This document shows, in pieces, positions 1 through 64,000 of a stretch of DNA of 64,000 nt. The stretch's first letter is position 1. Every line of letters begins with the position of its first letter. The DNA comes from Sulfitobacter guttiformis. GTDB lineage: Bacteria > Pseudomonadota > Alphaproteobacteria > Rhodobacterales > Rhodobacteraceae. The stretch is from NCBI RefSeq assembly GCF_003610455.1, contig NZ_RAQK01000001.1, positions 558,001 through 622,000 of the forward strand. Direction: 5' to 3'. The translations under genes and the position numbers were made by a program. The notes beneath the pieces were generated by a model. The model searched no databases, was not told the origin of the DNA, and saw nothing but the letters and a program-made list of their open reading frames with translations.

Positions 1-741
1 AAACGACAATGTAGCCTCAAGTGCAATCGCCTGTGCGATCTGCACAGTCGCCACGACAATCAACGAGGGCACACAATTGGGTAGAAGGTGGCGGAACATG
101 ATCCGCCTGCTCGACAGCGCCAAGCATTGCGCCGCATCAATGTAATCCTTGCGCCGCTCTACGATCGCGGAGCTGCGCACAGTGCGGGCGTAATACGCCC
201 ACTGAACGATCACCAGTGCCAGAATGACTTTATCCACCCCCCGCCCCAGCAGCGCCAGCAGGATCAACGCAATCAGAATCGAGGGAAACGACAGCTGCAA
301 ATCAACAACACGCATGATGAACGAATCCAGCCTGCCACCAAAATAGGCCGCCGTGACGCCCACGATAGTACCGACTGTGATAGCAATCCCGAGAGACACC
401 GATGCCACCAGAAGGCTGACGCGCAAACCGTACATAATAGCAGAGACCATATCGCGCCCCTGCTGGTCAGTGCCCAATAGATAGACCTGCCCGCCAAAGC
501 TTGTCTCGCCCGGTGGCAGACCGCCATCCATTATGTCCAGCTGCGCAAGGTCATATGGGTTCTGTGGGGCCAACCAAGGCGCGGCGAGCGCAATGAATGC
601 AATCGCAACAAAGAGAATGAGGCCAATAACTGCAACCTTATCTTCCACGAACTCCTTGGCGACGCGCTTCAACGGGCTGTCGATGCGCGCAGGTACGGAG
701 CCCGCGTCGGACTGTGGCTCTGAAGGGTTAATCATGCTCAT
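1..741 (-). CDS. Dipeptide/oligopeptide ABC transporter permease, DppC-type (3' end cut by window)
   Basis: Inner-membrane permease of a peptide-type ABC importer, partner of the DppB-type permease just upstream. The visible 247 residues start MSMINPSEPQSDAG and have a first membrane segment near residues 38-58. Then come LLGTDQQGRD, typical of DppC/OppC periplasmic loops, and the BPD_transp_1 core with LSFPSILIALILLALLG. The reading stops at the window edge inside the family EAxLSF motif, so the C-terminal part lies outside. The start at 741 is preferred because its ATG overlaps the stop of the upstream permease (ATGA), which indicates translational coupling. The ATPase genes of the system are not in the window and are probably further left. 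The substrate cannot be read from the permease. Confidence 0.9.
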   Translation of the reverse strand, partial: MSMINPSEPQSDAGSVPARIDSPLKRVAKEFVEDKVAVIGLILFVAIAFIALAAPWLAPQNPYDLAQLDIMDGGLPPGETSFGGQVYLLGTDQQGRDMVSAIMYGLRVSLLVASVSLGIAITVGTIVGVTAAYFGGRLDSFIMRVVDLQLSFPSILIALILLALLGRGVDKVILALVIVQWAYYARTVRSSAIVERRKDYIDAAQCLALSSRRIMFRHLLPNCVPSLIVVATVQIAQAIALEATLSF

Positions 742-1715
742 CCTTTCATGTCCGACAGACGGATCCGCGGGTCGAGCAGGGAATAAATCACATCAACGAG
801 GAAGTTGATCATGACGATGATCAGAACAGTCAGCATCAGGTATGCAACGATAACGGGCCGGTCGAGCAGGTTGATGGAGTCGATCAACAGCTTTCCCATT
901 CCCGGCCATGCAAAAACCGTCTCAGTCACAATCGCAAAGGCCAGCATGGAGCCCAACTCCAGCCCGATAATGGTGACAACCGGTATCATGATGTTCTTGA
1001 GAATATGAACCAACACCACGCGCCGGCCTGAAAGGCCCTTAGCACGGGCGAATTTCACGTAATCCTGCATGACGACCTCGCGGGTGTTGGCACGCGTCAA
1101 CCGGATGATCAGCGACATTTTAAAAAGGGCCAGATTGACCGCAGGCAGGATCAGATGTGACAGTCCGTCGAGCGTCAAAAAACTGACCTGCATGCCCAGA
1201 AACTCTGTCGTATCGCCGCGTCCTCCGGCGGGCAGCCAGCCCAGCAAAACCGCGAAAATCAGGATCAGCAGCATTCCCTGCCAAAAGTTGGGCAGCGAAA
1301 ATCCGAGGATTGATCCCCCCATGATCGTCCGCCCCGCAATGCTGTCGGGCCGGAGGCCCGCCCACACGCCCAAAGGCACGCCTAACCCAACGGAAAGGAT
1401 CAGCGCAACAACAGCAAGCTCGAATGTGGCCGGCATACGCTCCATAATGATGTCGAGGGCGGGACGACCATATACAAAGGAAGTCCCCAGATCACCCTGC
1501 AACGCATTGCCAACAAAGATACCAAACTGCTGCCACAGTGGTTTATCCAGCCCCAGCCGCGCCATGGTCGCCGCGATGTCGGCCTGAGATGCTTCTGGGT
1601 TGATCAGAACATCAACAGGGTTGCCGATTGCATAGACCCCCAAAAACACCAGAACTGCCATAGCAACAACGGCGAGAAGACTTTGTCCAAAGCGTCGGAC
1701 GAGATAGACGATCAT
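738..1715 (-). CDS. Dipeptide/oligopeptide ABC transporter permease, DppB-type
   Basis: Inner-membrane permease with the DppB architecture: an N-terminal membrane anchor (MIVYLVRRFGQSLLAVVAM), a periplasmic stretch ending in LGTSFVYGRP, and the BPD_transp_1 domain to the C terminus. The EAA-type loop ARAKGLSGRRVVLVHILKN (about residues 227-245) would contact the ATPase. The length of 325 aa is normal for DppB. A strong ribosome site, GAGGAGG, sits 5 nt before the ATG at 1715. It lies downstream of the binding-protein gene, separated by a GC-rich stem-loop, and overlaps the DppC gene by 4 nt. Role in uptake of peptides or acylated amino acids is inferred from the family and the ArgE-type neighbour. 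Confidence 0.92.
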   Translation of the reverse strand: MIVYLVRRFGQSLLAVVAMAVLVFLGVYAIGNPVDVLINPEASQADIAATMARLGLDKPLWQQFGIFVGNALQGDLGTSFVYGRPALDIIMERMPATFELAVVALILSVGLGVPLGVWAGLRPDSIAGRTIMGGSILGFSLPNFWQGMLLILIFAVLLGWLPAGGRGDTTEFLGMQVSFLTLDGLSHLILPAVNLALFKMSLIIRLTRANTREVVMQDYVKFARAKGLSGRRVVLVHILKNIMIPVVTIIGLELGSMLAFAIVTETVFAWPGMGKLLIDSINLLDRPVIVAYLMLTVLIIVMINFLVDVIYSLLDPRIRLSDMKG

Positions 1716-1753
1716 GCGGGCCTCCTCGGGCAGTAGATGTCAGGAGAAAAGCA

Positions 1754-1786
1754 AAGCCGGCGCAAGCAGACAGCAAGCGCCGGCTT
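1754..1786 (-). terminator. Stem-loop between binding-protein and permease genes
   Basis: A perfect 10-bp inverted repeat (AAGCCGGCGC / GCGCCGGCTT) with a 13-nt loop lies between the binding-protein stop and the first permease start. Read on the minus strand it is followed by TGCTTTTC, a poor U-tract. This position in ABC operons usually gives partial termination or 3'-end protection, making binding protein more abundant than permease. That role is inferred here; the repeat itself is directly visible. Confidence 0.6.
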
Positions 1787-1792
1787 CAAATG

Positions 1793-3397
1793 TCAGTTGC
1801 CCGAAGCTTTTACTTCGGATGCCATCGTGTACTGATCGACGCGTGGCTCGTAGTCGAAGCCGGGCTTCATGGCCCAGACCGTCTGCTCGAAATGCAGTGG
1901 GATGATGCCGAAATCATCCAGCACAATCGTCCCCGCCTCTTGAAGCAATTCGTCGCGCGCAGTGTCATCAATGGTCGACATGGCACGTACCAGAACCTCG
2001 TCCATCGCAGGATTAGAGTAGCGACCTGCGTTTGTTGGCCCCATCCCCGTATCAGCATCAAAGGTTGCCACAAGAGATTTCAAAGGTGACGACATCTCGC
2101 CCGAAGCAGCGCCCCATCCGGCCATAAAGATCGGGAATTCAAGCGCGTTGCGGCGCGAGAAGAACTGACTGGCGGTGCTGGCATCGACGTTGATGGTGAT
2201 GCCCACCCGCGCCAGCATTTGCGCCACGGCCTGCGCGACCTGCTCATCGTTGATATAGCGGTCATTTGGCGTGCCTAACGTCATCGTAAACCCGTCGGGA
2301 TAGCCCGCTTCGGCCAATAGCGCTTTTGCGCGGTCAGGATCATAGCTGTCTACGGGACGCCCTGAAGAACCGAACATCGGCGGCGGCAGCAACTCGCCCG
2401 CAGGTTTGGCGTACCCCCCCATGATCCGTTCCGCGATGGCGTCACGATTGATCGAGATCGAGATTGCCTCACGGACACGCGCATCCATCAGCGGGTTTTT
2501 CCCGTCGGTACCCTCAATGCTAGGCGCACCCTCTTCCTGACGCATGGCGAGATAGATAATCCGGTTGGACAACGCATCGACGATCTTGAAATCTGCTTCC
2601 TGAAGCCTCGGGATATCTTGAATCGGAGGCGATTCAATCATATCGACATCCCCCGCAAGCAGTGCCGCTACGCGCGGGCCATTGCTCGTGATCGGACGCA
2701 TGATCACATTCTCCCACGCGGGCATACCCCCCCAATACCCGTCAAACCGTGACAAGGTCAGCTCGGATCCACGCGTATATGTGTTCAGCGTATAGGGTCC
2801 CGTTCCAACGGCAACCGCCGGATCGTTGAAAGCAGGCGATTGCGGGACATCCCCCATGCCGGTGCAAGCACCCTGCGCTCCGTATGCAAGGTCGTCCCCT
2901 GCACCCAACGTGTCAGCAGAAACAATTGCAACACTCCAGATTTCGGCCGGAAACAAAGGGTTTGTATTCCCGGTCTTAAAAACAACTGTGTAATCATCTT
3001 CGGCGATGATGTCGGTCACACCGGCGGTGTAAATCGTGAAGGCAGAGGGCGAATTTTCGACCAGCGGTACGCGACAGAACGAATAGATCACATCCCGTGC
3101 TGTGAAATCACTACCATCATGGAACTTCACGCCTTCACGCAACTTGAAGCGCCACGTGTTGTCATCCACTGCTTCCCATTCAGACGCGAGGCCCGGCCCG
3201 ACCTTTTGCACGGCGTCCTGCTTGGTCAGGGTCTCGAAAATATTCTTGTGCACCTGAATATTGGTAGAGAGCTGGTGAAATTGCGGGTCCATGGATGTCG
3301 CTTCGGATTTCAATCCAAGTGTCAGATCCTGCGCTGTTACCGGCATCGCAACTGCGGCAAGCAGACCTGCCAAAAGCGAAAGCTTTAATGTCTTCAC
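1793..3397 (-). CDS. ABC transporter substrate-binding protein, family 5 (peptide type)
   Basis: Periplasmic solute-binding protein of the DppA/OppA family (SBP_bac_5). From the chosen GTG start it has a clear Sec signal, KTLKLSLLAGLLAAVAMPVTAQ, and a mature part beginning DLTLGLKSEATSMDP. Family hallmarks include LASEWEAVDDNTWRFKLREGVKFHDG and VGTGPYTL. The length of 534 aa fits the family. The start at 3397 is chosen because GGAAGGACAG lies just upstream and the signal peptide then begins at the N terminus; the open frame runs further upstream without a ribosome site. It is first in the minus-strand operon with the two permeases and divergent from a LysR gene that may control it. The ligand is unknown; an N-acyl amino acid or dipeptide is suggested only by the nearby ArgE homologue. 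Confidence 0.9.
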   Translation of the reverse strand: MKTLKLSLLAGLLAAVAMPVTAQDLTLGLKSEATSMDPQFHQLSTNIQVHKNIFETLTKQDAVQKVGPGLASEWEAVDDNTWRFKLREGVKFHDGSDFTARDVIYSFCRVPLVENSPSAFTIYTAGVTDIIAEDDYTVVFKTGNTNPLFPAEIWSVAIVSADTLGAGDDLAYGAQGACTGMGDVPQSPAFNDPAVAVGTGPYTLNTYTRGSELTLSRFDGYWGGMPAWENVIMRPITSNGPRVAALLAGDVDMIESPPIQDIPRLQEADFKIVDALSNRIIYLAMRQEEGAPSIEGTDGKNPLMDARVREAISISINRDAIAERIMGGYAKPAGELLPPPMFGSSGRPVDSYDPDRAKALLAEAGYPDGFTMTLGTPNDRYINDEQVAQAVAQMLARVGITINVDASTASQFFSRRNALEFPIFMAGWGAASGEMSSPLKSLVATFDADTGMGPTNAGRYSNPAMDEVLVRAMSTIDDTARDELLQEAGTIVLDDFGIIPLHFEQTVWAMKPGFDYEPRVDQYTMASEVKASGN

Positions 3398-3437
3398 GTC
3401 CTGTCCTTCCTGTTGACTAATTCTATTTTTAAACCGC

Positions 3438-3456
3438 ATCCCGACACGAACGGGAT
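3438..3456. promoter_or_regulatory. Possible LysR-type operator in divergent promoter region
   Basis: ATCCCG and CGGGAT form a perfect 6-bp inverted repeat with a 7-bp spacer. It lies in the 139-bp space between the binding-protein gene and the divergent LysR gene. LysR proteins usually bind dyads in exactly this kind of intergenic space, so it is a candidate operator. No convincing -35/-10 pair could be assigned. Confidence 0.3.
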
Positions 3457-3536
3457 ACAAATCATTTATTGCAATCACCGTATTATGCGTTAATCAAATG
3501 TCAATTGGAAAAGTCTATGCGTTTTAGGAATACTGA

Positions 3537-4478
3537 ATGAGCGGCGGCGAAATCGAAGCAGATGCACACGCAGGCATCACTTTGCGCGAACTCGAGGTGT
3601 TACAAGCCCTCGTGAATGCCGGCACGGCGATGAGTGCGGCACGCAAGCTTGGCATTTCGCAGTCGGCTGTGAGTCGCCGCCTTGCCCAACTGGAGGAACG
3701 GCTTGGATCGCAGCTTTTTCTGCGCTCTGGTGGACGGTTGGTACCCACGGTTCAGGCGCTCTCAATCAACGAGCAGCTCAAGCCCGTGTTCGAGACTTTG
3801 GCCCGGATCGCGAGCCGGATTGACAACTATGCGACAAGCAAGACAGGTACACTCACCATCGCTGCGCCGCCCACGATCGCGCACAGGTTCCTGCCTGGCA
3901 GGATCTCGGAGTTCAAAAAGCGCAATCCCGATCTGCACATCATCTTTGAGGTGATTGCCAGCGACGCGCTGGTCACCGGCATTGCCGAGGGCCGGTTCGA
4001 TGTTGCGCTGACCGATTCAATCCCGCCCCACGAGGGCATCCAGACCGACCTGCTGATTTCGACCCAAGCGATCTGCCTGCTACCCGTCAATCACCCGCTG
4101 GCAAAACGCGATACGATCACGGCGCAGGACCTGCATCACCAACCCTTCGTCGCTCTGTCGCGCCGCCATGCCAGTCGCGGCGTGGTAGAACGCGTTCTGG
4201 ACCGGCTAGGAGTGGAGCCGCGCATTACCATCGAGGCCTCTACAAACGTCTCTGCGGCGGATTTTGTGCGCGGAGGCTTGGGCCTTGCGCTGGTCAACCC
4301 GTTCCCCATTATCCATCAGCTGGGACCCGATATTGTCGCATTACCTTTTTCTCCAGCACTCAACTACAACACCGCGTTCGTAATGGCCTCCAGCCGCGCA
4401 CCCTCGGCAGCGACACTTGCCTTCATAGAGGAAATACGTGCGAGCCTTGACCGTAGCGCCTATCCCGCCCTTCTCTGA
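3537..4478 (+). CDS. LysR family transcriptional regulator
   Basis: 313-aa LysR-type regulator. The N-terminal winged helix-turn-helix spans about residues 14-73, with AARKLGISQSAVSRRLAQLE as recognition region and LFLRSGGRLVPT as wing. Residues of about 95-300 form the LysR substrate-binding domain, starting TLTIAAPPTIAHRFLPG. It is divergent from the peptide-type ABC operon and followed 21 nt later, in the same direction, by an ArgE-type deacetylase, so it probably controls one or both. The effector cannot be deduced. Confidence 0.92.
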   Translation: MSGGEIEADAHAGITLRELEVLQALVNAGTAMSAARKLGISQSAVSRRLAQLEERLGSQLFLRSGGRLVPTVQALSINEQLKPVFETLARIASRIDNYATSKTGTLTIAAPPTIAHRFLPGRISEFKKRNPDLHIIFEVIASDALVTGIAEGRFDVALTDSIPPHEGIQTDLLISTQAICLLPVNHPLAKRDTITAQDLHHQPFVALSRRHASRGVVERVLDRLGVEPRITIEASTNVSAADFVRGGLGLALVNPFPIIHQLGPDIVALPFSPALNYNTAFVMASSRAPSAATLAFIEEIRASLDRSAYPALL

Positions 4479-4499
4479 AACTATCTTACAGGCTCCTAT

Positions 4500-5663
4500 A
4501 TGACCCGCCAAACCAGCCAAGAAATCCTTGCACAGCTGATCGCCTTCGACACAACAAGCCGCAACTCGAACCTGCCGCTGATTGAATATATAGAAAGATA
4601 TCTGGACAGCTATAGCGTCAGCAGCAGACGGGTGTATGATGCGACCGGCCTCAAGGCTAACCTGTTTGCGACTATAGGCCCAGCAGAAGCGCAAGGCGCA
4701 ATCCTCTCCGGCCACACCGATACTGTGCCGGTCGAAGGTCAAAACTGGGCCAGCGACCCCTTCACACTCGAGGCGCGCGGCGGAAAGCTGTTTGGCCGCG
4801 GGTCGTGTGACATGAAAGGGTTTATCGCCTGCGCACTGGCCGCGGTGCCTGATCTTGTGGCGCGTCCGCTGGCAAAGCCGGTGCATCTGGCGTTCTCCTA
4901 TGACGAAGAGGTTGGATGCGTTGGTGTGGTAGGCCTCCTCGAAATGTTGAAAGCCAATCCGGTCAATGCCGCATTCTGCATCGTGGGCGAGCCTACGTTG
5001 ATGACGGTGATGACCGGACACAAGGCCAAGCGATCAATGCAGGTCACAGTGCGCGGCCGCAGCTGCCACTCCTCGTTGGCGCCGCAGGGAGTGAACGCGG
5101 TAGATTACGCCGCACGCATAATTGTGCGGATGCAGGACATTGCACAGCGTCTGGCCGAGAAAGGCGGGCGGGACGAGGCATATGATGTACCGCACAGCAC
5201 CGCCCATACCGGAGTTGTCACTGGCGGGACCGCACTCAACATCGTGCCGGACCTGTGCAGCATTACCTGCGAATTCCGCGTTTTGCCATTTGAGGACGCC
5301 GATGCGCTGGTGGCCGAATTGAAGGCCTACGCCAAGAATGAACTGGAGCCAGCAATGCAGCAAATTGCACCCGAAGCAGGGATACAGATTGATCTATACG
5401 CGCAATTTCCGGGCCTCGACACTGATCCCGCGCAACAGGTTGTGCCGCTGGCCAAGCGGTTCGCGGGGGGAAACAGTCAGGGTAAAGTTGCCTTTGGCAC
5501 CGAAGGTGGACGCTTCCACGAAATGCTGGGCGTTCCTACTGTGATCTGCGGGCCGGGTTCCATCGTGCAGGCACACAAGCCTGACGAATACATCGAGATC
5601 ACCCAACTGGACGCTTGCGATGCATTCATGGTCCGATTGGCCGAGTGGGCAGAACAGGCCTGA
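4500..5663 (+). CDS. argE: Acetylornithine deacetylase (ArgE-type M20 amidohydrolase)
   Basis: Zinc-dependent cytoplasmic M20 family deacetylase, 387 aa. Expected metal and catalytic residues are present: H72 and D74 in SGHTDTVPV, D104 in RGSCDMKG, the E136-E137 pair in YDEEVGC, and the GEPT motif. The lid/dimerisation domain follows at roughly residues 178-290. ArgE enzymes hydrolyse N2-acetylornithine to ornithine, and relatives act on other N-acyl amino acids. Here the gene lies behind a LysR regulator and opposite a peptide-type importer rather than with arginine genes. A catabolic role on imported acylated amino acids is therefore as likely as arginine biosynthesis. Confidence 0.85.
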   Translation: MTRQTSQEILAQLIAFDTTSRNSNLPLIEYIERYLDSYSVSSRRVYDATGLKANLFATIGPAEAQGAILSGHTDTVPVEGQNWASDPFTLEARGGKLFGRGSCDMKGFIACALAAVPDLVARPLAKPVHLAFSYDEEVGCVGVVGLLEMLKANPVNAAFCIVGEPTLMTVMTGHKAKRSMQVTVRGRSCHSSLAPQGVNAVDYAARIIVRMQDIAQRLAEKGGRDEAYDVPHSTAHTGVVTGGTALNIVPDLCSITCEFRVLPFEDADALVAELKAYAKNELEPAMQQIAPEAGIQIDLYAQFPGLDTDPAQQVVPLAKRFAGGNSQGKVAFGTEGGRFHEMLGVPTVICGPGSIVQAHKPDEYIEITQLDACDAFMVRLAEWAEQA

Positions 5664-5671
5664 CCGCAAGC

Positions 5672-7303
5672 TTAATGTTCTTCGGGTATAAGTCTAAGCG
5701 ATACATCATTATCACGCGGAACGGTCTGCCGCTCGATCATCCTGCGCACCTGCGGGGGTTTCGCACCTTTGTGCAGCGCCAGCAGGTTCTGGTAGACTTC
5801 CCCATCCGATGTGACGCGGCGCTCATGATGGCGTAGATATTCGACCCAAGTCGGAACATGGTAGCTCTCGGTCCAGATTTCGGGATTTTCCAGATCGCGC
5901 ATCAGCACCCATTGGCGTGCGCCGTCGCGGATGCGGATACGCCTGCGCTCGACCATCAGCGCTAGAAAGGCCGGTACATCGCTCTGCCCGATCTCGTAAT
6001 CAACGATCACCATGATCGGGCCACTTCGGGGCGCGAGATCCAGCTTAAGTGAAGGCTTTATAAACTTGTTGAGCGGACTGAAGTCGCGCGTGCTAAAATT
6101 TTCCAGCGGAAATTTGAGACCGATTGCGGCACCGAATATCAAAGGCAACGACGCAAAAACAACGGCGAGCGGCGCTCCCACCTGCTCGGCAATTGCACCC
6201 CACAGCCATGCGCCAGCGGCCATACCCCCAAACGCCGCCATCTGGTAGATCGCCAGTGCCCTGCCCACCACCCAGCGTGGCGTCGACAGCTGGACGGTTA
6301 CATTGAACAGCGAGAGCGCCAAAACCCATGATGCACCGCACGGCAGCAATATCAGACCCGACAACACCATGTTGCGGCTCAGCCCAAGGGCTAAAACACC
6401 CATCGCCATCACAACGAATGCGGCGCGAACGATCCATTCATTCTCGAAGCGGGTGCGCAAACGACCGGACAAAAGACCACCGCCGATCGCTCCAAACCCG
6501 AAACACCCCAGTAAAATACCGTAGGTCAGCGCCGATCCGCCCAGCAGATTGCGCGCAAGCACAGGCAAAAGCGCCAGAATAACAACCGCGCCCAAACCAA
6601 ATACAAAGCTGCGGCACATAACGCGCAGAAGCACCGGCGACAACAAAACATACCGGACACCCGACGATATTGACGGGCCGAACGCTTCTCGCGGGAGTAG
6701 CTTTTGCACCACTGGCGGGTGCCAGCGCACAAGACCTGCGATGATCGCAAAATAACTCACTGCGTTTAGCGCGAATGCTGTGGCGACGCCTGCAAAAGTG
6801 ACAACAATGCCGCCAATCGCAGGTCCGACGCTACGCATCATGTTGAACCCCATTCCGTTCAGCGTCACTGCGGCGGGAATGTCTTCTTTTGGTACAATGT
6901 CTCCCATTGAGGATTGCCATGACGGGTTAAACAGCGCCTGCCCCGATCCTATCAGAAAGGTGAACGCCAAGAGTAGCCAAGGGGTCAGCATACCGAAATA
7001 GGCAAAAACACTCAGAAGGACAGAGAGGCATAGCATCCAGCACAACGCCACAAGCATGATCCCGCGCCGGTCAAAGCTGTCGGCAAGCGCCCCGGACGGC
7101 AGCGAAAACAATACAACTGGCAGTGTCGTCGAGGCCTGCACCAGCGCTACAAGGCTGCGGCTGTCGGACAACGTCGTCATCAGCCAAGCGGCCGCAACAC
7201 CCTGCACCAGCCCGCCGAGATTGGACACCAGCGTGGCGAACCAGAGCGAGGCAAAGACACTGTGGCGCAGGACATGGAGTGTACTTTGGCGAGATACTAT
7301 CAA
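5672..7303 (-). CDS. MFS transporter (MFS_3/EntS-like) with fused C-terminal domain
   Basis: 543-aa inner-membrane transporter. Residues of about 15-400 form 12 predicted membrane segments of the MFS_3 type, related to the enterobactin exporter EntS, with LPSGALADSFDRRG as the loop 2-3 signature. The last ~130 residues (from about 410) are soluble and cytoplasmic, start PRSGPIMVIVDYEI and contain WTESYHVPTWVEYLRHHERR, resembling ferredoxin-like ABM-type domains. This two-part layout is known in a subset of MFS_3 proteins; the role of the tail is unknown. The 3' end lies 8 bp from the convergent argE-type gene. Export of a small molecule is inferred from the family. Confidence 0.85.
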   Translation of the reverse strand: MIVSRQSTLHVLRHSVFASLWFATLVSNLGGLVQGVAAAWLMTTLSDSRSLVALVQASTTLPVVLFSLPSGALADSFDRRGIMLVALCWMLCLSVLLSVFAYFGMLTPWLLLAFTFLIGSGQALFNPSWQSSMGDIVPKEDIPAAVTLNGMGFNMMRSVGPAIGGIVVTFAGVATAFALNAVSYFAIIAGLVRWHPPVVQKLLPREAFGPSISSGVRYVLLSPVLLRVMCRSFVFGLGAVVILALLPVLARNLLGGSALTYGILLGCFGFGAIGGGLLSGRLRTRFENEWIVRAAFVVMAMGVLALGLSRNMVLSGLILLPCGASWVLALSLFNVTVQLSTPRWVVGRALAIYQMAAFGGMAAGAWLWGAIAEQVGAPLAVVFASLPLIFGAAIGLKFPLENFSTRDFSPLNKFIKPSLKLDLAPRSGPIMVIVDYEIGQSDVPAFLALMVERRRIRIRDGARQWVLMRDLENPEIWTESYHVPTWVEYLRHHERRVTSDGEVYQNLLALHKGAKPPQVRRMIERQTVPRDNDVSLRLIPEEH

Positions 7304-7734
7304 GCTTTCGTCCCTTGTTGTATCATGCGTAATTTAGTCCCTCATTGTCGGTACAAACGCCATCTACAGGCAGTTGGGACCAATCAAGGGCGTCCGCCCG
7401 TCTGGTCTGTCGGGGTCGTTAGCCTGATTGATGCCATGATTGGTTTGGGAACGAAAGGGCGCGGCGACCTGCCCGACAGCTTTACTCCTTAAAATATCGG
7501 AAGCCCCTTAAATGCCAATGAGTTTGCCGGCATCAGTGTCTAAAGATCGACAGCGAATAGTGCAGCCGCAGGTTCCGGTAGGGCCTCATTAACTTTAAAC
7601 TGCCGCGGTCTTCCCGAATTCATCCCCGTGCAGTGAAATCAAAGCTATGCGCCAGACGCATTGCTGTGACGCTCAAATGCATCTACCAACAGCAGCCTCC
7701 CAGCCCCATGTACTGTATCAGATTGGACAGTTTC
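7304..7734. other. Gene-poor stretch upstream of the MFS and GNAT genes
   Basis: About 430 bp between the divergent MFS and GNAT genes. Short open frames here show no codon-usage or family signal. It must carry the promoters of both genes, but I could not assign them. No tRNA, repeat or mobile-element end is visible. Confidence 0.4.
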
Positions 7735-8190
7735 ATGCAGCTTATAACAGCACACCCCCTCACCTTGCCATTGTTCCGGTTGCGGAATGTGTTGCTTGGG
7801 CACTATCGGCGCCTAAGCAATGCCTCGCGTCGCCTGCGGTTTATGGGGGGCGTCAATACAAAGGCACTCGAAATGATTGCCAAGGCTTCAGTGCCTGACC
7901 TAATCTTGGGAATAAAACGGGACGGTGCCTACCGCGCTGTTCTGGAGTTGTTTGTACTTGATAGCACTCACGCAGAGGTGGGGCTGTCTGTCGAGGACGC
8001 GTATCAAGGTCAGGGCTTCGGTCGGGCCCTGTTTCAACGGGGGATAACCGAAGCCCGCCTCAGAGACATGGAGACGATCGAGCTGAGCTTTCTGCCTTCA
8101 AACGTTGCGATCAGGAAACTCTGCGTTGAAGCGGGCGGTGATATCCATTGCTCGGCCGATGACTGCGTTTCGCATATCCGGATCTCGTAG
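7735..8190 (+). CDS. GNAT family N-acetyltransferase
   Basis: Small acetyltransferase of about 151 aa. The acetyl-CoA binding motif A is clear in LSVEDAYQGQGFGRALF (Q/R-x-x-G-x-G/A form), followed by IELSFLPSNVAIRKLCVEAGG, typical of motif B. The N-terminal LGHYRRLSNASRRLRF matches a GNAT subgroup. The frame extends upstream to a GTG at 7633, but that start has no ribosome site and adds an unstructured extension. The ATG at 7735, behind a weak GGACAG, puts the domain start where the family expects it. The substrate is unknown and the gene stands alone between two gene-poor stretches. Confidence 0.75.
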   Translation: MQLITAHPLTLPLFRLRNVLLGHYRRLSNASRRLRFMGGVNTKALEMIAKASVPDLILGIKRDGAYRAVLELFVLDSTHAEVGLSVEDAYQGQGFGRALFQRGITEARLRDMETIELSFLPSNVAIRKLCVEAGGDIHCSADDCVSHIRIS

Positions 8191-8623
8191 ATACGACAGC
8201 GAAAGCCTGTGTCTGTGTCGCCCTGAACCGATCACCGTTTGTCGTGCATCATCGACATGCAAGCGTCAACCTCTGCTCATCATCTAGGACCTACAGCGCA
8301 TTCACTCGGTAGCGGCAGGAAAATCCGTACGCGAACCAACACACCAAAGCCGAACATGCGGGCCGTTATCGCGTAGAAATGTCTTGGCCTTGGCATCAGG
8401 GGCACGTGACATGTCCTACAGCATTTCATCATACCACCGACTGCCGTTCACCGGAACATCGGTCGGTCAGGGGCTCAGCGGCCAAAACGCTGTTTCCTTC
8501 CTGCACATTCATGGTGTAGCCAGAAACTCCCATCGGGAAACCGAAAACATGAAAAATTCCTTTCGAGGCAAACTGTCATTGTTCGTATATTTTAGAAAAA
8601 TTCGGCACGGGGAGGTATTATAG
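8191..8623. other. Gene-poor stretch upstream of the lipid A acyltransferase
   Basis: About 430 bp with no supportable gene. A 79-codon open frame at 8384-8623 has no family features. The last ~60 bp before the acyltransferase are AT-rich and probably hold its promoter, ending in the ribosome site GGGGAGG before the ATG at 8624. Confidence 0.4.
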
Positions 8624-9514
8624 ATGGCAAAAGCAAGGGCGGCATATACGCTGCGGTATCGGCTGGAATACTATCTTATCCGGTCCATGCTTTTTGTGAT
8701 GGGTATACTTCCGTTTCGGCAGCGAAGCGCCCTCATGGCGTGGGGGATGTCGCGGGTGGTTGCGCCTCTCGTGGGGTATCAGAAGCGAGTGCGCGACAAT
8801 CTGGATCGCGTTTGGCCGGAAATGGACCCTGCCAAGCGGGATGCGCTCACCCTCGAAATCAACAGGAACGTGGGGCGCACCATCTGCGAGCTTTTTTCGC
8901 CCCGCGATCTGGTTTCGATGGCGCAAAAAACAGCGATGACGGGTGCAGGCTTGGCTGCACTGGAAGCAGCGCAGGCGGCTAATCGACCAGCAATCGTCAT
9001 CTCCGGCCATTTCGGTAATTACGACATCGCCCGCGCCCGAATGATCGCTGAAGGCTTTAAGGTTGGCGCCTTATATCGGCATATGAACAACCCGATTTTT
9101 CACGACTTTTACCTCAAAAACATCTCCACCATCGGCACACCCCTGTTCGAGCGTGGTCGTCCGGGCCTTGGCCAGATGGTCAAACATCTCAAAGGGGGCG
9201 GCACACTGGCCGCCTTGATCGACGTACGTGCAAATAATGGAATCCCGCTGCCCTTTTGCGGACACATGGCATTAACGGCTACTTCAATGGCTGAACTGGC
9301 GCTGCGCTATGACGCGGTGCTGATCCCCTTCTATGGCACGCGGCTCCCGAACGGAGAAGGGTTTGCCATCGATCTGGAAGACCCCATCCCGCACTCGGAC
9401 CCTGAAACGATGACGCAAGCGCTCAACCTCTCTCTCGAAGCGCGTGTGTTGCAAAATCCTGAGCAGTGGTTCTGGATACACAACCGGTGGAAAGGCGCTG
9501 ATCAGGAGCAGTAG
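8624..9514 (+). CDS. Lysophospholipid/lipid A acyltransferase (LpxL/HtrB family)
   Basis: 296-aa inner-membrane acyltransferase that would add a secondary acyl chain to the lipid A precursor, normally after Kdo addition. An N-terminal hydrophobic anchor at about residues 15-32 is followed by the catalytic HX4D motif, H129-F-G-N-Y-D134, in VISGHFGNYD. Later family blocks include ALYRHMNNP and the ending NPEQWFWIHNRWKG. The neighbouring LPS core cluster with WaaA supports a lipid A role. LpxL and LpxM types cannot be separated from sequence alone, so no symbol is given. Confidence 0.88.
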   Translation: MAKARAAYTLRYRLEYYLIRSMLFVMGILPFRQRSALMAWGMSRVVAPLVGYQKRVRDNLDRVWPEMDPAKRDALTLEINRNVGRTICELFSPRDLVSMAQKTAMTGAGLAALEAAQAANRPAIVISGHFGNYDIARARMIAEGFKVGALYRHMNNPIFHDFYLKNISTIGTPLFERGRPGLGQMVKHLKGGGTLAALIDVRANNGIPLPFCGHMALTATSMAELALRYDAVLIPFYGTRLPNGEGFAIDLEDPIPHSDPETMTQALNLSLEARVLQNPEQWFWIHNRWKGADQEQ

Positions 9515-9648
9515 TTGCTACCGCCGCCACAGGCCGATCCTGCGAGGCGCATTGACACCGTTGCGGACTGATTAACCAATAATTACGGCTCGTCTGAACC
9601 CCCCTTTTACGGCCCGCGCAACGATATTTTGGAAAGAGGTGAACACCA

Positions 9649-10713
9649 GTGGCAAAGATCGCGTTCTATGCAAATCATCTGACCGAACGCGGCACCGCCG
9701 TGGCCTTGTTCGATTACGCAGATCAGAACCGCAGGCTTCTTGGCAACGAAAGTGTGGTTATCTACGATCGGTCCTTTGCTGGCAACAACCTCAAAGTCAT
9801 TGATAAATTCAAAGAAACCTTTGATTTGATCCCTTGCGACAGTTTCGCTGAGGCCGACACGCACATCAGGTCTGAAAACTGTGATCTGATGTATGTTCTG
9901 AAGGCGGGTAAACGTGACGGTCTGATCTCCAAGGCAGTGCCGACGATGGTCCATTCTGTTTTTGCAGCGACCGTCGGACAGGTTCACGGTGCCTCATATG
10001 CTTATATTTCAGAGTGGTTATCCAATCATTGCACACAGGGCCGTGTGCCTTGGGTTCCGCATATGGTCACCATCGGAGATACGGATGAAACAATGCGAGC
10101 AGCGCTGGACATACCCCAAGATGCTATCGTGTTTGGCTGCTACGGTGGTCGAGACAGCTTTGACATCGGATTTGTGAAAGATCTCGTTATTCCGAATGCT
10201 TTGGAGACGTTGCCGAAGGCCTACTTTGTTTTCATGAACATTGAAAAATTCATAGATCATCCGCGGGTCATTTTTATGCCTGCAACTGCAGATATGGGTG
10301 AAAAGACCACTTTCATAAATACTTGCGATGCGATGTTGCATGCGCGACGCCGCGGTGAAACATTCGGACTGGCTGTCGGGGAGTTCTCACTCCGTGGAAA
10401 ACCGGTACTCACCTTCGGAGGTTCGAGGGAACGAGCGCATCTCGACTTCCTTGGTGCCGCCGCACAGATCTATCATACCGCCGATGATCTTTATAAACTT
10501 ATCGTTCAATTTGACCGGTCGGCCCCATCTGCGCAAGAGGCGTATCAACGCTTGTTCTCGCCTGCACCGGTGATGCGAAAATTTGAAGAAAACCTCATCC
10601 TGCCCGCAGAAGCAGGGGATCTGGATGCCGCGCGCAGATCGCTTGGCTGGCGGCGCTGGGATCCGACACTTCTGATGCGCCCTAAACTGAGGAAGATATT
10701 CAAACGATACTAA
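9649..10713 (+). CDS. Glycosyltransferase, GT-B fold, putative LPS core
   Basis: 354-aa protein with a GT-B like plan: an N-terminal half beginning AKIAFYANHLTERGTAVALFDYA, and a C-terminal nucleotide-sugar domain with the E-x7-E motif in RRRGETFGLAVGEFS followed by GKPVLTFGG. The start is GTG at 9649, behind GAAAGAGGTG. It is the first gene of the LPS core cluster and convergent with a GT2 gene. The sugar donor and acceptor cannot be read; LPS core assembly is inferred from context. Confidence 0.7.
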   Translation: MAKIAFYANHLTERGTAVALFDYADQNRRLLGNESVVIYDRSFAGNNLKVIDKFKETFDLIPCDSFAEADTHIRSENCDLMYVLKAGKRDGLISKAVPTMVHSVFAATVGQVHGASYAYISEWLSNHCTQGRVPWVPHMVTIGDTDETMRAALDIPQDAIVFGCYGGRDSFDIGFVKDLVIPNALETLPKAYFVFMNIEKFIDHPRVIFMPATADMGEKTTFINTCDAMLHARRRGETFGLAVGEFSLRGKPVLTFGGSRERAHLDFLGAAAQIYHTADDLYKLIVQFDRSAPSAQEAYQRLFSPAPVMRKFEENLILPAEAGDLDAARRSLGWRRWDPTLLMRPKLRKIFKRY

Positions 10714-10738
10714 GTGCTCGGGCACGAAGCGCGCCATA

Positions 10739-11593
10739 CTACTCAGAGCCGTTTCGTCCGCCATCCTTCAAAGCGCTTAACGCGCCCCTCATGTATCCCA
10801 TGTTCTTCGAACGCTTGCGTTTGATAAACAGCGTATCAAGCCCCATCAAACGAAAAGCGGCAGCCAGCAGTGTGTTCAATCCCGGGCTTGGATGCCCGTG
10901 CTTGCCGAGTGCGTAGACCCGCGAACGTGCCGAGTGATAGGCCTTGAAGGCCGCAACTGCTGGCACGCGCGGCGAGCCGTGCCCGCTGAGGTGGACGACC
11001 TGTGCGTCGTGACAATAGATAAGCGGCCCGTGTTCACGCAGGCGCAAAGACAGATCATCATCCTCATGATACATGAAAATTGCCGGATCAAAGCCGCCAA
11101 TCCGTTCGAACAGGGCACGGCGGCAAAAGATTGCAGAGCCTACCAGAACCGATAGTTCGGTATCCGAGGTCGGAACCGGTCCTTTTAAGCGCTCCTTCGG
11201 TCTAAGCTTGGAACCACGTCTAAAGCTCTGTCGCCCTTTGCCATCAAGGATCCTCGGATTGAAACCGCTGGCGTCTTTGTGCTTTTCTGCGGCCGCGATA
11301 AGGGCATCAAGAGCATCGGGCTGTAGCTCTGCATCCGGATTGAGAAAAAGCAGGAACTCTGTTTGCGCTTTTGCAGCCCCCTGATTGCAGGCGGGGCCGA
11401 AACCGATGTTGTCGGTGTTCAGAAGCAACTCAACACCGTGTTCATCCGCTAGTTTTTGCAACGCTGAAGTGTCAGATGATGCATTATCTACCATAATTAC
11501 CGGCGTACCGGCCGGAACGCTTTTTAACATAGCTGGCAGCACCGCCATGCTGTTGTGGCAAACAGTGACAATTGTGACCGTAGTATTGAGCAA
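10739..11593 (-). CDS. Glycosyltransferase family 2 (rhamnosyltransferase-like)
   Basis: GT-A enzyme of about 284 aa. It has the N-terminal strand VTIVTVCHNSMAVLPAML, the nucleotide-binding VDNASSD, the DxD-like metal site in FLFLNPDAEL, and the acceptor-side GGFDPAIFMYHEDDDLSLRL, a pattern shared with WbbL-type rhamnosyltransferases. The start is taken as TTG at 11593 because GGAAGGA sits 7 nt before it. An upstream TTG at 11635 lacks a ribosome site. It is the last gene of the minus-strand run of core genes that starts with the kinase at 14602. Confidence 0.83.
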   Translation of the reverse strand: MLNTTVTIVTVCHNSMAVLPAMLKSVPAGTPVIMVDNASSDTSALQKLADEHGVELLLNTDNIGFGPACNQGAAKAQTEFLLFLNPDAELQPDALDALIAAAEKHKDASGFNPRILDGKGRQSFRRGSKLRPKERLKGPVPTSDTELSVLVGSAIFCRRALFERIGGFDPAIFMYHEDDDLSLRLREHGPLIYCHDAQVVHLSGHGSPRVPAVAAFKAYHSARSRVYALGKHGHPSPGLNTLLAAAFRLMGLDTLFIKRKRSKNMGYMRGALSALKDGGRNGSE

Positions 11594-11651
11594 GCGGCAA
11601 TCCTTCCCGCGGGGTTTCTGTAATATGCGCCACAAATGACGATTGACCGGT

Positions 11652-12710
11652 TTACGCTTCAGAAATCAGACGGCGGTAAATCGCAATGATTGCGTCAGCC
11701 TCCTGGACTAACTGATGCTGCATCACAGCCTTATGCCGCGCTGCTGAAGCCATTGATTGCCGCAGGGCTGCGTCGGACATCAACGCATCTGTCGCCTTGA
11801 CCAGCTCGTCAATATCTTCGGGGGGCACTAAATATCCTGTCTCTCCGGGCGCTATCAGATCCTCAAATGCCCCCACCCGCGTCGCGACGACAGGCACACC
11901 GCATGACATCGCCTCCAGTGGCGTCAGTCCGAACCCCTCCCACCGCTGGGGTGCCACATAAATATCGCTTGCCTGGAACCACGGGGCAATGGTGAACCCT
12001 TTGTCTTCGGGCAGTATATGTATCCGTTCGCCCAGACCCGCCGCCTCTATTTTTGACTTCAGGCCGTCAACGAAACTTTGCTGTTCGCGGGTAACACCCC
12101 CCATGATGACACCCTGTGCCGTGGGATGGCGAGGCAAAAGGTCGATCATGGCATCAACAAACAGATCTGTGCCCTTCTGCTTTCTGATACGGCCAAAACA
12201 GCCGACAATAAGCGCATCCGGATCAAGACCCAGTTTGATACGCAACGCACGACGATCTGTTGAAGGTGCGAAATCATCTGTATCAATCCCGTGCAAAACC
12301 ACTGTCGCGGGAACCCCCAGATAGGATTTCGCCTTGCCAGAAGCTGCGATAACGGCGTCCATTCTGCGGATAAGCCACCGCGAATACTCTCCCCTGCGGC
12401 GCTGTGCAGCCGAGGTGAATACGAGCTTCAGACGCTTTCGCAACACAAACTTGAGCAAGACCCCGACCAGCATTTCTATGTTACGGCGCGAATGCCAGAC
12501 GCGGTACCCCGACGGCCCCGACCGCGTCAAAAATGGAAGCTTTGAAAGCGGGAACTGCGGGATATTTGCGGGTAGAACGGGACCTGTGGTCGCAATAGCA
12601 ATCTTGTCTGCCTGTACCGGAACAAGCCGGAATACGGTCGAGGAAACGCCCGAATACCGCCGCTTCAAATTTGGCGCGATGACGTCAATCGTATCGGGGT
12701 TTACCTGCAT
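11652..12710 (-). CDS. Glycosyltransferase family 4, LpcC-like LPS core enzyme
   Basis: About 352 aa, GT-B fold. The N terminus, VIAPNLKRRYSGVSSTVFRL, resembles the start of rhizobial LpcC-type core mannosyltransferases. The C-terminal half has VGCFGRIRKQKGTDLFVDA and the E-x7-E motif in WEGFGLTPLEAM. The ATG at 12710 is chosen because CAGGA lies 7 nt upstream and the alignment-like N terminus starts there; the frame is open to 12800. Mannose transfer to Kdo is a plausible role by family resemblance but is not proven here. Confidence 0.82.
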   Translation of the reverse strand: MQVNPDTIDVIAPNLKRRYSGVSSTVFRLVPVQADKIAIATTGPVLPANIPQFPLSKLPFLTRSGPSGYRVWHSRRNIEMLVGVLLKFVLRKRLKLVFTSAAQRRRGEYSRWLIRRMDAVIAASGKAKSYLGVPATVVLHGIDTDDFAPSTDRRALRIKLGLDPDALIVGCFGRIRKQKGTDLFVDAMIDLLPRHPTAQGVIMGGVTREQQSFVDGLKSKIEAAGLGERIHILPEDKGFTIAPWFQASDIYVAPQRWEGFGLTPLEAMSCGVPVVATRVGAFEDLIAPGETGYLVPPEDIDELVKATDALMSDAALRQSMASAARHKAVMQHQLVQEADAIIAIYRRLISEA

Positions 12711-12816
12711 ATTTTGATCCTGAATTACGACAGTCTGCATTTGTCTCGTTGTGTAAATGATAGAGCCGCAAAAGACTATGCTATGCTCAAACAGCCTCAA
12801 TCGCCAAACGTCAGAT

Positions 12817-13773
12817 CTATAGGTCTGATGACAACTGCCCTGACAGCCGGAAATATTTCTCGAGCACGCGGGTGGAAATGATGCTTTCCTTCATAGGATC
12901 AGTGAACAGTCCGATCCAAGCATGGGCATTGCGGATAATCTCTTCGGCCTCTTGGGTGTGGGTTGCATAGTATTCAACCTTCTCCTCGAGGTCGCTCAGA
13001 TCATCTTTGAGCAAAACAAAGTGCCTGTCAGGCTCGAGCCGCCCCTCCATGAACCACGATTCGTACCGCGGTAACGGCGACATCACGAGCATATTTGAAG
13101 CCATGGCCCATTTTAGGTTTGTGGCAACGTCATTCCCCTCAATCGACACAAAGAATTTATGTTCCATTTGCGCACGATGGGTCAGATGATCTTTGGCAGG
13201 AAGGCCATCGACCAAGTGACGCGAATGGCCAATCTCAAAGGTTGGGTGGTTGTAAAACATCTTTACAAACTCTTGGCGCTGGTGCGTCAGTGGCGTGCCG
13301 CGCCATACTGCCGAGGGCTTTTTATCTTTGAATGGCAGTGGGTCGGCTTCCCACCTGAAATGCCGCAGCTTATCGAGATTGAGTATGACCGAGTTTGCAT
13401 GATCGGCGTAAATTGGGCGGGATTTCACGACCGTCGGTGCAGCGGGAACATGTATGACATCGCCAAACAGGTATTCGAGCCTCAGGCGGGGCGAAAATCC
13501 TTTGCAATGCTCGTCCAAATCCAGGAAATAACGGCTCTTATCTTTGCACATGTCGCATAGATGGGGGGCGCTGGATGCATCAAACGGCTTTGTCAGCTTA
13601 TTATAATAAGCCACCCGTTCATCGATTTCAGACAGATCAGGGTGGTCATCAGCAGCCGCAAGCAACGTGTCACGATGCCTTTTGGCGATGGCGTATGGCA
13701 CGAATTGGCGAAACAATCCCTGAGCGTAGTATGAAAGGCGGCCCGAGAGCTTTGAGGTATCATGCGTAATCAT
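12817..13773 (-). CDS. Glycosyltransferase family 90 (LpsA/CAP10-like)
   Basis: 318-aa protein matching the GT90 family of bacterial LpsA-type LPS glycosyltransferases. Key stretches are SAVWRGTPLTHQRQEFVKMF, the central FFVSIEGNDVATNLKWAM, and MSPLPRYESWFMEGRLEP. A Cys pair in HLCDMCKDKSRYF lies near residue 75. There is no signal peptide, fitting a cytoplasmic-face enzyme. It sits between the LpcC-like gene and the kinase gene on the same strand, so a role in LPS core elongation is inferred. The sugar is unknown. Confidence 0.8.
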   Translation of the reverse strand: MITHDTSKLSGRLSYYAQGLFRQFVPYAIAKRHRDTLLAAADDHPDLSEIDERVAYYNKLTKPFDASSAPHLCDMCKDKSRYFLDLDEHCKGFSPRLRLEYLFGDVIHVPAAPTVVKSRPIYADHANSVILNLDKLRHFRWEADPLPFKDKKPSAVWRGTPLTHQRQEFVKMFYNHPTFEIGHSRHLVDGLPAKDHLTHRAQMEHKFFVSIEGNDVATNLKWAMASNMLVMSPLPRYESWFMEGRLEPDRHFVLLKDDLSDLEEKVEYYATHTQEAEEIIRNAHAWIGLFTDPMKESIISTRVLEKYFRLSGQLSSDL

Positions 13774-13858
13774 AAAGCGCTGAGCGGACCCGTATTACAG
13801 TACTCTTTTATAGCATGCACATAGCATGCGCACAGCGCAAGATGAACGTTTCTTGCCC

Positions 13859-14602
13859 TCAGCCCTGTTCATCTCTGATATGGATTGCTGTATCATCTGC
13901 ATAACCCGCCAGAAGATTTTCCCAATCCTGTCGGCACCAATGCACATTTGGCGACTGCGCTGCCGTCTTGACAAGCGAGCGATGCAGCCGGTCCAGATTG
14001 GCGCGCGCCCATCGACCGGGCTTGCGCTTTTCGCATTTGTCAAAGTCGATGAACCAGATACGGTCGCGGGTATCGAGCATGATATTGCGGCAGTTGAGGT
14101 CGGAATGAAAAACGCAATGATCATGCAACTGACGCACATGCGCGCCGATTTGACGCCACAGGTTTGTAGATAGCCCGCGATCAAACAGAACTTCTTGGAG
14201 GGGCCGTGCATCGGGGATCCGCTGGGTTATGATATCAGCGCGATAAAAAGGGCCAAAGGGGATGAATTGCGCGGCCACAGGCAACGGCACCGGCAGGCCC
14301 TCGGCGTGCATCTCGCTCAACAGATCAAATTCGCGCAAAGCGCGGCTTTTAGCGGCGGGCACACGCAAATACAGGTCGCGGTTCACCCGCCCGACAAGCC
14401 CCCCGCGGTGAAAGTGGCGCAGCACCATGTCATGATCCGCAACACGGAAAAAATGCGCCTGACTTCGGCCACTCGTACTTCCGAGCCAAAGCTTATTGCG
14501 ACGCAGCCAGTCGACCTGAAAAATGCGGGGGTCCACGGTGGTCAACACGCTCGCGTCGAAGCGAATGATTGTGCCGTTCAGGCAAAGGTCCGAAGGCGTC
14601 AT
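13859..14602 (-). CDS. Kdo/LPS kinase (KdkA/WaaP family)
   Basis: About 247 aa, with the protein-kinase-like fold of the Kdo kinase and WaaP family. The catalytic loop HSDLNCRN (H166, D168, N173) and the metal-binding D186-F-D188 in WFIDFDKCE are intact. The ATG at 14602 follows GGAG by 9 nt; the longer frame to 14704 has no ribosome site. These enzymes phosphorylate an LPS inner-core sugar, Kdo in KdkA. The divergent neighbour is waaA, which supplies Kdo, supporting a Kdo kinase. WaaP-like heptose phosphorylation is the alternative. Confidence 0.8.
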   Translation of the reverse strand: MTPSDLCLNGTIIRFDASVLTTVDPRIFQVDWLRRNKLWLGSTSGRSQAHFFRVADHDMVLRHFHRGGLVGRVNRDLYLRVPAAKSRALREFDLLSEMHAEGLPVPLPVAAQFIPFGPFYRADIITQRIPDARPLQEVLFDRGLSTNLWRQIGAHVRQLHDHCVFHSDLNCRNIMLDTRDRIWFIDFDKCEKRKPGRWARANLDRLHRSLVKTAAQSPNVHWCRQDWENLLAGYADDTAIHIRDEQG

Positions 14603-14790
14603 GGCAAGTGCTCCGGCTGTACACGACAGATCAATATGTGCACTGTCATATTCATACTCAAACAGAACCACAACTACGGCAAAATCACAATCTGCTGGCC
14701 ACACGGCGGCGAAAGTGTATTTCTGTCAAACGGACCGGCAGCAAACAGGATCGGACTGCCACACGCGCAAAAGGGACGCTGTAACACCAT

Positions 14791-16089
14791 ATGGTATCAA
14801 AGCGACTTCCACCCTTAATCTCTGTCTGGATGTTGGTGACACGGGTTTTTGCACTCCCCATAGCCGCCGTAGCATCGATCTTACACCGGCGTATGGGCGC
14901 AGATCCCAAGCGTTTTTCCGAGCGCCTCGGAAGGGGCGCGTTGCAAAGCCATGCTCCTGTTATATGGTTTCACGCCGCCAGTCTGGGCGAGGTTATGCAG
15001 ATTGCACCCTTGGCGCAGGATCTAGCCCAAACCGAAAACTCCGCTATACTGGTGACAACGACCACCGCCACAGGTGCCGCCTGGGTTGCGCGGGAAATGC
15101 CCGATGCCATACACCGCTTCGCGCCCATCGACACCCCTTCGGCTGTTGCCTGTTTCCTGAATGGATGGTCGATATCAGCAGCTATTTTTGTTGAAGGCGA
15201 TCTGTGGCCACGGCTGCTTTCAGAGCTTGGTCGTCGCGGTATCCCTCGCATACTCCTCAATGCGCGCCATTCCAAAACGCGTGCCCGTCTTCCGGCTGTT
15301 TTTTCGACGCTTCTCATGCCGTTTGCGCTCGTGACATGCCGCTCCGAAAGGGTTGCGGAGGATATCCGTGCGCTCGGCCTCCCTGCCGAAAACATCTATG
15401 TTCTTCCGGATTTACGGCTAACAGTTGAAAAGCTCAAAGTCCCGCAAGACCACCTAAAGGAGCTTTCGCAAGCTCTGGGGGACCGTCCTATGTGGCTGGC
15501 CGCCTCGACCCACCCCGCGGATGAGGACGCTATTTTGACAGCCCATCAGGAGGTTATAAAAACCTTTCCGGATGCCTTACTTATCCTCGCACCGCGTCAC
15601 CCTGACCGTGGACCGCCACTGCAAAAGCTTGCAAAGACAAAAACACTCGTATCAGCCCGGCGCAGCAAAGGCGAAACGCTGTCGGATGCCACGCAACTCT
15701 ATATCGCCGATACACTTGGAGAGCTTGGTATATTTTTTTCCCTCTCTCCCATTGTCTTCCTTGGAGGATCGTTCGGAGACGAGGGTGGCCATAACCCGTA
15801 TGAACCTGCTCATTTTGGAGCAGCGCTGGTGCATGGCCCTCACGTTAAAAACTTTGCCGATGCTTATGATGCGCTTCATGTGGCAGGCGCAGCAGTTCAG
15901 GTGGACGCGCCAGAGCAGCTTGGCCCTGTCCTTGCGGATCTGATGAAAGGGGGTGAGGCACATGGAATGGCGCAGGCGGGACTGACTTTTATTGCAGATA
16001 CGCAAAAATCGAGCGCCACTTATGCAGAACTGATTACCGGCGTGATAAGACGCTGCAATTCAACGGACGGGGCATACGATCACCGCTAA
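14791..16089 (+). CDS. waaA: 3-deoxy-D-manno-octulosonic acid transferase (Kdo transferase)
   Basis: 432-aa GT30 enzyme that transfers Kdo from CMP-Kdo to the lipid A precursor on the inner face of the inner membrane. Visible hallmarks are the N-terminal membrane anchor, IWFHAASLGEVMQ with the catalytic Glu, VEGDLWPRLL (usually ETELWP in the family), and FLGGSFGDEGGHNPYEPAHFG near the C terminus. Length is normal. It is divergent from the Kdo-kinase-like gene and followed by a GT17 gene. The E-T-E to E-G-D change in the second motif is a small oddity. The number of Kdo residues added cannot be told. Confidence 0.9.
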   Translation: MVSKRLPPLISVWMLVTRVFALPIAAVASILHRRMGADPKRFSERLGRGALQSHAPVIWFHAASLGEVMQIAPLAQDLAQTENSAILVTTTTATGAAWVAREMPDAIHRFAPIDTPSAVACFLNGWSISAAIFVEGDLWPRLLSELGRRGIPRILLNARHSKTRARLPAVFSTLLMPFALVTCRSERVAEDIRALGLPAENIYVLPDLRLTVEKLKVPQDHLKELSQALGDRPMWLAASTHPADEDAILTAHQEVIKTFPDALLILAPRHPDRGPPLQKLAKTKTLVSARRSKGETLSDATQLYIADTLGELGIFFSLSPIVFLGGSFGDEGGHNPYEPAHFGAALVHGPHVKNFADAYDALHVAGAAVQVDAPEQLGPVLADLMKGGEAHGMAQAGLTFIADTQKSSATYAELITGVIRRCNSTDGAYDHR

Positions 16090-16172
16090 TTACTTAAATT
16101 GCCGTATAATTTACTCCTATCTCGGTGTTTAAGACAGCTACCCGCCAAAAGATTACAGGATGAACGGACGAT

Positions 16173-17021
16173 ATGCGAATTTTTGACTGCTTTCCTCTTT
16201 TCAACGAAATTGACCTTCTTGAGCTCCGCCTCAACGAGCTTTGGAATGTCGTTGATGTATTCGTGATCGTCGAGGCCAGACAAACCTTCAGCGGCAACCC
16301 TAAACCCATGTGCCTGCTCGACAATAAGGAGCGGCTCGCAAAATATATGGATAAAATCCGCTACGTTGTGGTTGAAGAGTTCCCGAAAGGTCTGGATGAC
16401 TGGGGTAAGGAAACTCACCAGCGCAACGCGATCCGCAAAGAGCTTCATGACCTTTCGCCAGATGACATTGTGATACTGTCAGACGTGGACGAGATTCCGC
16501 GGGCAGACGTAGTGAAACGCATTGCAGATAACGGCATACAGCCCAAAGAGATATTCTGTCTGTCTCTTGATTGGTTTTCTTATTACCTGAACGTCAAACT
16601 TCCCGAAAAATGGGATCGCCAGTCCACACGCATGATCCGCGCAGCCGATCTTCACGATGTTCAATCCTTGCGCCGTGTAAAAGGCCCGACCAAGGGGCTC
16701 GGCCGCAATCTGGTACGTCAAATAAAGTCTAGCAGAAGCATGGGATATTGGGTTCGGCGCGTTTTGGTCCCTGATGCGGGATGGCATTTCACGTGGTTGG
16801 GCGGTGCCGAGGCCGTGGCCCTGAAAGGCAGTTCGATCGCTGTGCATTCCAGTCTGCCGCAGGGCGAAAAAAGCACACAATGGGCAGATGCGCGAATGAA
16901 AGCACTTTTGGGGGATGCATCGGGTTATACAGTGATGAAAATAGATGAAAGCTTTCCGTCTTTCGTACGTGAAAATCCGGATATTTTCGACAAAAACATA
17001 TTGCGCAAAACACCTGCATAG
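16173..17021 (+). CDS. Glycosyltransferase family 17 (N-acetylglucosaminyltransferase-like)
   Basis: 282-aa protein with the GT17 signature start MRIFDCFPLFNEIDLLELRL, then VVDVFVIVEARQTFSG, an acidic VILSDVDEIPRADVV that looks like the metal site, and GWHFTWLGG near residue 210. In eukaryotes GT17 is beta-1,4-N-acetylglucosaminyltransferase III; bacterial members are usually in surface polysaccharide loci. It follows waaA by 84 bp in the same direction, so a role in LPS core decoration is inferred. The exact linkage is unknown. Confidence 0.82.
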   Translation: MRIFDCFPLFNEIDLLELRLNELWNVVDVFVIVEARQTFSGNPKPMCLLDNKERLAKYMDKIRYVVVEEFPKGLDDWGKETHQRNAIRKELHDLSPDDIVILSDVDEIPRADVVKRIADNGIQPKEIFCLSLDWFSYYLNVKLPEKWDRQSTRMIRAADLHDVQSLRRVKGPTKGLGRNLVRQIKSSRSMGYWVRRVLVPDAGWHFTWLGGAEAVALKGSSIAVHSSLPQGEKSTQWADARMKALLGDASGYTVMKIDESFPSFVRENPDIFDKNILRKTPA

Positions 17022-17416
17022 AACCTGAAGCACTGATTTCGAGAATAAGATCGCCCAAAAATACGATAGTCTGTTCTGACAGTACTGCCGTTGAGGCAAA
17101 CTCGAGGATCCAAAGGCCGGCGTTCCGGCGTGTGGAGTGCGACATTACAGCGGATTAGCGTAGAATAGAAATTTCCATCTGGCGATGAATGGCTAATCGC
17201 AGACCCTGCAATCGGCAGCAGCCTATTTCCGATGTCTACCCCCTCCGCGCAGTGAAACACGATTGGGCCGCGCGCTCTTGGCCACTGTCACAGACCGGTC
17301 GACGCGCCCGCTCAGTCGTTGAAACAAAGCACCCTCCCGAAGAGGGAGTATATTTTCTGGACAGTTGTACAAATTTTCTGCTTAGCTGGTTGAAACTGGA
17401 TCTTGGGAGGGATGCA
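17022..17416. other. Non-coding stretch upstream of the alcohol dehydrogenase
   Basis: About 395 bp. An open frame continues upstream of the dehydrogenase into this region but its N-terminal translation looks random. Small hairpins are visible (GCCGG-CGTT-CCGGC at 17116-17129, and CTCCC-GAAGA-GGGAG near 17334-17348), neither followed by a T-run. It probably contains the promoter of the alcohol/aldehyde dehydrogenase operon. Confidence 0.4.
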
Positions 17417-19036
17417 TTGGAGGAATTCGACTTTGTAATTGTCGGCGGCGGCTCTGCGGGATCAACACTCGCGTCACGGCTGAGCGAGAACCCCGATTTC
17501 CGTGTCTGTCTGATTGAAGCTGGCGGCAAAGGCACCAACATTTTGTTGCGCGCCCCCGCAGGGGCAGTCACCGTCATCCCCGGTCATGGTAAAATGTTCA
17601 ACTGGGCGTTCAACACATTACCACAAGCAGGCCTGAAAGGGCGCCGCGGCTACCAGCCGAGAGGCCGCGCCCTTGGTGGATCTTCCGCAATCAATGCAAT
17701 GCTCTATGTCCGTGGGCACAAATCGGATTACGACGATTGGGCGAACGAAGGATGTGATGGCTGGTCGTGGGAAGATTGCCTGCCATTTTTCAAGAAATCC
17801 GAAAACAACGAGTTGGGCAGTGACGGCATCCATGGCAGTGCGGGTCCGCTACAGGTTGCCAACCAGAAACAGCCGCGCCCAATTACCCATGCCTTTATTG
17901 AGGCGGCAAGCAAACTTCAGCACCGTCAGCGCAGCGACTTTAACGGCGGCGACAATGAGGGCGTTGGCCTCTATCAGGTCACGCAATTCCACAAAGGTGA
18001 CAAAAACGGCGAGCGATGCTCTGCCGCGGCGGCATATCTACATCCTGTGATGGACCGCACCAACCTGACCGTCCTCACAAAAGCCCGCGCTACAAAAATC
18101 CTGTTCGAAGGCAAACGCGCCGTGGGAGTGACCTACCGGCAAGGAAGGTCGAACCGGCAGGTGCGTGCCACGCGTGAGGTTATTCTGTCGGGCGGGGCCT
18201 TCCAGTCTCCCCAGTTGCTACAGCTGTCAGGTGTGGGCCGCGCAGAAGACATCACACCCCACGGCATCGACATGGTGCACGCCCTTGGCGGTGTAGGACA
18301 GAACCTTCAGGACCATCTCGACTTCACCCTCGCTTATAAAACCGCAGACACCGACAACTTCGGCATCGGGCTTGCGGGCACCGCGCGACTGCTTGCCGCG
18401 ATGGTAAAATGGTGGCGCAAGGGCACTGGCTTGATTGCCACCCCCTTTGCCGAAGGTGCAGCGTTTCTCAAGACAAGCCCAGCGCTTGACCGTCCGGATG
18501 TGCAACTGCATTTTGTCATCGCGATCGTAGACGACCATGCGCGCCGCCTGCATCTTGGCTACGGGTACAGCTGTCACGTCTGCGCGCTGCGCCCCTACAG
18601 CCGCGGCACTGTGGCATTGCAAAGTGCTGATCCGCTTGCCGATCCAGCCATCGACCCCCGATATCTTTCGGATCCCCGTGACCTCGAGACCCTGATCGCA
18701 GGTGCAAAGATGACCCGCGACATCATGAAGGCCGACCCTTTGGCAAAATATGAAAAGTGCGAATTGTTCGGTGTCGTGGACAACATGACTGACGGCGAAT
18801 GGGAGGCCCACATCAGAGCGCGGGCAGATACGATCTATCACCCAGTCGGCACCTGCAAGATGGGCACCGACGATATGGCTGTGGTGGACCCACAGCTCAA
18901 GGTTCACGGAATGCAAGGCCTGCGTGTCGTAGATGCCTCGGTCATGCCGACGCTTATCGGCGGCAACACCAACGCCCCTACGATCATGATCGCAGAGAAA
19001 TGCGCGGATATGATCAAAGCTGAATACGCGATATAA
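17417..19036 (+). CDS. GMC family FAD-dependent alcohol dehydrogenase
   Basis: About 539 aa, glucose-methanol-choline oxidoreductase, similar in plan to choline dehydrogenase BetA and AlkJ-type alcohol dehydrogenases. FAD-binding FVIVGGGSAGSTLASRL is at residues 6-22, the family signature GRALGGSSAINAMLYVRG at about 83-100, and the active-site His475 (YHPVGTCKMG) and Asn519 (GGNTNAPTIM) are present. The start is TTG at 17417, 5 nt after GGGAGGG, placing the dinucleotide fold at the N terminus. The next gene is an aldehyde dehydrogenase, so the pair would take an alcohol to an acid. The substrate is undetermined, although the TetR neighbour looks BetI-like. Confidence 0.85.
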   Translation: MEEFDFVIVGGGSAGSTLASRLSENPDFRVCLIEAGGKGTNILLRAPAGAVTVIPGHGKMFNWAFNTLPQAGLKGRRGYQPRGRALGGSSAINAMLYVRGHKSDYDDWANEGCDGWSWEDCLPFFKKSENNELGSDGIHGSAGPLQVANQKQPRPITHAFIEAASKLQHRQRSDFNGGDNEGVGLYQVTQFHKGDKNGERCSAAAAYLHPVMDRTNLTVLTKARATKILFEGKRAVGVTYRQGRSNRQVRATREVILSGGAFQSPQLLQLSGVGRAEDITPHGIDMVHALGGVGQNLQDHLDFTLAYKTADTDNFGIGLAGTARLLAAMVKWWRKGTGLIATPFAEGAAFLKTSPALDRPDVQLHFVIAIVDDHARRLHLGYGYSCHVCALRPYSRGTVALQSADPLADPAIDPRYLSDPRDLETLIAGAKMTRDIMKADPLAKYEKCELFGVVDNMTDGEWEAHIRARADTIYHPVGTCKMGTDDMAVVDPQLKVHGMQGLRVVDASVMPTLIGGNTNAPTIMIAEKCADMIKAEYAI

Positions 19037-19062
19037 CTTTAACAATTACAGGAGTTTACGAT

Positions 19063-20784
19063 ATGGACGGAACAATGAATGCCCCCCACCTTGAAGAATA
19101 TGACGCGGCATTACACGCGCTGGACAAGGCCAAGGACAGCTGGGCGCGCACATCTGTCGCCAACCGCATCGCACTGCTGCAACAGGTAAAAGAAAACCTG
19201 ATGGGTGTCGCAGAAGAGTGGGTCGCCATCGCCACCCGCAAAAAGCAAATTCCCGAAGGTTCCCCCCTCTCGGGTGAAGAATGGACCTCTGGCCCTTATG
19301 CGGTGATGTCGGCCTGCAACGGCTTGATGCACACCCTGAGCCAGATGGAGGGAAAATCGTTTCTTAAACATCTGCCGACCCGAACATTGACCACCGGCCA
19401 GACCGCGGTGAAGGTCATGCCCCATTCGATCTGGGATCACTTGTTGTTGTCAGGGGTAAAAGCCGAAGTATGGATGCAGCACGGCATCACACCGGCAAAT
19501 TTGCCCCAACATACTGCTGTGGCATATGACATCCCGCCAAGCGACCGGCAGGGCAAAGTCGCCCTGATCCTCGGCGCAGGGAACATTGCCTCCATCGCCC
19601 CGCTTGATGTATTTCAAAAACTGTTTTTGGAAAATCAGGTCGTGATCCTCAAGATGAACCCAGTGAACGATTACCTGACCGAGTTCCTGACCATTGCCTT
19701 AAAGCCGCTGATAGACGTCGATGCCCTGCGCATTGTCAAAGGCGACGGCGCGGCGGGCGCATACCTCACCAATCATGACATTATCGACGAACTTCACATC
19801 ACAGGGGCGGGCGCTACGCATGATGCCATCGTGTGGGGCACCGGACCCGAGGGCGCAGCGAACCGCGCCGCAAACACACCAAAGAACACCAAGCATTTCA
19901 CCTCGGAGCTGGGTGCCGTCTGCCCAACGATTGTAGTACCCGGCCCGTGGTCTGCCGCAGATCTGCAATTTCAGGCAGAACATATCGCAACGCAGAAGCT
20001 GCACAATTCCGGTTTCAACTGTGTTGCCTGTCAGGTCCTCATCATGCCACGCGGCTGGGACAAAGCGGCGGTATTGCTAAAAAACATCGAGAAGGTCGCG
20101 CTTAAATCCACCCGTGGCGCTTATTACCCCGGTGCGAACGATCGGATGGACAGTTTTGCCGAAAAGGCCAAAAATCCGAAATTAGTCAAGCGGACCGCAT
20201 CCCCCGCGCTGCTGATTAATGATGTGGATGACGCAGACTGGTTCCGCTCCAACGAAGTCTTTGCACCTGCGATGTCGACACATGAAATGGATGCGCCCGA
20301 TGCGGCGACCTATCTAGTCAACGCTGTCCGGTACGCAAACGAACAGCTTTACGGCACACTTGGGGCGAACATACTTATCCATCCCAAGACAATCAGGGAA
20401 ATCGGTAAAAAGCGGTTTGAGGAGATCATCGCCGAGCTGCACTATGGCACAATCGCTGTCAACGCATGGACAGGTTTGGCCTTTTTGGCAACATCCTGCC
20501 CTTGGGGCGCCTTCCCCGGTCACACACCGCAGGATGTTCAATCCGGGATCGGGACGGTGCATAACACATTCATGCTTGAAAATACGCAGCGCGTCGTAAT
20601 CGAGGCGCCTTGGGCTCCCTTCCCCCGTAATGTAGTGTCAGGTCAGTTGACCTTGCTGCCGCGCCCGCCTTGGTTTGTATCCAATAAAAAGCAGGACAAA
20701 ATCGGGCGTTTACTGACATCCTTCCAGTATAAGCCAAGCTGGTTCAAAATTCCTCGTATTTTCCTTAACGCCCTGCTCGGGTGA
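19063..20784 (+). CDS. Divergent long aldehyde dehydrogenase
   Basis: 573-aa member of the aldehyde dehydrogenase superfamily, longer than the usual ~490-500 aa. The nucleotide-binding part includes VALILGAGNIASIAP. The catalytic base is E282 in FTSELGAVCP and the likely nucleophile is C320 in NSGFNCVACQ, with a second Cys at 323. The C terminus adds a basic tail after VVSGQLTLLPRPPWF. It starts 26 bp after the GMC alcohol dehydrogenase in the same direction, so it is probably the next step of alcohol oxidation to a carboxylate. Cofactor choice and substrate are not clear from sequence. Confidence 0.85.
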   Translation: MDGTMNAPHLEEYDAALHALDKAKDSWARTSVANRIALLQQVKENLMGVAEEWVAIATRKKQIPEGSPLSGEEWTSGPYAVMSACNGLMHTLSQMEGKSFLKHLPTRTLTTGQTAVKVMPHSIWDHLLLSGVKAEVWMQHGITPANLPQHTAVAYDIPPSDRQGKVALILGAGNIASIAPLDVFQKLFLENQVVILKMNPVNDYLTEFLTIALKPLIDVDALRIVKGDGAAGAYLTNHDIIDELHITGAGATHDAIVWGTGPEGAANRAANTPKNTKHFTSELGAVCPTIVVPGPWSAADLQFQAEHIATQKLHNSGFNCVACQVLIMPRGWDKAAVLLKNIEKVALKSTRGAYYPGANDRMDSFAEKAKNPKLVKRTASPALLINDVDDADWFRSNEVFAPAMSTHEMDAPDAATYLVNAVRYANEQLYGTLGANILIHPKTIREIGKKRFEEIIAELHYGTIAVNAWTGLAFLATSCPWGAFPGHTPQDVQSGIGTVHNTFMLENTQRVVIEAPWAPFPRNVVSGQLTLLPRPPWFVSNKKQDKIGRLLTSFQYKPSWFKIPRIFLNALLG

Positions 20785-20791
20785 CATCAAA

Positions 20792-20824
20792 TCGGGCCGT
20801 ATGAAGAATTTGCATCCGGCCCGA
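20792..20824 (+). terminator. Stem-loop after the aldehyde dehydrogenase gene
   Basis: A perfect 8-bp GC-rich inverted repeat (TCGGGCCG / CGGCCCGA) with a 17-nt loop begins 8 nt after the stop codon. There is no T-run after it, so it may be a weak or Rho-assisted terminator separating the dehydrogenases from the TetR gene. Confidence 0.45.
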
Positions 20825-20862
20825 CCTTATCCTGACATATCATACTCGAGATCCTGACAGAT

Positions 20863-21465
20863 ATGCCTACCGCTCCAGATTCCAGCGCAGTGCGAAAATC
20901 GGCAAAGCGCGACAGTAAAAAGCGCCAGATCGCAGACAGTGCGATCACGGCGCTACGCACCCTTGGCTATGCCAATACCAGCCTGCGCGACATCGCTGAA
21001 TATAGCGGTATGTCGTTGGGAATTCTGCATTACTATTTTGAGGATCGCTCGGATCTAATTATCTATTGTGTGCGCCTGTACAAACAGGAGTTTGTTACCG
21101 GTATCCTTGAGACGTTGAGCGGCGCAGTGGGGCGCGCAGAAGTCATCAACATCTTGTCCGGTGCTCTTGCGCGCTCTATTGCCAAAGACTCAGACACGCA
21201 CCGACTCTGGTACGATATCCGTAATCAGGCACTCTTTGATCCAGTTTTCAGGCCTGTAACGGCAGAAATCGAAGCGATGCTGGTCAGGATCGTGGCATCC
21301 GCATTCGCCAAATCAGGCCATGCCGTACCACCGATGATCGACCTTCAACTCGCCCTCCTTGATGGAGTGTTCCGTCACCTGATGCAAAAGCAACTCACGG
21401 AACAAAGCCGGACCGCAGCCGCGCTCAAGATCACGTTTGCTTCGGTGCTTGAACAAATTCTGTGA
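20863..21465 (+). CDS. TetR/AcrR family regulator, BetI-like
   Basis: 200-aa TetR-type repressor. The HTH lies at about residues 25-70, with TSLRDIAEYSGMSLGILHYYFEDRSDLI as a textbook TetR recognition region. The remaining helices form a ligand domain resembling the BetI-type C-terminal domain. It follows the GMC/ALDH pair and is the natural candidate for its control, the inducer perhaps being the alcohol or aldehyde. BetI itself controls choline oxidation, but the aldehyde dehydrogenase here does not look like BetB, so the choline link is weak. Confidence 0.85.
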   Translation: MPTAPDSSAVRKSAKRDSKKRQIADSAITALRTLGYANTSLRDIAEYSGMSLGILHYYFEDRSDLIIYCVRLYKQEFVTGILETLSGAVGRAEVINILSGALARSIAKDSDTHRLWYDIRNQALFDPVFRPVTAEIEAMLVRIVASAFAKSGHAVPPMIDLQLALLDGVFRHLMQKQLTEQSRTAAALKITFASVLEQIL

Positions 21466-21897
21466 CACCACAGCCCAGTGCGTCCTCTTTTATTTTGTTG
21501 GCGACGACAGCAGTTGCCTGACGATAGCCGCATTACGCTGCCTTTGGCTAAAACCGCGATAACGAAGGCATGCTACGCATTATTCTATCTGGCTCGTACT
21601 GCCCTAACCACAGTCCAATCACACAATAAAGGCTGGCCCGTCACTGCACAATCAGGGCTGCGTCACCGTCAGTCGGTAGCTCTGCCCCGTGCAGATCGTA
21701 GTCCATCTGTCAGCCCCGCGACATTATCTGCCTTCGACGGAATTCGCCTAATCTGGCCTACGCATGTTCTTAAGTCTGACAGCAATCAATAGCGGCAGCA
21801 CAAGCAGTGCCGCGATGCCTGCAAACATCTTCTACGCCGATAAGCCGCACCTGGAGCTCGCGTGTACGCAGTGGACCAGATGGCACTGCACTTTAGG
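21466..21897. other. Non-coding stretch between convergent regulators
   Basis: About 430 bp between the TetR stop and the end of the PAS/AAA+ regulator. A 104-codon open frame starts at 21478, but its translation is rich in rare, low-complexity residue patterns and shows no family. I see no hairpin with a T-run, no repeat and no mobile-element end. Confidence 0.4.
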
Positions 21898-23766
21898 CTA
21901 ACGCCTGCTTTCGCTTGCGGAGAGATTCCAATCGTCTTCGGACACGGACAGCGCCTTGATCTTCGAATACACCGTAGTCGGTGCCAGCTCCAGCAATCGC
22001 GCAGCGCCTTGCGGGCCGGATACCTTTCCTTGTGACCGGACAAGGCACCGGATCAGATTTTCGCGCTCGATGCGCCGGATATCCGCGCTGGATAAAATCC
22101 GGTCACTGGCATGAACAGTCGCTCCATGACCGGTCTGAAATTCGAACTGTAGCTTGCCTCCCTGCGCCAAAATGGCCGCACGCTCGATCACGTTCTCAAG
22201 TTCGCGCACATTTCCGGGCCAGTCATAGGCCAGTAGCGTTTCAATGTTAGCCTTTGAAAGCCGCGCTGCTGGCAATCTTAGCCGGCGCGACACACGGTCA
22301 AGAAAATGCTTGGCCAGCAGCGGGATGTCATCGGGTCGGTCGCGCAATGCGTCACACTGGATCGAGAATACGTTTAGCTCGAAAAAGAGGTCCTGCCGGA
22401 ACCTGCCTGCCTGCACTTCCGCCGCAAGGTTACGGGTCGTGGTCGAAATGATCGTCATGTCCACCCGGATGTCGGTTGTATCGCCCAGACGGCAAAACAT
22501 TCCTTCTTTGATCACTGTCATCAGCTTTGCCTGAAACGACTTGGGCAAAGCAGACACTTCATCCAGACACAGTGTGCCATTGTTGGCTAACGCCAGCTTG
22601 CCCACGGTGTCACGTACCGCCCCCCGGAACGCACCGCGTCTGTAGCCGAAGACCTCCGCCTCAAGTGCCTGCGCGGTGATGTCAGAGCAATTCACATGGA
22701 CCAGTGGCCGCTTTCGACCACTGCTGGCCTCGTGCAACGCGCTAACGGCCAAACTTTTACCCGTGCCCGCAGCGCCCGTTATCAACACGTTTGTCTTAGT
22801 ATCTGCCACCAGATCAATCTGCACATTAAGGTTCCGAACGGCCGCCGATTGACCCACAATGCCCGCATGTGAACGTACGTTACGAATTTCGGTGAGCAGG
22901 TAGTCGTTCTCCTGCTCGAGTTGCACGCGCAGCGTTTCCACTTCGGCAAGCGCATGACGCAGCTTCTTCTCACTCTCCTTACGCTCAGTCACGTCACGGA
23001 AAATCACTACCGCTCCCGCCAGCACACCGTGATCGTAAATCGGGGTCGAAACGTATTCGACCAAAATCGGCTTGCCGTCCTTGCGCCAGAACGCGTCATC
23101 TTCGACGCGCACAGTTTTGTCACGGCGGAATGAATCATAGATCGGGCATTCATGGGCGGGGAATTGCGCCCCGTCCAGATGATGGTGATGGATGATCGAA
23201 TGAAGCTCGCGCCCGATCAGATCCTCCGCATTCCAGCCCAACATTTCCTGCGCGGCACGGTTTACAAATGTGGCCTTGCCCTCTGCATTAATGCCATAGA
23301 TCCCCTCCCCCGCGGCCTCGAGAATGAGCTCGTTCTGGGCCTCCACCTCGCGGAAGAACCCATAGATGTTTTGCCACTGCATCAAACCGGCCCGGTGGTG
23401 CGCTTCCTGCTCGGCGAGATACTCCCGCCGGTTCTGGGCATTGAGATCCAGAAAACTGAGAACTATTTCTGATCCGCCGGAATGGATACCATAGACTTGC
23501 ACCCGGAGCGAAGTGCCATCGGCGCGGACAAAATCCAATGCTGTCTCGATATAGCGGCCAAAGTACATGACCGCCTCCAGATATACAGCCATCGCACCAG
23601 AGGAAGACGTCAGAAACCTGCTCATTGAAGCTTCTTCGAGACTGCACCCGAACAATTGTGCTGCGGCGGGATTATATGTCAGGACCGCACCGTTGCGCGC
23701 ATCCAAGACAAGAGCGGGCAGCGGATTGTGCAAAAGCACGTGAGGCAAAACAGAATCTTTTTCCAT
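21898..23766 (-). CDS. PAS-PAS-AAA+ NtrC-type transcriptional activator, atypical
   Basis: 622-aa enhancer-binding-type regulator divergent from the cyanate genes. Domains: PAS at about 10-110, PAS at about 140-262, a short coiled coil, AAA+ at about 303-535, and a Fis-type HTH at about 588-606 (ARLLELAPTTVYSKIKAL). Walker A is GAAGTGKS (331-338) instead of the usual GExGTGKE. Walker B is LCLDE (399-403). The sigma-54 contact loop GAFTGA reads GAFRGA (378-383). The region that normally reads FRxDLxxRL reads FRQDLFFEL, keeping R457 but placing E463 where a second arginine is expected. Sensing by PAS and control of the divergent operon are inferred. Whether it still works with sigma-54 is doubtful. 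Confidence 0.88.
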   Translation of the reverse strand: MEKDSVLPHVLLHNPLPALVLDARNGAVLTYNPAAAQLFGCSLEEASMSRFLTSSSGAMAVYLEAVMYFGRYIETALDFVRADGTSLRVQVYGIHSGGSEIVLSFLDLNAQNRREYLAEQEAHHRAGLMQWQNIYGFFREVEAQNELILEAAGEGIYGINAEGKATFVNRAAQEMLGWNAEDLIGRELHSIIHHHHLDGAQFPAHECPIYDSFRRDKTVRVEDDAFWRKDGKPILVEYVSTPIYDHGVLAGAVVIFRDVTERKESEKKLRHALAEVETLRVQLEQENDYLLTEIRNVRSHAGIVGQSAAVRNLNVQIDLVADTKTNVLITGAAGTGKSLAVSALHEASSGRKRPLVHVNCSDITAQALEAEVFGYRRGAFRGAVRDTVGKLALANNGTLCLDEVSALPKSFQAKLMTVIKEGMFCRLGDTTDIRVDMTIISTTTRNLAAEVQAGRFRQDLFFELNVFSIQCDALRDRPDDIPLLAKHFLDRVSRRLRLPAARLSKANIETLLAYDWPGNVRELENVIERAAILAQGGKLQFEFQTGHGATVHASDRILSSADIRRIERENLIRCLVRSQGKVSGPQGAARLLELAPTTVYSKIKALSVSEDDWNLSASESRR

Positions 23767-23804
23767 GCCTTAATGTGGCCCTATCGAAGCGCGCCAAGAC
23801 AATT

Positions 23805-23833
23805 ACGATATTTCGTATTTCACGAAATATCGT
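23805..23833. promoter_or_regulatory. Perfect 12-bp inverted repeat, candidate operator
   Basis: ACGATATTTCGT and ACGAAATATCGT form a perfect 12-bp inverted repeat with a 5-bp spacer (ATTTC). Each half is itself partly palindromic (ACGA-N4-TCGT). It lies 39-67 bp upstream of the regulator start and about 125-154 bp upstream of the binding-protein start, in the divergent promoter region. The placement suits an activator/autoregulation site for the PAS/AAA+ protein. There is no U-run for a terminator role. Confidence 0.65.
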
Positions 23834-23958
23834 ACAAAGTGCCATTTATTTAATCATTTTTATCAATGGATTGTATTTTTTGGACGTATGAAAAACCCGT
23901 CTCGTACAGAGGTGGACGCCGTGCCATCATAATTCCAAATCAGGTCATGGGGGATAAT

Positions 23959-25332
23959 ATGACAGTTAAGAGCCTTGGAAATCCGTTCTCGAAAGACACC
24001 GATCTGCGCCACGGGCAAAGCTGCTCGTGTGACACATGCCAGAGTACTCCAGCCACGGGCACGCGGCATATGTCCAGCGACGATATGCTGGAACAGGCCG
24101 TAGAGAGCGCCATCGTACGCTCCGTTTTTGGCCACAGCGACATCGGTCGCCGGTCGTTTATGGGGATGGTCGGCGGCAGCACGGCCGCAGCGGCACTTGC
24201 CTCCGTCTTTCCGTTGAGCGAGGCAAAGGCGGCGATCCTTGATAATCTCGGCACGCCAGAAAAGACCGATCTCAACATCGGCTTCGTCCCGATCACCTGC
24301 GCCACGCCGATCATCATGGCAGAGCCGTTGGGCTTTTATGCCCGCTACGGTCTGAACGCAAAAGTCATCAAAACCGCCGGTTGGGCGGTGGCGCGCGACA
24401 AATCCCTATCGGGTGAATATGATGCCAGCCATATGCTGACGCCTATGCCGCTGGCGATGACACTCGGCGCAGGCTCGATTGCAGAGCCGTACATCATGCC
24501 TGCTGTCGAAAATATCAACGGTCAGGCCATTGTTCTGGCCAACCAGCATATGGACAAGCGCGATCCGAAACAGTGGAAGGGCTTCACCTTCGGCGTGCCG
24601 TTCGAGTACTCCATGCACAACTTTTTGCTGCGCTATTACGTGGCAGAGTTCGGCCTCGACCCCGATGTCGATATCCAGATTCGCGTAGTTCCGCCGCCGG
24701 AAATGGTTGCAAACCTGCGCGCAGGAAACCTCGACGGCTACCTGTCGCCCGATCCGTTCAACCAGCGTGCCGTGTTCGAGGGCATCGGCTTTATCCACAT
24801 GCTGACCAAGGAAATCTGGGAGGGCCACCCCTGCTGTGCCTTCGCCGCGCCCCTCTCCTTTGCCACTGAGCTACCGAATACTTATGGCGCGCTCCTCAAG
24901 TCGATCATCGACGCCACGCAATATGCATCCAATCCCGACAATCGTAGCGAAATTTCGACCGCAATTGCACCTACCAACTACCTGAACCAGCCCGTCACTG
25001 TGATCGAGCAGGTTCTGACCGGTACCTACGCCGACGGTCTGGGCGAGGTAAAGCGCGTGCCCGACCGCATCGATTTCGACCCCTTCCCGTGGCAGTCAAT
25101 GGGCGTCTGGATCCTCACCCAGATGAAGCGGTGGGGCTACATCGAAGGCGATGTGAACTATAAGCAGGTGGCCGAGCAAGTCTATCTGGCAGCCGATGCA
25201 CGCAAGATCATGACCGATCTGGGATATGATGCGCCTGCGGATAATTACAAATCCCACATGATCATGGGCAAGTCTTTCGATCCGGCCCAGCCCGAAGCCT
25301 ACGTCAACAGCTTTGCGATCAAGGCGAAATGA
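23959..25332 (+). CDS. Cyanate-type ABC transporter substrate-binding protein (CmpA/NrtA family), Tat-exported
   Basis: 457-aa binding protein of the CmpA/NrtA/CynA family. A twin-arginine signal, GRRSFMGMVGGSTAAAALASV (RR at 64-65), is preceded by an unusually long 63-residue N-terminal tail containing C22, C24 and C27 in SCSCDTC. The mature protein has NIGFVPITCATPIIMAEPLGFY and LSPDPFNQRAVFEG, typical of nitrate/bicarbonate/cyanate binding proteins. The ATG at 23959 follows GGGGGAT. It begins an operon with permease, ATPase, DUF1348 and cynS, so cyanate as ligand is inferred from the cyanase rather than from binding-site residues. Confidence 0.85.
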   Translation: MTVKSLGNPFSKDTDLRHGQSCSCDTCQSTPATGTRHMSSDDMLEQAVESAIVRSVFGHSDIGRRSFMGMVGGSTAAAALASVFPLSEAKAAILDNLGTPEKTDLNIGFVPITCATPIIMAEPLGFYARYGLNAKVIKTAGWAVARDKSLSGEYDASHMLTPMPLAMTLGAGSIAEPYIMPAVENINGQAIVLANQHMDKRDPKQWKGFTFGVPFEYSMHNFLLRYYVAEFGLDPDVDIQIRVVPPPEMVANLRAGNLDGYLSPDPFNQRAVFEGIGFIHMLTKEIWEGHPCCAFAAPLSFATELPNTYGALLKSIIDATQYASNPDNRSEISTAIAPTNYLNQPVTVIEQVLTGTYADGLGEVKRVPDRIDFDPFPWQSMGVWILTQMKRWGYIEGDVNYKQVAEQVYLAADARKIMTDLGYDAPADNYKSHMIMGKSFDPAQPEAYVNSFAIKAK

Positions 25333-26165
25333 TGGGAACCCTGTCAGAGAACAAAAAAGCGGCGCTCTTGTCGGTGCTTCTGTTGCTGGTCGGTCTTTTT
25401 GTGTGGGAAATCTCTATTCCCGCCCAAAAAGCAGCCGAAGCACTGACCGAATACGAGCGTTTGACAGGGGTGGGCGCGCCAAAAGCCGGCGTCCCCCCGC
25501 CCAGTCAAGTGATTGTAAAAGCTTGGGAGCAACTGTCGAACCCGTTCTATGACGCAGGCCCGAATGACAAGGGCATCGGCATACAGATCGGATATTCCAT
25601 ATACCGCGTGCTGGTAGGCTATTTCTTTGCCGCACTCATCGCGATCCCGCTGGGTTTTTTGATCGGCATGTCCCGGGTGGCCTACAAGGCGCTCAATCCG
25701 TTTATTCAGGTATTGCGTCCGATCTCGCCGCTGGCCTGGATGCCCCTTGCACTGTTCATAATTCAAGACAGCGAGGCGTCAGCCATTTTCGTCATCTTCA
25801 TATGTTCGATCTGGCCCATGCTCATCAACACAGCCTTCGGCGTGGCAGGTGTTCGCGAGGACTGGGTGAATGTTGCACGGACACATGAACTGGGCCCGCT
25901 CAGAACGGCCTTTACCGTAATCCTGCCCGCCGCCGCCCCCACAATTGTGACGGGTATGCGTATTTCCATCGGTATTGCTTGGCTGGTGATCGTTGCCGCC
26001 GAAATGCTCGTGGGCGGGACCGGCATCGGGTATTACGTCTGGAACGAGTGGAACAACCTCGATCTGACCTCCGTCATCTTTTCAATCCTCATGATCGGTG
26101 TAGTCGGCATGTTGTTGGACGCAGCCCTTGGCCTGCTCCAGCGCCGCGTCGCATACGTAGAATAA
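25329..26165 (+). CDS. Cyanate-type ABC transporter permease (NrtB/CynB-like)
   Basis: 278-aa inner-membrane permease with about six membrane segments and the BPD_transp_1 fold of the nitrate/taurine/cyanate group. The EAA-type loop falls in VARTHELGPLRTAFTVILP. Nearby, RISIGIAWLVIVAAEML is typical of the NrtB/SsuC group. Its ATG overlaps the stop of the binding-protein gene (ATGA), and the ATPase follows 9 bp later. It would carry the substrate bound by the Tat-exported protein into the cytoplasm. Cyanate specificity is inferred from cynS downstream. Confidence 0.88.
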   Translation: MMGTLSENKKAALLSVLLLLVGLFVWEISIPAQKAAEALTEYERLTGVGAPKAGVPPPSQVIVKAWEQLSNPFYDAGPNDKGIGIQIGYSIYRVLVGYFFAALIAIPLGFLIGMSRVAYKALNPFIQVLRPISPLAWMPLALFIIQDSEASAIFVIFICSIWPMLINTAFGVAGVREDWVNVARTHELGPLRTAFTVILPAAAPTIVTGMRISIGIAWLVIVAAEMLVGGTGIGYYVWNEWNNLDLTSVIFSILMIGVVGMLLDAALGLLQRRVAYVE

Positions 26166-26174
26166 GGTATTCCA

Positions 26175-27071
26175 ATGGCATCCTCCTTCCTGAGCATCGA
26201 ACAGCTCACTCAGCGCTATCCCGACGGCAAGGGCGGCGAGTTCACGGTCTTCGAAAACGCTAGCTTCGGCATCGAAAAAGGTGAATTCGTCTGCATCCTT
26301 GGACATTCGGGCTGCGGAAAATCCACTATAATGAACATTCTTGCCGGATTGGCAGAGCCTACCGCAGGCGTAATCAAAATGGATGGTCAGGCAATCTCCG
26401 GCCCCAGCCTCGATCGCGGTGTGGTGTTCCAGAACTACTCCCTGCTTCCGTGGCTCACCACGCTCAAGAATGTGACCTTCGGGGTGGCAGCACGCTTTCC
26501 CAAATGGACAAAGCAGCAGGTGACCGACCATTCCATTGCATTTCTGGAAAAAGTAGGTCTGAGCGGGGATGCAATCCACCGCAAACCCAGTCAGCTATCG
26601 GGAGGCATGCGCCAACGGGTATCGATTGCCCGCGCCTTCGCAAACGAGCCCAAGCTCTTACTCCTCGACGAGCCGTTCGGCGCTCTTGATGCACTCACTC
26701 GTGGCACCATTCAGGACGAGCTGATAAAAGTCTGGAGCGGGACGGACCAGACGGTATTCATGATCACCCATGATATCGACGAGGCGATCCTGCTCGCCGA
26801 CCGCATCCTGTTGATGACAAACGGTCCTATGGCACGCGTCGCCGAAAGCGTGGAAATCACAATTCCCAGACCGCGCAACCGTACCCAGATCGTTCAGCAT
26901 CCGAACTATTACGCGATCCGCAACCATCTGGTCCAGTTTTTGGGCGAGCGATCGGTCAAACTTGCTGCGCAGCCGGCTGACGGGATGATTCATCGGCCCG
27001 AAACCGTGCGCATCGATAAGACAGAAGAACGCGCAGCCGACAAAGCTCCCCTGCGCGCGATCACGTCATGA
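26175..27071 (+). CDS. Cyanate-type ABC transporter ATP-binding protein (NrtD/CynD-like)
   Basis: 298-aa ATPase of the nitrate/taurine/cyanate importer group. It has Walker [10 protein letters not shown] near residue 48, Q-loop [13 protein letters not shown], signature [15 protein letters not shown], Walker [13 protein letters not shown], and the switch His in MITHDIDEA. The last ~40 residues, after [11 protein letters not shown], form a polar tail of unknown role. It overlaps the next gene by ATGA, so it is translated together with the DUF1348 protein. It energises import through the adjacent permease. Confidence 0.92.
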
Positions 27072-27547
27072 CAACAGAGCTACCGCGCCCACCCTTGCCG
27101 CCCTTCACACGGCAGGACGCGGTGCAAAAAGTCAGAATGGCCGAGAACGCATGGAACAGCAGGGACGTCGCCGCAGTTTCGCGGGCCTATACCTCCGATA
27201 CGCGATGGCGCAACCGCGCCGAGTTTTTGGACGGACGTGCGCAGGTCGAGGCATTTTTGATCCGCAAATGGGCCGCCGAGGCCGATTACCGCCTGATCAA
27301 GGAGCTCTGGGCACATAGTGACACCGCCATAGCTGTGCGCTTTTGCTATGAGTACAGCGATGCACAGGGCAAGTGGTTTCGCGCCCACGGTAACGAGAAC
27401 TGGCTGTTTGACGAAAATGGCTACATGGCCCGGCGCCATGCCTCGATCAACGATGTACATATAACCGAAGCTGAGCGGTTATTTCACTGGCCTGCCCCCG
27501 GACCCCGCCCAGAGGACCACAAGGGCCTGAGCGCTTTAGGCCTTTAA
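27068..27547 (+). CDS. DUF1348 (NTF2-like) protein in the cyanate operon
   Basis: 159-aa cytoplasmic protein matching the DUF1348/NTF2-like fold. Recognisable stretches are [51 protein letters not shown] and the ending [17 protein letters not shown]. There is no signal peptide. Family function is not established. It is translationally coupled to the ATPase gene by an ATGA overlap and lies 42 bp before cynS, so it is part of the cyanate operon and may help handle cyanate, its product, or a related nitrogen compound. A catalytic role is a guess, because no conserved catalytic residues can be named with confidence. Confidence 0.82.
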
Positions 27548-27589
27548 TCTTTCCAAACACCCTTAATTATTAACAAAGGACCACGACCC

Positions 27590-28042
27590 ATGAGCACCAT
27601 GATGACAAAAGAAGATGTCACCGCAATGATCCTGTCTGCAAAGAAAACGGCAGGCCTCACATGGGAGGAAATCGCCGCGAAAATTGACATGTCCCCGGTA
27701 TGGACCCATTCGGCCGCCATGGGCATGAATGCTTTCCCCCCGCAAAAGGCCGCATTGATGGTCAAGGTAATGGGCCTTCCCCAAGAGGCCGAAAGTCTGC
27801 TGTCTGAAAGCCCCACAAAAATCTGGGAGCAGGCCGTGCCGACCGATCCATGCATCTACCGCTTTTACGAGATCGTGGGCGTCTATGGCCCGACACTCAA
27901 AGCCCTAATTCAGGAGAAATTCGGCGATGGTATCATGTCAGCCATCGACTTCGAGATGAGTGTGGCAAGGGTGGAAAACCCCAAGGGCGACCGCGTCAAG
28001 ATCGAGATGTCTGGTAAATATCTGGGATATAATAGTTGGTAA
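27590..28042 (+). CDS. cynS: Cyanate hydratase (cyanase)
   Basis: 150-aa cyanase, EC 4.2.1.104, which uses bicarbonate to convert cyanate to carbamate, which then gives ammonia and CO2. The catalytic triad R91, E94 and S117 is intact, in YRFYEIVGVYG and DGIMSAIDF, with the same spacing as E. coli Arg96, Glu99 and Ser122. An N-terminal helical HTH-like domain comes first, then the C-terminal dimer/decamer domain ending GKYLGYNSW. The ribosome site AAAGGA lies 9 nt before the ATG. It is last in the transporter operon, which strongly supports cyanate as imported substrate. Confidence 0.97.
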   Translation: MSTMMTKEDVTAMILSAKKTAGLTWEEIAAKIDMSPVWTHSAAMGMNAFPPQKAALMVKVMGLPQEAESLLSESPTKIWEQAVPTDPCIYRFYEIVGVYGPTLKALIQEKFGDGIMSAIDFEMSVARVENPKGDRVKIEMSGKYLGYNSW

Positions 28043-28070
28043 GAATGTAGCTGAACGACGAAGCATGATA

Positions 28071-28107
28071 CTGGCGGCCCCTAATCCGCAAGGGGCGTGG
28101 CCGCCAG
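28071..28107. terminator. Stem-loop between convergent cynS and glycosyltransferase genes
   Basis: A perfect 9-bp inverted repeat (CTGGCGGCC / GGCCGCCAG) with a 19-nt loop, which has an inner CCCC/GGGG pairing. It lies 29 bp after the cynS stop and overlaps the 3' end of the convergent glycosyltransferase gene. There is no T-run, so termination would be imperfect or Rho-assisted. Confidence 0.4.
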
Positions 28108-29571
28108 TGTTGTGACAAAGTTGCGGTAGTTATTCAGATAGGCCTCGCGGGTGTAGCGTTCCAACCCACCCGACGTTTCGCGCTGGAACCGCTCGGGGGT
28201 CGATAGCACCCGGCGCATCGCTTCGGCGATAGCCGCGATATCACCGCGCGGCACCAATATACCGTTCCGTCCGCTCTCAATCATCTCGCGCGGGCCATAG
28301 TTCACATCATACGAAATTACCGGACATCCGTTCGATAGCGCCTCGAGGATCGAAAGCCCAAACCCTTCGGTTGTTGTCGGATAGACAGAGGCCAATGCCC
28401 CCTGAAAAACAGGCAACGGCGCATTCGTATAGCCCGCCAACATCACGCGGCCCCCACAGCCAAGCCTTGCGATCTGGGCCTCTAGCTGCGCCGCGCCCGC
28501 CCCGGATCCGTAGATAAGGTAATCAACCTGCGGAAATTCAGTCATGATCCTGCAAAATGCCTCGATACATTCGTCGATCGGCTTTCCCACAAGATCAAGC
28601 CGCGAAACCGTCACAAAATGCCTGCGCAGTTGCGCGGGCGCAGACACCCGTTCGCAATAATGCGGGATCACATGCACTGATGCGGCAGGCGTCACGTCGG
28701 CCTCAATCTGCGCCTTATGCACACCAGTGGATGTGATGATGGCCTCTCCTTTGAAATTCTCGATTAGAAATTTCGAGCGGGGGACGATTTTCCCGTTCGG
28801 TCCTCGGTGATCTGCATGCAAAAACAGCGCACGCCGCGCTTTGGTCACAGGCGACAGATATGCCGATGTTACCCCGTCGAAAAATACGACTGCGTCGCCC
28901 CAGCCGATCATCTCGAAGATGTTTTGCTGAAATATCCGCTCCATCCGGCAGATTGTTCCGGTTACCAGATTTCTGCCGATCACAAATTTTCCTTCGTGGG
29001 TTTTGGCCCAGCGGACCGCCCGGCCGCTTACATAATCAGTCGTCTCGATTATACCGCCGCCCTTGTGCACCTTCAGCTGGTGCACCAATCCGTCGATGAG
29101 GGTAAAGCGTTGCTCACCCGCGCTGTTTGGCACTGTGCGCTTCGTGATGGTGCCTAACGTCGTGTGTTTCGTACGGTCAAGCATCACGAGAACGCCGTCC
29201 TGCAGATAGGTGGTTTTGCTCCTGCTGACTTGCGTTTCATCAAAATGCGGAAAATCTTCGAACGGCGCGATCCCTGCTGCGAGTGCCGCAGCATGACATG
29301 CCTCGGGAACAGTAAGATTACGCACGCCTGACGCAATGATCCCTCCGTCCTGAAGCTGGGAAAATTTAAGTTTCTGGTTCGGATTATGGTCAAGGTTGAG
29401 GATTACAGGATCAAATTCTGCCATTTCCGCAAGCGCGTTCATCCGCCTGTAGATGGCCCGCACCTTGCCACCTCCGCCGAGCCCGATCCGTTCGAAGATG
29501 CTGTAGACCTTCGTCACGCGAAGGCTCGCACAATTGGTGCGCCTTGATCCCTCATATCTTGGCGGCGGCAT
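28081..29571 (-). CDS. Glycosyltransferase family 4 (GT-B, TagE-like)
   Basis: About 496 aa. The N-terminal half, starting with TKVYSIFERIGLGGGGKVRAI, resembles poly(glycerol-phosphate)-type glucosyltransferases. The C-terminal GT1 domain has FVTVSRLDLVGKPIDECIEAF, VMLAGYTNAPLPVFQGALASVYPT and the E-x7-E motif in TTEGFGLSILEAL. The ATG at 29571 is preferred over a GTG at 29613; a shorter GTG at 29517 is also possible. With the ATG start, the gene overlaps the upstream glycosyltransferase by 20 bp. Role in surface polysaccharide or a glycosylated polymer is inferred. Confidence 0.8.
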   Translation of the reverse strand: MPPPRYEGSRRTNCASLRVTKVYSIFERIGLGGGGKVRAIYRRMNALAEMAEFDPVILNLDHNPNQKLKFSQLQDGGIIASGVRNLTVPEACHAAALAAGIAPFEDFPHFDETQVSRSKTTYLQDGVLVMLDRTKHTTLGTITKRTVPNSAGEQRFTLIDGLVHQLKVHKGGGIIETTDYVSGRAVRWAKTHEGKFVIGRNLVTGTICRMERIFQQNIFEMIGWGDAVVFFDGVTSAYLSPVTKARRALFLHADHRGPNGKIVPRSKFLIENFKGEAIITSTGVHKAQIEADVTPAASVHVIPHYCERVSAPAQLRRHFVTVSRLDLVGKPIDECIEAFCRIMTEFPQVDYLIYGSGAGAAQLEAQIARLGCGGRVMLAGYTNAPLPVFQGALASVYPTTTEGFGLSILEALSNGCPVISYDVNYGPREMIESGRNGILVPRGDIAAIAEAMRRVLSTPERFQRETSGGLERYTREAYLNNYRNFVTTLAATPLAD

Positions 29572-30478
29572 GCGCCACCGCCGCTGAAGAGTGCTGCGAA
29601 AGCTCCGCAGCACGCTCTATCTTGCGCACCAGTGCGGCGTAGTGCGGCTCACCCCCTTCGGCCAGAAAGGCAAACCATTTAGACAGGATCACTTCGGCAC
29701 GCGCCGCATCTACCGGCACGTGACTGTTGCGGATATGCGCCATCGCCATGCTAATCGGCTCGGAATCGTGGCCGTCAATCTTTATCGAGATGTATCCCAT
29801 TCCCGAATTATCCACGACGGCAGGAAATCGTTTATGCAGTGCATTGTGCCCAAAGGAAAATATCGTCCGCTCGTCGTGCACGCGGATTGCCGTGCCCATG
29901 CTGTTGAACGGCAGATGCGCCTGATAGACGAACATCGCATCGTCAGCTGCATATTTTGTGATAACCAGGCCGTTGGACCGCGAATATCCGACAGGTATTA
30001 TATCGCCCAATCGCATCATATAGCGGCGCAACTCGTTGACATAATCATGTGACAGACAATCATCGTCATCAATGCGAAAATTGACCAAAGGCCGCCCTGC
30101 CGCATCGTTCAGCTCTGATAGTCTGGGCCAGATCGCGGCGTGCACGCTGGTCTCGGACGACACTACCAGTTCGAGGTTTGGATGATCGCCACAAAGGGTG
30201 CGCAGCCGTGACAGATAAGGCGCGGGCATGATGTCAGACGTCAGCACCAGACAGACATAATTCTTGTCCGATTGCGCCCTAAGCGATGGCAGCAAAAAAT
30301 TCTCGAATAGATAGAAACGAAGCGCCATGCGTCCTGACGCATAAAGCGTTTCAGCATTCAGGGCACGCATCGCGTCAATCTCGTCGGGGGTGGTGGCCCC
30401 CCGTGAGCTGCGCCAATCGCCTTTACCACAAAAGGAGAACCTGCAAATACCGATTGCGGGTTCAAGTAACGGTATCAT
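29552..30478 (-). CDS. Putative glycosyltransferase (rhamnosyl transferase-like, GT-A)
   Basis: About 308 aa. It resembles the family called putative rhamnosyl transferase: IGICRFSFCGKGDW at the start, LRFYLFENFLLPSLRAQSD, then VNFRIDDDDCLSHDYVNELR with an acidic metal site. The ATG at 30478 starts the conserved sequence; the frame is open to 30544. Its C-terminal AAAVAHAAAKI is low complexity. It precedes and overlaps the GT4 gene, so the two probably act together in the same surface glycan. Function is inferred and the sugar is unknown. Confidence 0.75.
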   Translation of the reverse strand: MIPLLEPAIGICRFSFCGKGDWRSSRGATTPDEIDAMRALNAETLYASGRMALRFYLFENFLLPSLRAQSDKNYVCLVLTSDIMPAPYLSRLRTLCGDHPNLELVVSSETSVHAAIWPRLSELNDAAGRPLVNFRIDDDDCLSHDYVNELRRYMMRLGDIIPVGYSRSNGLVITKYAADDAMFVYQAHLPFNSMGTAIRVHDERTIFSFGHNALHKRFPAVVDNSGMGYISIKIDGHDSEPISMAMAHIRNSHVPVDAARAEVILSKWFAFLAEGGEPHYAALVRKIERAAELSQHSSAAVAHAAAKI

Positions 30479-30589
30479 AGTCCAACACGCCCTGCCCAAT
30501 TCCCACACTGCACTGCCCCTGAACCCTAGGCCTGCCGCCCGCACAAGTACAGTGGCTCCACGCGGGCAAAGGCCTGCGCGGAATGCGTT

Positions 30590-31792
30590 TCACCCGACGA
30601 TATTGAATTCGGGCCCATAGGGATAGCCGGTGATATTCTCGTTACCTTCGGCATTGATAATTAAAATATCATGCTCGCGGTAGCCACCCGCGCCGGCACT
30701 CCCCGCGCCTATCGTGAGCATCGGTTCCATCGAGATGACCATGCCTGTTTCCAGCACGGTGTCCACATCCTCACGCAGCTCCAGCCCTGCCTCGCGACCG
30801 TAATAATGCGATAGCACCCCGAATGAGTGGCCGTATCCAAAGGTACGGTATTTCAGCAGGTCCCGCTCGGCAAAAAAATCGTTGATCTTTTGGGTGATCT
30901 CCGAGCATTTTGAACCAGGCAGCAGCAAACTCATTCCGTATTCATGCGCCGCGACATTGGCCTCCCAGATGCGTAGACTCGCAGCGTCCGCCTCGCCCAC
31001 AAACATCGTCCGCTCCAAAGCGGTGTAATAACCCGAGATCATCGGGAAGGTGTTGAGGCTCAGGATATCGCCCCGCTCCAACTTGCGACTGGTCACGGGG
31101 TTATGGGCGCCGTCGGTGTTGATCCCCGACTGGAACCAGACCCAAGTATCGCGGTATTCAGCATCGGGGAACTGTCGCGCAATCTCAAGCTCCATCGCGT
31201 CGCGGCCCGCCATGGCGACATCAATCTCACGGGTGCCAACCCGCACGGCGTCGCGGATGGCATACCCCCCCACATCTGCCACTTTCGCACCCGCACGGAT
31301 GAGGTCCAGCTCAGCAGCAGACTTGTGCATGCGTTGACGCATTGTAGCAGGCGCTACATCGATACAAGTCTTCGGAGTAAGGAATTCGTCCAGCAACACC
31401 TTTTGCGTAATGCTCAGATGGTCCCCCTCGAACCCGATCATTTTGTCCGTTCCGGTCACACTGCGGATCGCACGCCAGTAGTTATTCCGCTGCCAGTCAG
31501 TATAGGTTATATTGTCCCCATGACCCCGCCGCCACGGCTGTGCTGCGTCAATCCCCGCACTGAGCGTTACGCTGTCGGTAGGCGTCACGACCAAGGCATA
31601 GGGCCGCCCGAATGCGCAGTACAAAAAGCCTGCGTAATAGGCGACATTGTGCATCGAGGTGAACACACACGCTTCGACACCCGCCGATGCCATGTCGGCA
31701 CGCAATTGCCTCAGGCGAGCGTCGTACTCCGCCCCCTCAAACGGCAAGGTTTGGTCACCTTGGTGAAAACGATAATACTGTGGACGGTCCAT
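30590..31792 (-). CDS. Creatinase (creatine amidinohydrolase)
   Basis: 400-aa enzyme that closely follows the Pseudomonas creatinase pattern (EC 3.5.3.3, creatine plus water to sarcosine and urea): NVAYYAGFLYCAFGRPYALV, WVWFQSGINTDGAHNPVTSR, YRTFGYGHSFGVLSHYYGRE and GGYREHDILI. Catalytic and creatine-binding residues match with an offset of two: H230, E260 and E356 for the Pseudomonas His232, Glu262 and Glu358. It belongs to the pita-bread fold shared with Xaa-Pro peptidases but lacks their metal ligand set. The start at 31792 gives 7 nt spacing from AAGGA; the preceding ATG at 31795 is the alternative. It lies behind the DadA-type gene and the gcv operon on the same strand. Confidence 0.9.
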   Translation of the reverse strand: MDRPQYYRFHQGDQTLPFEGAEYDARLRQLRADMASAGVEACVFTSMHNVAYYAGFLYCAFGRPYALVVTPTDSVTLSAGIDAAQPWRRGHGDNITYTDWQRNNYWRAIRSVTGTDKMIGFEGDHLSITQKVLLDEFLTPKTCIDVAPATMRQRMHKSAAELDLIRAGAKVADVGGYAIRDAVRVGTREIDVAMAGRDAMELEIARQFPDAEYRDTWVWFQSGINTDGAHNPVTSRKLERGDILSLNTFPMISGYYTALERTMFVGEADAASLRIWEANVAAHEYGMSLLLPGSKCSEITQKINDFFAERDLLKYRTFGYGHSFGVLSHYYGREAGLELREDVDTVLETGMVISMEPMLTIGAGSAGAGGYREHDILIINAEGNENITGYPYGPEFNIVG

Positions 31793-31906
31793 CATAAGTT
31801 CCTTCAAAAGCGCAAGCCAAAGCTGCGCGTGAAGGAGGGCCTTAATCCTTCCCCACCGCAAAGTCGGCAAAGCAAGATCCCGGCGTTCAGGAGAGGGTAA
31901 AGGTCA

Positions 31907-31944
31907 TGCACAAGATGCTGGCGACGCCATCGCCGACCTGTGCA
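31907..31944 (-). other. Imperfect stem-loop between dadA-type and creatinase genes
   Basis: TGCACA/TGTGCA outer arms and GGCGA/TCGCC inner arms, with an internal loop, form a hairpin in the 220-bp gap before the creatinase gene. No T-run follows on the minus strand. It could be a weak terminator after dadA or a regulatory element for creatinase. Confidence 0.35.
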
Positions 31945-32012
31945 TTATCTTTGCCCTGACGGACGGCCCTGTGGCAAGTGATTTTAGCGCGTGCGCCGCA
32001 AATTGCTGGCTC

Positions 32013-33272
32013 TTAGCGCCCGTAGCGTGCAGCCGTGAGGCCGTCCATGGAAATCTCGGGTGTGTTTCCCATCACCACATCCGCGACAGCGCGACCTGAC
32101 CCACAGGCCATGGTCCAACCCAGCGTGCCGTGCCCTGTGTTAAGGAACAGGTTGCTATATTTGCTAGCGCCCAGCACCGGCGTCCCGTCCGGTGTCATAG
32201 GCCGCAATCCTGTCCAGCCCTCGGCGCGTGAAATATCACCGCCCTTTGGGAACAGATCGCCGATTACATGCTTGACGGTGTCTGTGGCATGGGGTCCCAG
32301 ACGGCTGGAATATCCCGCGATCTCGGCCTGCCCCGCCACGCGTATCCGGTCCCCCAACCGGGTGATCGCCACCTTGTGTGTCTCATCCATAATTGTGGAT
32401 TGAGGCGCAAAGGCATCATCGTTCACGGGCAGCGTCACCGAGTAGCCCTTGACCGGATACACCGGTAACCTGATCCCGATCGGATTGAGAACACTGACCG
32501 CATAGCTGCCCATCGCACAGACATAGGCATCGCCCGTAATGCGGCCCGCAATTTCCGTATCGACACCCGCAACCTTGCCGTTTTCGATGGCAATTGCCTT
32601 GATCGACTGGCCATATTGGAATTCGACACCCATCTGGATGCACTTTTCTGTCAGCGCGATGGTGAACATCCTGCAATCGCCAGTGCGGTCCGCCGTTAGA
32701 CGCAAACCGCCGACAAATTTGTCGCGCACATGGCCCAGCGCCGGTTCCACCGCGACACAGGCATCGCGGTCCAGCACCTCGTAGGGAGAACCGTATTCCG
32801 CGAGAACCTCCTGATCCGCCTTCGATGCTTTCATCTGCTTGGCCGTCCGGAACAGTTGCAGCGTCCCCTGCTGGCGTCCGTCATATTCTATGCCTGTATC
32901 GGCAATTAGATCCGGCATCACGTCCCGCGAATAACTCGACACCCGCACCATGCGCCCCTTGTTGCGGGCATAGCTTTCCTCATTGCAGTTGCCGACCATC
33001 TGCGCACACCATTTCCACATGGTCGGACTCATCAGTGGCCAGATGAACAGCGGACGGCGCTTCATGAACATCCATTTTATTGCCTTGAGCGGTATGCCGG
33101 GTGCCGCCCAAGGCGAAGTCATCCCATAGCTGAGCTGCCCCGCATTGGCATAGCTGGTCTCAAGACCCGGCCCCGTCTGGCGGTCGATCACGACCACCTC
33201 GACCCCCTGTTTGGCAAGATAGTAAGCTGTAGTAACGCCAATGACGCCCGCCCCCATCACAACAACTTTCAT
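32013..33272 (-). CDS. dadA: D-amino acid dehydrogenase, FAD-dependent small subunit
   Basis: 419-aa FAD enzyme of the DAO family that follows E. coli DadA closely. Visible blocks are VVMGAGVIGVTTAYYLAKQG (FAD-binding GxGxxG), LETSYANAGQLS, PWAAPGIPLKAIKWMF, GGLRLTADRTGDCRMFT and NTGHGTLGWTMACGSGRAVAD. DadA oxidatively deaminates D-amino acids, such as D-alanine, to 2-oxo acids at the inner membrane. The gene lies 64 bp after gcvP and upstream of creatinase. A role in oxidising sarcosine from creatine is possible by context, but the close match to DadA argues for D-amino acids. Confidence 0.88.
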   Translation of the reverse strand: MKVVVMGAGVIGVTTAYYLAKQGVEVVVIDRQTGPGLETSYANAGQLSYGMTSPWAAPGIPLKAIKWMFMKRRPLFIWPLMSPTMWKWCAQMVGNCNEESYARNKGRMVRVSSYSRDVMPDLIADTGIEYDGRQQGTLQLFRTAKQMKASKADQEVLAEYGSPYEVLDRDACVAVEPALGHVRDKFVGGLRLTADRTGDCRMFTIALTEKCIQMGVEFQYGQSIKAIAIENGKVAGVDTEIAGRITGDAYVCAMGSYAVSVLNPIGIRLPVYPVKGYSVTLPVNDDAFAPQSTIMDETHKVAITRLGDRIRVAGQAEIAGYSSRLGPHATDTVKHVIGDLFPKGGDISRAEGWTGLRPMTPDGTPVLGASKYSNLFLNTGHGTLGWTMACGSGRAVADVVMGNTPEISMDGLTAARYGR

Positions 33273-33336
33273 CGGCCTATCCTTTTGGGGCAGCTTTGCG
33301 CTGCATCTGGTCTAGAAACGTCGCACGCTTAGACCC

Positions 33337-36180
33337 CTATTCCGCAGCTTCCAGATACTCGTCCATCGGCGGGCAGGTACAGCTGAGGTTTCTATCCCCC
33401 CAGACATTATCCACACGATTAACCGGCGGCCAGTATTTATCTACGCGGAAGGCCCCTCTGGGGAAACAGCCCTGCTCGCGGGTATAGGGGCGGTCCCAAT
33501 CCTTGACCAAATCCTCCATCGTGTGCGGCGCATTCTTGAGCGGGTTGTTCGTCCCGTCGATGCGCCCCTCCTCGATGTCTGCAATCTCGCCGCGAATCGC
33601 TATCATCGCATCGCAAAACCGGTCCAGCTCGGCCTTGGTTTCGGATTCCGTGGGCTCGATCATCAACGTGCCTGCCACCGGCCAACTCATGGTGGGGGCG
33701 TGAAATCCGGCGTCCATCAGGCGTTTCGCAATATCGTCTACCGTGACATGCGCGCTCTCGGCGAAGGGGCGCGTATCGATGATGCACTCATGGGCGATGC
33801 GGCCCGTAGGTCCCTTGTACAGAACCTCGAACGATCCCTCCAAACGTCTGGCGATATAGTTGGCGTTCAAAATTGCCACACGCGTCGCCTGCGTCAGCCC
33901 CTCGCCGCCCATCATAAGGCAATAGGCCCATGAGATCGGCAACAGCGAAGGCGACCCGAAGGGCGCGGCAGATACCGCCCCCTCGCCACTGGTGGGATCA
34001 CCGGGCAGGTGCGTGATCAGATGCTCTTTCACGCCAATCGGGCCCATGCCGGGGCCACCACCGCCATGCGGGATGCAAAACGTCTTGTGCAGGTTCAGGT
34101 GGCTTACATCACCGCCCAGATCACCGGGCCGCGACAGACCGACCATGGCGTTCATGTTCGCACCGTCGATATAGACCTGTCCGCCATTGGCGTGCACGGT
34201 GTCGCACACGTCAATTACCGTCTCCTCGAACACACCGTGCGTCGAGGGGTAAGTGATCATACAGGCCGCAAGGTTATCCTTATGCTCCGCGACTTTGGCG
34301 TTAAAATCGTCCAGATCAATATCGCCATTAGCGGCAGATTGGATCGGAACAACTTTCCATCCCACCATCTGCGCGGAGGCGGGATTGGTGCCATGCGCAC
34401 TCATCGGAATGAGGCAAATATTGCGATGCCCCTGCCCATTCGCACGGTGATAGGCAGCAATCGTCAAAAGCCCCGCATACTCCCCCTGCGCGCCAGAGTT
34501 CGGCTGCATGGAGATCGCGTCATAGCCCGTTACATCACACAGCTTGGCCGATAGATCATCGATCATCTCGTAATACCCTGCCGCCTGATCCTTCGGGATA
34601 TAAGGATGCAGCAACGCAAACTCGTCCCAACTCACAGGCATCATTTCCGCAGCCGAGTTCAACTTCATCGTGCAAGACCCCAGAGGGATCATCGCACGGT
34701 CCAGCGCCAGATCACGGTCAGCAAGGCGGCGCATGTAGCGCATCATTTCCGTCTCGGCGCGGTTCATGTGGAACACCGGATGGGTCAGGAAGTCGGAAGT
34801 ACGGATAAGCTTTTCGGGCATTTGGTAATGCGGGGTATAATCCTTGTCTTCCCGCTCAATCCCGAAAGCCCGCCAGACCGCCTCGATCGTCGACGAACGT
34901 GTACGCTCGTCTAATGTGATCCCAACTTGGGTCGTGCCGACTTTTCGCAGGTTGATCCCCTCGTCCACTGCTGACTTCATCACCGCACTTTGCAGCGGCC
35001 CGACATCCACAGTGATCGTGTCAAAGAACGCCGCGGGACGCACGTCAAATCCTGCGGATTTGAGCCCCTCGGCTAGACGCGCCGTCTTGCGGTGTATGCG
35101 CTGCGCAATCGCTTTCAGTCCTTCGGGGCCATGAAACACAGCGTAGAAACCAGCCATCACCGCAAGCAACGCCTGTGCAGTACACACGTTTGAGTTCGCC
35201 TTTTCGCGGCGGATGTGCTGCTCACGGGTTTGCAGGGACAAACGATAGGCGCGGTTGCCGTGGCTATCGATCGACACCCCCACAATCCTTCCGGGCATAG
35301 AGCGGGCGTAGGATGCCTTTGTCGCCATATAGGCCGCATGCGGGCCGCCGTACCCGACCGGCACGCCAAAGCGCTGGGTCGAGCCCACTGCAATATCCGC
35401 ACCCATCGCACCGGGCTCCTTGAGCAGGGTCAGCGATAGCGGGTCCGCCGCAATAATCCCGATCGCTTTTTCTTCATGCAGCGCTGCAATCTGCGGTGTA
35501 AAATCGCGCAGATGCCCGTAAGTACCCGGGAACTGGAAGATCGCTCCGAATACCTCGGCCGCATCCATATCGTCAGGATTGCCTACAATCACTTCGATTC
35601 CCAACGGCGCCGCCCGCGTCTTCATCACATTGATGTTTTGCGGATGACAGTTCTCGTCGATGAAAAACCCCATGACTTTGGTCTTGGCGACCCGCTTGGC
35701 CATAGTCATGGCTTCCGCGCAGGCAGTGGCCTCGTCCAACAGCGAAGCATTGGCAATCTCCAAACCGGTCAGGTCCGCCACCATCGTCTGGAAATTCAAC
35801 AATGCTTCAAGCCGCCCTTGCGAAATCTCGGGCTGGTAGGGTGTATAGGCTGTATACCACGCGGGGTTCTCGAAAATATTACGCTGGATCGCGGGAGGCG
35901 TGACCGTCCCGTGATAGCCCTGACCGATGAGCGAGGTCAAAACCTTGTTCTTCCCCGCCACAACCTTCATGTGCCGCAGCAATTCCTGCTCCGACAATGG
36001 CTTGCCGAAGTCGAGCGGCTCGGCCTGCCGAATTTTGGCGGGCAGGGTATCATCGATCAGCGCATGAAGGTCCTTTGCGCCCACAACCTTGAGCATTTCC
36101 GCCATTTCGGACACGGACGGCCCGATATGGCGGCGGTTGGCGAAGTCATAGGGGAGGTAGTTTGTGGGCGTAAAGGTCAT
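33337..36180 (-). CDS. gcvP: Glycine dehydrogenase (decarboxylating), P protein
   Basis: 947-aa single-chain P protein of the glycine cleavage system. It decarboxylates glycine with PLP and passes the aminomethyl group to lipoylated GcvH. The PLP lysine is K699 in [20 protein letters not shown]. The N-terminal homologous half begins [18 protein letters not shown] and the C terminus has [19 protein letters not shown]. Length matches E. coli-type GcvP. It is last of gcvT-gcvH-gcvP, with 17 bp after gcvH, and is therefore under the glycine riboswitch upstream of gcvT. Confidence 0.97.
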
Positions 36181-36197
36181 GATGCTTTCCTCGAAGG

Positions 36198-36557
36198 TCA
36201 GGCGATAAGGGCGTTATAAGCGGCTTCGTCCATATAGGCGTCCATCTGGGCCGGATCGGACGGCCTGATTTTCATAAACCACCCCTCACCCAAAGCATCC
36301 TCGTTTGCCAAAGACGGGGCATCACCGAGGGCCTCGTTGATCTCCACGATCTCGCCGTCGATAGGCGCAAGGATGTCGGACGCAGCCTTCACACTTTCGA
36401 TCACCACAACTTCCTCGTCCTTGGTTACAACCCTGCCCACTTCGGGCAGTTCAACAAAGACGATATCGCCCAACTGCGTTGTGGCATGGGTCGTGATCCC
36501 CACCACAATCAGATCGCCCTCGGCGCGCAGCCATTCATGCTCTTCAGTAAATTTCAT
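36198..36557 (-). CDS. gcvH: Glycine cleavage system H protein
   Basis: 119-aa lipoyl carrier protein. The lipoyl lysine is K57 in [15 protein letters not shown], with the usual flanking glutamate E54. The sequence begins [20 protein letters not shown]. It shuttles the aminomethyl intermediate between GcvP, GcvT and the L protein. It lies 17 bp downstream of gcvT and 17 bp upstream of gcvP, all on the minus strand, in the riboswitch-controlled operon. Length is normal. Confidence 0.97.
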
Positions 36558-36574
36558 CAGTCGTCTCCGGTTGG

Positions 36575-37696
36575 TTATCGTTTGAAATTTGCAGGGACAA
36601 ATGGCAGTGCCGAGACAGTAAGGGGCAGACGTTTGCCCCGTAACGCGCCAAACACCACAGTCCCCTCTTTGGTAAATTCAGCAACGAGCATACCCATCGC
36701 AACAGGACCGCCCACAGTGGGGCCAAATCCGCCCGAGGTAATCCGGCCAACAGGCGTTTCGCTGTCCTCATCGGCAAAGAGTTCGACTCCTTCGCGCATG
36801 GGCGCGCGGCCCTCAGGCAGCAGGCCTACGCGCTTTGTCGCCGGTGCTCCGGCCATCTCGCGCAGCACAACATCAGCGCCGGGAAACCCGCCTGCCCGCG
36901 CGCCGCCCGCGCGCCGCACCTTTTGGATCGCCCAGCCCAATGCCGCCTGCGACGGTGTGGTCGACGCGTCCATGTCGTGCCCGTAAAGGCACAAGCCCCC
37001 CTCAAGCCGCAAGCTGTCCCTTGCGCCCAAACCGACAGGCGCAACATCCTCGTGGGCCAAAAGTAGCTCGGCCAGAGCAACAGCCTGCTCCTGTGGTACT
37101 GAAATCTCGTATCCGTCCTCACCGGTATAGCCAGAGCGCGACACCCAACATTCGGCCCCCGCAAGCGACAGCGTTGCAACATCCATGAACCGCATTTCGG
37201 CCGCACGTGGATCAAGGGCCGCCAGAACGGCCTGAGCCGAGGGCCCCTGCAACGCCAGCAGCGCACGGTCGGTAACCTCGGTCACCGTCACGCGCCCAAG
37301 ATTTGCGACCATATGCGCGATATCCGACGCCTTGCAGGCCGCATTCACCACAACAAAGATATGATCACCCCGATTAGCCAACATAAGATCATCCATGATC
37401 CCGCCAGCCTCGTTGGTAAAAAATCCGTAACGTTGGCGGTTTGGCTTCAAATCCAGAATATCAACAGGCACCAGCGCCTCAAGGGCCAGTGCTGTCGCGG
37501 CATAATCTGGGCCGCTCAGGATCACCTGTCCCATATGGCTTACATCAAACAGCCCTGCTTTTTCGCGGGTGTGGCTGTGCTCCTTCATCACACCGGAAGG
37601 ATATTGTACCGGCATGGCATAGCCCGCAAACGGCACCATCTTGGCCCCCAGTGCAATATGTAGATCATGCAACGGTGTATGCAGCAGATCGGACAT
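36575..37696 (-). CDS. gcvT: Aminomethyltransferase, T protein of glycine cleavage
   Basis: About 373 aa. It transfers the C1 unit from GcvH to tetrahydrofolate, releasing ammonia. Typical sequences are GAKMVPFAGYAMPVQY, HTREKAGLFDVSHMGQV and the folate-site region NRGDHIFVVVNAACKASD, plus CWVSRSGYTGEDGYEISV. The ATG at 37696 is chosen because AGGGAG lies 6 nt before it; the ATG at 37717 would place this ribosome site inside the gene. It is first of the gcvTHP operon and downstream of the tandem glycine riboswitch. Confidence 0.95.
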   Translation of the reverse strand: MSDLLHTPLHDLHIALGAKMVPFAGYAMPVQYPSGVMKEHSHTREKAGLFDVSHMGQVILSGPDYAATALALEALVPVDILDLKPNRQRYGFFTNEAGGIMDDLMLANRGDHIFVVVNAACKASDIAHMVANLGRVTVTEVTDRALLALQGPSAQAVLAALDPRAAEMRFMDVATLSLAGAECWVSRSGYTGEDGYEISVPQEQAVALAELLLAHEDVAPVGLGARDSLRLEGGLCLYGHDMDASTTPSQAALGWAIQKVRRAGGARAGGFPGADVVLREMAGAPATKRVGLLPEGRAPMREGVELFADEDSETPVGRITSGGFGPTVGGPVAMGMLVAEFTKEGTVVFGALRGKRLPLTVSALPFVPANFKR

Positions 37697-37781
37697 CAAC
37701 AGCTCCCTCATCTTCAAAAGCCGCGCAGATTTTGTAAATCAAACGGCACCACGGGTACGCAGACGGCAGTGCGCCTTGCGT

Positions 37782-37940
37782 GTGATGCCCCCTCTGTCCT
37801 TGCACCTGAGAATGCTATCCCTTCGGTGTGCGCCAAACTGCGCCGCTCTCCAGAGTCTTCGTAACCGTGTCGGTCCATTTGCCTGAGAGTTTCCGGGGCG
37901 GTTGCTCCTTCGGCACCAGCTGTGCTGGTTCTCCCGACGA
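37782..37940 (-). ncRNA. Tandem glycine riboswitch (two aptamers) in the gcvT leader
   Basis: On the minus strand, the leader before gcvT shows two glycine aptamers. The first, about 37842-37940, has GGGAGAACC, GCCGAAGGAGCAA, AACTCTCAGGCAAA and the closing CTCTGGAGAG. The second, about 37782-37842, has CACCGAAGGGATAG, TTCTCAGGTGCAAGGACAGA and GGGG. These are the conserved elements of the glycine riboswitch class. It lies about 85-245 nt upstream of the gcvT start. Glycine binding would normally turn on gcvTHP expression; whether it acts on transcription or translation is not clear. The exact ends are approximate. Confidence 0.93.
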
Positions 37941-38056
37941 CGATGTTAGCGGGAAGATGCAGCAACTGCGCAGCCGCCGCAAGATATTTTACGCAGCGGT
38001 GCGAAAACATGTTCGATGACACAGACCGCAAAAACAGCGTTCACACGCGACAAGAT

Positions 38057-38156
38057 TTATCCACAAGACAAAGATCCGCAGACTAACATCGAAAAATATA
38101 ACCAAGTCAGTAGCTACTGACCGATAGCTGATGCGTCGCGTGAAAAACTATCCACA
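38057..38156. other. Two DnaA-box-like 9-mers upstream of the gcv leader
   Basis: TTATCCACA at 38057-38065 is an exact match to the DnaA consensus, and CTATCCACA at 38148-38156 differs at one base. They lie in the 220 bp between the gcv riboswitch and the ptsP stop. Nothing else suggests an origin here, with no AT-rich unwinding element cluster and no dnaA, repA or parAB genes nearby. DnaA-linked control of the gcv promoter, or chance, are the options. Confidence 0.35.
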
Positions 38157-38160
38157 GGCC

Positions 38161-40401
38161 TCAGTACTGGCCACGGAGATATTCCATTACAGCACTGCGC
38201 ACCGACATGTCACCTTGCGCCCGCGCTTGCTCGATCACGGCGCGCACCTCGCTCAGGTCACAACGGCGCAACAAGCTCTTGACCGGCCCGATCGACGCAG
38301 GCCGCATCGAGAGCGTACGGAACCCGATAGCGGCAAAGCACAGCGCCTCGACGGGGCGTCCCGCATCCTCGCCACAAAATGACAGCGGCGTATTAGAGGC
38401 CTCGCAACGCTTCACGATCCCCTCCAAAAACGTCAGAAAACTGAGGTTGAGTGTGTCATAACGTTTGCGCACCCTTTCGTTCTCGCGGTCGGCTGCAAAG
38501 AAAAACTGTTTGAGGTCATTGCCACCGATCGACAAAAACTCGACTTCTTCGAAAAACTTATCCGGAGCGAATGCAAGGCTCGGTGTCTCCAGCATCGCGC
38601 CGACCTCAATTGATGAGGGCACGACATGACCGAGCTTTTTCTCGCGCAGCAGGGTTTTATCAACTTCGGCACGGGCGGCCCGAAACTCCTCGAATTGCGC
38701 CACGAACGGAAACATCACCGTCAAAGGCCCGCCATTGGCCGCCCGAAACAGTGCCTGCAGTTGCATCCGCATAATGCCCGGTTTGTCCAGCCCGACCCGA
38801 ATCGCCCGCCATCCCAGTGCGGGATTCGGCTCATCGTTGGGCTTCATGTAGGGCAGCACCTTGTCAGATCCGATGTCCAGCGTACGGAACACGACACGCT
38901 TGCCCTGCGCGGCGTCCAGCACGCGTGTGTAAAGCGCGCTCAACTCTGATCGGCGCGGCATCTGGTTGCGCACCAGAAACTGCAACTCCGTTCGAAACAG
39001 TCCCACGCCCTCGGCGCCCGAACTGCCCAACGACGGCAGATCGGCCATCAGACCCGCATTCATATGCAGACCGATCACATTGCCGCATTTTGTCTCGGCG
39101 GGCTTGTCGCGGATCGAAGTATAACGCTCTTGCGCTGCGGCCTGCATCGCAATTTTATCGCGAAACGCTGTCGCAACGGTGTCTTCAGGGCGCAGATGAA
39201 CAATTCCCTGCTCGCCGTCGACCATCACATGATCACCGTTCAGTGCCTCATTGGTAATCCGTCCTGCGTGCACGATCAGCGGGATCGCCAATGCCCGCGC
39301 AACAATCGCGGCATGCGACCCGACGGAGCCTTGTTCAAGCACGATACCACGCAAACTGCGCCCGTATTCCAGCAACTCCGCAGGCCCTATGTTGCGCGCC
39401 ACAAGGATAGGATCACTGGGCATCTCTGCGCCAGTGTTCTTTCCCTGCCCCGTCAAAATTCTTAACAGACGGTTGGACAGATCATCGAGATCGCTCAGAC
39501 GTTCGCGCATATAGCTGTCAGAGGATTGACCGATGCGCGACCGGGCGAGCGATTGCTCTTTTTCCACAGCAGCCTCTGCCGACAGACCCTGTGTGATATC
39601 CGCCTGCATCCGCTGCATCCAGCTTTTTGAATTCGCAAACATGCGGTAGGTCTGGATCACCTCCTGCTGATCCTTGTCCCCCATCGCCATACCCAGCATC
39701 TGATCAACACTCAGGCGCAAGGCATCAACCGCATCCGACAGCCGCTTTCCCTCACGTTCGGGGTCGTCAGTAACGAGGTTTGATACTACGACCCGCGGTT
39801 CATGCAGCCAGATATGACCCTCGGCCACGCCCTCCTGCGCCACAGTACCACGCAGCAAAACCGGCTGGCTGTGGCGCGCAGACATTGCAGCCCCCTCACC
39901 GACAAACGCGCCCAGTTCGGTCATCTCGGCAAGAACCATGGCCACAACTTCTAGGGCATATTCCTCGTCAGTATTAAATTCCCGCGCGATTTTGGACTGG
40001 ACGACCAGCACGCCAAGCGTATCGCCCAAGCGTTGGATCGGCACCCCCAGGAAGCTGGAATAGATCTCCTCTCCGGTTTCGGGCATATACCTGAAACCAG
40101 TGGCCTGCGGCGCGTCGGGCGTGTTGATCACGCGCCGTCTCTTTGCCACCCGCCCCACGAGGCCTTCGCCCATCTTCATCCGCGTTTGGTGCACCGCGTC
40201 CTTTTTCAGCCCCTCAGTCGCGCATAGCTCCAAGGTGTCCTCGTCACGGAACAGATAGATCGAGCAAACTTCGCACCCCATCGAATCAGCAATGAGACTG
40301 GTGATTTTATCAAGACGGGCCTGACCCGCGTCATCACCTGCCATGGCGTCGCGCAGACGACCCAGCAGCTTGCGACTGTCGCTTTCTGTCCGATTTGCCA
40401 T
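38161..40401 (-). CDS. ptsP: Phosphoenolpyruvate-protein phosphotransferase with GAF domain (EI-Ntr)
   Basis: 746-aa enzyme I of the nitrogen PTS. An N-terminal GAF domain at about residues 15-160 is followed by the enzyme I N-terminal domain, the phosphohistidine swivel with H363 in QGSVGSHAAIVARAL, and the PEP-binding TIM barrel at about 420-740 (GVGLFRTELQFL, EVGAMLETPSLAF and LSIGGNDLKQFFFA). It passes phosphate from PEP to NPr and then EIIA-Ntr in a regulatory, not sugar-importing, chain. The GAF domain in other bacteria senses glutamine/2-oxoglutarate. lysC lies directly upstream in the same direction. Confidence 0.95.
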   Translation of the reverse strand: MANRTESDSRKLLGRLRDAMAGDDAGQARLDKITSLIADSMGCEVCSIYLFRDEDTLELCATEGLKKDAVHQTRMKMGEGLVGRVAKRRRVINTPDAPQATGFRYMPETGEEIYSSFLGVPIQRLGDTLGVLVVQSKIAREFNTDEEYALEVVAMVLAEMTELGAFVGEGAAMSARHSQPVLLRGTVAQEGVAEGHIWLHEPRVVVSNLVTDDPEREGKRLSDAVDALRLSVDQMLGMAMGDKDQQEVIQTYRMFANSKSWMQRMQADITQGLSAEAAVEKEQSLARSRIGQSSDSYMRERLSDLDDLSNRLLRILTGQGKNTGAEMPSDPILVARNIGPAELLEYGRSLRGIVLEQGSVGSHAAIVARALAIPLIVHAGRITNEALNGDHVMVDGEQGIVHLRPEDTVATAFRDKIAMQAAAQERYTSIRDKPAETKCGNVIGLHMNAGLMADLPSLGSSGAEGVGLFRTELQFLVRNQMPRRSELSALYTRVLDAAQGKRVVFRTLDIGSDKVLPYMKPNDEPNPALGWRAIRVGLDKPGIMRMQLQALFRAANGGPLTVMFPFVAQFEEFRAARAEVDKTLLREKKLGHVVPSSIEVGAMLETPSLAFAPDKFFEEVEFLSIGGNDLKQFFFAADRENERVRKRYDTLNLSFLTFLEGIVKRCEASNTPLSFCGEDAGRPVEALCFAAIGFRTLSMRPASIGPVKSLLRRCDLSEVRAVIEQARAQGDMSVRSAVMEYLRGQY

Positions 40402-40578
40402 GGTTTCCCTAGTCCTTGGTTCACAAACACCATACCGCCTGCAACCTCGGATGGGGAGAGGGAAACACGCATATAGCGAGAATGCCGCGTCACTGCCCGA
40501 AATTAAAGCGCTGCATTAAGAACACCGCACACCGCGTTGTTATAAATCCAAAAAACCAGACCAGTGCAGCCCTCTCGC

Positions 40579-41817
40579 TCAGGAGGCCTTATCAAGTTCG
40601 AACGCATCGTGCAGCGCCTGCACCGCAAGCTCCATATATTTGCGGTCAATCAGAACCGAAATCTTGATCTCGGAGGTAGTGATAACCTTGATGTTCACGC
40701 CCTCGTCCGAGAGGACTTTGAACATTTTGGCAGCAACGCCTGTATGGCTGCGCATACCGATCCCGACGACCGAAACTTTCGCCACATCTTCATCCACAAT
40801 CAATTCGTCGTAGTTGAACACGCCTGCTGATGCAGCTTTTTGCATTGCGGCATCCGCCCGCTTGACCTGATCCACGGGACACGACCATGTCATGTCGGTG
40901 CGCCCCTCTTCGGCGATGTTCTGCACGATCATGTCAACATTGACGCCGCCATCGCTCAGCGTGCCGAAGATTGCCGCCGCGATTCCGGGGCGGTCCTCGA
41001 CCGATACCAGCGTCATTTTCGCTTCGTCGCGGCTGAACGCCACGCCCGCTACCACATTGCTTTCCATGATTTCCTCCTCGTCACAGACGAGCGTGCCGGC
41101 ATCGTCTGATTGTTCCTCAAAACTGCTCAACACCCGCAACTTTACCTTGTACCGCATCGCCAACTCAACTGAGCGCGTCTGAAGCACTTTTGCTCCCAGC
41201 GACGCCAGTTCGAGCATTTCTTCGAAAGAAATCTTGTCCAGCTTGCGCGCTTTGCTTTCGACCCGCGGATCCGTGGTATAGACGCCGTCCACATCTGTGT
41301 AGATGTCGCACCGCTCGGCACCGAAGGCGGCCGCAAACGCTACCGCAGTAGTATCCGAACCGCCACGGCCCAGCGTTGTGATCCGGCCCTCCGGGCTCAC
41401 GCCCTGAAACCCTGCGACGACGGCAACTTTCATGCCTTCAGCAAATTTTGCCATAATGTTGTCAGACGGGATCGCCTCGATCCGCGCACTGGCGTGGGCG
41501 GATGTCGTCTGCACAGGCACCTGCCACCCTTGCCAGCTTCGCGCAGGTACATCCATTTCCTGCAACGTCAGGGCCATCAGGCCCGCCGTCACATTCTCTC
41601 CGCTCGATACAACCGCATCATATTCGCGTGCATCATACAGCGGGCTCGTCTCATTTACCCAGCCGACCAACTCGTTGGTTTTGCCGGACATTGCCGAGAC
41701 GATAACGATCACGTCGTAACCTTTGGCCACCTCTACGCCCACACGTTTTGCAGCGCGGCGGATACGGTCCAGTGTGGCCACCGAAGTGCCACCGAATTTC
41801 ATTACCAATACAGGCAT
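40579..41817 (-). CDS. lysC: Aspartate kinase
   Basis: 412-aa aspartokinase, first step of lysine, threonine, methionine and diaminopimelate synthesis. The N-terminal VLVMKFGGTSVATLDRI and FAAAFGAERCDIYTDVDGVYTTDPR identify the amino acid kinase fold. The C-terminal third has two ACT domains for allosteric control (for example VSVEDRPGIAAAIFGTLSDG), with VGIGMRSHTGVAAKMFKVL in the second. Length fits the single-function, ACT-containing class, probably with lysine and/or threonine inhibition. It lies 177 bp from ptsP, same strand. Confidence 0.95.
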   Translation of the reverse strand: MPVLVMKFGGTSVATLDRIRRAAKRVGVEVAKGYDVIVIVSAMSGKTNELVGWVNETSPLYDAREYDAVVSSGENVTAGLMALTLQEMDVPARSWQGWQVPVQTTSAHASARIEAIPSDNIMAKFAEGMKVAVVAGFQGVSPEGRITTLGRGGSDTTAVAFAAAFGAERCDIYTDVDGVYTTDPRVESKARKLDKISFEEMLELASLGAKVLQTRSVELAMRYKVKLRVLSSFEEQSDDAGTLVCDEEEIMESNVVAGVAFSRDEAKMTLVSVEDRPGIAAAIFGTLSDGGVNVDMIVQNIAEEGRTDMTWSCPVDQVKRADAAMQKAASAGVFNYDELIVDEDVAKVSVVGIGMRSHTGVAAKMFKVLSDEGVNIKVITTSEIKISVLIDRKYMELAVQALHDAFELDKAS

Positions 41818-41880
41818 CTGACCCTCGTCCTATTGCTCCGCGCCGCGTCTACGCGAGGGAGCGCGGCTGCGCAACAAAGA

Positions 41881-42525
41881 TCAGTAGGGGTGCGCCCGCC
41901 CATCCCACGTCTCGAAACAACCCGTTGTGCCAATATCCAACGCCTCGAAACGCGAAGCCAGTCCGGTCACGGCCTCATCGACTGTGATCGCAGCTGTGTC
42001 GCCCCCCATATCTGTCTGGACCCAGCCTGGATGATATATCCCCACAGCAATCCCTTCAGCCTTTAGGTCCGTCGCCAGATTACGCCCCAGATTGAGGACG
42101 GCCGCCTTGGAAGCACGGTAGATATAGCTGCCCCCTGGAGCGAGCTCGCTCGACGCCATTTGCGACGAGATGATCGCGATGCGCGGATTTTCTGCACGGC
42201 GCAAATGAGGTAGCAACGCCTGAACGGCCAAGAATACCCCAGTTACATTTGTGGCAAAGCTTTGGGCCCATAGATCAGCCCCGTATCCCGTCTCGATATC
42301 GTTGCCTTTATCGAGATAGACGCCTGCGTTACATACCAGCAGTTCTACCGCGCTGTCGCCCAGCGCCGCGGCCATATCCTTGTGGCTGCTGGGGTGCGTC
42401 ACATCCAGCGAAATATCACCCATGGGGGACCGGCTGGTGCCCGTCACGTCGAACCCTGCGGCACGGTAATGCGCGGCAAGTCCCGCACCGATGCCACGAC
42501 TGGCGCCCGTTATTACAACTGTCAT
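41881..42525 (-). CDS. SDR family oxidoreductase
   Basis: 214-aa short-chain dehydrogenase/reductase. It has the cofactor motif TGASRGIGAGLA at residues 6-17, the LLVCNAGVYL stretch, and the active-site Ser (IISSQMAS) and Tyr-Lys pair in SYIYRASKAAVLNL. The ribosome site AGGAAG lies 6 nt upstream of the ATG. It is downstream of the DUF1178 gene with a 15-bp gap and probably co-transcribed. The substrate is unknown; the sequence resembles the small csgA-like SDR group. Confidence 0.87.
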   Translation of the reverse strand: MTVVITGASRGIGAGLAAHYRAAGFDVTGTSRSPMGDISLDVTHPSSHKDMAAALGDSAVELLVCNAGVYLDKGNDIETGYGADLWAQSFATNVTGVFLAVQALLPHLRRAENPRIAIISSQMASSELAPGGSYIYRASKAAVLNLGRNLATDLKAEGIAVGIYHPGWVQTDMGGDTAAITVDEAVTGLASRFEALDIGTTGCFETWDGRAHPY

Positions 42526-42540
42526 CAGGTCTTCCTCACG

Positions 42541-42987
42541 TTATTGGAGTTTCTGTTTTGGCTTGAATGGCAGCGAGATCACCGGCACACCCTCTTCAAT
42601 AAGCTGCCGCGCCTCCTGCGCGGTCGCCTCACCGTATATTGAGGTCTCGGGCGCCGTGCCCTCATGCATTGCACGTGCTTTTTCGGCAAACTTTCCGCCG
42701 ACATAGGTCGCGTTTTCCTCGACCTGTTTGCGCATTTTTGCGATCGCGATTTCCATGGCCTCTTTTGACAATGGCGGCTGGCCCGACTTGGGCACTTCCG
42801 GCATATCAGCAGCAACCGACGATATTAGAGCGACCTGCGGCGCCATCAGCGCCTTGGAGACGTCTGCCCCTCCGCACACAGCACAGCTTACCTGCCCTGC
42901 TGCGAGCTGCGCATCGAATGCCGCAGCCGAGGCAAACCACCCGTCAAACGTATGGCCGTGATTGCATTTCAACGCATAGCGGATCAT
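42541..42987 (-). CDS. DUF1178 family protein
   Basis: 148-aa cytoplasmic protein of the DUF1178 family. It begins MIRYALKCNHGHTFDGWFAS with a Cys-x-His pair, and has CAVCGGADVSKALMAPQVAL with C-x-x-C, together looking like a zinc-ribbon-type site. Later parts include EENATYVGGKFAEKARAMHEG, characteristic of the family. The function is unknown. It sits 61 bp downstream of a NUDIX gene and 15 bp upstream of an SDR gene, all on the minus strand. Confidence 0.9.
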   Translation of the reverse strand: MIRYALKCNHGHTFDGWFASAAAFDAQLAAGQVSCAVCGGADVSKALMAPQVALISSVAADMPEVPKSGQPPLSKEAMEIAIAKMRKQVEENATYVGGKFAEKARAMHEGTAPETSIYGEATAQEARQLIEEGVPVISLPFKPKQKLQ

Positions 42988-43048
42988 CTGGCCTCACTTC
43001 CTGTTTCATTCACAAGCCTGTTGCGCGGGCATGCTCCGCCGCCGCAGG

Positions 43049-43555
43049 TCAAGCAGGTCGCGCATGTTTCTCTGCTGACTTATCTACCGGCTTGAGTGCG
43101 CTCTTGGGCGGACTAAAGCTATTGATAAGCTTTGACAATTCGCGCTCGTTCACCAGTTTTGCGGCCTTCTTGCGTGAGACCCATTTGCGCCGCCGGTATT
43201 TTCGCTCCGGAAACTTCGTCTTTAGTGTCTTTACCTTGACCGGATATAACATCGCTAGGCAAGGAACATCCTCCTCGCCCTCTCTCATCCGCGCGTAGGA
43301 ATACACACCGATGCAATCATCACTCGCCGTGCCCACAACTCCTGCCTCTTCCCAACTTTCCGTGAGGGCGCAATCCGCAGGGGTCTTGCCGTCCATGGGC
43401 CAGCCTTTTGGCACAATCCAGCGTTTGCGCCTCCGCGAGGTGATAAGCAAAATCTGCACCTTGCCGCGCCGTACACGCCAGCATAGTGCCGCAAACTGTG
43501 TGCGCGCACTGCCTTTTTCACCGCCATGTAACGAGATCGGCAATTGATTTGCCAT
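43049..43555 (-). CDS. NUDIX hydrolase with degenerate NUDIX box
   Basis: 168-aa NUDIX-fold protein, similar to short alphaproteobacterial proteins with VPKGWPMDGKTPADCALTES before WEEAGVVG. In the NUDIX box (G51 to V73) the first Glu position is Lys57 and the Arg is Thr65, but E66, E69 and E70, the main metal ligands, are kept. The C-terminal tail is Lys/Ala rich. This family includes diphosphoinositol/dinucleotide polyphosphate hydrolases, which makes a pyrophosphatase role likely; the substrate is unknown. It is divergent from modA. Confidence 0.85.
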   Translation of the reverse strand: MANQLPISLHGGEKGSARTQFAALCWRVRRGKVQILLITSRRRKRWIVPKGWPMDGKTPADCALTESWEEAGVVGTASDDCIGVYSYARMREGEEDVPCLAMLYPVKVKTLKTKFPERKYRRRKWVSRKKAAKLVNERELSKLINSFSPPKSALKPVDKSAEKHARPA

Positions 43556-43678
43556 TATCGCGTAACCCTCGCCTCAAAACCTCTTAACCTCCTGTTCTAC
43601 AGGGTTTCCCCTCCAAGCACCAGCACCCTCCCGCGCCCTCTTGCGGGGGCGCTCCGCTTGGCGGATAACCGGAGGCAT

Positions 43679-44416
43679 ATGGCGCGCCTATTTTTCCTTT
43701 TTGTTTCGATTGTCGTAATGGTTCTGCCAGCGCAGGCCCAGCCTGTGAATTCACCCCCCGTGACCGTGTTTGCCGCCGCCTCCCTGCGCGATGCCCTGAG
43801 CGAGATCGCAACCAAATACCCCGCAGAGGTGACTCTATCGTTTGCAGGCTCAGGCACCCTTGCCCGCCAGATCGACGCAGGAGCTCCGGCGGATGTGGTC
43901 ATTCTCGCCCATCGCGACTGGAGCGCGTGGCTGTCACAGCGCGGTCTGATCCTCAACGGCACACAGACAGAGATCGCCGGTGGTCGCCTTGTGCTTGTCG
44001 GTGCGGCAGATGCCCCTGATCTAAGTGTCGCTAATGCGGATACACTTCTCGCGGCGCTTGATGGCGGACGCCTCGCCATAGGTCAGCGGGATGGCGTGCC
44101 CGCAGGCGCCTATGCGCGCGAGTGGCTCACGGATATTGACGCATGGGATACGTTATTGCCACAGCTTGCCGAAACCGACAGCGTGCGCGCCGCTCTCGCC
44201 CTTGTTGCTGTCGGGGCGGCCCCACTTGGTGTGGTCTATGCCTCTGATGCTGTTGCAGAAGCGCGTGTAAGGGTGGTCTATACCGTACCCGATGAGAGCC
44301 ATTCCGCGATCCGCTATCCTGCCGCCGCTGTAACGGAGGCGGGCCGCCCCTTCCTCACACTGCTGTCCAGCCCTGCCGCTGCTGCCATCTTTGCAAAATA
44401 CGGCTTTACGCCGTGA
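43679..44416 (+). CDS. modA: Molybdate ABC transporter substrate-binding protein
   Basis: About 245 aa, periplasmic molybdate/tungstate binding protein. The signal peptide is RLFFLFVSIVVMVLPAQAQ. The mature start VTVFAAASLRDALSEIA and the LSFAGSGTLARQIDAGAPADV motif contain the oxyanion-binding serines of ModA. The ATG at 43679 sits 3 nt after GGAGG; an upstream open frame to 43544 is not needed. It is first in modABC, overlapping modB by 4 nt (GTGA). No ModE-type palindrome could be recognised upstream. Confidence 0.93.
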   Translation: MARLFFLFVSIVVMVLPAQAQPVNSPPVTVFAAASLRDALSEIATKYPAEVTLSFAGSGTLARQIDAGAPADVVILAHRDWSAWLSQRGLILNGTQTEIAGGRLVLVGAADAPDLSVANADTLLAALDGGRLAIGQRDGVPAGAYAREWLTDIDAWDTLLPQLAETDSVRAALALVAVGAAPLGVVYASDAVAEARVRVVYTVPDESHSAIRYPAAAVTEAGRPFLTLLSSPAAAAIFAKYGFTP

Positions 44417-45105
44417 CGCTGGACGCCGTCGCATGGGAGGCACTCCGCCTTTCACTCTGGGTTGCCCTATGGGCGACGATCATCGCCGTACCACTGGCCC
44501 TCTGGGTTGCGTGGCTGCTGGCGCGCAAAGAGTTTTATGGCAAATCCCTGCTCAACGCGCTGGTGCATCTGCCGCTGGTCCTGCCGCCAGTGGTGACAGG
44601 CTACGTTCTTCTGGTAATCTTTTCGCCCAATGCTCCTGTGGGCGCCACGCTCGCCGCTGTGGGGCTCACTCTGGCGTTCAAGTGGACCGGCGCCGTGCTG
44701 GCCGCCATTGTGATGGGGTTTCCCCTGATGGTCCGCGCAATGCGTTTGGCGATAGAGGCGGTCGATCCAAGGATCGAGGACGCCGCAGCCACACTTGGCG
44801 CCTCGCGCGTGGGCGTGTTCACCCGCGTGACCCTGCCGCTTATCGCGCCCGGTATCCTTGCTGGAGCGGTCATGGGCTTTGCCAAAGCTATGGGGGAGTT
44901 TGGCGCAACCATCACCTTTGTCGCAAACATTCCAGGCCAGACGCAGACCCTGCCCATCGCCATCTGGACTGCCCTTCAAATTCCGGGCGGTGAGGGTAAA
45001 GCAGCCGCAATGGCCCTGCTGTCGTGTGCTGTGGCGCTGGGTGCGGTTTTCCTTTCCGAAGGACTGGCGCGCCGCGTCGCAGTCCGGATTTCCGGCGCGT
45101 CATGA
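44413..45105 (+). CDS. modB: Molybdate ABC transporter permease
   Basis: 230-aa permease with about five membrane segments. Family sequences include LVHLPLVLPPVVTGYVLLVI, ESVDPR-type EAVDPRIEDAAATLGASRVGVF as the ATPase-contact loop, and AMGEFGATITFVANIPGQTQ, typical of ModB. It starts with GTG overlapping the modA stop and ends with ATGA overlap into modC, so the three genes are translationally coupled. Confidence 0.93.
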   Translation: MTLDAVAWEALRLSLWVALWATIIAVPLALWVAWLLARKEFYGKSLLNALVHLPLVLPPVVTGYVLLVIFSPNAPVGATLAAVGLTLAFKWTGAVLAAIVMGFPLMVRAMRLAIEAVDPRIEDAAATLGASRVGVFTRVTLPLIAPGILAGAVMGFAKAMGEFGATITFVANIPGQTQTLPIAIWTALQIPGGEGKAAAMALLSCAVALGAVFLSEGLARRVAVRISGAS

Positions 45106-46181
45106 AGCTCCGCCTGAAACATAAATTCGCGGGCTTCACCCTTGACCTCGACCTTGAGGCAGGCAGCGGGATTACAGCCCTTTTTGGCCGCTCCGGTGCA
45201 GGAAAAAGCACTATTATCAATGCCATTGCAGGCTTGCTTCGCCCTGACGAGGGCTATCTCGAAGTTGACGGAACGGTTTTGATGGACACTACCCGTGGCT
45301 TACACATGCCACCGCACAAAAGGCGCTTTGGCACCGTGTTTCAGGATGCACGTCTGTTTGCACATCTCACCGTGGCGCAAAACCTCGATTTTGGCACCCG
45401 CTATGCGCCACGCGGTACTTCTGTCCCCCGCGCCGAGGTGATTGACCTTCTGGGCCTTGCCGGTCTGCTGGATCGTGCGCCGAACACACTGTCCGGCGGC
45501 GAGAAGCAACGCACAGCACTGGGCCGCGCCCTGCTCAGCGCACCACGTATGCTGTTGATGGATGAACCCCTTGCCAGTCTCGATAGTGCCCGCAAACACG
45601 AAATCCTGCCCTACCTAGAACATTTGCGCGACGGCCCTCTAAACCTGCCCATCCTCTACGTCAGTCATGCGGTAGACGAGATTACCCGCCTTGCCGATAC
45701 GCTGATCGTAATAAAGAAAGGGCACATCGCTGCCCAAGGGCCCTTGCGCGATGTCATGTCGGACCCTGCTGCCGTGCCCCTGATTGGCGTGCGCGAAGCC
45801 GGATCAGTGATTGAGGCCACGGTTCAAAGCCATGATGCGGACGGCCTGAGCACGCTCAGGCTTCGCGGCGGCAACCTTGTCCTGCCGGGTGTCATGGCTG
45901 CTGTCGGCACCACACTGCGGCTGCGGATCAAAGCGCAGGATGTAATGATCGCACGAACACGGCCTGAGGGCATCAGCGCGCTTAACATCCTCGCGGCGCG
46001 TATTATAGGGATTCACGCAGGCGCCGGCCCCGGCGCTGCGGTGACACTTGATGTCGGGGGCGAGCAGATCCTCGCCCGCATCACCGGCCGCGCTGTATCC
46101 GCCCTCGGCTTGGAGGTTGGAACATCGTGTTTTGCAGTGCTGAAGTCGACAGCAATCGCCCAGTCGAGCATCGGGCGATAG
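45102..46181 (+). CDS. modC: Molybdate ABC transporter ATP-binding protein
   Basis: About 359 aa. Walker A GRSGAGKST near residues 33-41, Q-loop TVFQDARLFAHLTV, signature LSGGEKQRTALGRAL and Walker B LLMDEPLASLD are present. The C-terminal ~70 residues form a mop/TOBE-type domain (LRIKAQDVMIARTRPEGISALN), which binds molybdate in ModC proteins and provides feedback. The start at 45102 overlaps the modB stop by ATGA. The gene ends 22 bp before the convergent EcsC gene. Confidence 0.93.
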   Translation: MKLRLKHKFAGFTLDLDLEAGSGITALFGRSGAGKSTIINAIAGLLRPDEGYLEVDGTVLMDTTRGLHMPPHKRRFGTVFQDARLFAHLTVAQNLDFGTRYAPRGTSVPRAEVIDLLGLAGLLDRAPNTLSGGEKQRTALGRALLSAPRMLLMDEPLASLDSARKHEILPYLEHLRDGPLNLPILYVSHAVDEITRLADTLIVIKKGHIAAQGPLRDVMSDPAAVPLIGVREAGSVIEATVQSHDADGLSTLRLRGGNLVLPGVMAAVGTTLRLRIKAQDVMIARTRPEGISALNILAARIIGIHAGAGPGAAVTLDVGGEQILARITGRAVSALGLEVGTSCFAVLKSTAIAQSSIGR

Positions 46182-46203
46182 GCACACACCGTCCGTCATA
46201 TCT

Positions 46204-46965
46204 TCAGGCCTTGGCAAGCAGCTTCATTTTGCCTGCCAAGCGCTTGTTCAATTCGTTTGGTGCGATATCCGCGTCAATCGCAAGCTTGCGCAGACCGAAA
46301 TGCACATGCGCCATGTCCTGATAATAACTGGTATAGGCGTAATTCGTCGCAGCGCCTGCAACAGCCCCCAGTACCGGCACGGCTTGCGCTGCCAATTTTT
46401 GCCCCAGCACCACCGCAAGGCGCGGCGCCACTTTGTTGATGACCGTCTGCACTGCCTTCCCGGACAAAGCCAGCCGCGCCGTCAAGAATGCCAACTCCGA
46501 TCCGTCGTCATCGGTGAGTGGTCCCGCAGCAGAGAAAACCTGCACACAATCGAACCGCACAGATTCGAGTTCTGGGTCGAACCCGTATTCGACGGCGACC
46601 CCCTCGATCACCCGCAACAGTAGCGTGGTTGTCACCGGCAGTTCTGCCAGTGCGGTGGGCAGCCCGCCTGCACCGCCTGCCGCCCCCAACCCCATCGAAA
46701 CGGCAGAGTTTAGCCAAGCCGCCTGATCGGGCACCCTGCTGCGGCTTTTATGTGCTGCGGACATCGCATGGTTGAGTGCGCGCACGGTCGCCCCCTCCAG
46801 CTGTCTTCGTACCGATGCGGGCAAACGCTCCAGCAGGTTCTCCGCCTGTCCGCCAATCAGATTAAGCACGTTAATCCCGACACCGCCTGCACCTTTGTAC
46901 AGGCGCGCAATCCGGTCCAGTTCAGCTTCGACATCTACAACGGCAGGCAACAGTGGCTTGGGCAT
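46204..46965 (-). CDS. EcsC family protein
   Basis: 253-aa protein of the EcsC family, rich in Ala/Gly helices: AAHKSRSRVPDQAAWLNSAVSM, GLPTALAELPVTTTLLLRVIEG and the C-terminal AVPVLGAVAGAATNYAYTSYYQDMAHVHFGLRK. EcsC proteins are found near ABC and peptide processing systems, but their function is not established. There is no clear signal peptide. It is convergent with modC. Confidence 0.85.
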   Translation of the reverse strand: MPKPLLPAVVDVEAELDRIARLYKGAGGVGINVLNLIGGQAENLLERLPASVRRQLEGATVRALNHAMSAAHKSRSRVPDQAAWLNSAVSMGLGAAGGAGGLPTALAELPVTTTLLLRVIEGVAVEYGFDPELESVRFDCVQVFSAAGPLTDDDGSELAFLTARLALSGKAVQTVINKVAPRLAVVLGQKLAAQAVPVLGAVAGAATNYAYTSYYQDMAHVHFGLRKLAIDADIAPNELNKRLAGKMKLLAKA

Positions 46966-47010
46966 GATGGAACTCCTTCCCGCTATAAGTGGGCGCAGCA
47001 GGACTGCATT

Positions 47011-47496
47011 TCAACGGACACGCATCACCTCGCCTGTAACACCCTCCCAAGCCCCGTCGACAAGGGCGCGGCCCAGAACGCGGTCGGGATTGGTCGGTGG
47101 GGGCATGACAACATCATCAAGACGCGCAAACCCGAACCGCCCGTAATAGGGCGCATCGCCCACCAGCATCACACGGTGCCATCCCAACGGTACAGCCTGC
47201 TCAAGCGATGTGACAATCAAAAGCGCCGCAAGGCCTTCACCTTGCCGCGTGGGGTGCACTGCAACAGGCCCTAACAGCAGAACATCTTTCCCGCCCACAC
47301 GTACAGGCCAGAACCGGATCGCTCCCGCCAGAATTCCCAGATCGTCGCGCGCCACAAGGCTAAGACCCGCGACAGGCGGCACGCCCTCACGCAGGCGGTA
47401 CGACGACAGCGCCGTCCGGCCAGGCGCAAAACAGGTATCATATAGCGCTTCGACCTCCCAGAGGTCAGCCGCTGTTTCAGGGGCAATCTCGTACAA
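47011..47496 (-). CDS. GNAT family N-acetyltransferase
   Basis: 161-aa acetyltransferase of the COG3153 kind. Motif A is VHPTRQGEGLAALLIV (R/Q-x-x-G-x-G/A) and the C-terminal motif B contains GWHRVMLVGDAPYYGRFGFARL. It begins YEIAPETAADLWEVEALYDTCF. The family is predicted to acetylate small molecules; the substrate is unknown. It lies alone between EcsC and a divergent flavoprotein gene. Confidence 0.85.
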   Translation of the reverse strand: MYEIAPETAADLWEVEALYDTCFAPGRTALSSYRLREGVPPVAGLSLVARDDLGILAGAIRFWPVRVGGKDVLLLGPVAVHPTRQGEGLAALLIVTSLEQAVPLGWHRVMLVGDAPYYGRFGFARLDDVVMPPPTNPDRVLGRALVDGAWEGVTGEVMRVR

Positions 47497-47582
47497 AGGC
47501 AGTGCTCCGGGGTTTTCTACTGGTCACCGCCCTATCACGGCGCTAGCTGTTTGTTCAATCACAACCCGAGGACCGCACCCTT

Positions 47583-48188
47583 ATGTTCTATCGCCCGAAA
47601 GACGGCCACGACCTGCCGCACAATCCCTTCAACGCTATTGTCACGCCCCGCCCGATCGGCTGGATCAGTACACGCGATTCACAAGGCCGCGACAACATCG
47701 CTCCCTATTCGTTTTTCAACGGCGTTGCTTACGTGCCGCCGCAGGTCATGTTCGCCTCTACCGGTATTAAGGATGATGTAGACGGCACAAAGGACAGCAT
47801 GGCGAACATCAAAGAGACAGGCGTATTTTGCGTAAATATCGTCGAATATGCAGCGCGTGAAGCAATGAACAAATCCTCTGCCACCCTGCCCCACGGTACC
47901 GATGAGTTCGCCCACGCGGGCATTGAGAAGGCGGAGTGTTCGGAGATCGACTGCGCCCGCGTCGCGACCGCACCGGCCGCCCTTGAATGCCGCATGACCC
48001 AGATTGTCCAGATCGAGGGCGAGGCGAATTTTGTCTGCTTTGGCGAAGTAATAGGCGTGCACCTGCGCGATGATTGTGTCGTGGACGGGCGCTTTGACGT
48101 GACAAAATACGTCCCCCTTAGCCGCTTGGGTTACCGCGACTACACCGCTGTGCGCGAGGTCTTCGAAATTATTCGTCCCGACGATTGA
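47583..48188 (+). CDS. Flavin reductase-like FMN-binding split-barrel protein
   Basis: 201-aa protein with the flavin reductase-like fold of the subgroup that begins MFYRPKDGHDLPHNPFNAI, followed by VTPRPIGWISTRDSQGRDNIAPYSFFNGV, the FMN-phosphate site region, and ASTGIKDDVDGTKDSMANIKETGVF. No partner oxygenase gene is next to it. It would bind FMN and may reduce flavin or bind it for an unknown acceptor. It precedes a pyridoxamine-oxidase-like gene on the same strand by 26 bp. Confidence 0.85.
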   Translation: MFYRPKDGHDLPHNPFNAIVTPRPIGWISTRDSQGRDNIAPYSFFNGVAYVPPQVMFASTGIKDDVDGTKDSMANIKETGVFCVNIVEYAAREAMNKSSATLPHGTDEFAHAGIEKAECSEIDCARVATAPAALECRMTQIVQIEGEANFVCFGEVIGVHLRDDCVVDGRFDVTKYVPLSRLGYRDYTAVREVFEIIRPDD

Positions 48189-48214
48189 CCCCCCCAACAG
48201 CGAGAAAACAAGAT

Positions 48215-48769
48215 ATGAGCGATCCCAATGATCTCGCGGCCTTCCTTGCGCAAGCATGGCAGCATCTCGGACGGGGTGTTGCAGACCGACGCGCCCCTGC
48301 GCGCTATCCTACCTTCGCTACGGTTAGCCCCGAGGGCATACCCCAAGCGCGGACAGTTGCCCTGCGCGCCGCCTCCTCCACTGCCGGCACACTGGAAGTG
48401 CATACAGATATCGCCACGGACAAAGTGGCCGCCCTGCGTCATAATCCAGTGGCTGCCCTGCACATCTGGATACCGCGGTCTGATCTACAAATAAGGGTTA
48501 CAACGCAGGTCGCCATCCTGACTGGAGAGGCCGTCGAGGCGCAATGGAGGCAAATTCCCGAAGGATCACGCGTCTCGTATGGTACTGTGCCCGACCCGGG
48601 CGCACCGATTGCATCAGTCTACGATTACGAAAAGCCCGCTAACAGAACGCGCTTTGCCGTACTGGAGTGCACGGTTACTGCCTTCGATCTTGTGCATCTG
48701 GGGACGCAGCACCGCCGCGCTGCCTTTGTGCGCGCCGATGGGTGGGCGGGCCAATGGGTCGCCCCCTGA
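48215..48769 (+). CDS. Pyridoxamine 5'-phosphate oxidase-like FMN-binding protein
   Basis: 184-aa split-barrel protein of the PNPOx-like group. The N-terminal APARYPTFATVSPEGIPQARTVAL is the FMN-binding start of the family, and the C terminus ends HRRAAFVRADGWAGQWVAP. It is shorter and less conserved than PdxH (usually ~220 aa) and lacks its PLP-binding C-terminal block, so it is probably an FMN-binding relative rather than the vitamin B6 enzyme. The ATG at 48215 is chosen over a TTG at 48185. It overlaps no neighbours and converges with the SulP gene. Confidence 0.8.
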   Translation: MSDPNDLAAFLAQAWQHLGRGVADRRAPARYPTFATVSPEGIPQARTVALRAASSTAGTLEVHTDIATDKVAALRHNPVAALHIWIPRSDLQIRVTTQVAILTGEAVEAQWRQIPEGSRVSYGTVPDPGAPIASVYDYEKPANRTRFAVLECTVTAFDLVHLGTQHRRAAFVRADGWAGQWVAP

Positions 48770-48776
48770 GCGTGGG

Positions 48777-50447
48777 TCAGTGCCCCCCTAAAATACCCGT
48801 ACGCACCTGATAATCGACCGCGATCTGATAATCTGGATCATCGTCGCTGTCGATCATCAGATGTCCGGCTTTGGTCAGCAGCGCATGACAATCCCGGGTC
48901 AGATGCCGCAACTCGATCCGTTTTCCGGCGTTCTGGTACTTGCTTGCTATCGCCTCGATCGCCTGCAATGCAGACTGGTCCACAACACGGCTGTCGTTAA
49001 AATCAACGATTACAACAGATGGATCATTCAGCACGTCAAACAACTCTGCAAACCCCTCGGCCGAACCGAAAAACAACGGCCCCTGCACCTGATACACCTT
49101 GGCGCCTTCAGGTGTGATATAAGTCTTAGCGTGGATGCGCCGTGCGTTGTTCCACGCATAAGCAAGCGCGCTTACGATCACACCGACGACCACCGCAATC
49201 GCAAGATCCTTATACACCGTCACAACCGTGACCAGCAGGATCACAAAGGCATCCGTCAGCGGCACCTTGCGCAGGATGGTAAGGCTGTTCCATGCGAATG
49301 TCCCGATCACGACCATGAACATCACTCCGACCAATGCCGCCAGCGGGATTACCTCGATCAGGGGCGCGGCAACGACGATAAACATCAGCAAGCAGACCGC
49401 CGCAAAAATGCCCGCGACCCGCGTGCGACCGCCGGATTTTACGTTGATCATTGACTGGCCGATCATGGCACAACCGCCCATCCCGCCAAAAAAGCCGGTG
49501 ACTGTATTAGCCACACCCTGCGCCAAACATTCCTGGCTGGCACCGCCCCGCGTATTGGTCATATCCCCCACAAGGTTGAGCGTAAGCAAGCTCTCGATCA
49601 GGCCGATCGCAGCCAGGATCACGGCATAAGGCGCGATGATATAAAGAGTTTCCATGTTAAAGGGAGCAAGCGCGGTGCCATAAAGGCCCAGACCTTCACC
49701 AAAAGGATTGTGCAAGGTCGGCAGACCGCCACTGATGGAGGCCAGATCACCGACCCGCGGCACATCCATGCCGGTAAAGATAACCACGGCCGCCACAATG
49801 CCGATCCCCGCCAAGGGCGCGGGGATTACTTTTGTAATCCGCGGCATCACCCAGATAATCGCCATCGTCGCCGCCACAAGTGCCAGCATCAACGCTAATG
49901 GCATCCCCGTAAGCCACTCACCACCCGACAGACCATGGCCCGTATCCACCATTGTGCCGGGCACCTTGAACTGTCCCATCTGGGCCAGAAAAATCACAAT
50001 CGCGAGGCCATTCACAAAACCTAACATCACTGGATGCGGCACCAGCCGGATAAATTTACCCCACTGCATAACACCTGCAAAAATTTGCAAAAGCCCCATT
50101 AAAACAACGGTCGCGAACAGATACTCGACCCCGTGCTGCGCCACGAGGGCCACCATGACCACAGCCAAAGCGCCTGTCGCGCCCGAGATCATCCCCGGAC
50201 GCCCGCCGATCAGCGCGGTAATCAACCCCACGATGAATGCAGCATACAATCCAACCAGCGGGTGCACGCCCGCAACAAACGCAAACGCCACAGCCTCGGG
50301 CACCAGCGCTAAGGCTACTGTCAGGCCAGACAGTAGTTCGATGCGAAGTCGAGACACAGAAAATCCGTCATCGCCCATCCAGCGCAGGTCGGTCATGTCT
50401 TTGGGGGTCAAAGCTTGGGTAAAGCTGCGAAATGCTGTGCGCACCAT
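48777..50447 (-). CDS. SulP family inorganic anion transporter with STAS domain
   Basis: About 556 aa. Ten or more membrane segments are seen from LRIELLSGLTVALALVPEAVAFAFVAGVHP (the SulP signature region) to about residue 395, including GGMGGCAMIGQSMINVKSGGRTR. The C-terminal part, from EGAKVYQVQGPLFFGSAEGF, is the STAS domain. SulP proteins carry sulfate, bicarbonate or related anions, often coupled to Na+ or H+. No sulfur-assimilation or carbonic-anhydrase gene lies adjacent, so the substrate is open. The ATG at 50447 follows AGGA by about 7-8 nt; the frame is open to 50495. Confidence 0.88.
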   Translation of the reverse strand: MVRTAFRSFTQALTPKDMTDLRWMGDDGFSVSRLRIELLSGLTVALALVPEAVAFAFVAGVHPLVGLYAAFIVGLITALIGGRPGMISGATGALAVVMVALVAQHGVEYLFATVVLMGLLQIFAGVMQWGKFIRLVPHPVMLGFVNGLAIVIFLAQMGQFKVPGTMVDTGHGLSGGEWLTGMPLALMLALVAATMAIIWVMPRITKVIPAPLAGIGIVAAVVIFTGMDVPRVGDLASISGGLPTLHNPFGEGLGLYGTALAPFNMETLYIIAPYAVILAAIGLIESLLTLNLVGDMTNTRGGASQECLAQGVANTVTGFFGGMGGCAMIGQSMINVKSGGRTRVAGIFAAVCLLMFIVVAAPLIEVIPLAALVGVMFMVVIGTFAWNSLTILRKVPLTDAFVILLVTVVTVYKDLAIAVVVGVIVSALAYAWNNARRIHAKTYITPEGAKVYQVQGPLFFGSAEGFAELFDVLNDPSVVIVDFNDSRVVDQSALQAIEAIASKYQNAGKRIELRHLTRDCHALLTKAGHLMIDSDDDPDYQIAVDYQVRTGILGGH

Positions 50448-50773
50448 GAGGGCATCCTGTCTCAATGTCTGGAAGTCGAAAATGTGCAAACGCACGTTGA
50501 CGTTGCCCTACCAAGGATGCCGCAAAAGTGCAAACCCCACCCCTCAAGGCTTTGAACTTCGGCATTAGATAGCTTTGCGTAGGTCCCTGTTGTCTAACTG
50601 AGGTAAAGGTAAACTCTTACAGGTTTCAGAACCGCGCAGTAGACAACGTTACCCCGCTCGGTGTTCGCCCAGCCGGAAAAAGGTGCGCGAAGCCCCCCAA
50701 GGCATACGATTTGTTCGGTTGCATTCGCCATTGCGCCGCGCCACCATTGCTCCAACCGAACCGAGGATATCCC
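50448..50773. other. Divergent promoter region of the SulP transporter and mtnP
   Basis: About 326 bp between divergent genes. A short palindrome, GTGC-AAAC-GCAC, lies near 50483-50494. No other clear hairpin, repeat or RNA gene is visible. Promoters for both genes must be here but cannot be pinpointed with confidence. Confidence 0.4.
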
Positions 50774-51646
50774 ATGACAAACACTAAAATCGCCATCATC
50801 GGCGGATCCGGCATCTATGACATCGACGGGCTCGAGAGCCCGCAATGGACCACGGTCGAGACCCCTTGGGGCGCGCCATCCGATGCGATTCTCACCGGCA
50901 CTCTCGACGGGGTCGAGATGGCGTTCCTTCCCCGGCACGGGCGCGGTCATGTCCATACGCCCAGCACCGTTCCCTACCGCGCCAATATCGACGCGCTCAA
51001 GCGTCTGGGCTGCACGGATGTGATCTCTGTCTCCGCATGCGGATCATTCCGCGAGGAAATGGCACCCGGAGATTTTGTCGTTGTCGATCAATTTATTGAC
51101 CGCACTTTTGCCCGTGAAAAATCGTTCTTCGGGGCCGGATGTGTGGCCCATGTAAGCGTAGCCCATCCTACCTGCCCGCGTCTGTCGGATGCCTGTGAGG
51201 AAGCCGCAAAAGCCGTTGGTGTAAACGTGCATCGCGGCGGCACATATCTCGCGATGGAAGGTCCGCAATTCTCGACATTGGCCGAAAGCAAAATGTACCG
51301 CAGCGCATGGGGTGCCGACGTGATCGGCATGACCAACATGCCCGAAGCAAAACTCGCCCGCGAGGCCGAGCTTTGCTATGCCAGTGTTGCGATGATCACC
51401 GATTACGACAGCTGGCATCCGGATCATGGCGAGGTTGACGTCACCGAGATCATTAAGACCTTGCAAGGGAACGCCGCCAATGCGCGCAACCTGGTGGCCC
51501 GCTTGCCCACTTTGCTCGGGGCTGATCGTGCGCCCTGCCCGCATGGCTGTGACCGCGCATTGGAGTATGCAATCATGACCCAGCCGGATGCACGCGATCC
51601 TGCCCTTATGGCGAAACTGGACGCGGTGGCAGGGCGGCTGCTCTGA
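50774..51646 (+). CDS. mtnP: S-methyl-5'-thioadenosine phosphorylase
   Basis: 290-aa phosphorylase of the PNP/MTAP family. It cleaves methylthioadenosine with phosphate to adenine and methylthioribose 1-phosphate. Identifying parts are IAIIGGSGIYDIDGL, LPRHGRGHVHTPSTVPYRAN, SACGSFREEM, GGTYLAMEGPQFST and GADVIGMTNMPEAKLAREAEL, with the catalytic Asp in TDYDSW. GAGGA lies 7 nt before the ATG. The adenine made would be used by apt, about 1 kb downstream on the same strand, forming a salvage module. Confidence 0.92.
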   Translation: MTNTKIAIIGGSGIYDIDGLESPQWTTVETPWGAPSDAILTGTLDGVEMAFLPRHGRGHVHTPSTVPYRANIDALKRLGCTDVISVSACGSFREEMAPGDFVVVDQFIDRTFAREKSFFGAGCVAHVSVAHPTCPRLSDACEEAAKAVGVNVHRGGTYLAMEGPQFSTLAESKMYRSAWGADVIGMTNMPEAKLAREAELCYASVAMITDYDSWHPDHGEVDVTEIIKTLQGNAANARNLVARLPTLLGADRAPCPHGCDRALEYAIMTQPDARDPALMAKLDAVAGRLL

Positions 51647-52293
51647 TCCGTCTGCTGCTCTTGATTTGCATGGCGCTACCGGTCCGTGCACAGGATTTTA
51701 TCGACAGCAGCGGCCCCATGAGCGACGAGGCCTTCTACCGCCTCGTTGCTTGCGCTGCACCACCTGAAGGGGACTGTGCGAAACCATTCTATAAATGGAA
51801 GAAAACGGATATCAGTGTAGGCCTTATCCAGCGTGATCCGGTCTTTCTTGGCGGTAAGCTTAAACGGGCCGAGGCTTCTATTGTGCGTGCCCTCCAGCAC
51901 CTGAATGCGGTTGACATGGGTCTGCGGCTGATCCTGATCGACGGGACACCTGACATCACCATACACCTCCTCGACATTCCGCGCGGGCAAACCATCACCA
52001 GCAGCACTGCCGCCCTCCTCAGCGGCCTGACCATCGCTAACGCGATCACTGCTCTGGACGTAGAAGGCAGTACGATCAAAGGGGCGGCCATCGGCGTTTC
52101 CAATACGCTGACGATACGCCAGTACGAATCTGTCATGCTTGAGGAGATCACCCAAGCCCTCGGCCTGATTACAGATATACGGAACCCCCACTACACCACC
52201 CGCTCGATACTATCCCAAGAGGCCGACAACAGCTTGAAAACTTTGGGCGCTCAGGACACGATGGCGCTGCAACGCCACTACCCGCCTGATTAA
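51643..52293 (+). CDS. DUF2927 domain protein, exported, probable CTG start
   Basis: About 217 aa. The start is inferred as CTG at 51643, overlapping the mtnP stop (CTGA), because only then is there a full Sec signal: an Arg at position 3, then LLLLICMALPVRAQD. The next in-frame TTG at 51661 and ATG at 51670 would cut the signal. The mature part is DUF2927-like: GRLHKR-type turns replaced here by KWKKTDISVGLI, and ASIVRALQHLNAVDMGLRLILID, then YESVMLEEITQALGLITDI. Function of the family is unknown, although some members look like zincin-type proteins. It is co-directional with mtnP and apt. Confidence 0.75.
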   Translation: MIRLLLLICMALPVRAQDFIDSSGPMSDEAFYRLVACAAPPEGDCAKPFYKWKKTDISVGLIQRDPVFLGGKLKRAEASIVRALQHLNAVDMGLRLILIDGTPDITIHLLDIPRGQTITSSTAALLSGLTIANAITALDVEGSTIKGAAIGVSNTLTIRQYESVMLEEITQALGLITDIRNPHYTTRSILSQEADNSLKTLGAQDTMALQRHYPPD

Positions 52294-52343
52294 AGGTTTA
52301 TCGATGCCCTTGGCCTCTGGTTTGCGCTTTTGATCGCAAGGGC

Positions 52344-52673
52344 ATGGTGATCACAAAAAATATAAGTCCCCGCCATGCGTTCGCCCACACAGCAGCATTG
52401 ACGGTGCTAAATCCGAAACGGATCGCGCTGCTAATTGTCTTTGTTCTGCAAATCACCAAGGCGGGCGCGGCTCTGCTGCCGCAGTTGTCCACTCTAGTCG
52501 TCACCGTCGTAATGCTTGCAGCGCTCAACGCACTGGCCTATGCACTGGCGGCCGACCGTCTGCGCTGCCTGATCGCACGGCCGAATATTATCGCGTGGAT
52601 CACCCGCGCCGGAGGGGTCGCACTCATCATGATGGGTGTCCTCACCGCCACCCTTCGCCGGAGCACGACATGA
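52344..52673 (+). pseudogene. LysE/RhtB-type exporter remnant (C-terminal part)
   Basis: 109 codons that look like the C-terminal half of a LysE-type amino acid exporter: the [18 protein letters not shown] motif matches the central NPK region of the family, followed by a second and third hydrophobic segment ending in [21 protein letters not shown]. The N-terminal half, with the first three segments, is missing; a related hydrophobic stretch, [11 protein letters not shown], sits just upstream in another frame, ending in a stop at 52348. A broken gene is the simplest reading, but a short functional protein cannot be excluded. Its stop overlaps the apt start (ATGA). Confidence 0.5.
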
Positions 52674-53200
52674 AATCCGTAGCTGACTATATTCGCACCA
52701 TCCCCGATTTCCCCCACGAAGGAATCATGTTCCGCGACGTGACCACCCTGTTCGCCGATCCGCGCGGTTTTCGCATGGCCATTGACCAGATGCTGCACCC
52801 CTATGCAGGGATGCGCATCGACAAAGTTGTAGGCCTCGAGGCACGCGGTTTCATCATGGGCGGAGCAATTGCACATCAGCTTAGCATCGGCTTTGTGCCG
52901 ATCCGCAAGAAGGGCAAGCTGCCTGGAAAGACGCTGTCACAAGATTATAAGCTGGAATACGGCGAGGCGACGATGGAAATTCACACTGATGCCATTCAGC
53001 CCGGTGAAAAAGTGCTTGTAGTTGATGATCTGCTGGCAACGGGTGGCACGGCAGAAGCAGGAATTAAGCTGCTTGAAAAACTGGGCGCCGAAATCGTATC
53101 AACCAGTTTTATCATTGATCTACCAGAACTGGGCGGCCGCAAGCGCTTGGAGGCGATGGGCATGGACGTACAGGCGCTTTGCGCGTTTGATGGCCACTAG
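52670..53200 (+). CDS. apt: Adenine phosphoribosyltransferase
   Basis: 176-aa enzyme that joins adenine and PRPP to give AMP. Hallmarks are [57 protein letters not shown] and the PRPP motif [17 protein letters not shown]. The length matches bacterial Apt. Its ATG overlaps the stop of the LysE-type remnant, so its translation may depend on ribosomes finishing that frame. With mtnP upstream it salvages adenine from methylthioadenosine. Confidence 0.95.
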
Positions 53201-53212
53201 GGCCACCACAGG

Positions 53213-54634
53213 CTAGCGTCTGAGCACGGCACCCGGGTTCATGATGCCAATGGGGTCGAGCGCGGCCTTGATGGCGCGCATGGCCGACAATTTGGCGGGG
53301 TCACCGTATGTCTCCAGATCGGCGACCTTCACCCTACCGATGCCATGCTCGGCCGAGATCGAGCCGCCCAACTCGTGCACCAGATCATGCACACAGGCCT
53401 TTATCGCGACGCGCTGGTTCTCGTGATCGGCGCGGCTCCGGCCAACCTGCGGGAAAACGTTAAAATGCAGATTTCCGTCACCTACGTGGCCAAAACAGTT
53501 GATCCTGAAATCACCCATCTGTGCCAGCCGCGCGCCGCCCACCTCGATGAACTCGGGGATTGCGCCCAGTGGCACAGATATATCGTGACTTGAGACAGAG
53601 CCGATGCGGCGGTTGGCCTCGGGAATACTCTCACGGATTGTCCAGAAATCATTGGCCTGCGCTGCAGATTGCGCAATGAGCCCATCCGGCACAAGGCCCT
53701 CTTCCGACGCCTTTTCAAACAACGTTTCAAGCGCGCCTTGCGGATCCATATCAGCCGCCAGACCCAATTCAACCAGCACGCACCATTCAGGCGGTGTGGC
53801 AAAGGGCTGGCGCACTTCCGGCATCGTTTCGGTCAGAAAATCAAATCCCTGACGGTGGATCAGCTCAAACGCGCTGACCATTTCCCCAAACAAACCACGA
53901 GCCATGCTCAACAGCTTAAGGGCTGCATCAGGGCTTTCGACAACCAATAGCGCTGTGCCGGTTTTTGCAGGCCGCGCGAACAGTTTGAGCGCTGCTGCTG
54001 TGATCACGCCGAGTGTACCTTCAGCGCCGATCAGCAAATGACGAAGATCGTAGCCAGTATTGTTTTTGCGCAACCGCGTCAGGCCGTGCCAGATCTGCCC
54101 GTCGGGCAGCACCGCCTCCAGCCCAAGACAAAGGTCCCGCGTATTCCCATAGCGCAGTACGCCCGTACCGCCCGCATTCGTCGCCAGATTGCCACCGATC
54201 CGCGCTGTACCCTGCGCAGCAAGACTGAGAGGGAACAGGCGGTCGGCCTCTTGAGCCGCATTTTGAACATCAGCGAGGATAACGCCCGCTTCGGCCACCA
54301 GCACATTTTCATCAGGATAAATGGCACGGACCTTGTTCATCCGCTCTAGAGAAAGGATAAGAGGCGCAATCTCACCTGTGGCCACCTGACCGCCAACAAG
54401 CCCCGTACCACCGCCATAAGGGATAACCCCCACCCGCGCCTGCCCGGCCATACGGATCAGGGTTGCAACCTGCTCTACCGTGCGCGGCTTGGCCAGAATA
54501 CTGGTCTGACCGGCATAGCGCCCCCGCGGTTCTTCGAGGTAGCGGGCGGATGCCTGATCGAGTGTCCCCTCAGGCAATGCGGCGCGCAGGGTTTCGGCAA
54601 AGGCGGGATCGGCGGGATTAAGTGTATGTGTCAT
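53213..54634 (-). CDS. FAD-binding oxidoreductase (GlcD/D-lactate dehydrogenase type)
   Basis: 473-aa flavoprotein of the FAD_binding_4 plus FAD-oxidase C type, as in D-lactate, glycolate and D-2-hydroxyglutarate dehydrogenases. The FAD site is PYGGGTGLVGGQVA near residues 73-86 with GGNLATNAGGTGVLRYGNTRD, and the C-terminal half has FGHVGDGNLHFNV and SISAEHGIGRVK, the likely substrate/metal-binding region. D-2-hydroxyglutarate or D-lactate are the most likely substrates; sequence alone does not separate them. It is convergent with apt, 12 bp apart. Confidence 0.88.
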   Translation of the reverse strand: MTHTLNPADPAFAETLRAALPEGTLDQASARYLEEPRGRYAGQTSILAKPRTVEQVATLIRMAGQARVGVIPYGGGTGLVGGQVATGEIAPLILSLERMNKVRAIYPDENVLVAEAGVILADVQNAAQEADRLFPLSLAAQGTARIGGNLATNAGGTGVLRYGNTRDLCLGLEAVLPDGQIWHGLTRLRKNNTGYDLRHLLIGAEGTLGVITAAALKLFARPAKTGTALLVVESPDAALKLLSMARGLFGEMVSAFELIHRQGFDFLTETMPEVRQPFATPPEWCVLVELGLAADMDPQGALETLFEKASEEGLVPDGLIAQSAAQANDFWTIRESIPEANRRIGSVSSHDISVPLGAIPEFIEVGGARLAQMGDFRINCFGHVGDGNLHFNVFPQVGRSRADHENQRVAIKACVHDLVHELGGSISAEHGIGRVKVADLETYGDPAKLSAMRAIKAALDPIGIMNPGAVLRR

Positions 54635-54686
54635 ATCTATTGATCTAATGCCCAGCGGCAGGATGCAAGGGGCAGACGCCGCCTGT

Positions 54687-55514
54687 CTAATCTTCGCTGA
54701 TATATGTCGGCCGGAGCACCATGATCGTGGGCTGCCCGGGCAGGCTGTCGCGCCGCACGCTGAGCATGCCGCCCTCTACCTCGACCACTGCGAATTCATC
54801 GCGCATGCCGTCCAGAAAATCATCCAGCGCAAACAGCGAGAACCAGTGCATCGGGATGACGATGCGCGACCGCAGGCGCTTGAGCACGCTGATCATCGTG
54901 GGCTGATCAAGGGTGTAGCCCCCGTCGACAGGTGCCATCACAACATCCAGCCGACCAATCGCCGCGTATTGCTCGTCATTGGGTGCATGGTGCAGATGGC
55001 CAAGATGCCCGATGCACAGGCCCGCCATCTCGAATACAAAGATCGAATTGCCGTTCTCCTCGATGCCCGAAAATTGCGAGCGTATATCGGTCGAAACGTT
55101 ACGTACCAGCACCTCCCCAAGATCGAGCCGGTGCTGGACCCCTTCGCCGAATTCACCCCATCCGGGCAGCACATGCGGGATCGCAGGATCGGGAAAGGCG
55201 GTCCAATGGGTGTCATGGGCGTGGTTCATCGTGACAACATCAGGGATCATTCTGGTGGACCCGATAAACCCTGTAAAATCCGTAACGATATTTAGCCCGC
55301 CCGCAGAGCGAATGAGAAAACTGGCGTGGCCAACATAATGCAGGTCGACCGCCTCCTCAGGCACTGTGCGCAGGGCTGCGCGGTGTACATATTCCATCCC
55401 CTGCGTTGCACCAGCAAGTGCGTGACAATGACTGGGAATACGGGTTGCAGCCGCATTTTGCGCCTGCACTGTCCCCACCATCAACATCCATATGGCTGCA
55501 ATTCTTAAAATCAT
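54687..55514 (-). CDS. Periplasmic MBL-fold hydrolase with variant metal motif
   Basis: About 275 aa. An N-terminal Sec signal (ILRIAAIWMLMVGTVQAQ) is followed by a metallo-beta-lactamase/UlaG-like fold. The loop normally HxHxDH reads HAHDTH in TMNHAHDTHW, so the Asp is one place early. Other expected histidines remain, in GHLGHLHH and IPMHWFS. The start is the ATG at 55514 (a TTG lies 6 nt upstream). The protein is predicted to be exported; the substrate is unknown. It sits alone between an FAD oxidoreductase and a GNAT gene on the same strand. Confidence 0.8.
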   Translation of the reverse strand: MILRIAAIWMLMVGTVQAQNAAATRIPSHCHALAGATQGMEYVHRAALRTVPEEAVDLHYVGHASFLIRSAGGLNIVTDFTGFIGSTRMIPDVVTMNHAHDTHWTAFPDPAIPHVLPGWGEFGEGVQHRLDLGEVLVRNVSTDIRSQFSGIEENGNSIFVFEMAGLCIGHLGHLHHAPNDEQYAAIGRLDVVMAPVDGGYTLDQPTMISVLKRLRSRIVIPMHWFSLFALDDFLDGMRDEFAVVEVEGGMLSVRRDSLPGQPTIMVLRPTYISED

Positions 55515-55696
55515 CTGCAAAACGTAACAGCAGTTTGCGGAAATCCGAAACCCATTATTGGACCTGCGTCATTGCGCCACCGATCACATCAGCCTTTGCC
55601 GCCTGCATCAACGCGATACTGCGTCGGATGCCGCCTTAAATGGAACCATCTGAAGCAAAGCGATGTGGATGACAGCGGAAACTTATGCCCTCCGGA

Positions 55697-56281
55697 TCAG
55701 CTTGCAGTCGTCTTCCCACGACGATCCCCCCGCAGACTGGCGTAAAGCACATGGGTGCGCCAGCGTCCGTCGATCTGCAAATAGCTTTGGGCGACGCCCT
55801 CGTATTTAAAGCCGGACCGCTCAAGCAATCCGCGAGAGGCCGCGTTTTCGGGCAGGCAAGCGGCCTCTATCCGGCTCAGCTCCAGATGCGTGAAGGCATA
55901 ATGCACGACCGTCTCTATAGCTTCTCGCATATATCCCTGCCGCGCGAACGCAGCACCTGTCCAATAGCCAAGTGTTCCCGCAAGCGCGGGACCGCGCCGG
56001 ATATTGTCGAGGGTAATTGCGCCCAACAACATGTTGTCGGACCGTCTAACCAGAAACAGCGGTACCGCCGTGCCCGCATTGATCGAACGGTTGGCCCAAT
56101 AAACACGGTTTGAGAATGCTTTTCGACTCAGGTGGTCTGCCGACCATGCGGGCTCCCAAGGCGTCAAAAACTCCCTGCTTGCACTGCGCAGCGCCACCCA
56201 TGGACGAAAATCATGATGTGCGGGCGCACGCAGCGTCATCCGCGCTGTCTCAATCGTAAGTTTACGCCGCAAGGACAGCAT
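55697..56281 (-). CDS. GNAT acetyltransferase, RimJ/RimL-like
   Basis: 194-aa acetyltransferase of the RimJ/RimL group: the family start VTRLTIETARMTLRAP-like region reads LTIETARMTLRAPAHHDF, a GYWTGAAFARQGYMREAI motif A follows, and ending is PENAASRGLLERSGFKYEG. It may act on a protein N terminus, as RimJ does, or a small molecule. Its start overlaps the stop of the M16 peptidase gene by one base, showing coupling in the minus-strand operon thrC - M16 peptidase - GNAT. Confidence 0.85.
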   Translation of the reverse strand: MLSLRRKLTIETARMTLRAPAHHDFRPWVALRSASREFLTPWEPAWSADHLSRKAFSNRVYWANRSINAGTAVPLFLVRRSDNMLLGAITLDNIRRGPALAGTLGYWTGAAFARQGYMREAIETVVHYAFTHLELSRIEAACLPENAASRGLLERSGFKYEGVAQSYLQIDGRWRTHVLYASLRGDRRGKTTAS

Positions 56282-57543
56282 CAGGCGACGCGCCTGGCCT
56301 CAAGTTCCTCAAGGGTAGGCGCGCTCTCTACAGGACCATAAAGCGCCAATGCAGCCGGTGCAGTTGCCGCCATCCGCTCTGCGAAATCACGGACATCGCC
56401 AGTGGTAACAGCATCAATTTGGGCAATAGTTTCTTCCAGTGCGGGAATACGGTCCCAGATCTGGATCAGGCGGGCCAGACGTTCGGCACGGTTAGAGGGA
56501 CTCTCCAACCCCATCAACAGGCCGGCTTTCATCTGTGCCCGCGCCCGCGCCACTTCGGCGGGAGACATATCGGTCGCTGCGCGCTTCATCTCGTCGATGG
56601 TAATACCCGCAAGCTCTGGCAACTGTTCACCGGACGTTCCGGCATATACCGTCATCATGCCGGTATCGGCATAAGCACCCGCTTGGGCAAAGATGGTATA
56701 GCAAAGTCCACGGTTTTCACGGACCTCCTGGAACAGGCGGCTCGACATCCCCCCTCCCAGTGCGGAAGCATAGATTTGTGCCACATAAATATCGTCGGCA
56801 CGATAGCCGGGACTTTCGAAACCTAACGCAAAATGTGCTTGCTCCAGATCCTTGATCTGGCGGTGCTCCCCACCGGCATAAACACCGGGCAAAGCGCGCA
56901 TCAGCGGCTTTGGCTTCATATCTCCAAACAGTTTCTCGGCCATTGCTACCAACGCATCATGATCAACAGCGCCTGCAGCACTCAGAATCATTTGCTCGGG
57001 CCCGTAATGCTGGTCGATAAATCCTGTAAGGTCCTGACGCGAGAAGTTAGACACACGCTCTGCCGGGCCCAATATCGTCCGACCCATGGGCTGGTCGGGG
57101 AAAGCTTGCTCTTGGAGCCAATCAAAAATCACATCGTCCGGTGTGTCGAGCGCCTGTCCAATCTCTTGCAGGATCACACCGCGCTCAACCTCGATCTCTG
57201 CCTCATCCATCAACGGGTTGCGCAGGATATCCGCAATCACCTCAAGGCCAAGCGGCACATCATTTTCAAGCACCCGCACATAATAGGCTGTCACCTCGCG
57301 CGAGGTATAGGCATTGATATATCCGCCAACGTCCTCGATCGCCTCGGCAATCTGGAGGGATGTGCGTGTCTTGGTCCCCTTGAACGCCATATGCTCAAGG
57401 AAATGCGCGATACCATTCTGGGCGGGCGTCTCGTGTCGGCCCCCTGCGCCGACCCATATCCCGATAGAAGCAGAGGCAAGGCCCGGCATGGATTCAGTTA
57501 CGATGCGAAAGCCGTTTGAAAGGCGGTGGGTTTGAAGGGTCAC
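56281..57543 (-). CDS. M16 family zinc peptidase (processing peptidase-like)
   Basis: 420-aa M16 metallopeptidase. The inverted zinc motif HxxEH is H47-F-L-E50-H51 in IAHFLEHMAFKGT, with a downstream Glu in the EVERGVILQEIGQ region. Both halves of the typical M16 fold are present. It is similar to mitochondrial processing peptidase beta and to Rickettsia/alphaproteobacterial homologues. It starts with GTG overlapping the thrC stop (GTGA) and is followed by a GNAT gene overlapping by one base. The substrate is unknown. Confidence 0.9.
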   Translation of the reverse strand: MTLQTHRLSNGFRIVTESMPGLASASIGIWVGAGGRHETPAQNGIAHFLEHMAFKGTKTRTSLQIAEAIEDVGGYINAYTSREVTAYYVRVLENDVPLGLEVIADILRNPLMDEAEIEVERGVILQEIGQALDTPDDVIFDWLQEQAFPDQPMGRTILGPAERVSNFSRQDLTGFIDQHYGPEQMILSAAGAVDHDALVAMAEKLFGDMKPKPLMRALPGVYAGGEHRQIKDLEQAHFALGFESPGYRADDIYVAQIYASALGGGMSSRLFQEVRENRGLCYTIFAQAGAYADTGMMTVYAGTSGEQLPELAGITIDEMKRAATDMSPAEVARARAQMKAGLLMGLESPSNRAERLARLIQIWDRIPALEETIAQIDAVTTGDVRDFAERMAATAPAALALYGPVESAPTLEELEARRVA

Positions 57544-58928
57544 TGAGCAATCAGTCCTTTGATCTGGGTCTTGAGCGCTTCAAGGTCGTTTGGCACGCGG
57601 GTCAAACGCTCGGGGCGGTCATAAAGGTCGGCCATACGCGGTGGCAAGGGCGGGCGTATGCCTGTCGCTGCTTGCACCGCATCGGGGAATTTGGCGGGAT
57701 GCGCTGTTGCCAATGTGATCATCGGTGTAGCCGGATCACGCAACTCCTCTGCCACCTTCACACCAATGGCGGAATGGGGGCACAGCAACTCGGCGCTATT
57801 TTTAAGTGTCTGTGTAATCGTATTAGAGGTCTCTTCTTCGGAGGCGCGACCGGAGGAATAATGCTCTGACAAAGCCTGTGCTGCCCCTTGTGAGACATCA
57901 AAGCCGCCCTGCCCCAACTCGGCCATGAGCTGTGCCACAGCACCGCCATCACGGTCGTAGGCGTCGAACAAAGCTCGCTCGAAATTGGAGCTGACCTGAA
58001 TATCCATTGATGGGCTAATAGAAGGGTGCACAGTGCTTTTGTGATAACCTTCTCCACTCAGGCAGCGGTGCAAGATATCGTTCTGGTTCGTCGCTACGAT
58101 GAGCTGCTCAATCGGCAGACCCATTTTCTTAGCAATATAGCCTGCAAAAATATCTCCGAAATTTCCTGTAGGGACGGTAAAGCTCACCTTCCGGTCCGGC
58201 GCGCCAAGACTCACGGCGGAGGTGAAATAATAGACAACCTGCGCCAACACACGACCCCAGTTGATCGAATTTACGCCCGCCAGCTTCACGCCGTCGCGGA
58301 ACTCGAAATCGTTGAACATATCCTTGAGGCGGGCCTGACAATCGTCAAAATCACCATCCACTGCCAGCGCATGCACGTTACTCTCTGATGGCGTAGTCAT
58401 CTGGCGGCGCTGCACCTCGGAGACGCGGCCATGGGGATAGAGGATCACTACGTCAACGTTATCAAGGCCACGGAACGCTTCAATCGCGGCTGAGCCTGTA
58501 TCACCAGAGGTCGCGCCGACAATCGTCACCCGCTCACCTTTGCGCCCCAGCGCAAGCTGGAACATCTGGCCAATCAACTGCATCGCAAAGTCTTTGAAAG
58601 CCAATGTGGGGCCGTGGAACAACTCAAGCAGGAAATGGTTGGGTGCCAGCTCCTTAAGCGGGGCGCGGCTTGCATGTCCGAAGCCGGCATAGGCCTTGGC
58701 GATCAGATCGCGGAATTCGGCATCCGTGAAAGTATCTCCGATAAACGGGCGCATCACTGTAAATGCCACGTCTTCGTATGACTGCCCTGCCATTGCTGCA
58801 ATATCTGCACGGCTCAGCTGCGGGATTGTTTCGGGCACATAGAGGCCACCATCACGGGCCAAACCTGTCAGCATTGCCTCCTCGAATGTCAGGATGGGGG
58901 CAGTGCCACGGGTGGAGATATAACGCAT
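57540..58928 (-). CDS. thrC: Threonine synthase
   Basis: 462-aa PLP enzyme that converts O-phosphohomoserine to threonine. The PLP lysine is K112 in GPTLAFKDFAMQL. Other blocks are TIVGATSGDTGSAAIEAFRG, the phosphate-binding loop region, and FTVPTGNFGDIFAGYIAKKMGLP. The length and N-terminal MRYISTRGTAPILTFEEAML are typical of class II (fungal/bacterial-type) ThrC. It lies 3 bp after the SURF1 gene and overlaps the M16 peptidase gene, so it is in a transcription unit ending the cytochrome oxidase cluster. Confidence 0.95.
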   Translation of the reverse strand: MRYISTRGTAPILTFEEAMLTGLARDGGLYVPETIPQLSRADIAAMAGQSYEDVAFTVMRPFIGDTFTDAEFRDLIAKAYAGFGHASRAPLKELAPNHFLLELFHGPTLAFKDFAMQLIGQMFQLALGRKGERVTIVGATSGDTGSAAIEAFRGLDNVDVVILYPHGRVSEVQRRQMTTPSESNVHALAVDGDFDDCQARLKDMFNDFEFRDGVKLAGVNSINWGRVLAQVVYYFTSAVSLGAPDRKVSFTVPTGNFGDIFAGYIAKKMGLPIEQLIVATNQNDILHRCLSGEGYHKSTVHPSISPSMDIQVSSNFERALFDAYDRDGGAVAQLMAELGQGGFDVSQGAAQALSEHYSSGRASEEETSNTITQTLKNSAELLCPHSAIGVKVAEELRDPATPMITLATAHPAKFPDAVQAATGIRPPLPPRMADLYDRPERLTRVPNDLEALKTQIKGLIAQ

Positions 58929-58931
58929 CTG

Positions 58932-59612
58932 TCAGCTCGTCTGTTTGGGCGCACGGCGGGCACGCAGGGTAAAGGCAAGGGTCATCGCAATCCATATCGC
59001 AGCAAGCGAGAACCACGTAATCGCGTATTGCAGGTGGTCGTTTGGAATCGCGCTCGTGTCAACAGGCAGCGGGGACACAGGGGCATCGTCGAAAGACGTC
59101 TGTTTGGCAACCACGAGGACCTCATCCGTGTTCAAAGCCTCTGCCATAGCGGCAACATCGCGGGCAAACCAGATGTTTTCGTTAATGTCGGGCTCGGGTG
59201 TGAATCCGTCAGTTTCCTGCGGCCATTGCAGATTCCCTTGCACAGTCTCGGACCCTTCATGTGCTGGGATATCCAACTGATCGACAGGTGTGAACCCACG
59301 GTCGAGAAGCACGCGCCGCCCCCCCATATCCATCGCGGAGATAATGCGGTAGCCAGCGCCAATTTCTTTTTGGCTAACCAATACGCGCAAATACTCGGAC
59401 GCGACCACGCCTCTGATTTCAACCGGAAGATAAGCATCCTGGACCGGATCAAGGACATCAGGCAAAGGGATCGGTGCCGCTTTAATCCGCGCATCGATGT
59501 CGGCAATGACGCCCAGCTTCCATTCGAGGCGCTGCATCTGCCAAAAGCCGAGCCAGAGAAGGATCGCAGCTCCGCCCACCCCGATGATACCGAAAAACAA
59601 AACGCGACGCAT
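58932..59612 (-). CDS. SURF1 family cytochrome oxidase assembly protein
   Basis: 226-aa inner-membrane protein with one membrane segment at each end (VLFFGIIGVGGAAILLWLGFWQM and YAITWFSLAAIWIAMTLAF) and a periplasmic loop between, the SURF1 layout. Sequence features are LGFWQMQRLEWK, GYRIISAMDMGGRRVLLDRGF and LQYAITWF. SURF1 helps heme a insertion into subunit I of aa3 oxidase. It follows ctaE after a strong terminator hairpin, so it may have its own or read-through transcription, and precedes thrC by 3 bp. Confidence 0.9.
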   Translation of the reverse strand: MRRVLFFGIIGVGGAAILLWLGFWQMQRLEWKLGVIADIDARIKAAPIPLPDVLDPVQDAYLPVEIRGVVASEYLRVLVSQKEIGAGYRIISAMDMGGRRVLLDRGFTPVDQLDIPAHEGSETVQGNLQWPQETDGFTPEPDINENIWFARDVAAMAEALNTDEVLVVAKQTSFDDAPVSPLPVDTSAIPNDHLQYAITWFSLAAIWIAMTLAFTLRARRAPKQTS

Positions 59613-59636
59613 GACAGCTCCCGTGAGCGGTAGGAA

Positions 59637-59669
59637 TGAAAAACGCGCGAGGCATAAAGCCTCGCGCGT
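59637..59669 (-). terminator. Rho-independent terminator after ctaE
   Basis: Perfect 11-bp inverted repeat (ACGCGCGAGGC / GCCTCGCGCGT) with a 5-nt loop. Read on the minus strand it is followed by TTTTTC. It lies 41 nt downstream of the ctaE stop and upstream of the SURF1 gene, so transcription of the oxidase operon would mostly end here. Confidence 0.88.
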
Positions 59670-59709
59670 CGGTGTTTAACTTGTATCGCTAGAGGTGCAA
59701 TACCTGACC

Positions 59710-60519
59710 TTAGTTTCCAGGGATGCCGAAAACGTAGACGGCAAAAAACAGAAAGAGCCAAACCACGTCCACAAAGTGCCAGTACCATGCTGCGGCTTCG
59801 AAACCTACGTGACGCTCGGAAGTGAAGTGACCAGCACGGGCGCGCATCCAGCAGACGAACAGGAAGATCGTGCCGATGATCACGTGGAAGCCGTGAAAGC
59901 CTGTAGCCATGAAGAAGTTGGAGAAGAACTTGTCCCCGCCGAACTCCCAGCCTTCGTGCAGCAGATGCTCGTATTCGTAAGCCTGAAGTGCAGTGAACAG
60001 CAAACCCAAAACTACTGCGATCAGCAACCCGTTCTTAAGGTCGGCACGGTTATTTCCATGAACCAGCGCGTGGTGCGCCCATGTGACAGCACACCCCGAC
60101 AGCAGCAGGATTAGCGTGTTGATCAGTGGCAGGTGGAAAGCATCGACCTGATAAATCACCGGTGGCACATAGGTTGAGCCAAAATACTCGTTCATCGGAT
60201 ACATCGCGTGTTTGAAAAAGCTCCAGAACCACGCAACGAAGAACATCACTTCGGACATAATAAACAGGATAAAGCCGTAGCGCAGGCCAATCTGTACCAC
60301 TGTTGTGTGATCGCCGATCTTGCTTTCCTCAACAACCTCGGACCACCATGCAAAGCTGCAATACAGTGTGCCAACGAAGCCGATCAGAAAAACAAACGGC
60401 GTTACGGAATGCATCCACAAGACACCGCCCGTCAGCATGACAAACGCAAAAAGCGAACTCAGCAGCGGCCAGATAGAGGGGGCTAGGATGTGGTAGTCGT
60501 GATTTTTTGCATGGGCCAT
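59710..60519 (-). CDS. ctaE: Cytochrome c oxidase subunit III
   Basis: 269-aa subunit III of an aa3-type oxidase, with seven membrane segments. It starts [21 protein letters not shown] and includes [23 protein letters not shown], typical of alphaproteobacterial and mitochondrial subunit III, and [21 protein letters not shown] near the C terminus. It is in the operon ctaC-ctaB-orf-ctaG-ctaE and is followed by a strong terminator. The gene for subunit I (ctaD) is not in the window. Confidence 0.96.
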
Positions 60520-60542
60520 GGCGCGCGTCCCTTGTCCTTTTG

Positions 60543-61118
60543 TTAGTTTAATTCAGGTGTCTGGTCTGCCTCGAGGGCGGCATACCCTTCCGGCAAATCA
60601 ATTTCGTAGAATGTATAGGATAGCGTGATGGTATGTATATACTGACCTTCACGATCGCCCACAATTTCGGGGTCAACAAAAAAGCTGACGGGCATTTGCA
60701 CACGCTCGCCCGGGGCGAGGACCTGCTCTTCAAAGCAGAAGCAGTCTATTTTCTCAAAAAACGCGCCGGCCTGATATGGCGTTACGTTATAGGCCGCTTG
60801 CCCCGCGATGGGACGGTCTGTGGGATTATACGCCTCATAGAATGCCAGACCGGTCTCGCCGATGCGTATTTCCATTTCGCGCACAACAGGCTTGAACTCC
60901 CACCCCATATGATTGTTCAGCGAGCCGTCAAACCGTACCTTGATCGTCTGTTCAAGCACTTCGTCAGAGGCCACAGTCGAAATGCCCGGAACACCGCCAA
61001 ATCCGGTAACGCGGCAGAACCAATCATAGAACGGGACGGAGGCCCAAGCGAGACCGCCCATTACCACAACCAATCCTACAGTCTGGGCTACAGTTTTTTG
61101 GGGACCGGTGATTGCCAT
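60543..61118 (-). CDS. ctaG: Cytochrome c oxidase copper-assembly protein CtaG (Cox11)
   Basis: 191-aa copper chaperone for the CuB site of subunit I. An N-terminal membrane anchor ([22 protein letters not shown]) is followed by [13 protein letters not shown] and the copper-binding Cys motif in [10 protein letters not shown]. The rest is the periplasmic Ig-like domain with [10 protein letters not shown]. Its start ATG overlaps the stop of the small upstream gene by one base (TAATG). It lies 23 bp upstream of ctaE. Confidence 0.96.
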
Positions 61119-61312
61119 TAGTCAGTGCCTCCTACTGTGGTCTGCTCGCCCACACCTTTTGCTTGTGATGCAGGGAGCTGGAATTCTGCGGACGTAATTT
61201 TGGTGAAAGTAAGAACCATCACCAGCAGGACGAAACCGCCCAACATCAGTCCAACACCAATGTTCAGGCTTTTGCGGCGTCCATGAATTTCATGTTCAGG
61301 GCGAAGGGCCAT
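61118..61312 (-). CDS. Small single-span membrane protein in the cta operon
   Basis: 64-aa protein, MALRPEHEIHGRRKSLNIGVG, then one membrane segment (LMLGGFVLLVMVLTFTKITS) and a short periplasmic tail. The ATG at 61312 overlaps the ctaB stop by one base (TAATG), and its own stop overlaps the ctaG start by one base, so all three are coupled. It sits at the same place as the small unnamed orf between ctaB and ctaG in Paracoccus-type operons. Its role is not known; an oxidase-assembly or stability function is inferred from position. Confidence 0.85.
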   Translation of the reverse strand: MALRPEHEIHGRRKSLNIGVGLMLGGFVLLVMVLTFTKITSAEFQLPASQAKGVGEQTTVGGTD

Positions 61313-62250
61313 TACCAGCCTCCAAATCCAACAGGTTTCAACAGCGCTTCCAACAGGATCGCGCCAAAATGGGCAAACAGATACCACAGCGAAAGGCGGA
61401 AAAATTTTCGCTCGGTGGCAAAGTTATCGACTTCGCACATATCCTCGTCCCGCTTCCAGATGTCATACGCACCCTTGAGGAAAAGTGCATTCAGCACGAG
61501 TGCGGTTGCCAGATATATCCAACCGCCAATTCCCGTGAAGGCAGTACCGACAGCAAGGATCACCAGCAACACCGTGTAGGCGAGGATGTGATTACGCGTC
61601 ACGCGGCGTCCGTGGGTCACGGTCAGCATCGGAACATTCGCATCATCGTAATCGTTGCGCATGAACAGTGCCAGCGCCCAAAAGTGCGGCGGCGTCCACA
61701 TGAAAATAAGCGCAAACATCAACCATGGCTCAAGGACCATGATGTCACCGGTCGCAATGATCCACCCGATCACAGGCGGAAATGCACCAGCAGCCCCACC
61801 AATCACGATATTCTGCGGCGTGGACCGTTTCAGCCACATGGAATAGGGAACGACGTAGAAAAAGATAGTAAAGGCGAGCATGAAACCAGCGAGCAGGTTT
61901 GCGCTGAGCGAAAGCATCATTACCGACAGGCCGGAGAGGGCTACACCAAGATACATCGCGGACTGCGCCGTCACCTTACCTGCGGGAATAGGCCGCTTAG
62001 CAGTGCGCTTCATCACGGCATCAATATCGGCATCCCACCACATATTAAGAGCGCCGGATGCCCCTGCCCCAATAGCCAGAAATAAAATGGAGGCAAAACC
62101 GACAACTGGATTAACGCCAACCGGCGCAGCCAACATCCCGACAACTGCCGTAAATACCACCAGTTGCATCACACGCGGCTTCATCAGCGCGTAATAATCG
62201 CTCAGTTGTGGATCGTTCTCGAAGCTTTGGGCATTTGTCACGTCGGTCAT
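61312..62250 (-). CDS. ctaB: Protoheme IX farnesyltransferase (heme O synthase)
   Basis: About 312 aa, UbiA-type prenyltransferase that farnesylates heme B to heme O for the aa3 oxidase. Prenyl-diphosphate site motifs are seen in NMWWDADIDAVMKRTAKRPIP and the second acidic loop YDIWKRDEDMCE. It has about nine membrane segments. The ATG at 62250 is preferred over a GTG at 62301. It is coupled by TAATG to the small orf and ctaG and lies 113 bp after ctaC with a stem-loop between. Confidence 0.95.
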   Translation of the reverse strand: MTDVTNAQSFENDPQLSDYYALMKPRVMQLVVFTAVVGMLAAPVGVNPVVGFASILFLAIGAGASGALNMWWDADIDAVMKRTAKRPIPAGKVTAQSAMYLGVALSGLSVMMLSLSANLLAGFMLAFTIFFYVVPYSMWLKRSTPQNIVIGGAAGAFPPVIGWIIATGDIMVLEPWLMFALIFMWTPPHFWALALFMRNDYDDANVPMLTVTHGRRVTRNHILAYTVLLVILAVGTAFTGIGGWIYLATALVLNALFLKGAYDIWKRDEDMCEVDNFATERKFFRLSLWYLFAHFGAILLEALLKPVGFGGW

Positions 62251-62332
62251 TGTCCGGTCATCCCAATTTAATCGTGTGGGGGCAAATCTTGCGTGCAGCA
62301 CCGCGCAGGGTCAATTGCGGGGCCACAGATGT

Positions 62333-62360
62333 GAAGGCGGGGCTACGTTCCCCGCCCTTC
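62333..62360 (-). terminator. Stem-loop between ctaC and ctaB
   Basis: GGCGGGG and CCCCGCC form a 7-bp GC-only stem with a 7-nt loop, extended by GAA/TTC past a one-base bulge. It lies a few bases downstream of the ctaC stop. There is no U-run on the minus strand, so partial termination or mRNA stabilisation of ctaC is more likely than full termination. Confidence 0.45.
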
Positions 62361-62363
62361 TCT

Positions 62364-63263
62364 TTAGTCAGCAGATGCGACTGTAACGGTCGGAACAATA
62401 CCTGCGTACTCTTCTTTCGCACGGCTCAACCATTGGGCGTACTCGGCTTCTGAAACAACTTTAACCGTGATCGGCATGTATGCATGTGCCTGACCACAAA
62501 GCTCGGAGCACTGGCCAAAGAAAACGCCCTCTTTTTCTGCTTTGAACCACAGCTGTGCCAAACGGCCCGGCACGGCATCCTGCTTCACGCCAAACGCAGG
62601 GATCGTCCAAGCGTGTATCACGTCCGAGCCTGTCACCTGCATCACAATCGTTTTGTTCACAGGCACAACAACCGCTGTATCGGTCGCAAGCAGCCATTCG
62701 CTCTCAGAATAACCGGCGGCTTCAAGCTGCGCTATCACTTCAGGTGTTTTCATGTTCTCGCCGCCAAGCGCCGGAGCACCGATCATGTAGCTGTCAAAGC
62801 CAAAATCGTCGTCGACGTACTCGTAGGACCAATACCACTGGTTACCGATCGCCTTGATTGTGACGTCAGCAACAGGAATTTCCTGCTGACGGAAAAGGAT
62901 CGGAAGCGACCAAGCACCAATCGCCACGAGGATCACGATTGGCACAACCGTCCATGCAATCTCGACGGGTGTGTGGTGGGTGAAGGACGCAGGAGTCGGG
63001 TTACGCTTGGCGTTATAGCGGAAGGCAACCCAGAGGATCAGCGCGGTCACAAACACTGTGATCACACTAATGATCACAAGAATCATACCGTCGAGCCACT
63101 GAAGATCAGTCGCAAGCTCGGTTACTCCGGGCTGGAAGCCCATCAAACCGTCAACAGGCTTTCCGATGATCTCAAGGCCTTGTGGATCAATGCTTTGTGC
63201 CCATGCTGGAAGGCTTGTAAAGCCAGCCAAAAGACCGGCAAGTGTGAGGTGCTTTGTCATCAT
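62364..63263 (-). CDS. ctaC: Cytochrome c oxidase subunit II
   Basis: About 299 aa subunit II of aa3-type oxidase. A signal peptide ([20 protein letters not shown]) is followed by two membrane segments and a periplasmic CuA domain: the aromatic patch [32 protein letters not shown], and the copper ligands in [13 protein letters not shown] (C-x3-C-x3-H-x2-M). The start ATG at 63263 has AGGA 5 nt upstream. It heads the minus-strand cta operon and is divergent from tldD, with about 210 bp of promoter region between them. Confidence 0.96.
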
Positions 63264-63473
63264 ATTCGTCCTGATTTTCTTGACCCTAAGTGGCTTATCC
63301 CGACAGGGATGCTGCCCTGCCGTTGTAATCTTGCGCCTTACAATCATATTCTGGTTACGAAAGAAAGTCCTATGCTTGCGTCAGATGGACGCGAAACGCA
63401 CCGCCGAATTGCCATTCCCTTTAACGTCACGATGATCGTCCCCTTCCCTTCCCGCCTAACGGAGCTTACCCAG

Positions 63474-64000
63474 ATGTCAGACGCCCCTTTTTCGCCCTTT
63501 GATGACCTTTTGGACCGGGATACAGCGCTCCGCGTCCTGCGCGAGGCCGTCGCGGGCGCCGATGACGGCGAGTTGTTTTTCGAGCGCAGCCGATCGGAGG
63601 CGCTGATGTTCGACGATGGCCGCCTCAAGACAGCCAGCTATGGCGCCGCCACCGGTTTCGGACTGCGCGCCGTGCGCGGCGAGGTTGCGGGCTACGCCCA
63701 TTCAACCGAGATATCCGAAGCAGCCCTGAGGCGTGCTGCACAGACGGCCCGCCTTGCTGTTGGTGATGGCGGTGGCACATGGGCGGATGCACCGGTGGGG
63801 ACCAACAAACAACTTTACACCGATCAGGACCCCATCGCAGGCGTTGGGTTTTCCGTAAAAGTAGAGACATTGCGCGAAATGGATGCATTTTGCCGAAGCC
63901 TGGACAAACGCGTTGTACAGGTCAGCGCCTCGATCGCCGCCTCGCTTCAAGAAGTCGAAATTTTGCGCCCCGAAGGAACTTCTGTGCGCGACATCCGCCC
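63474..64000 (+). CDS. tldD: Metalloprotease TldD (5' part, cut by window)
   Basis: The first 175 codons of a TldD/PmbA-family metalloprotease, starting MSDAPFSPFDDLLDRDTALR, then DDGELFFERSRSEALMFDDGRLK and TGFGLRAVRGEVAGYAHSTE, both typical of the TldD N terminus. GGAG lies 9 nt before the ATG at 63474. The catalytic HExxxH motif is beyond the window. TldD forms a complex with TldE (PmbA) and cleaves small peptides, as in microcin or PQQ maturation. It is divergent from ctaC, a layout common in Rhodobacterales. Confidence 0.9.
   Translation, partial: MSDAPFSPFDDLLDRDTALRVLREAVAGADDGELFFERSRSEALMFDDGRLKTASYGAATGFGLRAVRGEVAGYAHSTEISEAALRRAAQTARLAVGDGGGTWADAPVGTNKQLYTDQDPIAGVGFSVKVETLREMDAFCRSLDKRVVQVSASIAASLQEVEILRPEGTSVRDIR

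Follow-up and report, generated by a model that had tools for sequence, protein, structure and literature searches.

How is a cyanate operon controlled by a regulator of the sigma-54 activator family in a bacterium whose genome yields no match to rpoN, the sigma-54 gene? The question is raised by a locus of Sulfitobacter guttiformis, at positions 21898..28042 of a window that is the whole 64,000-nt stretch analysed (NCBI RefSeq GCF_003610455.1, contig NZ_RAQK01000001.1, forward strand, 558,001 to 622,000), and all coordinates given here are positions within it. The answer that we favour, with a probability of roughly 0.7, is that this CynF-type regulator is no longer sigma-54-dependent and, from a two-dyad operator, helps the housekeeping holoenzyme at the cyn operon.

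The cyanate operon and its divergent regulator

Judged from its gene content, the locus encodes a full set of functions for importing cyanate and breaking it down in one operon, cynABD-DUF1348-cynS, with a divergent CynF-type regulator, and an ORF check returned all six reading frames at the positions originally given for them:

21898..23766, minus strand: CynF-type regulator, 622 aa, PAS-PAS-AAA+-HTH (ORF, Pfam, predicted structure, neighbourhood)
23959..25332, plus strand: cynA, substrate-binding protein of the NrtA/CmpA type, with 457 aa when counted from the conserved start (NMT1_2 match)
25329..26165, plus strand: cynB, ABC permease, ntrB-type (above the NCBIfam cut-off for ntrB)
26175..27071, plus strand: cynD, ABC ATPase, ntrCD-type (above the NCBIfam cut-off for ntrCD)
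27068..27547, plus strand: DUF1348 (SnoaL-like) gene (PF07080)
27590..28042, plus strand: cynS, cyanase with catalytic residues (TIGR00673, PF02560)

The sequence-only reading had described a cyanase with intact residues as the last gene of the operon, and this is confirmed: CynS scores above the TIGR00673 cut-off, is the single PF02560 match in the genome, and carries R91, E94 and S117, each numbered 5 below its counterpart among R96/E99/S122, the catalytic residues of E. coli CynS. The complete CmpA/NrtA-type importer and the DUF1348 gene of that reading are likewise borne out by the NMT1_2, ntrB, ntrCD and PF07080 matches. The closest solved relatives of the cynA product are of the nitrate/bicarbonate transporter NrtA/CmpA kind; it has a Tat-like RR motif, with an LRHGxxCxCxxC leader upstream, and its conserved start is probably 23959 rather than 23866. 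The DUF1348 gene, the single PF07080 match in the whole genome, is an accessory of the operon.

The regulator matches Sigma54_activat (PF00158) at residues 303–470 with 178.8 bits against a cut-off of 20.2, with the AAA lid also matched. The divergent PAS-PAS-AAA+ architecture proposed for it stands, with PF00158 and PAS2 found by Pfam and PAS1 by an AlphaFold2 model, in which the succession of strands and helices at residues ~14–107 resembles that of a PAS domain; neither this first PAS nor the C-terminal helix-turn-helix gave a Pfam match to its kind. Only AAA+ activator structures appear among the 50 matches listed from a fold search with the whole regulator model, so that the search is uninformative on the PAS domains. 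The parts on which the argument turns are:

22981..23340, minus strand: PAS2 domain, residues 143–262 (Pfam PAS at 145–259, conservation)
22618..22635, minus strand: L1 loop, GAFRGA instead of GAFTGA, residues 378–383 (motif alignment)
22375..22401, minus strand: Arg-finger motif FRQDLFFEL, residues 456–464, with Arg457 kept and the second Arg replaced by Glu463
21952..22035, minus strand: C-terminal helix-turn-helix region, residues 578–605 (helices in the predicted model)

In solved ZraR, FlrC and NifA, the position of Glu463 is occupied by Arg.

A layout of this kind is already known from Pseudomonas pseudoalcaligenes CECT5344, where CynF, encoded divergently from cynABDS and essential for expression of the operon, is described as a Fis-family regulator with putative sigma-54 dependence; a putative sigma-54 promoter precedes cynA there, and control by Ntr/sigma-54 is suggested (PMC6627978). 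Among the genes enriched in alpha- and gamma-proteobacteria that sigma-54 regulates, cyanate lyase is listed as well (PMC12316311). The two loci, compared here by layout, share a divergent AAA+ regulator, a CynABD importer and a cyanase in the same order, with a spacer between regulator and cynA of 268 bp in CECT5344 and 192 bp in S. guttiformis. Unlike what is described for CECT5344, S. guttiformis has an inserted DUF1348 gene, and an rpoN match, a -24/-12 site, GAFTGA and the second Arg finger were not found. It is the CynF that is unusual here.

Two types of regulator on one operator

The comparison set consists of the 80 related loci listed, found through the regulator alone. Of these, 62 are of a degenerate type, 60 of them from named Rhodobacterales, and 18 are of a sigma-54 type, from Thalassospira, Bradyrhizobium and others, with cyn regulators 46–48% identical to that of S. 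guttiformis. Since cynS adjoins the regulator in 75 of the 80 (58/62 degenerate-type, 17/18 sigma-54-type), though retrieval used the regulator alone, the linkage is not due to chance; in the other five the contig stops near or within the cluster. The local PAS/AAA+ regulator thus stays linked to the cyn genes in related genomes, and the DUF1348 gene is present in 35 of the 62 degenerate-type loci listed.

Within this set, the second Arg finger is found in 18/18 sigma-54-type and 0/62 degenerate-type regulators, and GAFTGA in 18/18 and 4/62 respectively, having been lost from 58. All four degenerate-type regulators that still have GAFTGA are without the second Arg finger; their retention of the loop counts against a rewiring. 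On a tree built with the trait columns masked, the second Arg finger changes once, and the degenerate clade (63 rows) has an SH-aLRT of 99. The nucleotide-binding residues have been kept across the 63 rows of the degenerate-type alignment: the Walker lysine and first Arg finger in 63/63, and the sensor-II Arg in 61/63. The Walker B Glu, on which hydrolysis depends, survives in 38/63; that it is still present in the S. guttiformis regulator is a further observation counting against rewiring. Mean column conservation among degenerate-type regulators is highest in PAS2 (0.84), followed by the HTH (0.72), AAA+ (0.67) and PAS1 (0.49). The dN/dS values, rough because several dS exceed 1, are 0.048–0.085 for the whole regulator gene and 0.018–0.070 for AAA+ (8 of 9 degenerate-type pairs giving finite values), and point to strong purifying selection on the degenerate-type regulator, its AAA+ domain included.

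The 99.99% complete S. guttiformis genome holds no match to either PF04552 or TIGR02395, both of which match in the controls (E. coli, B. subtilis, Caulobacter and Bacteroides). Among genomes searched, rpoN is found in 7/7 of the sigma-54 type versus 9/42 of the degenerate type, and as nine degenerate-type genomes carry it, the motif loss is not simply due to loss of rpoN from the same genome. Planktotalea frisia (L011), a cultured relative, gave no rpoN match, and the strains of L018 and L064 are among the rpoN bearers. A census of the order, with 292 genomes drawn, gave an rpoN match in 70 and none in 222; of the 30 genomes with the regulator beside cynS, 29 have no match.

The spacer DNA differs between the types in a corresponding element, the promoter, and shares another, the dyad TACGANNNNTCGTA, which is common to sigma-54-type and degenerate-type spacers. 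In S. guttiformis the spacer elements are:

23804..23817, no strand: putative operator dyad 1, TACGATATTTCGTA (conserved spacer pattern)
23821..23834, no strand: putative operator dyad 2, CACGAAATATCGTA, its centre 17 bp from that of dyad 1 (conserved spacer pattern)
23845..23866, plus strand: stretch rich in A+T that the close clade conserves, at +17 to +38 relative to dyad 2; a candidate for a promoter or for the site of an accessory protein

A pair of dyads with 17-bp spacing occurs in 81 of 83 degenerate-type spacers (mean 2.02 dyads versus 0.11 in shuffles) and a set of three in 15 of 17 sigma-54-type spacers, while the two-dyad pattern, allowing up to 3 mismatches, has 23804–23834 as its single place in the S. 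guttiformis genome. A terminator-like match at 23834–23804 is the operator dyad pair itself. Such operators could serve a repressor equally well, which counts against rewiring. Scored out of 12 against a sigma-54 promoter consensus, -24/-12 sites reach at least 11 in 16/17 sigma-54-type spacers (the seventeenth scores 9) versus 0/83 degenerate-type spacers, 81 of which score below 9 (the exceptions being L014 with 10 and L116 with 9), and by the same scoring the spacer before S. guttiformis cynA contains none. The activator had been called atypical from its sequence, an epithet that its lost GAFTGA and second Arg finger, the missing -24/-12 promoter and the failure to find rpoN all justify.

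A sigma-70 consensus scan of 23700–24050 gave one match, on the opposite strand, against 0.7 expected from shuffles. Downstream of the operator lie conserved blocks that are not the same in the two subgroups: those of the close clade partly resemble an IHF site, those of the other group an extended -10. That neither scan nor blocks fix the position of a sigma-70 promoter also counts against rewiring.

A proposed change of polymerase partner and its alternatives

With the operator dyads kept and the parts that drive sigma-54 lost, both here and in relatives, the locus looks like a natural switch of polymerase partner. In other lineages CynF has the look of a sigma-54 activator, which would attach to dyads ahead of cynA and hydrolyse ATP to open sigma-54 polymerase at a -24/-12 site. 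In the degenerate lineage the second Arg finger was lost, once on the tree, the sigma-54-contacting loop eroded and the -24/-12 promoter vanished, with rpoN absent from most genomes searched, and the two dyads, Walker lysine, first finger, sensor II, PAS2 and HTH have been kept. Most likely, we infer, the regulator on its two dyads assists the housekeeping holoenzyme, which would use a promoter of the sigma-70 type situated downstream of the dyads. Degenerate-type CynF probably binds ATP but is no longer a remodelling motor, the nucleotide serving as ligand rather than fuel by analogy with what is reported for Rhodobacter capsulatus NtrC, and a cyanate or nitrogen signal would presumably enter through PAS2. 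We give even odds to a specific course for this switch of sigma factor on a kept operator, in which the trans Arg finger was lost first and once, erosion of the loop followed by many routes, the promoter and one dyad disappeared or gave way to others, and AAA+ was retained, under strong selection, for sensing ATP or for oligomerisation but no longer as a motor.

The dyad centres precede cynA by 149 and 132 bp and the regulator gene by ~45 and ~62 bp. An operator between two divergent genes, this close to the regulator gene start, would also suit a protein that is now mainly a repressor, blocking the cynA promoter and its own until PAS meets a cyanate or nitrogen signal, and some regulators of the TyrR kind that are independent of sigma-54 are described as repressing (PMC3162934). 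We consider this unlikely, as CynF of P. pseudoalcaligenes is reported to be needed for expression (PMC6627978), the dyads upstream of cynA are kept in both regulator kinds, and a plain repressor might not need the nucleotide-binding residues that are invariant in the clade (Walker lysine and first finger).

The sequence-only reading had seen in a local PAS/AAA+ regulator a different logic of cyanate control, perhaps linking cyanate use to redox or nitrogen state. The novelty has to be given up, as control of this type is already described for CynF (PMC6627978), and none of the analyses run points to redox; a new PAS-borne logic is thus very doubtful, even with PAS2 as the best-conserved domain. 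It is more improbable still that, once rpoN was gone, the regulator fell idle and began to decay, with the operon now constitutive: the lost sigma-54 motifs and the rpoN search would fit, but the strong purifying selection that extends to AAA+, the intact reading frames and twin dyads across the clade, and a single finger loss followed by wide diversification argue against it. Equally hard to credit is a sigma-54 missed by the searches or supplied by a plasmid, for which the strong family match and the nine rpoN-bearing degenerate-type genomes might speak, given that two models found no rpoN in a nearly complete genome and all 83 degenerate-type spacers fall short of 11/12.

Related regulators and wider significance

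For the proposed switch of polymerase partner, close parallels are the NtrC proteins of R. capsulatus and Caulobacter, described as bEBP-type regulators without a GAFTGA loop that act at sigma-70 promoters, with ATP binding rather than hydrolysis needed in R. capsulatus (PMC10274813, the latter citing Bowman and Kranz 1998). The likeness, drawn from published descriptions, lies in the missing GAFTGA contact; as described there, however, those NtrC proteins are response regulators with the loop deleted, whereas the S. guttiformis protein is a PAS-bearing local regulator with the loop substituted and an Arg finger lost, and it, unlike them, has relatives with sigma-54 parts on the same operator. 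Few cases are known of AAA+ enhancer-binding proteins turned sigma-70 regulators. As both states of the regulator occur on the same operon and dyads in related bacteria, each alteration of protein or DNA that the switch involved can be catalogued and tested singly. The locus also offers a testable model of cyanate control for an order in which most genomes drawn have no rpoN match. It also advises caution, since ‘sigma 54-interacting regulator’ labels can mislead in such genomes.

Sensors, targets and lineages set the S. guttiformis regulator apart from TyrR, HupR, VpsR and DhaR. These four are described as relatives of sigma-54 activators that lack a functional GAFTGA motif (PMC3162934), and the same source describes a putative EBP of Jannaschia sp. 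CCS1, an organism without sigma-54, in which the loop Thr is replaced by Glu and which is proposed to be sigma-70-dependent. By description, its sigma-54-less host and replaced loop Thr resemble the present case, and a GAFEGA loop occurs in one of the 80 loci listed (L083).

An operator shared with nit1C was considered in Loktanella salsilacus, whose regulator gene is flanked by the two clusters, and rejected, there being no dyads of at least 7/10 upstream of nit1C; in the S. guttiformis genome nothing matches the nit1C nitrilase above the cut-off of that family. NitA of the nit1C cyanide-assimilation clusters is itself described as a putative sigma-54-dependent Fis-family regulator, divergently encoded (PMC11049912), and differs from the S. 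guttiformis regulator in controlling a nitrilase cluster and keeping its sigma-54 motifs. A relative beside nit1C on an Acinetobacter indicus plasmid (L145) has GAFTGA, FREDLYFRL and three related dyads.

The cyn cluster and its linkage to the regulator

Five genes, encoding an NrtA/CmpA-type binding protein, a permease, an ATPase, a DUF1348 protein and a cyanase, lie divergent from the gene of a CynF-type regulator, as the sequence-only reading had described.

21898–23766, minus strand: regulator gene, divergent from the five cyn-cluster genes

The cyanase, the sole PF02560 match in the window genome, retains its catalytic residues by alignment, those of the E. coli enzyme being taken as the reference. 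The binding protein gene probably begins at 23959, a start position conserved in the alignments, which gives a spacer of 192 bp between it and the regulator gene. Of the proposed PAS-PAS-AAA+ architecture, Pfam finds one PAS (residues 145–259), the AAA+ domain and the AAA+ lid, and a predicted model (mean pLDDT 81.5, pTM 0.42) shows a PAS-like element order also at about residues 14–107.

The cynA leader (23959–24153) is long and carries LRHGxxCxCxxC, its last Cys 37 residues ahead of a Tat-like RRSFMG. In an alignment of 109 CynA-type sequences, conservation exceeds 95% at the first and second Cys positions and 70% at the third; the CynA proteins of loci L092 and L130 lack these residues. Genes for a GMC oxidoreductase, an aldehyde dehydrogenase-like protein and a TetR protein (17189–21465) adjoin the cluster.

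Related loci were gathered by a genome scan with a regulator alignment, and the best 80 of 550 confirmed loci were sorted by motif into 62 degenerate-type, without the second arginine finger and mostly without GAFTGA, and 18 sigma-54-type, with both kept. Linkage of the regulator to cynS is conserved in these 80, cynS being present at 58/62 and 17/18 loci, respectively, and in the five without it (L023, L041, L049, L073, L084) a contig end falls near or within the cluster. Hosts of the degenerate type in the same 80 are named Rhodobacterales in 60 of 62 cases, the others being Hoeflea alexandrii (L039, Hyphomicrobiales) and an alphaproteobacterial MAG without a named order (L087). The sigma-54-type loci belong, by NCBI names, to Hyphomicrobiales (9), Rhodospirillales (8) and Geminicoccales (1), in the genera Bradyrhizobium (8), Thalassospira (7), Tistrella and Arenibaculum, and one Rhizobiales MAG.

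A census of 292 evenly drawn genomes of the window's order, each at least 95% complete, placed cynS in 49, at 51 places (50 outside the window, and the window itself). The regulator occurs together with CynABD at 30 of the 51, window counted, and at 20 others the best CynA match is at most 31% identical or absent; other cyanase contexts therefore exist in the order. Only at L092 are close CynA, B and D proteins (70, 64 and 54% identical) found with an ANTAR-domain protein upstream replacing the regulator, and thus the close CynABD form accompanies the regulator at 30 of 31 places. That ANTAR-domain gene (L092, 8858–9454), standing in CynF's stead before a cynABDS operon within the window's order, suggests control by antitermination. 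In the other two cynS-bearing census genomes of the window's genus (L112, L114) the regulator shares just 45% identity with that of the window, which points to possible movement of the cluster from one lineage to another.

The DUF1348 gene is an accessory of the cyn cluster, being present at 35/62 degenerate-type and 1/18 sigma-54-type loci among the best 80 of 550, and at 24/30 in the census; in 36 loci (the window and 35 others) it precedes cynS in 28 and follows it in 8. The solved structure 2imj is named merely as a hypothetical DUF1348 protein, and no mention of the family was found among the best matches in the literature on DUF1348 or cyanate.

Sigma-54 motifs and rpoN

Two profile models found no rpoN in the window genome. 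PF00158 matched it at nine places. Seven of these are taken to represent five activator-like proteins, two of which account for two places each, and the other two are weak hits (24–26 bits) in different AAA proteins. None of the five, the regulator and four further proteins (G000:C2, L003–L008), shows GAFTGA. Across the best 80 of 550 loci, GAFTGA is intact in 18/18 sigma-54-type and 4/62 degenerate-type regulators, and the second arginine finger in 18/18 and 0/62; Walker A is GESGTGKE in 18/18 sigma-54-type loci and variable in the remainder. The solved ZraR, FlrC and NifA have Arg in the second-finger column, which is presumed to correspond to PspF R168, having been matched to the PspF sequence by motif and spacing. 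The NtrC1 finger R299 (PspF R168) is reported to bond the ATP gamma-phosphate in trans (PMC7175178). Degenerate-type rows, window included, keep the Walker lysine (63/63), the first finger (63/63) and the sensor-II Arg (61/63); 38/63, including the window, also retain the Walker B Glu.

With the PAS region as query, GAFTGA was found by literal pattern in 14 of the best 120 database proteins, all ranked P0103 or lower, no pattern being readable in 27 of the 120. A Thalassospira regulator query returned 119 new proteins. In 110 of them both motifs occur along with that of sensor II; seven lack the sensor-II motif and are likely fragments (two with both motifs), P0196 has GAFPGA with an intact finger, and the last failed only the search pattern.

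On a quick-method tree of 87 rows with the trait columns masked, the second finger changes once, GAFTGA three times and the Walker B Glu four times. Several branches of this tree are long, and where its main groups join, a meeting of long branches was flagged as possible. Because four GAFTGA-bearing degenerate-type rows (L044, L047, L053, L088) nest within the degenerate clade, either the loop would have been lost repeatedly or its Thr regained; if loss is taken as repeated, the finger would have been lost before the loop. Nei–Gojobori dN/dS in eight of nine degenerate-type regulator pairs is 0.048–0.085 for the gene and 0.018–0.070 for AAA+ (dS exceeds 1 in two whole-gene values, and the ninth pair, window against L012, is saturated), and 0.037–0.062 in three sigma-54-type pairs.

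Among 49 genomes from 50 loci, rpoN (E < 1e-50) is carried by 7/7 sigma-54-type and 9/42 degenerate-type genomes, nine uncounted matches being short (18.8–20.8 bits). The nine genomes that carry both demonstrate that rpoN and a degenerate regulator are not mutually exclusive. In the census (E ≤ 1e-20), rpoN is present in 70/292 genomes and in 1/30 of those with the regulator (G083; Fisher p 0.003, kinship uncorrected). The Hoeflea locus L039, outside the order by name and in a genome with rpoN, nevertheless encodes a regulator of degenerate type, with GAFQGA in the loop and Tyr as second-finger residue, which suggests acquisition by transfer.

Operator, promoter and proposed mode of action

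The window spacer has a perfect 13-bp inverted repeat, which comparison across loci shows to be a pair of 14-bp dyads, TACGANNNNTCGTA, with a centre-to-centre distance of 17 bp. Calling each dyad at 8 or more of 10 letters, two at this distance occur in 81 of 83 degenerate-type spacers (the non-identical ones among 91; the 80 loci supplied 60, the census 22 and the window one, and some pairs share a genome), L086 and L124 showing one; sites number 2.02 per spacer against 0.11 in shuffles. Of the 17 sigma-54-type spacers (L084 lacks cynA), 15 contain three dyads, spaced 21–22 and 17 bp, and L043 and L081 contain two. Allowing up to 3 mismatches, the two-dyad pattern matches one place in the window genome, and its reversed control none.

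Scored against the sigma-54 promoter consensus, 16/17 sigma-54-type spacers reach 11 of 12 for the −24/−12 elements (L081 scores 9), and 0/83 degenerate-type spacers reach 11 (L014 scores 10, L116 scores 9); about 1.6% of shuffles score at least 9. Since the dyads are kept in degenerate-type spacers and the −24/−12 score is not, the candidate operator has outlived the promoter. Conserved blocks stand at a fixed distance downstream of it, strongest at +12 to +38 in a close clade (32 spacers) and at +33 to +56 in the other degenerate-type spacers (49), exceeding shuffles that ignore kinship. YAANNNNYTG lies at +31 or +32 in 25/83, with a shuffle maximum of 3 at any offset. Both the blocks and this motif are candidates for a new promoter or accessory site.

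Sigma-54-independent relatives, and CynF, are already known. In P. pseudoalcaligenes, cyn expression is reported to require CynF, with cyanate as inducer and ammonium repressing (PMC6627978). R. capsulatus NtrC, which lacks GAFTGA, is reported to work via sigma-70 and to depend on the binding of ATP, not on its hydrolysis, and NtrC proteins of Rhodobacterales have a loop deletion in common (PMC10274813); for an enhancer-binding protein (EBP) of sigma-54-less Jannaschia, an earlier survey proposed a sigma-70 link (PMC3162934). Excerpts from the best open-access matches on GAFTGA/sigma-70, Roseobacter rpoN loss and Rhodobacterales cyanate/CynF gave no description of a CynF sigma switch. The likeliest mode of action is that CynF, bound at the twin dyads with ATP bound, would recruit or steady the housekeeping holoenzyme downstream.

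In Loktanella salsilacus (L144) the regulator sits between cyn and nit1C-type clusters, and on an Acinetobacter indicus plasmid (L145) a sigma-54-type relative lies next to nit1C with three related dyads.
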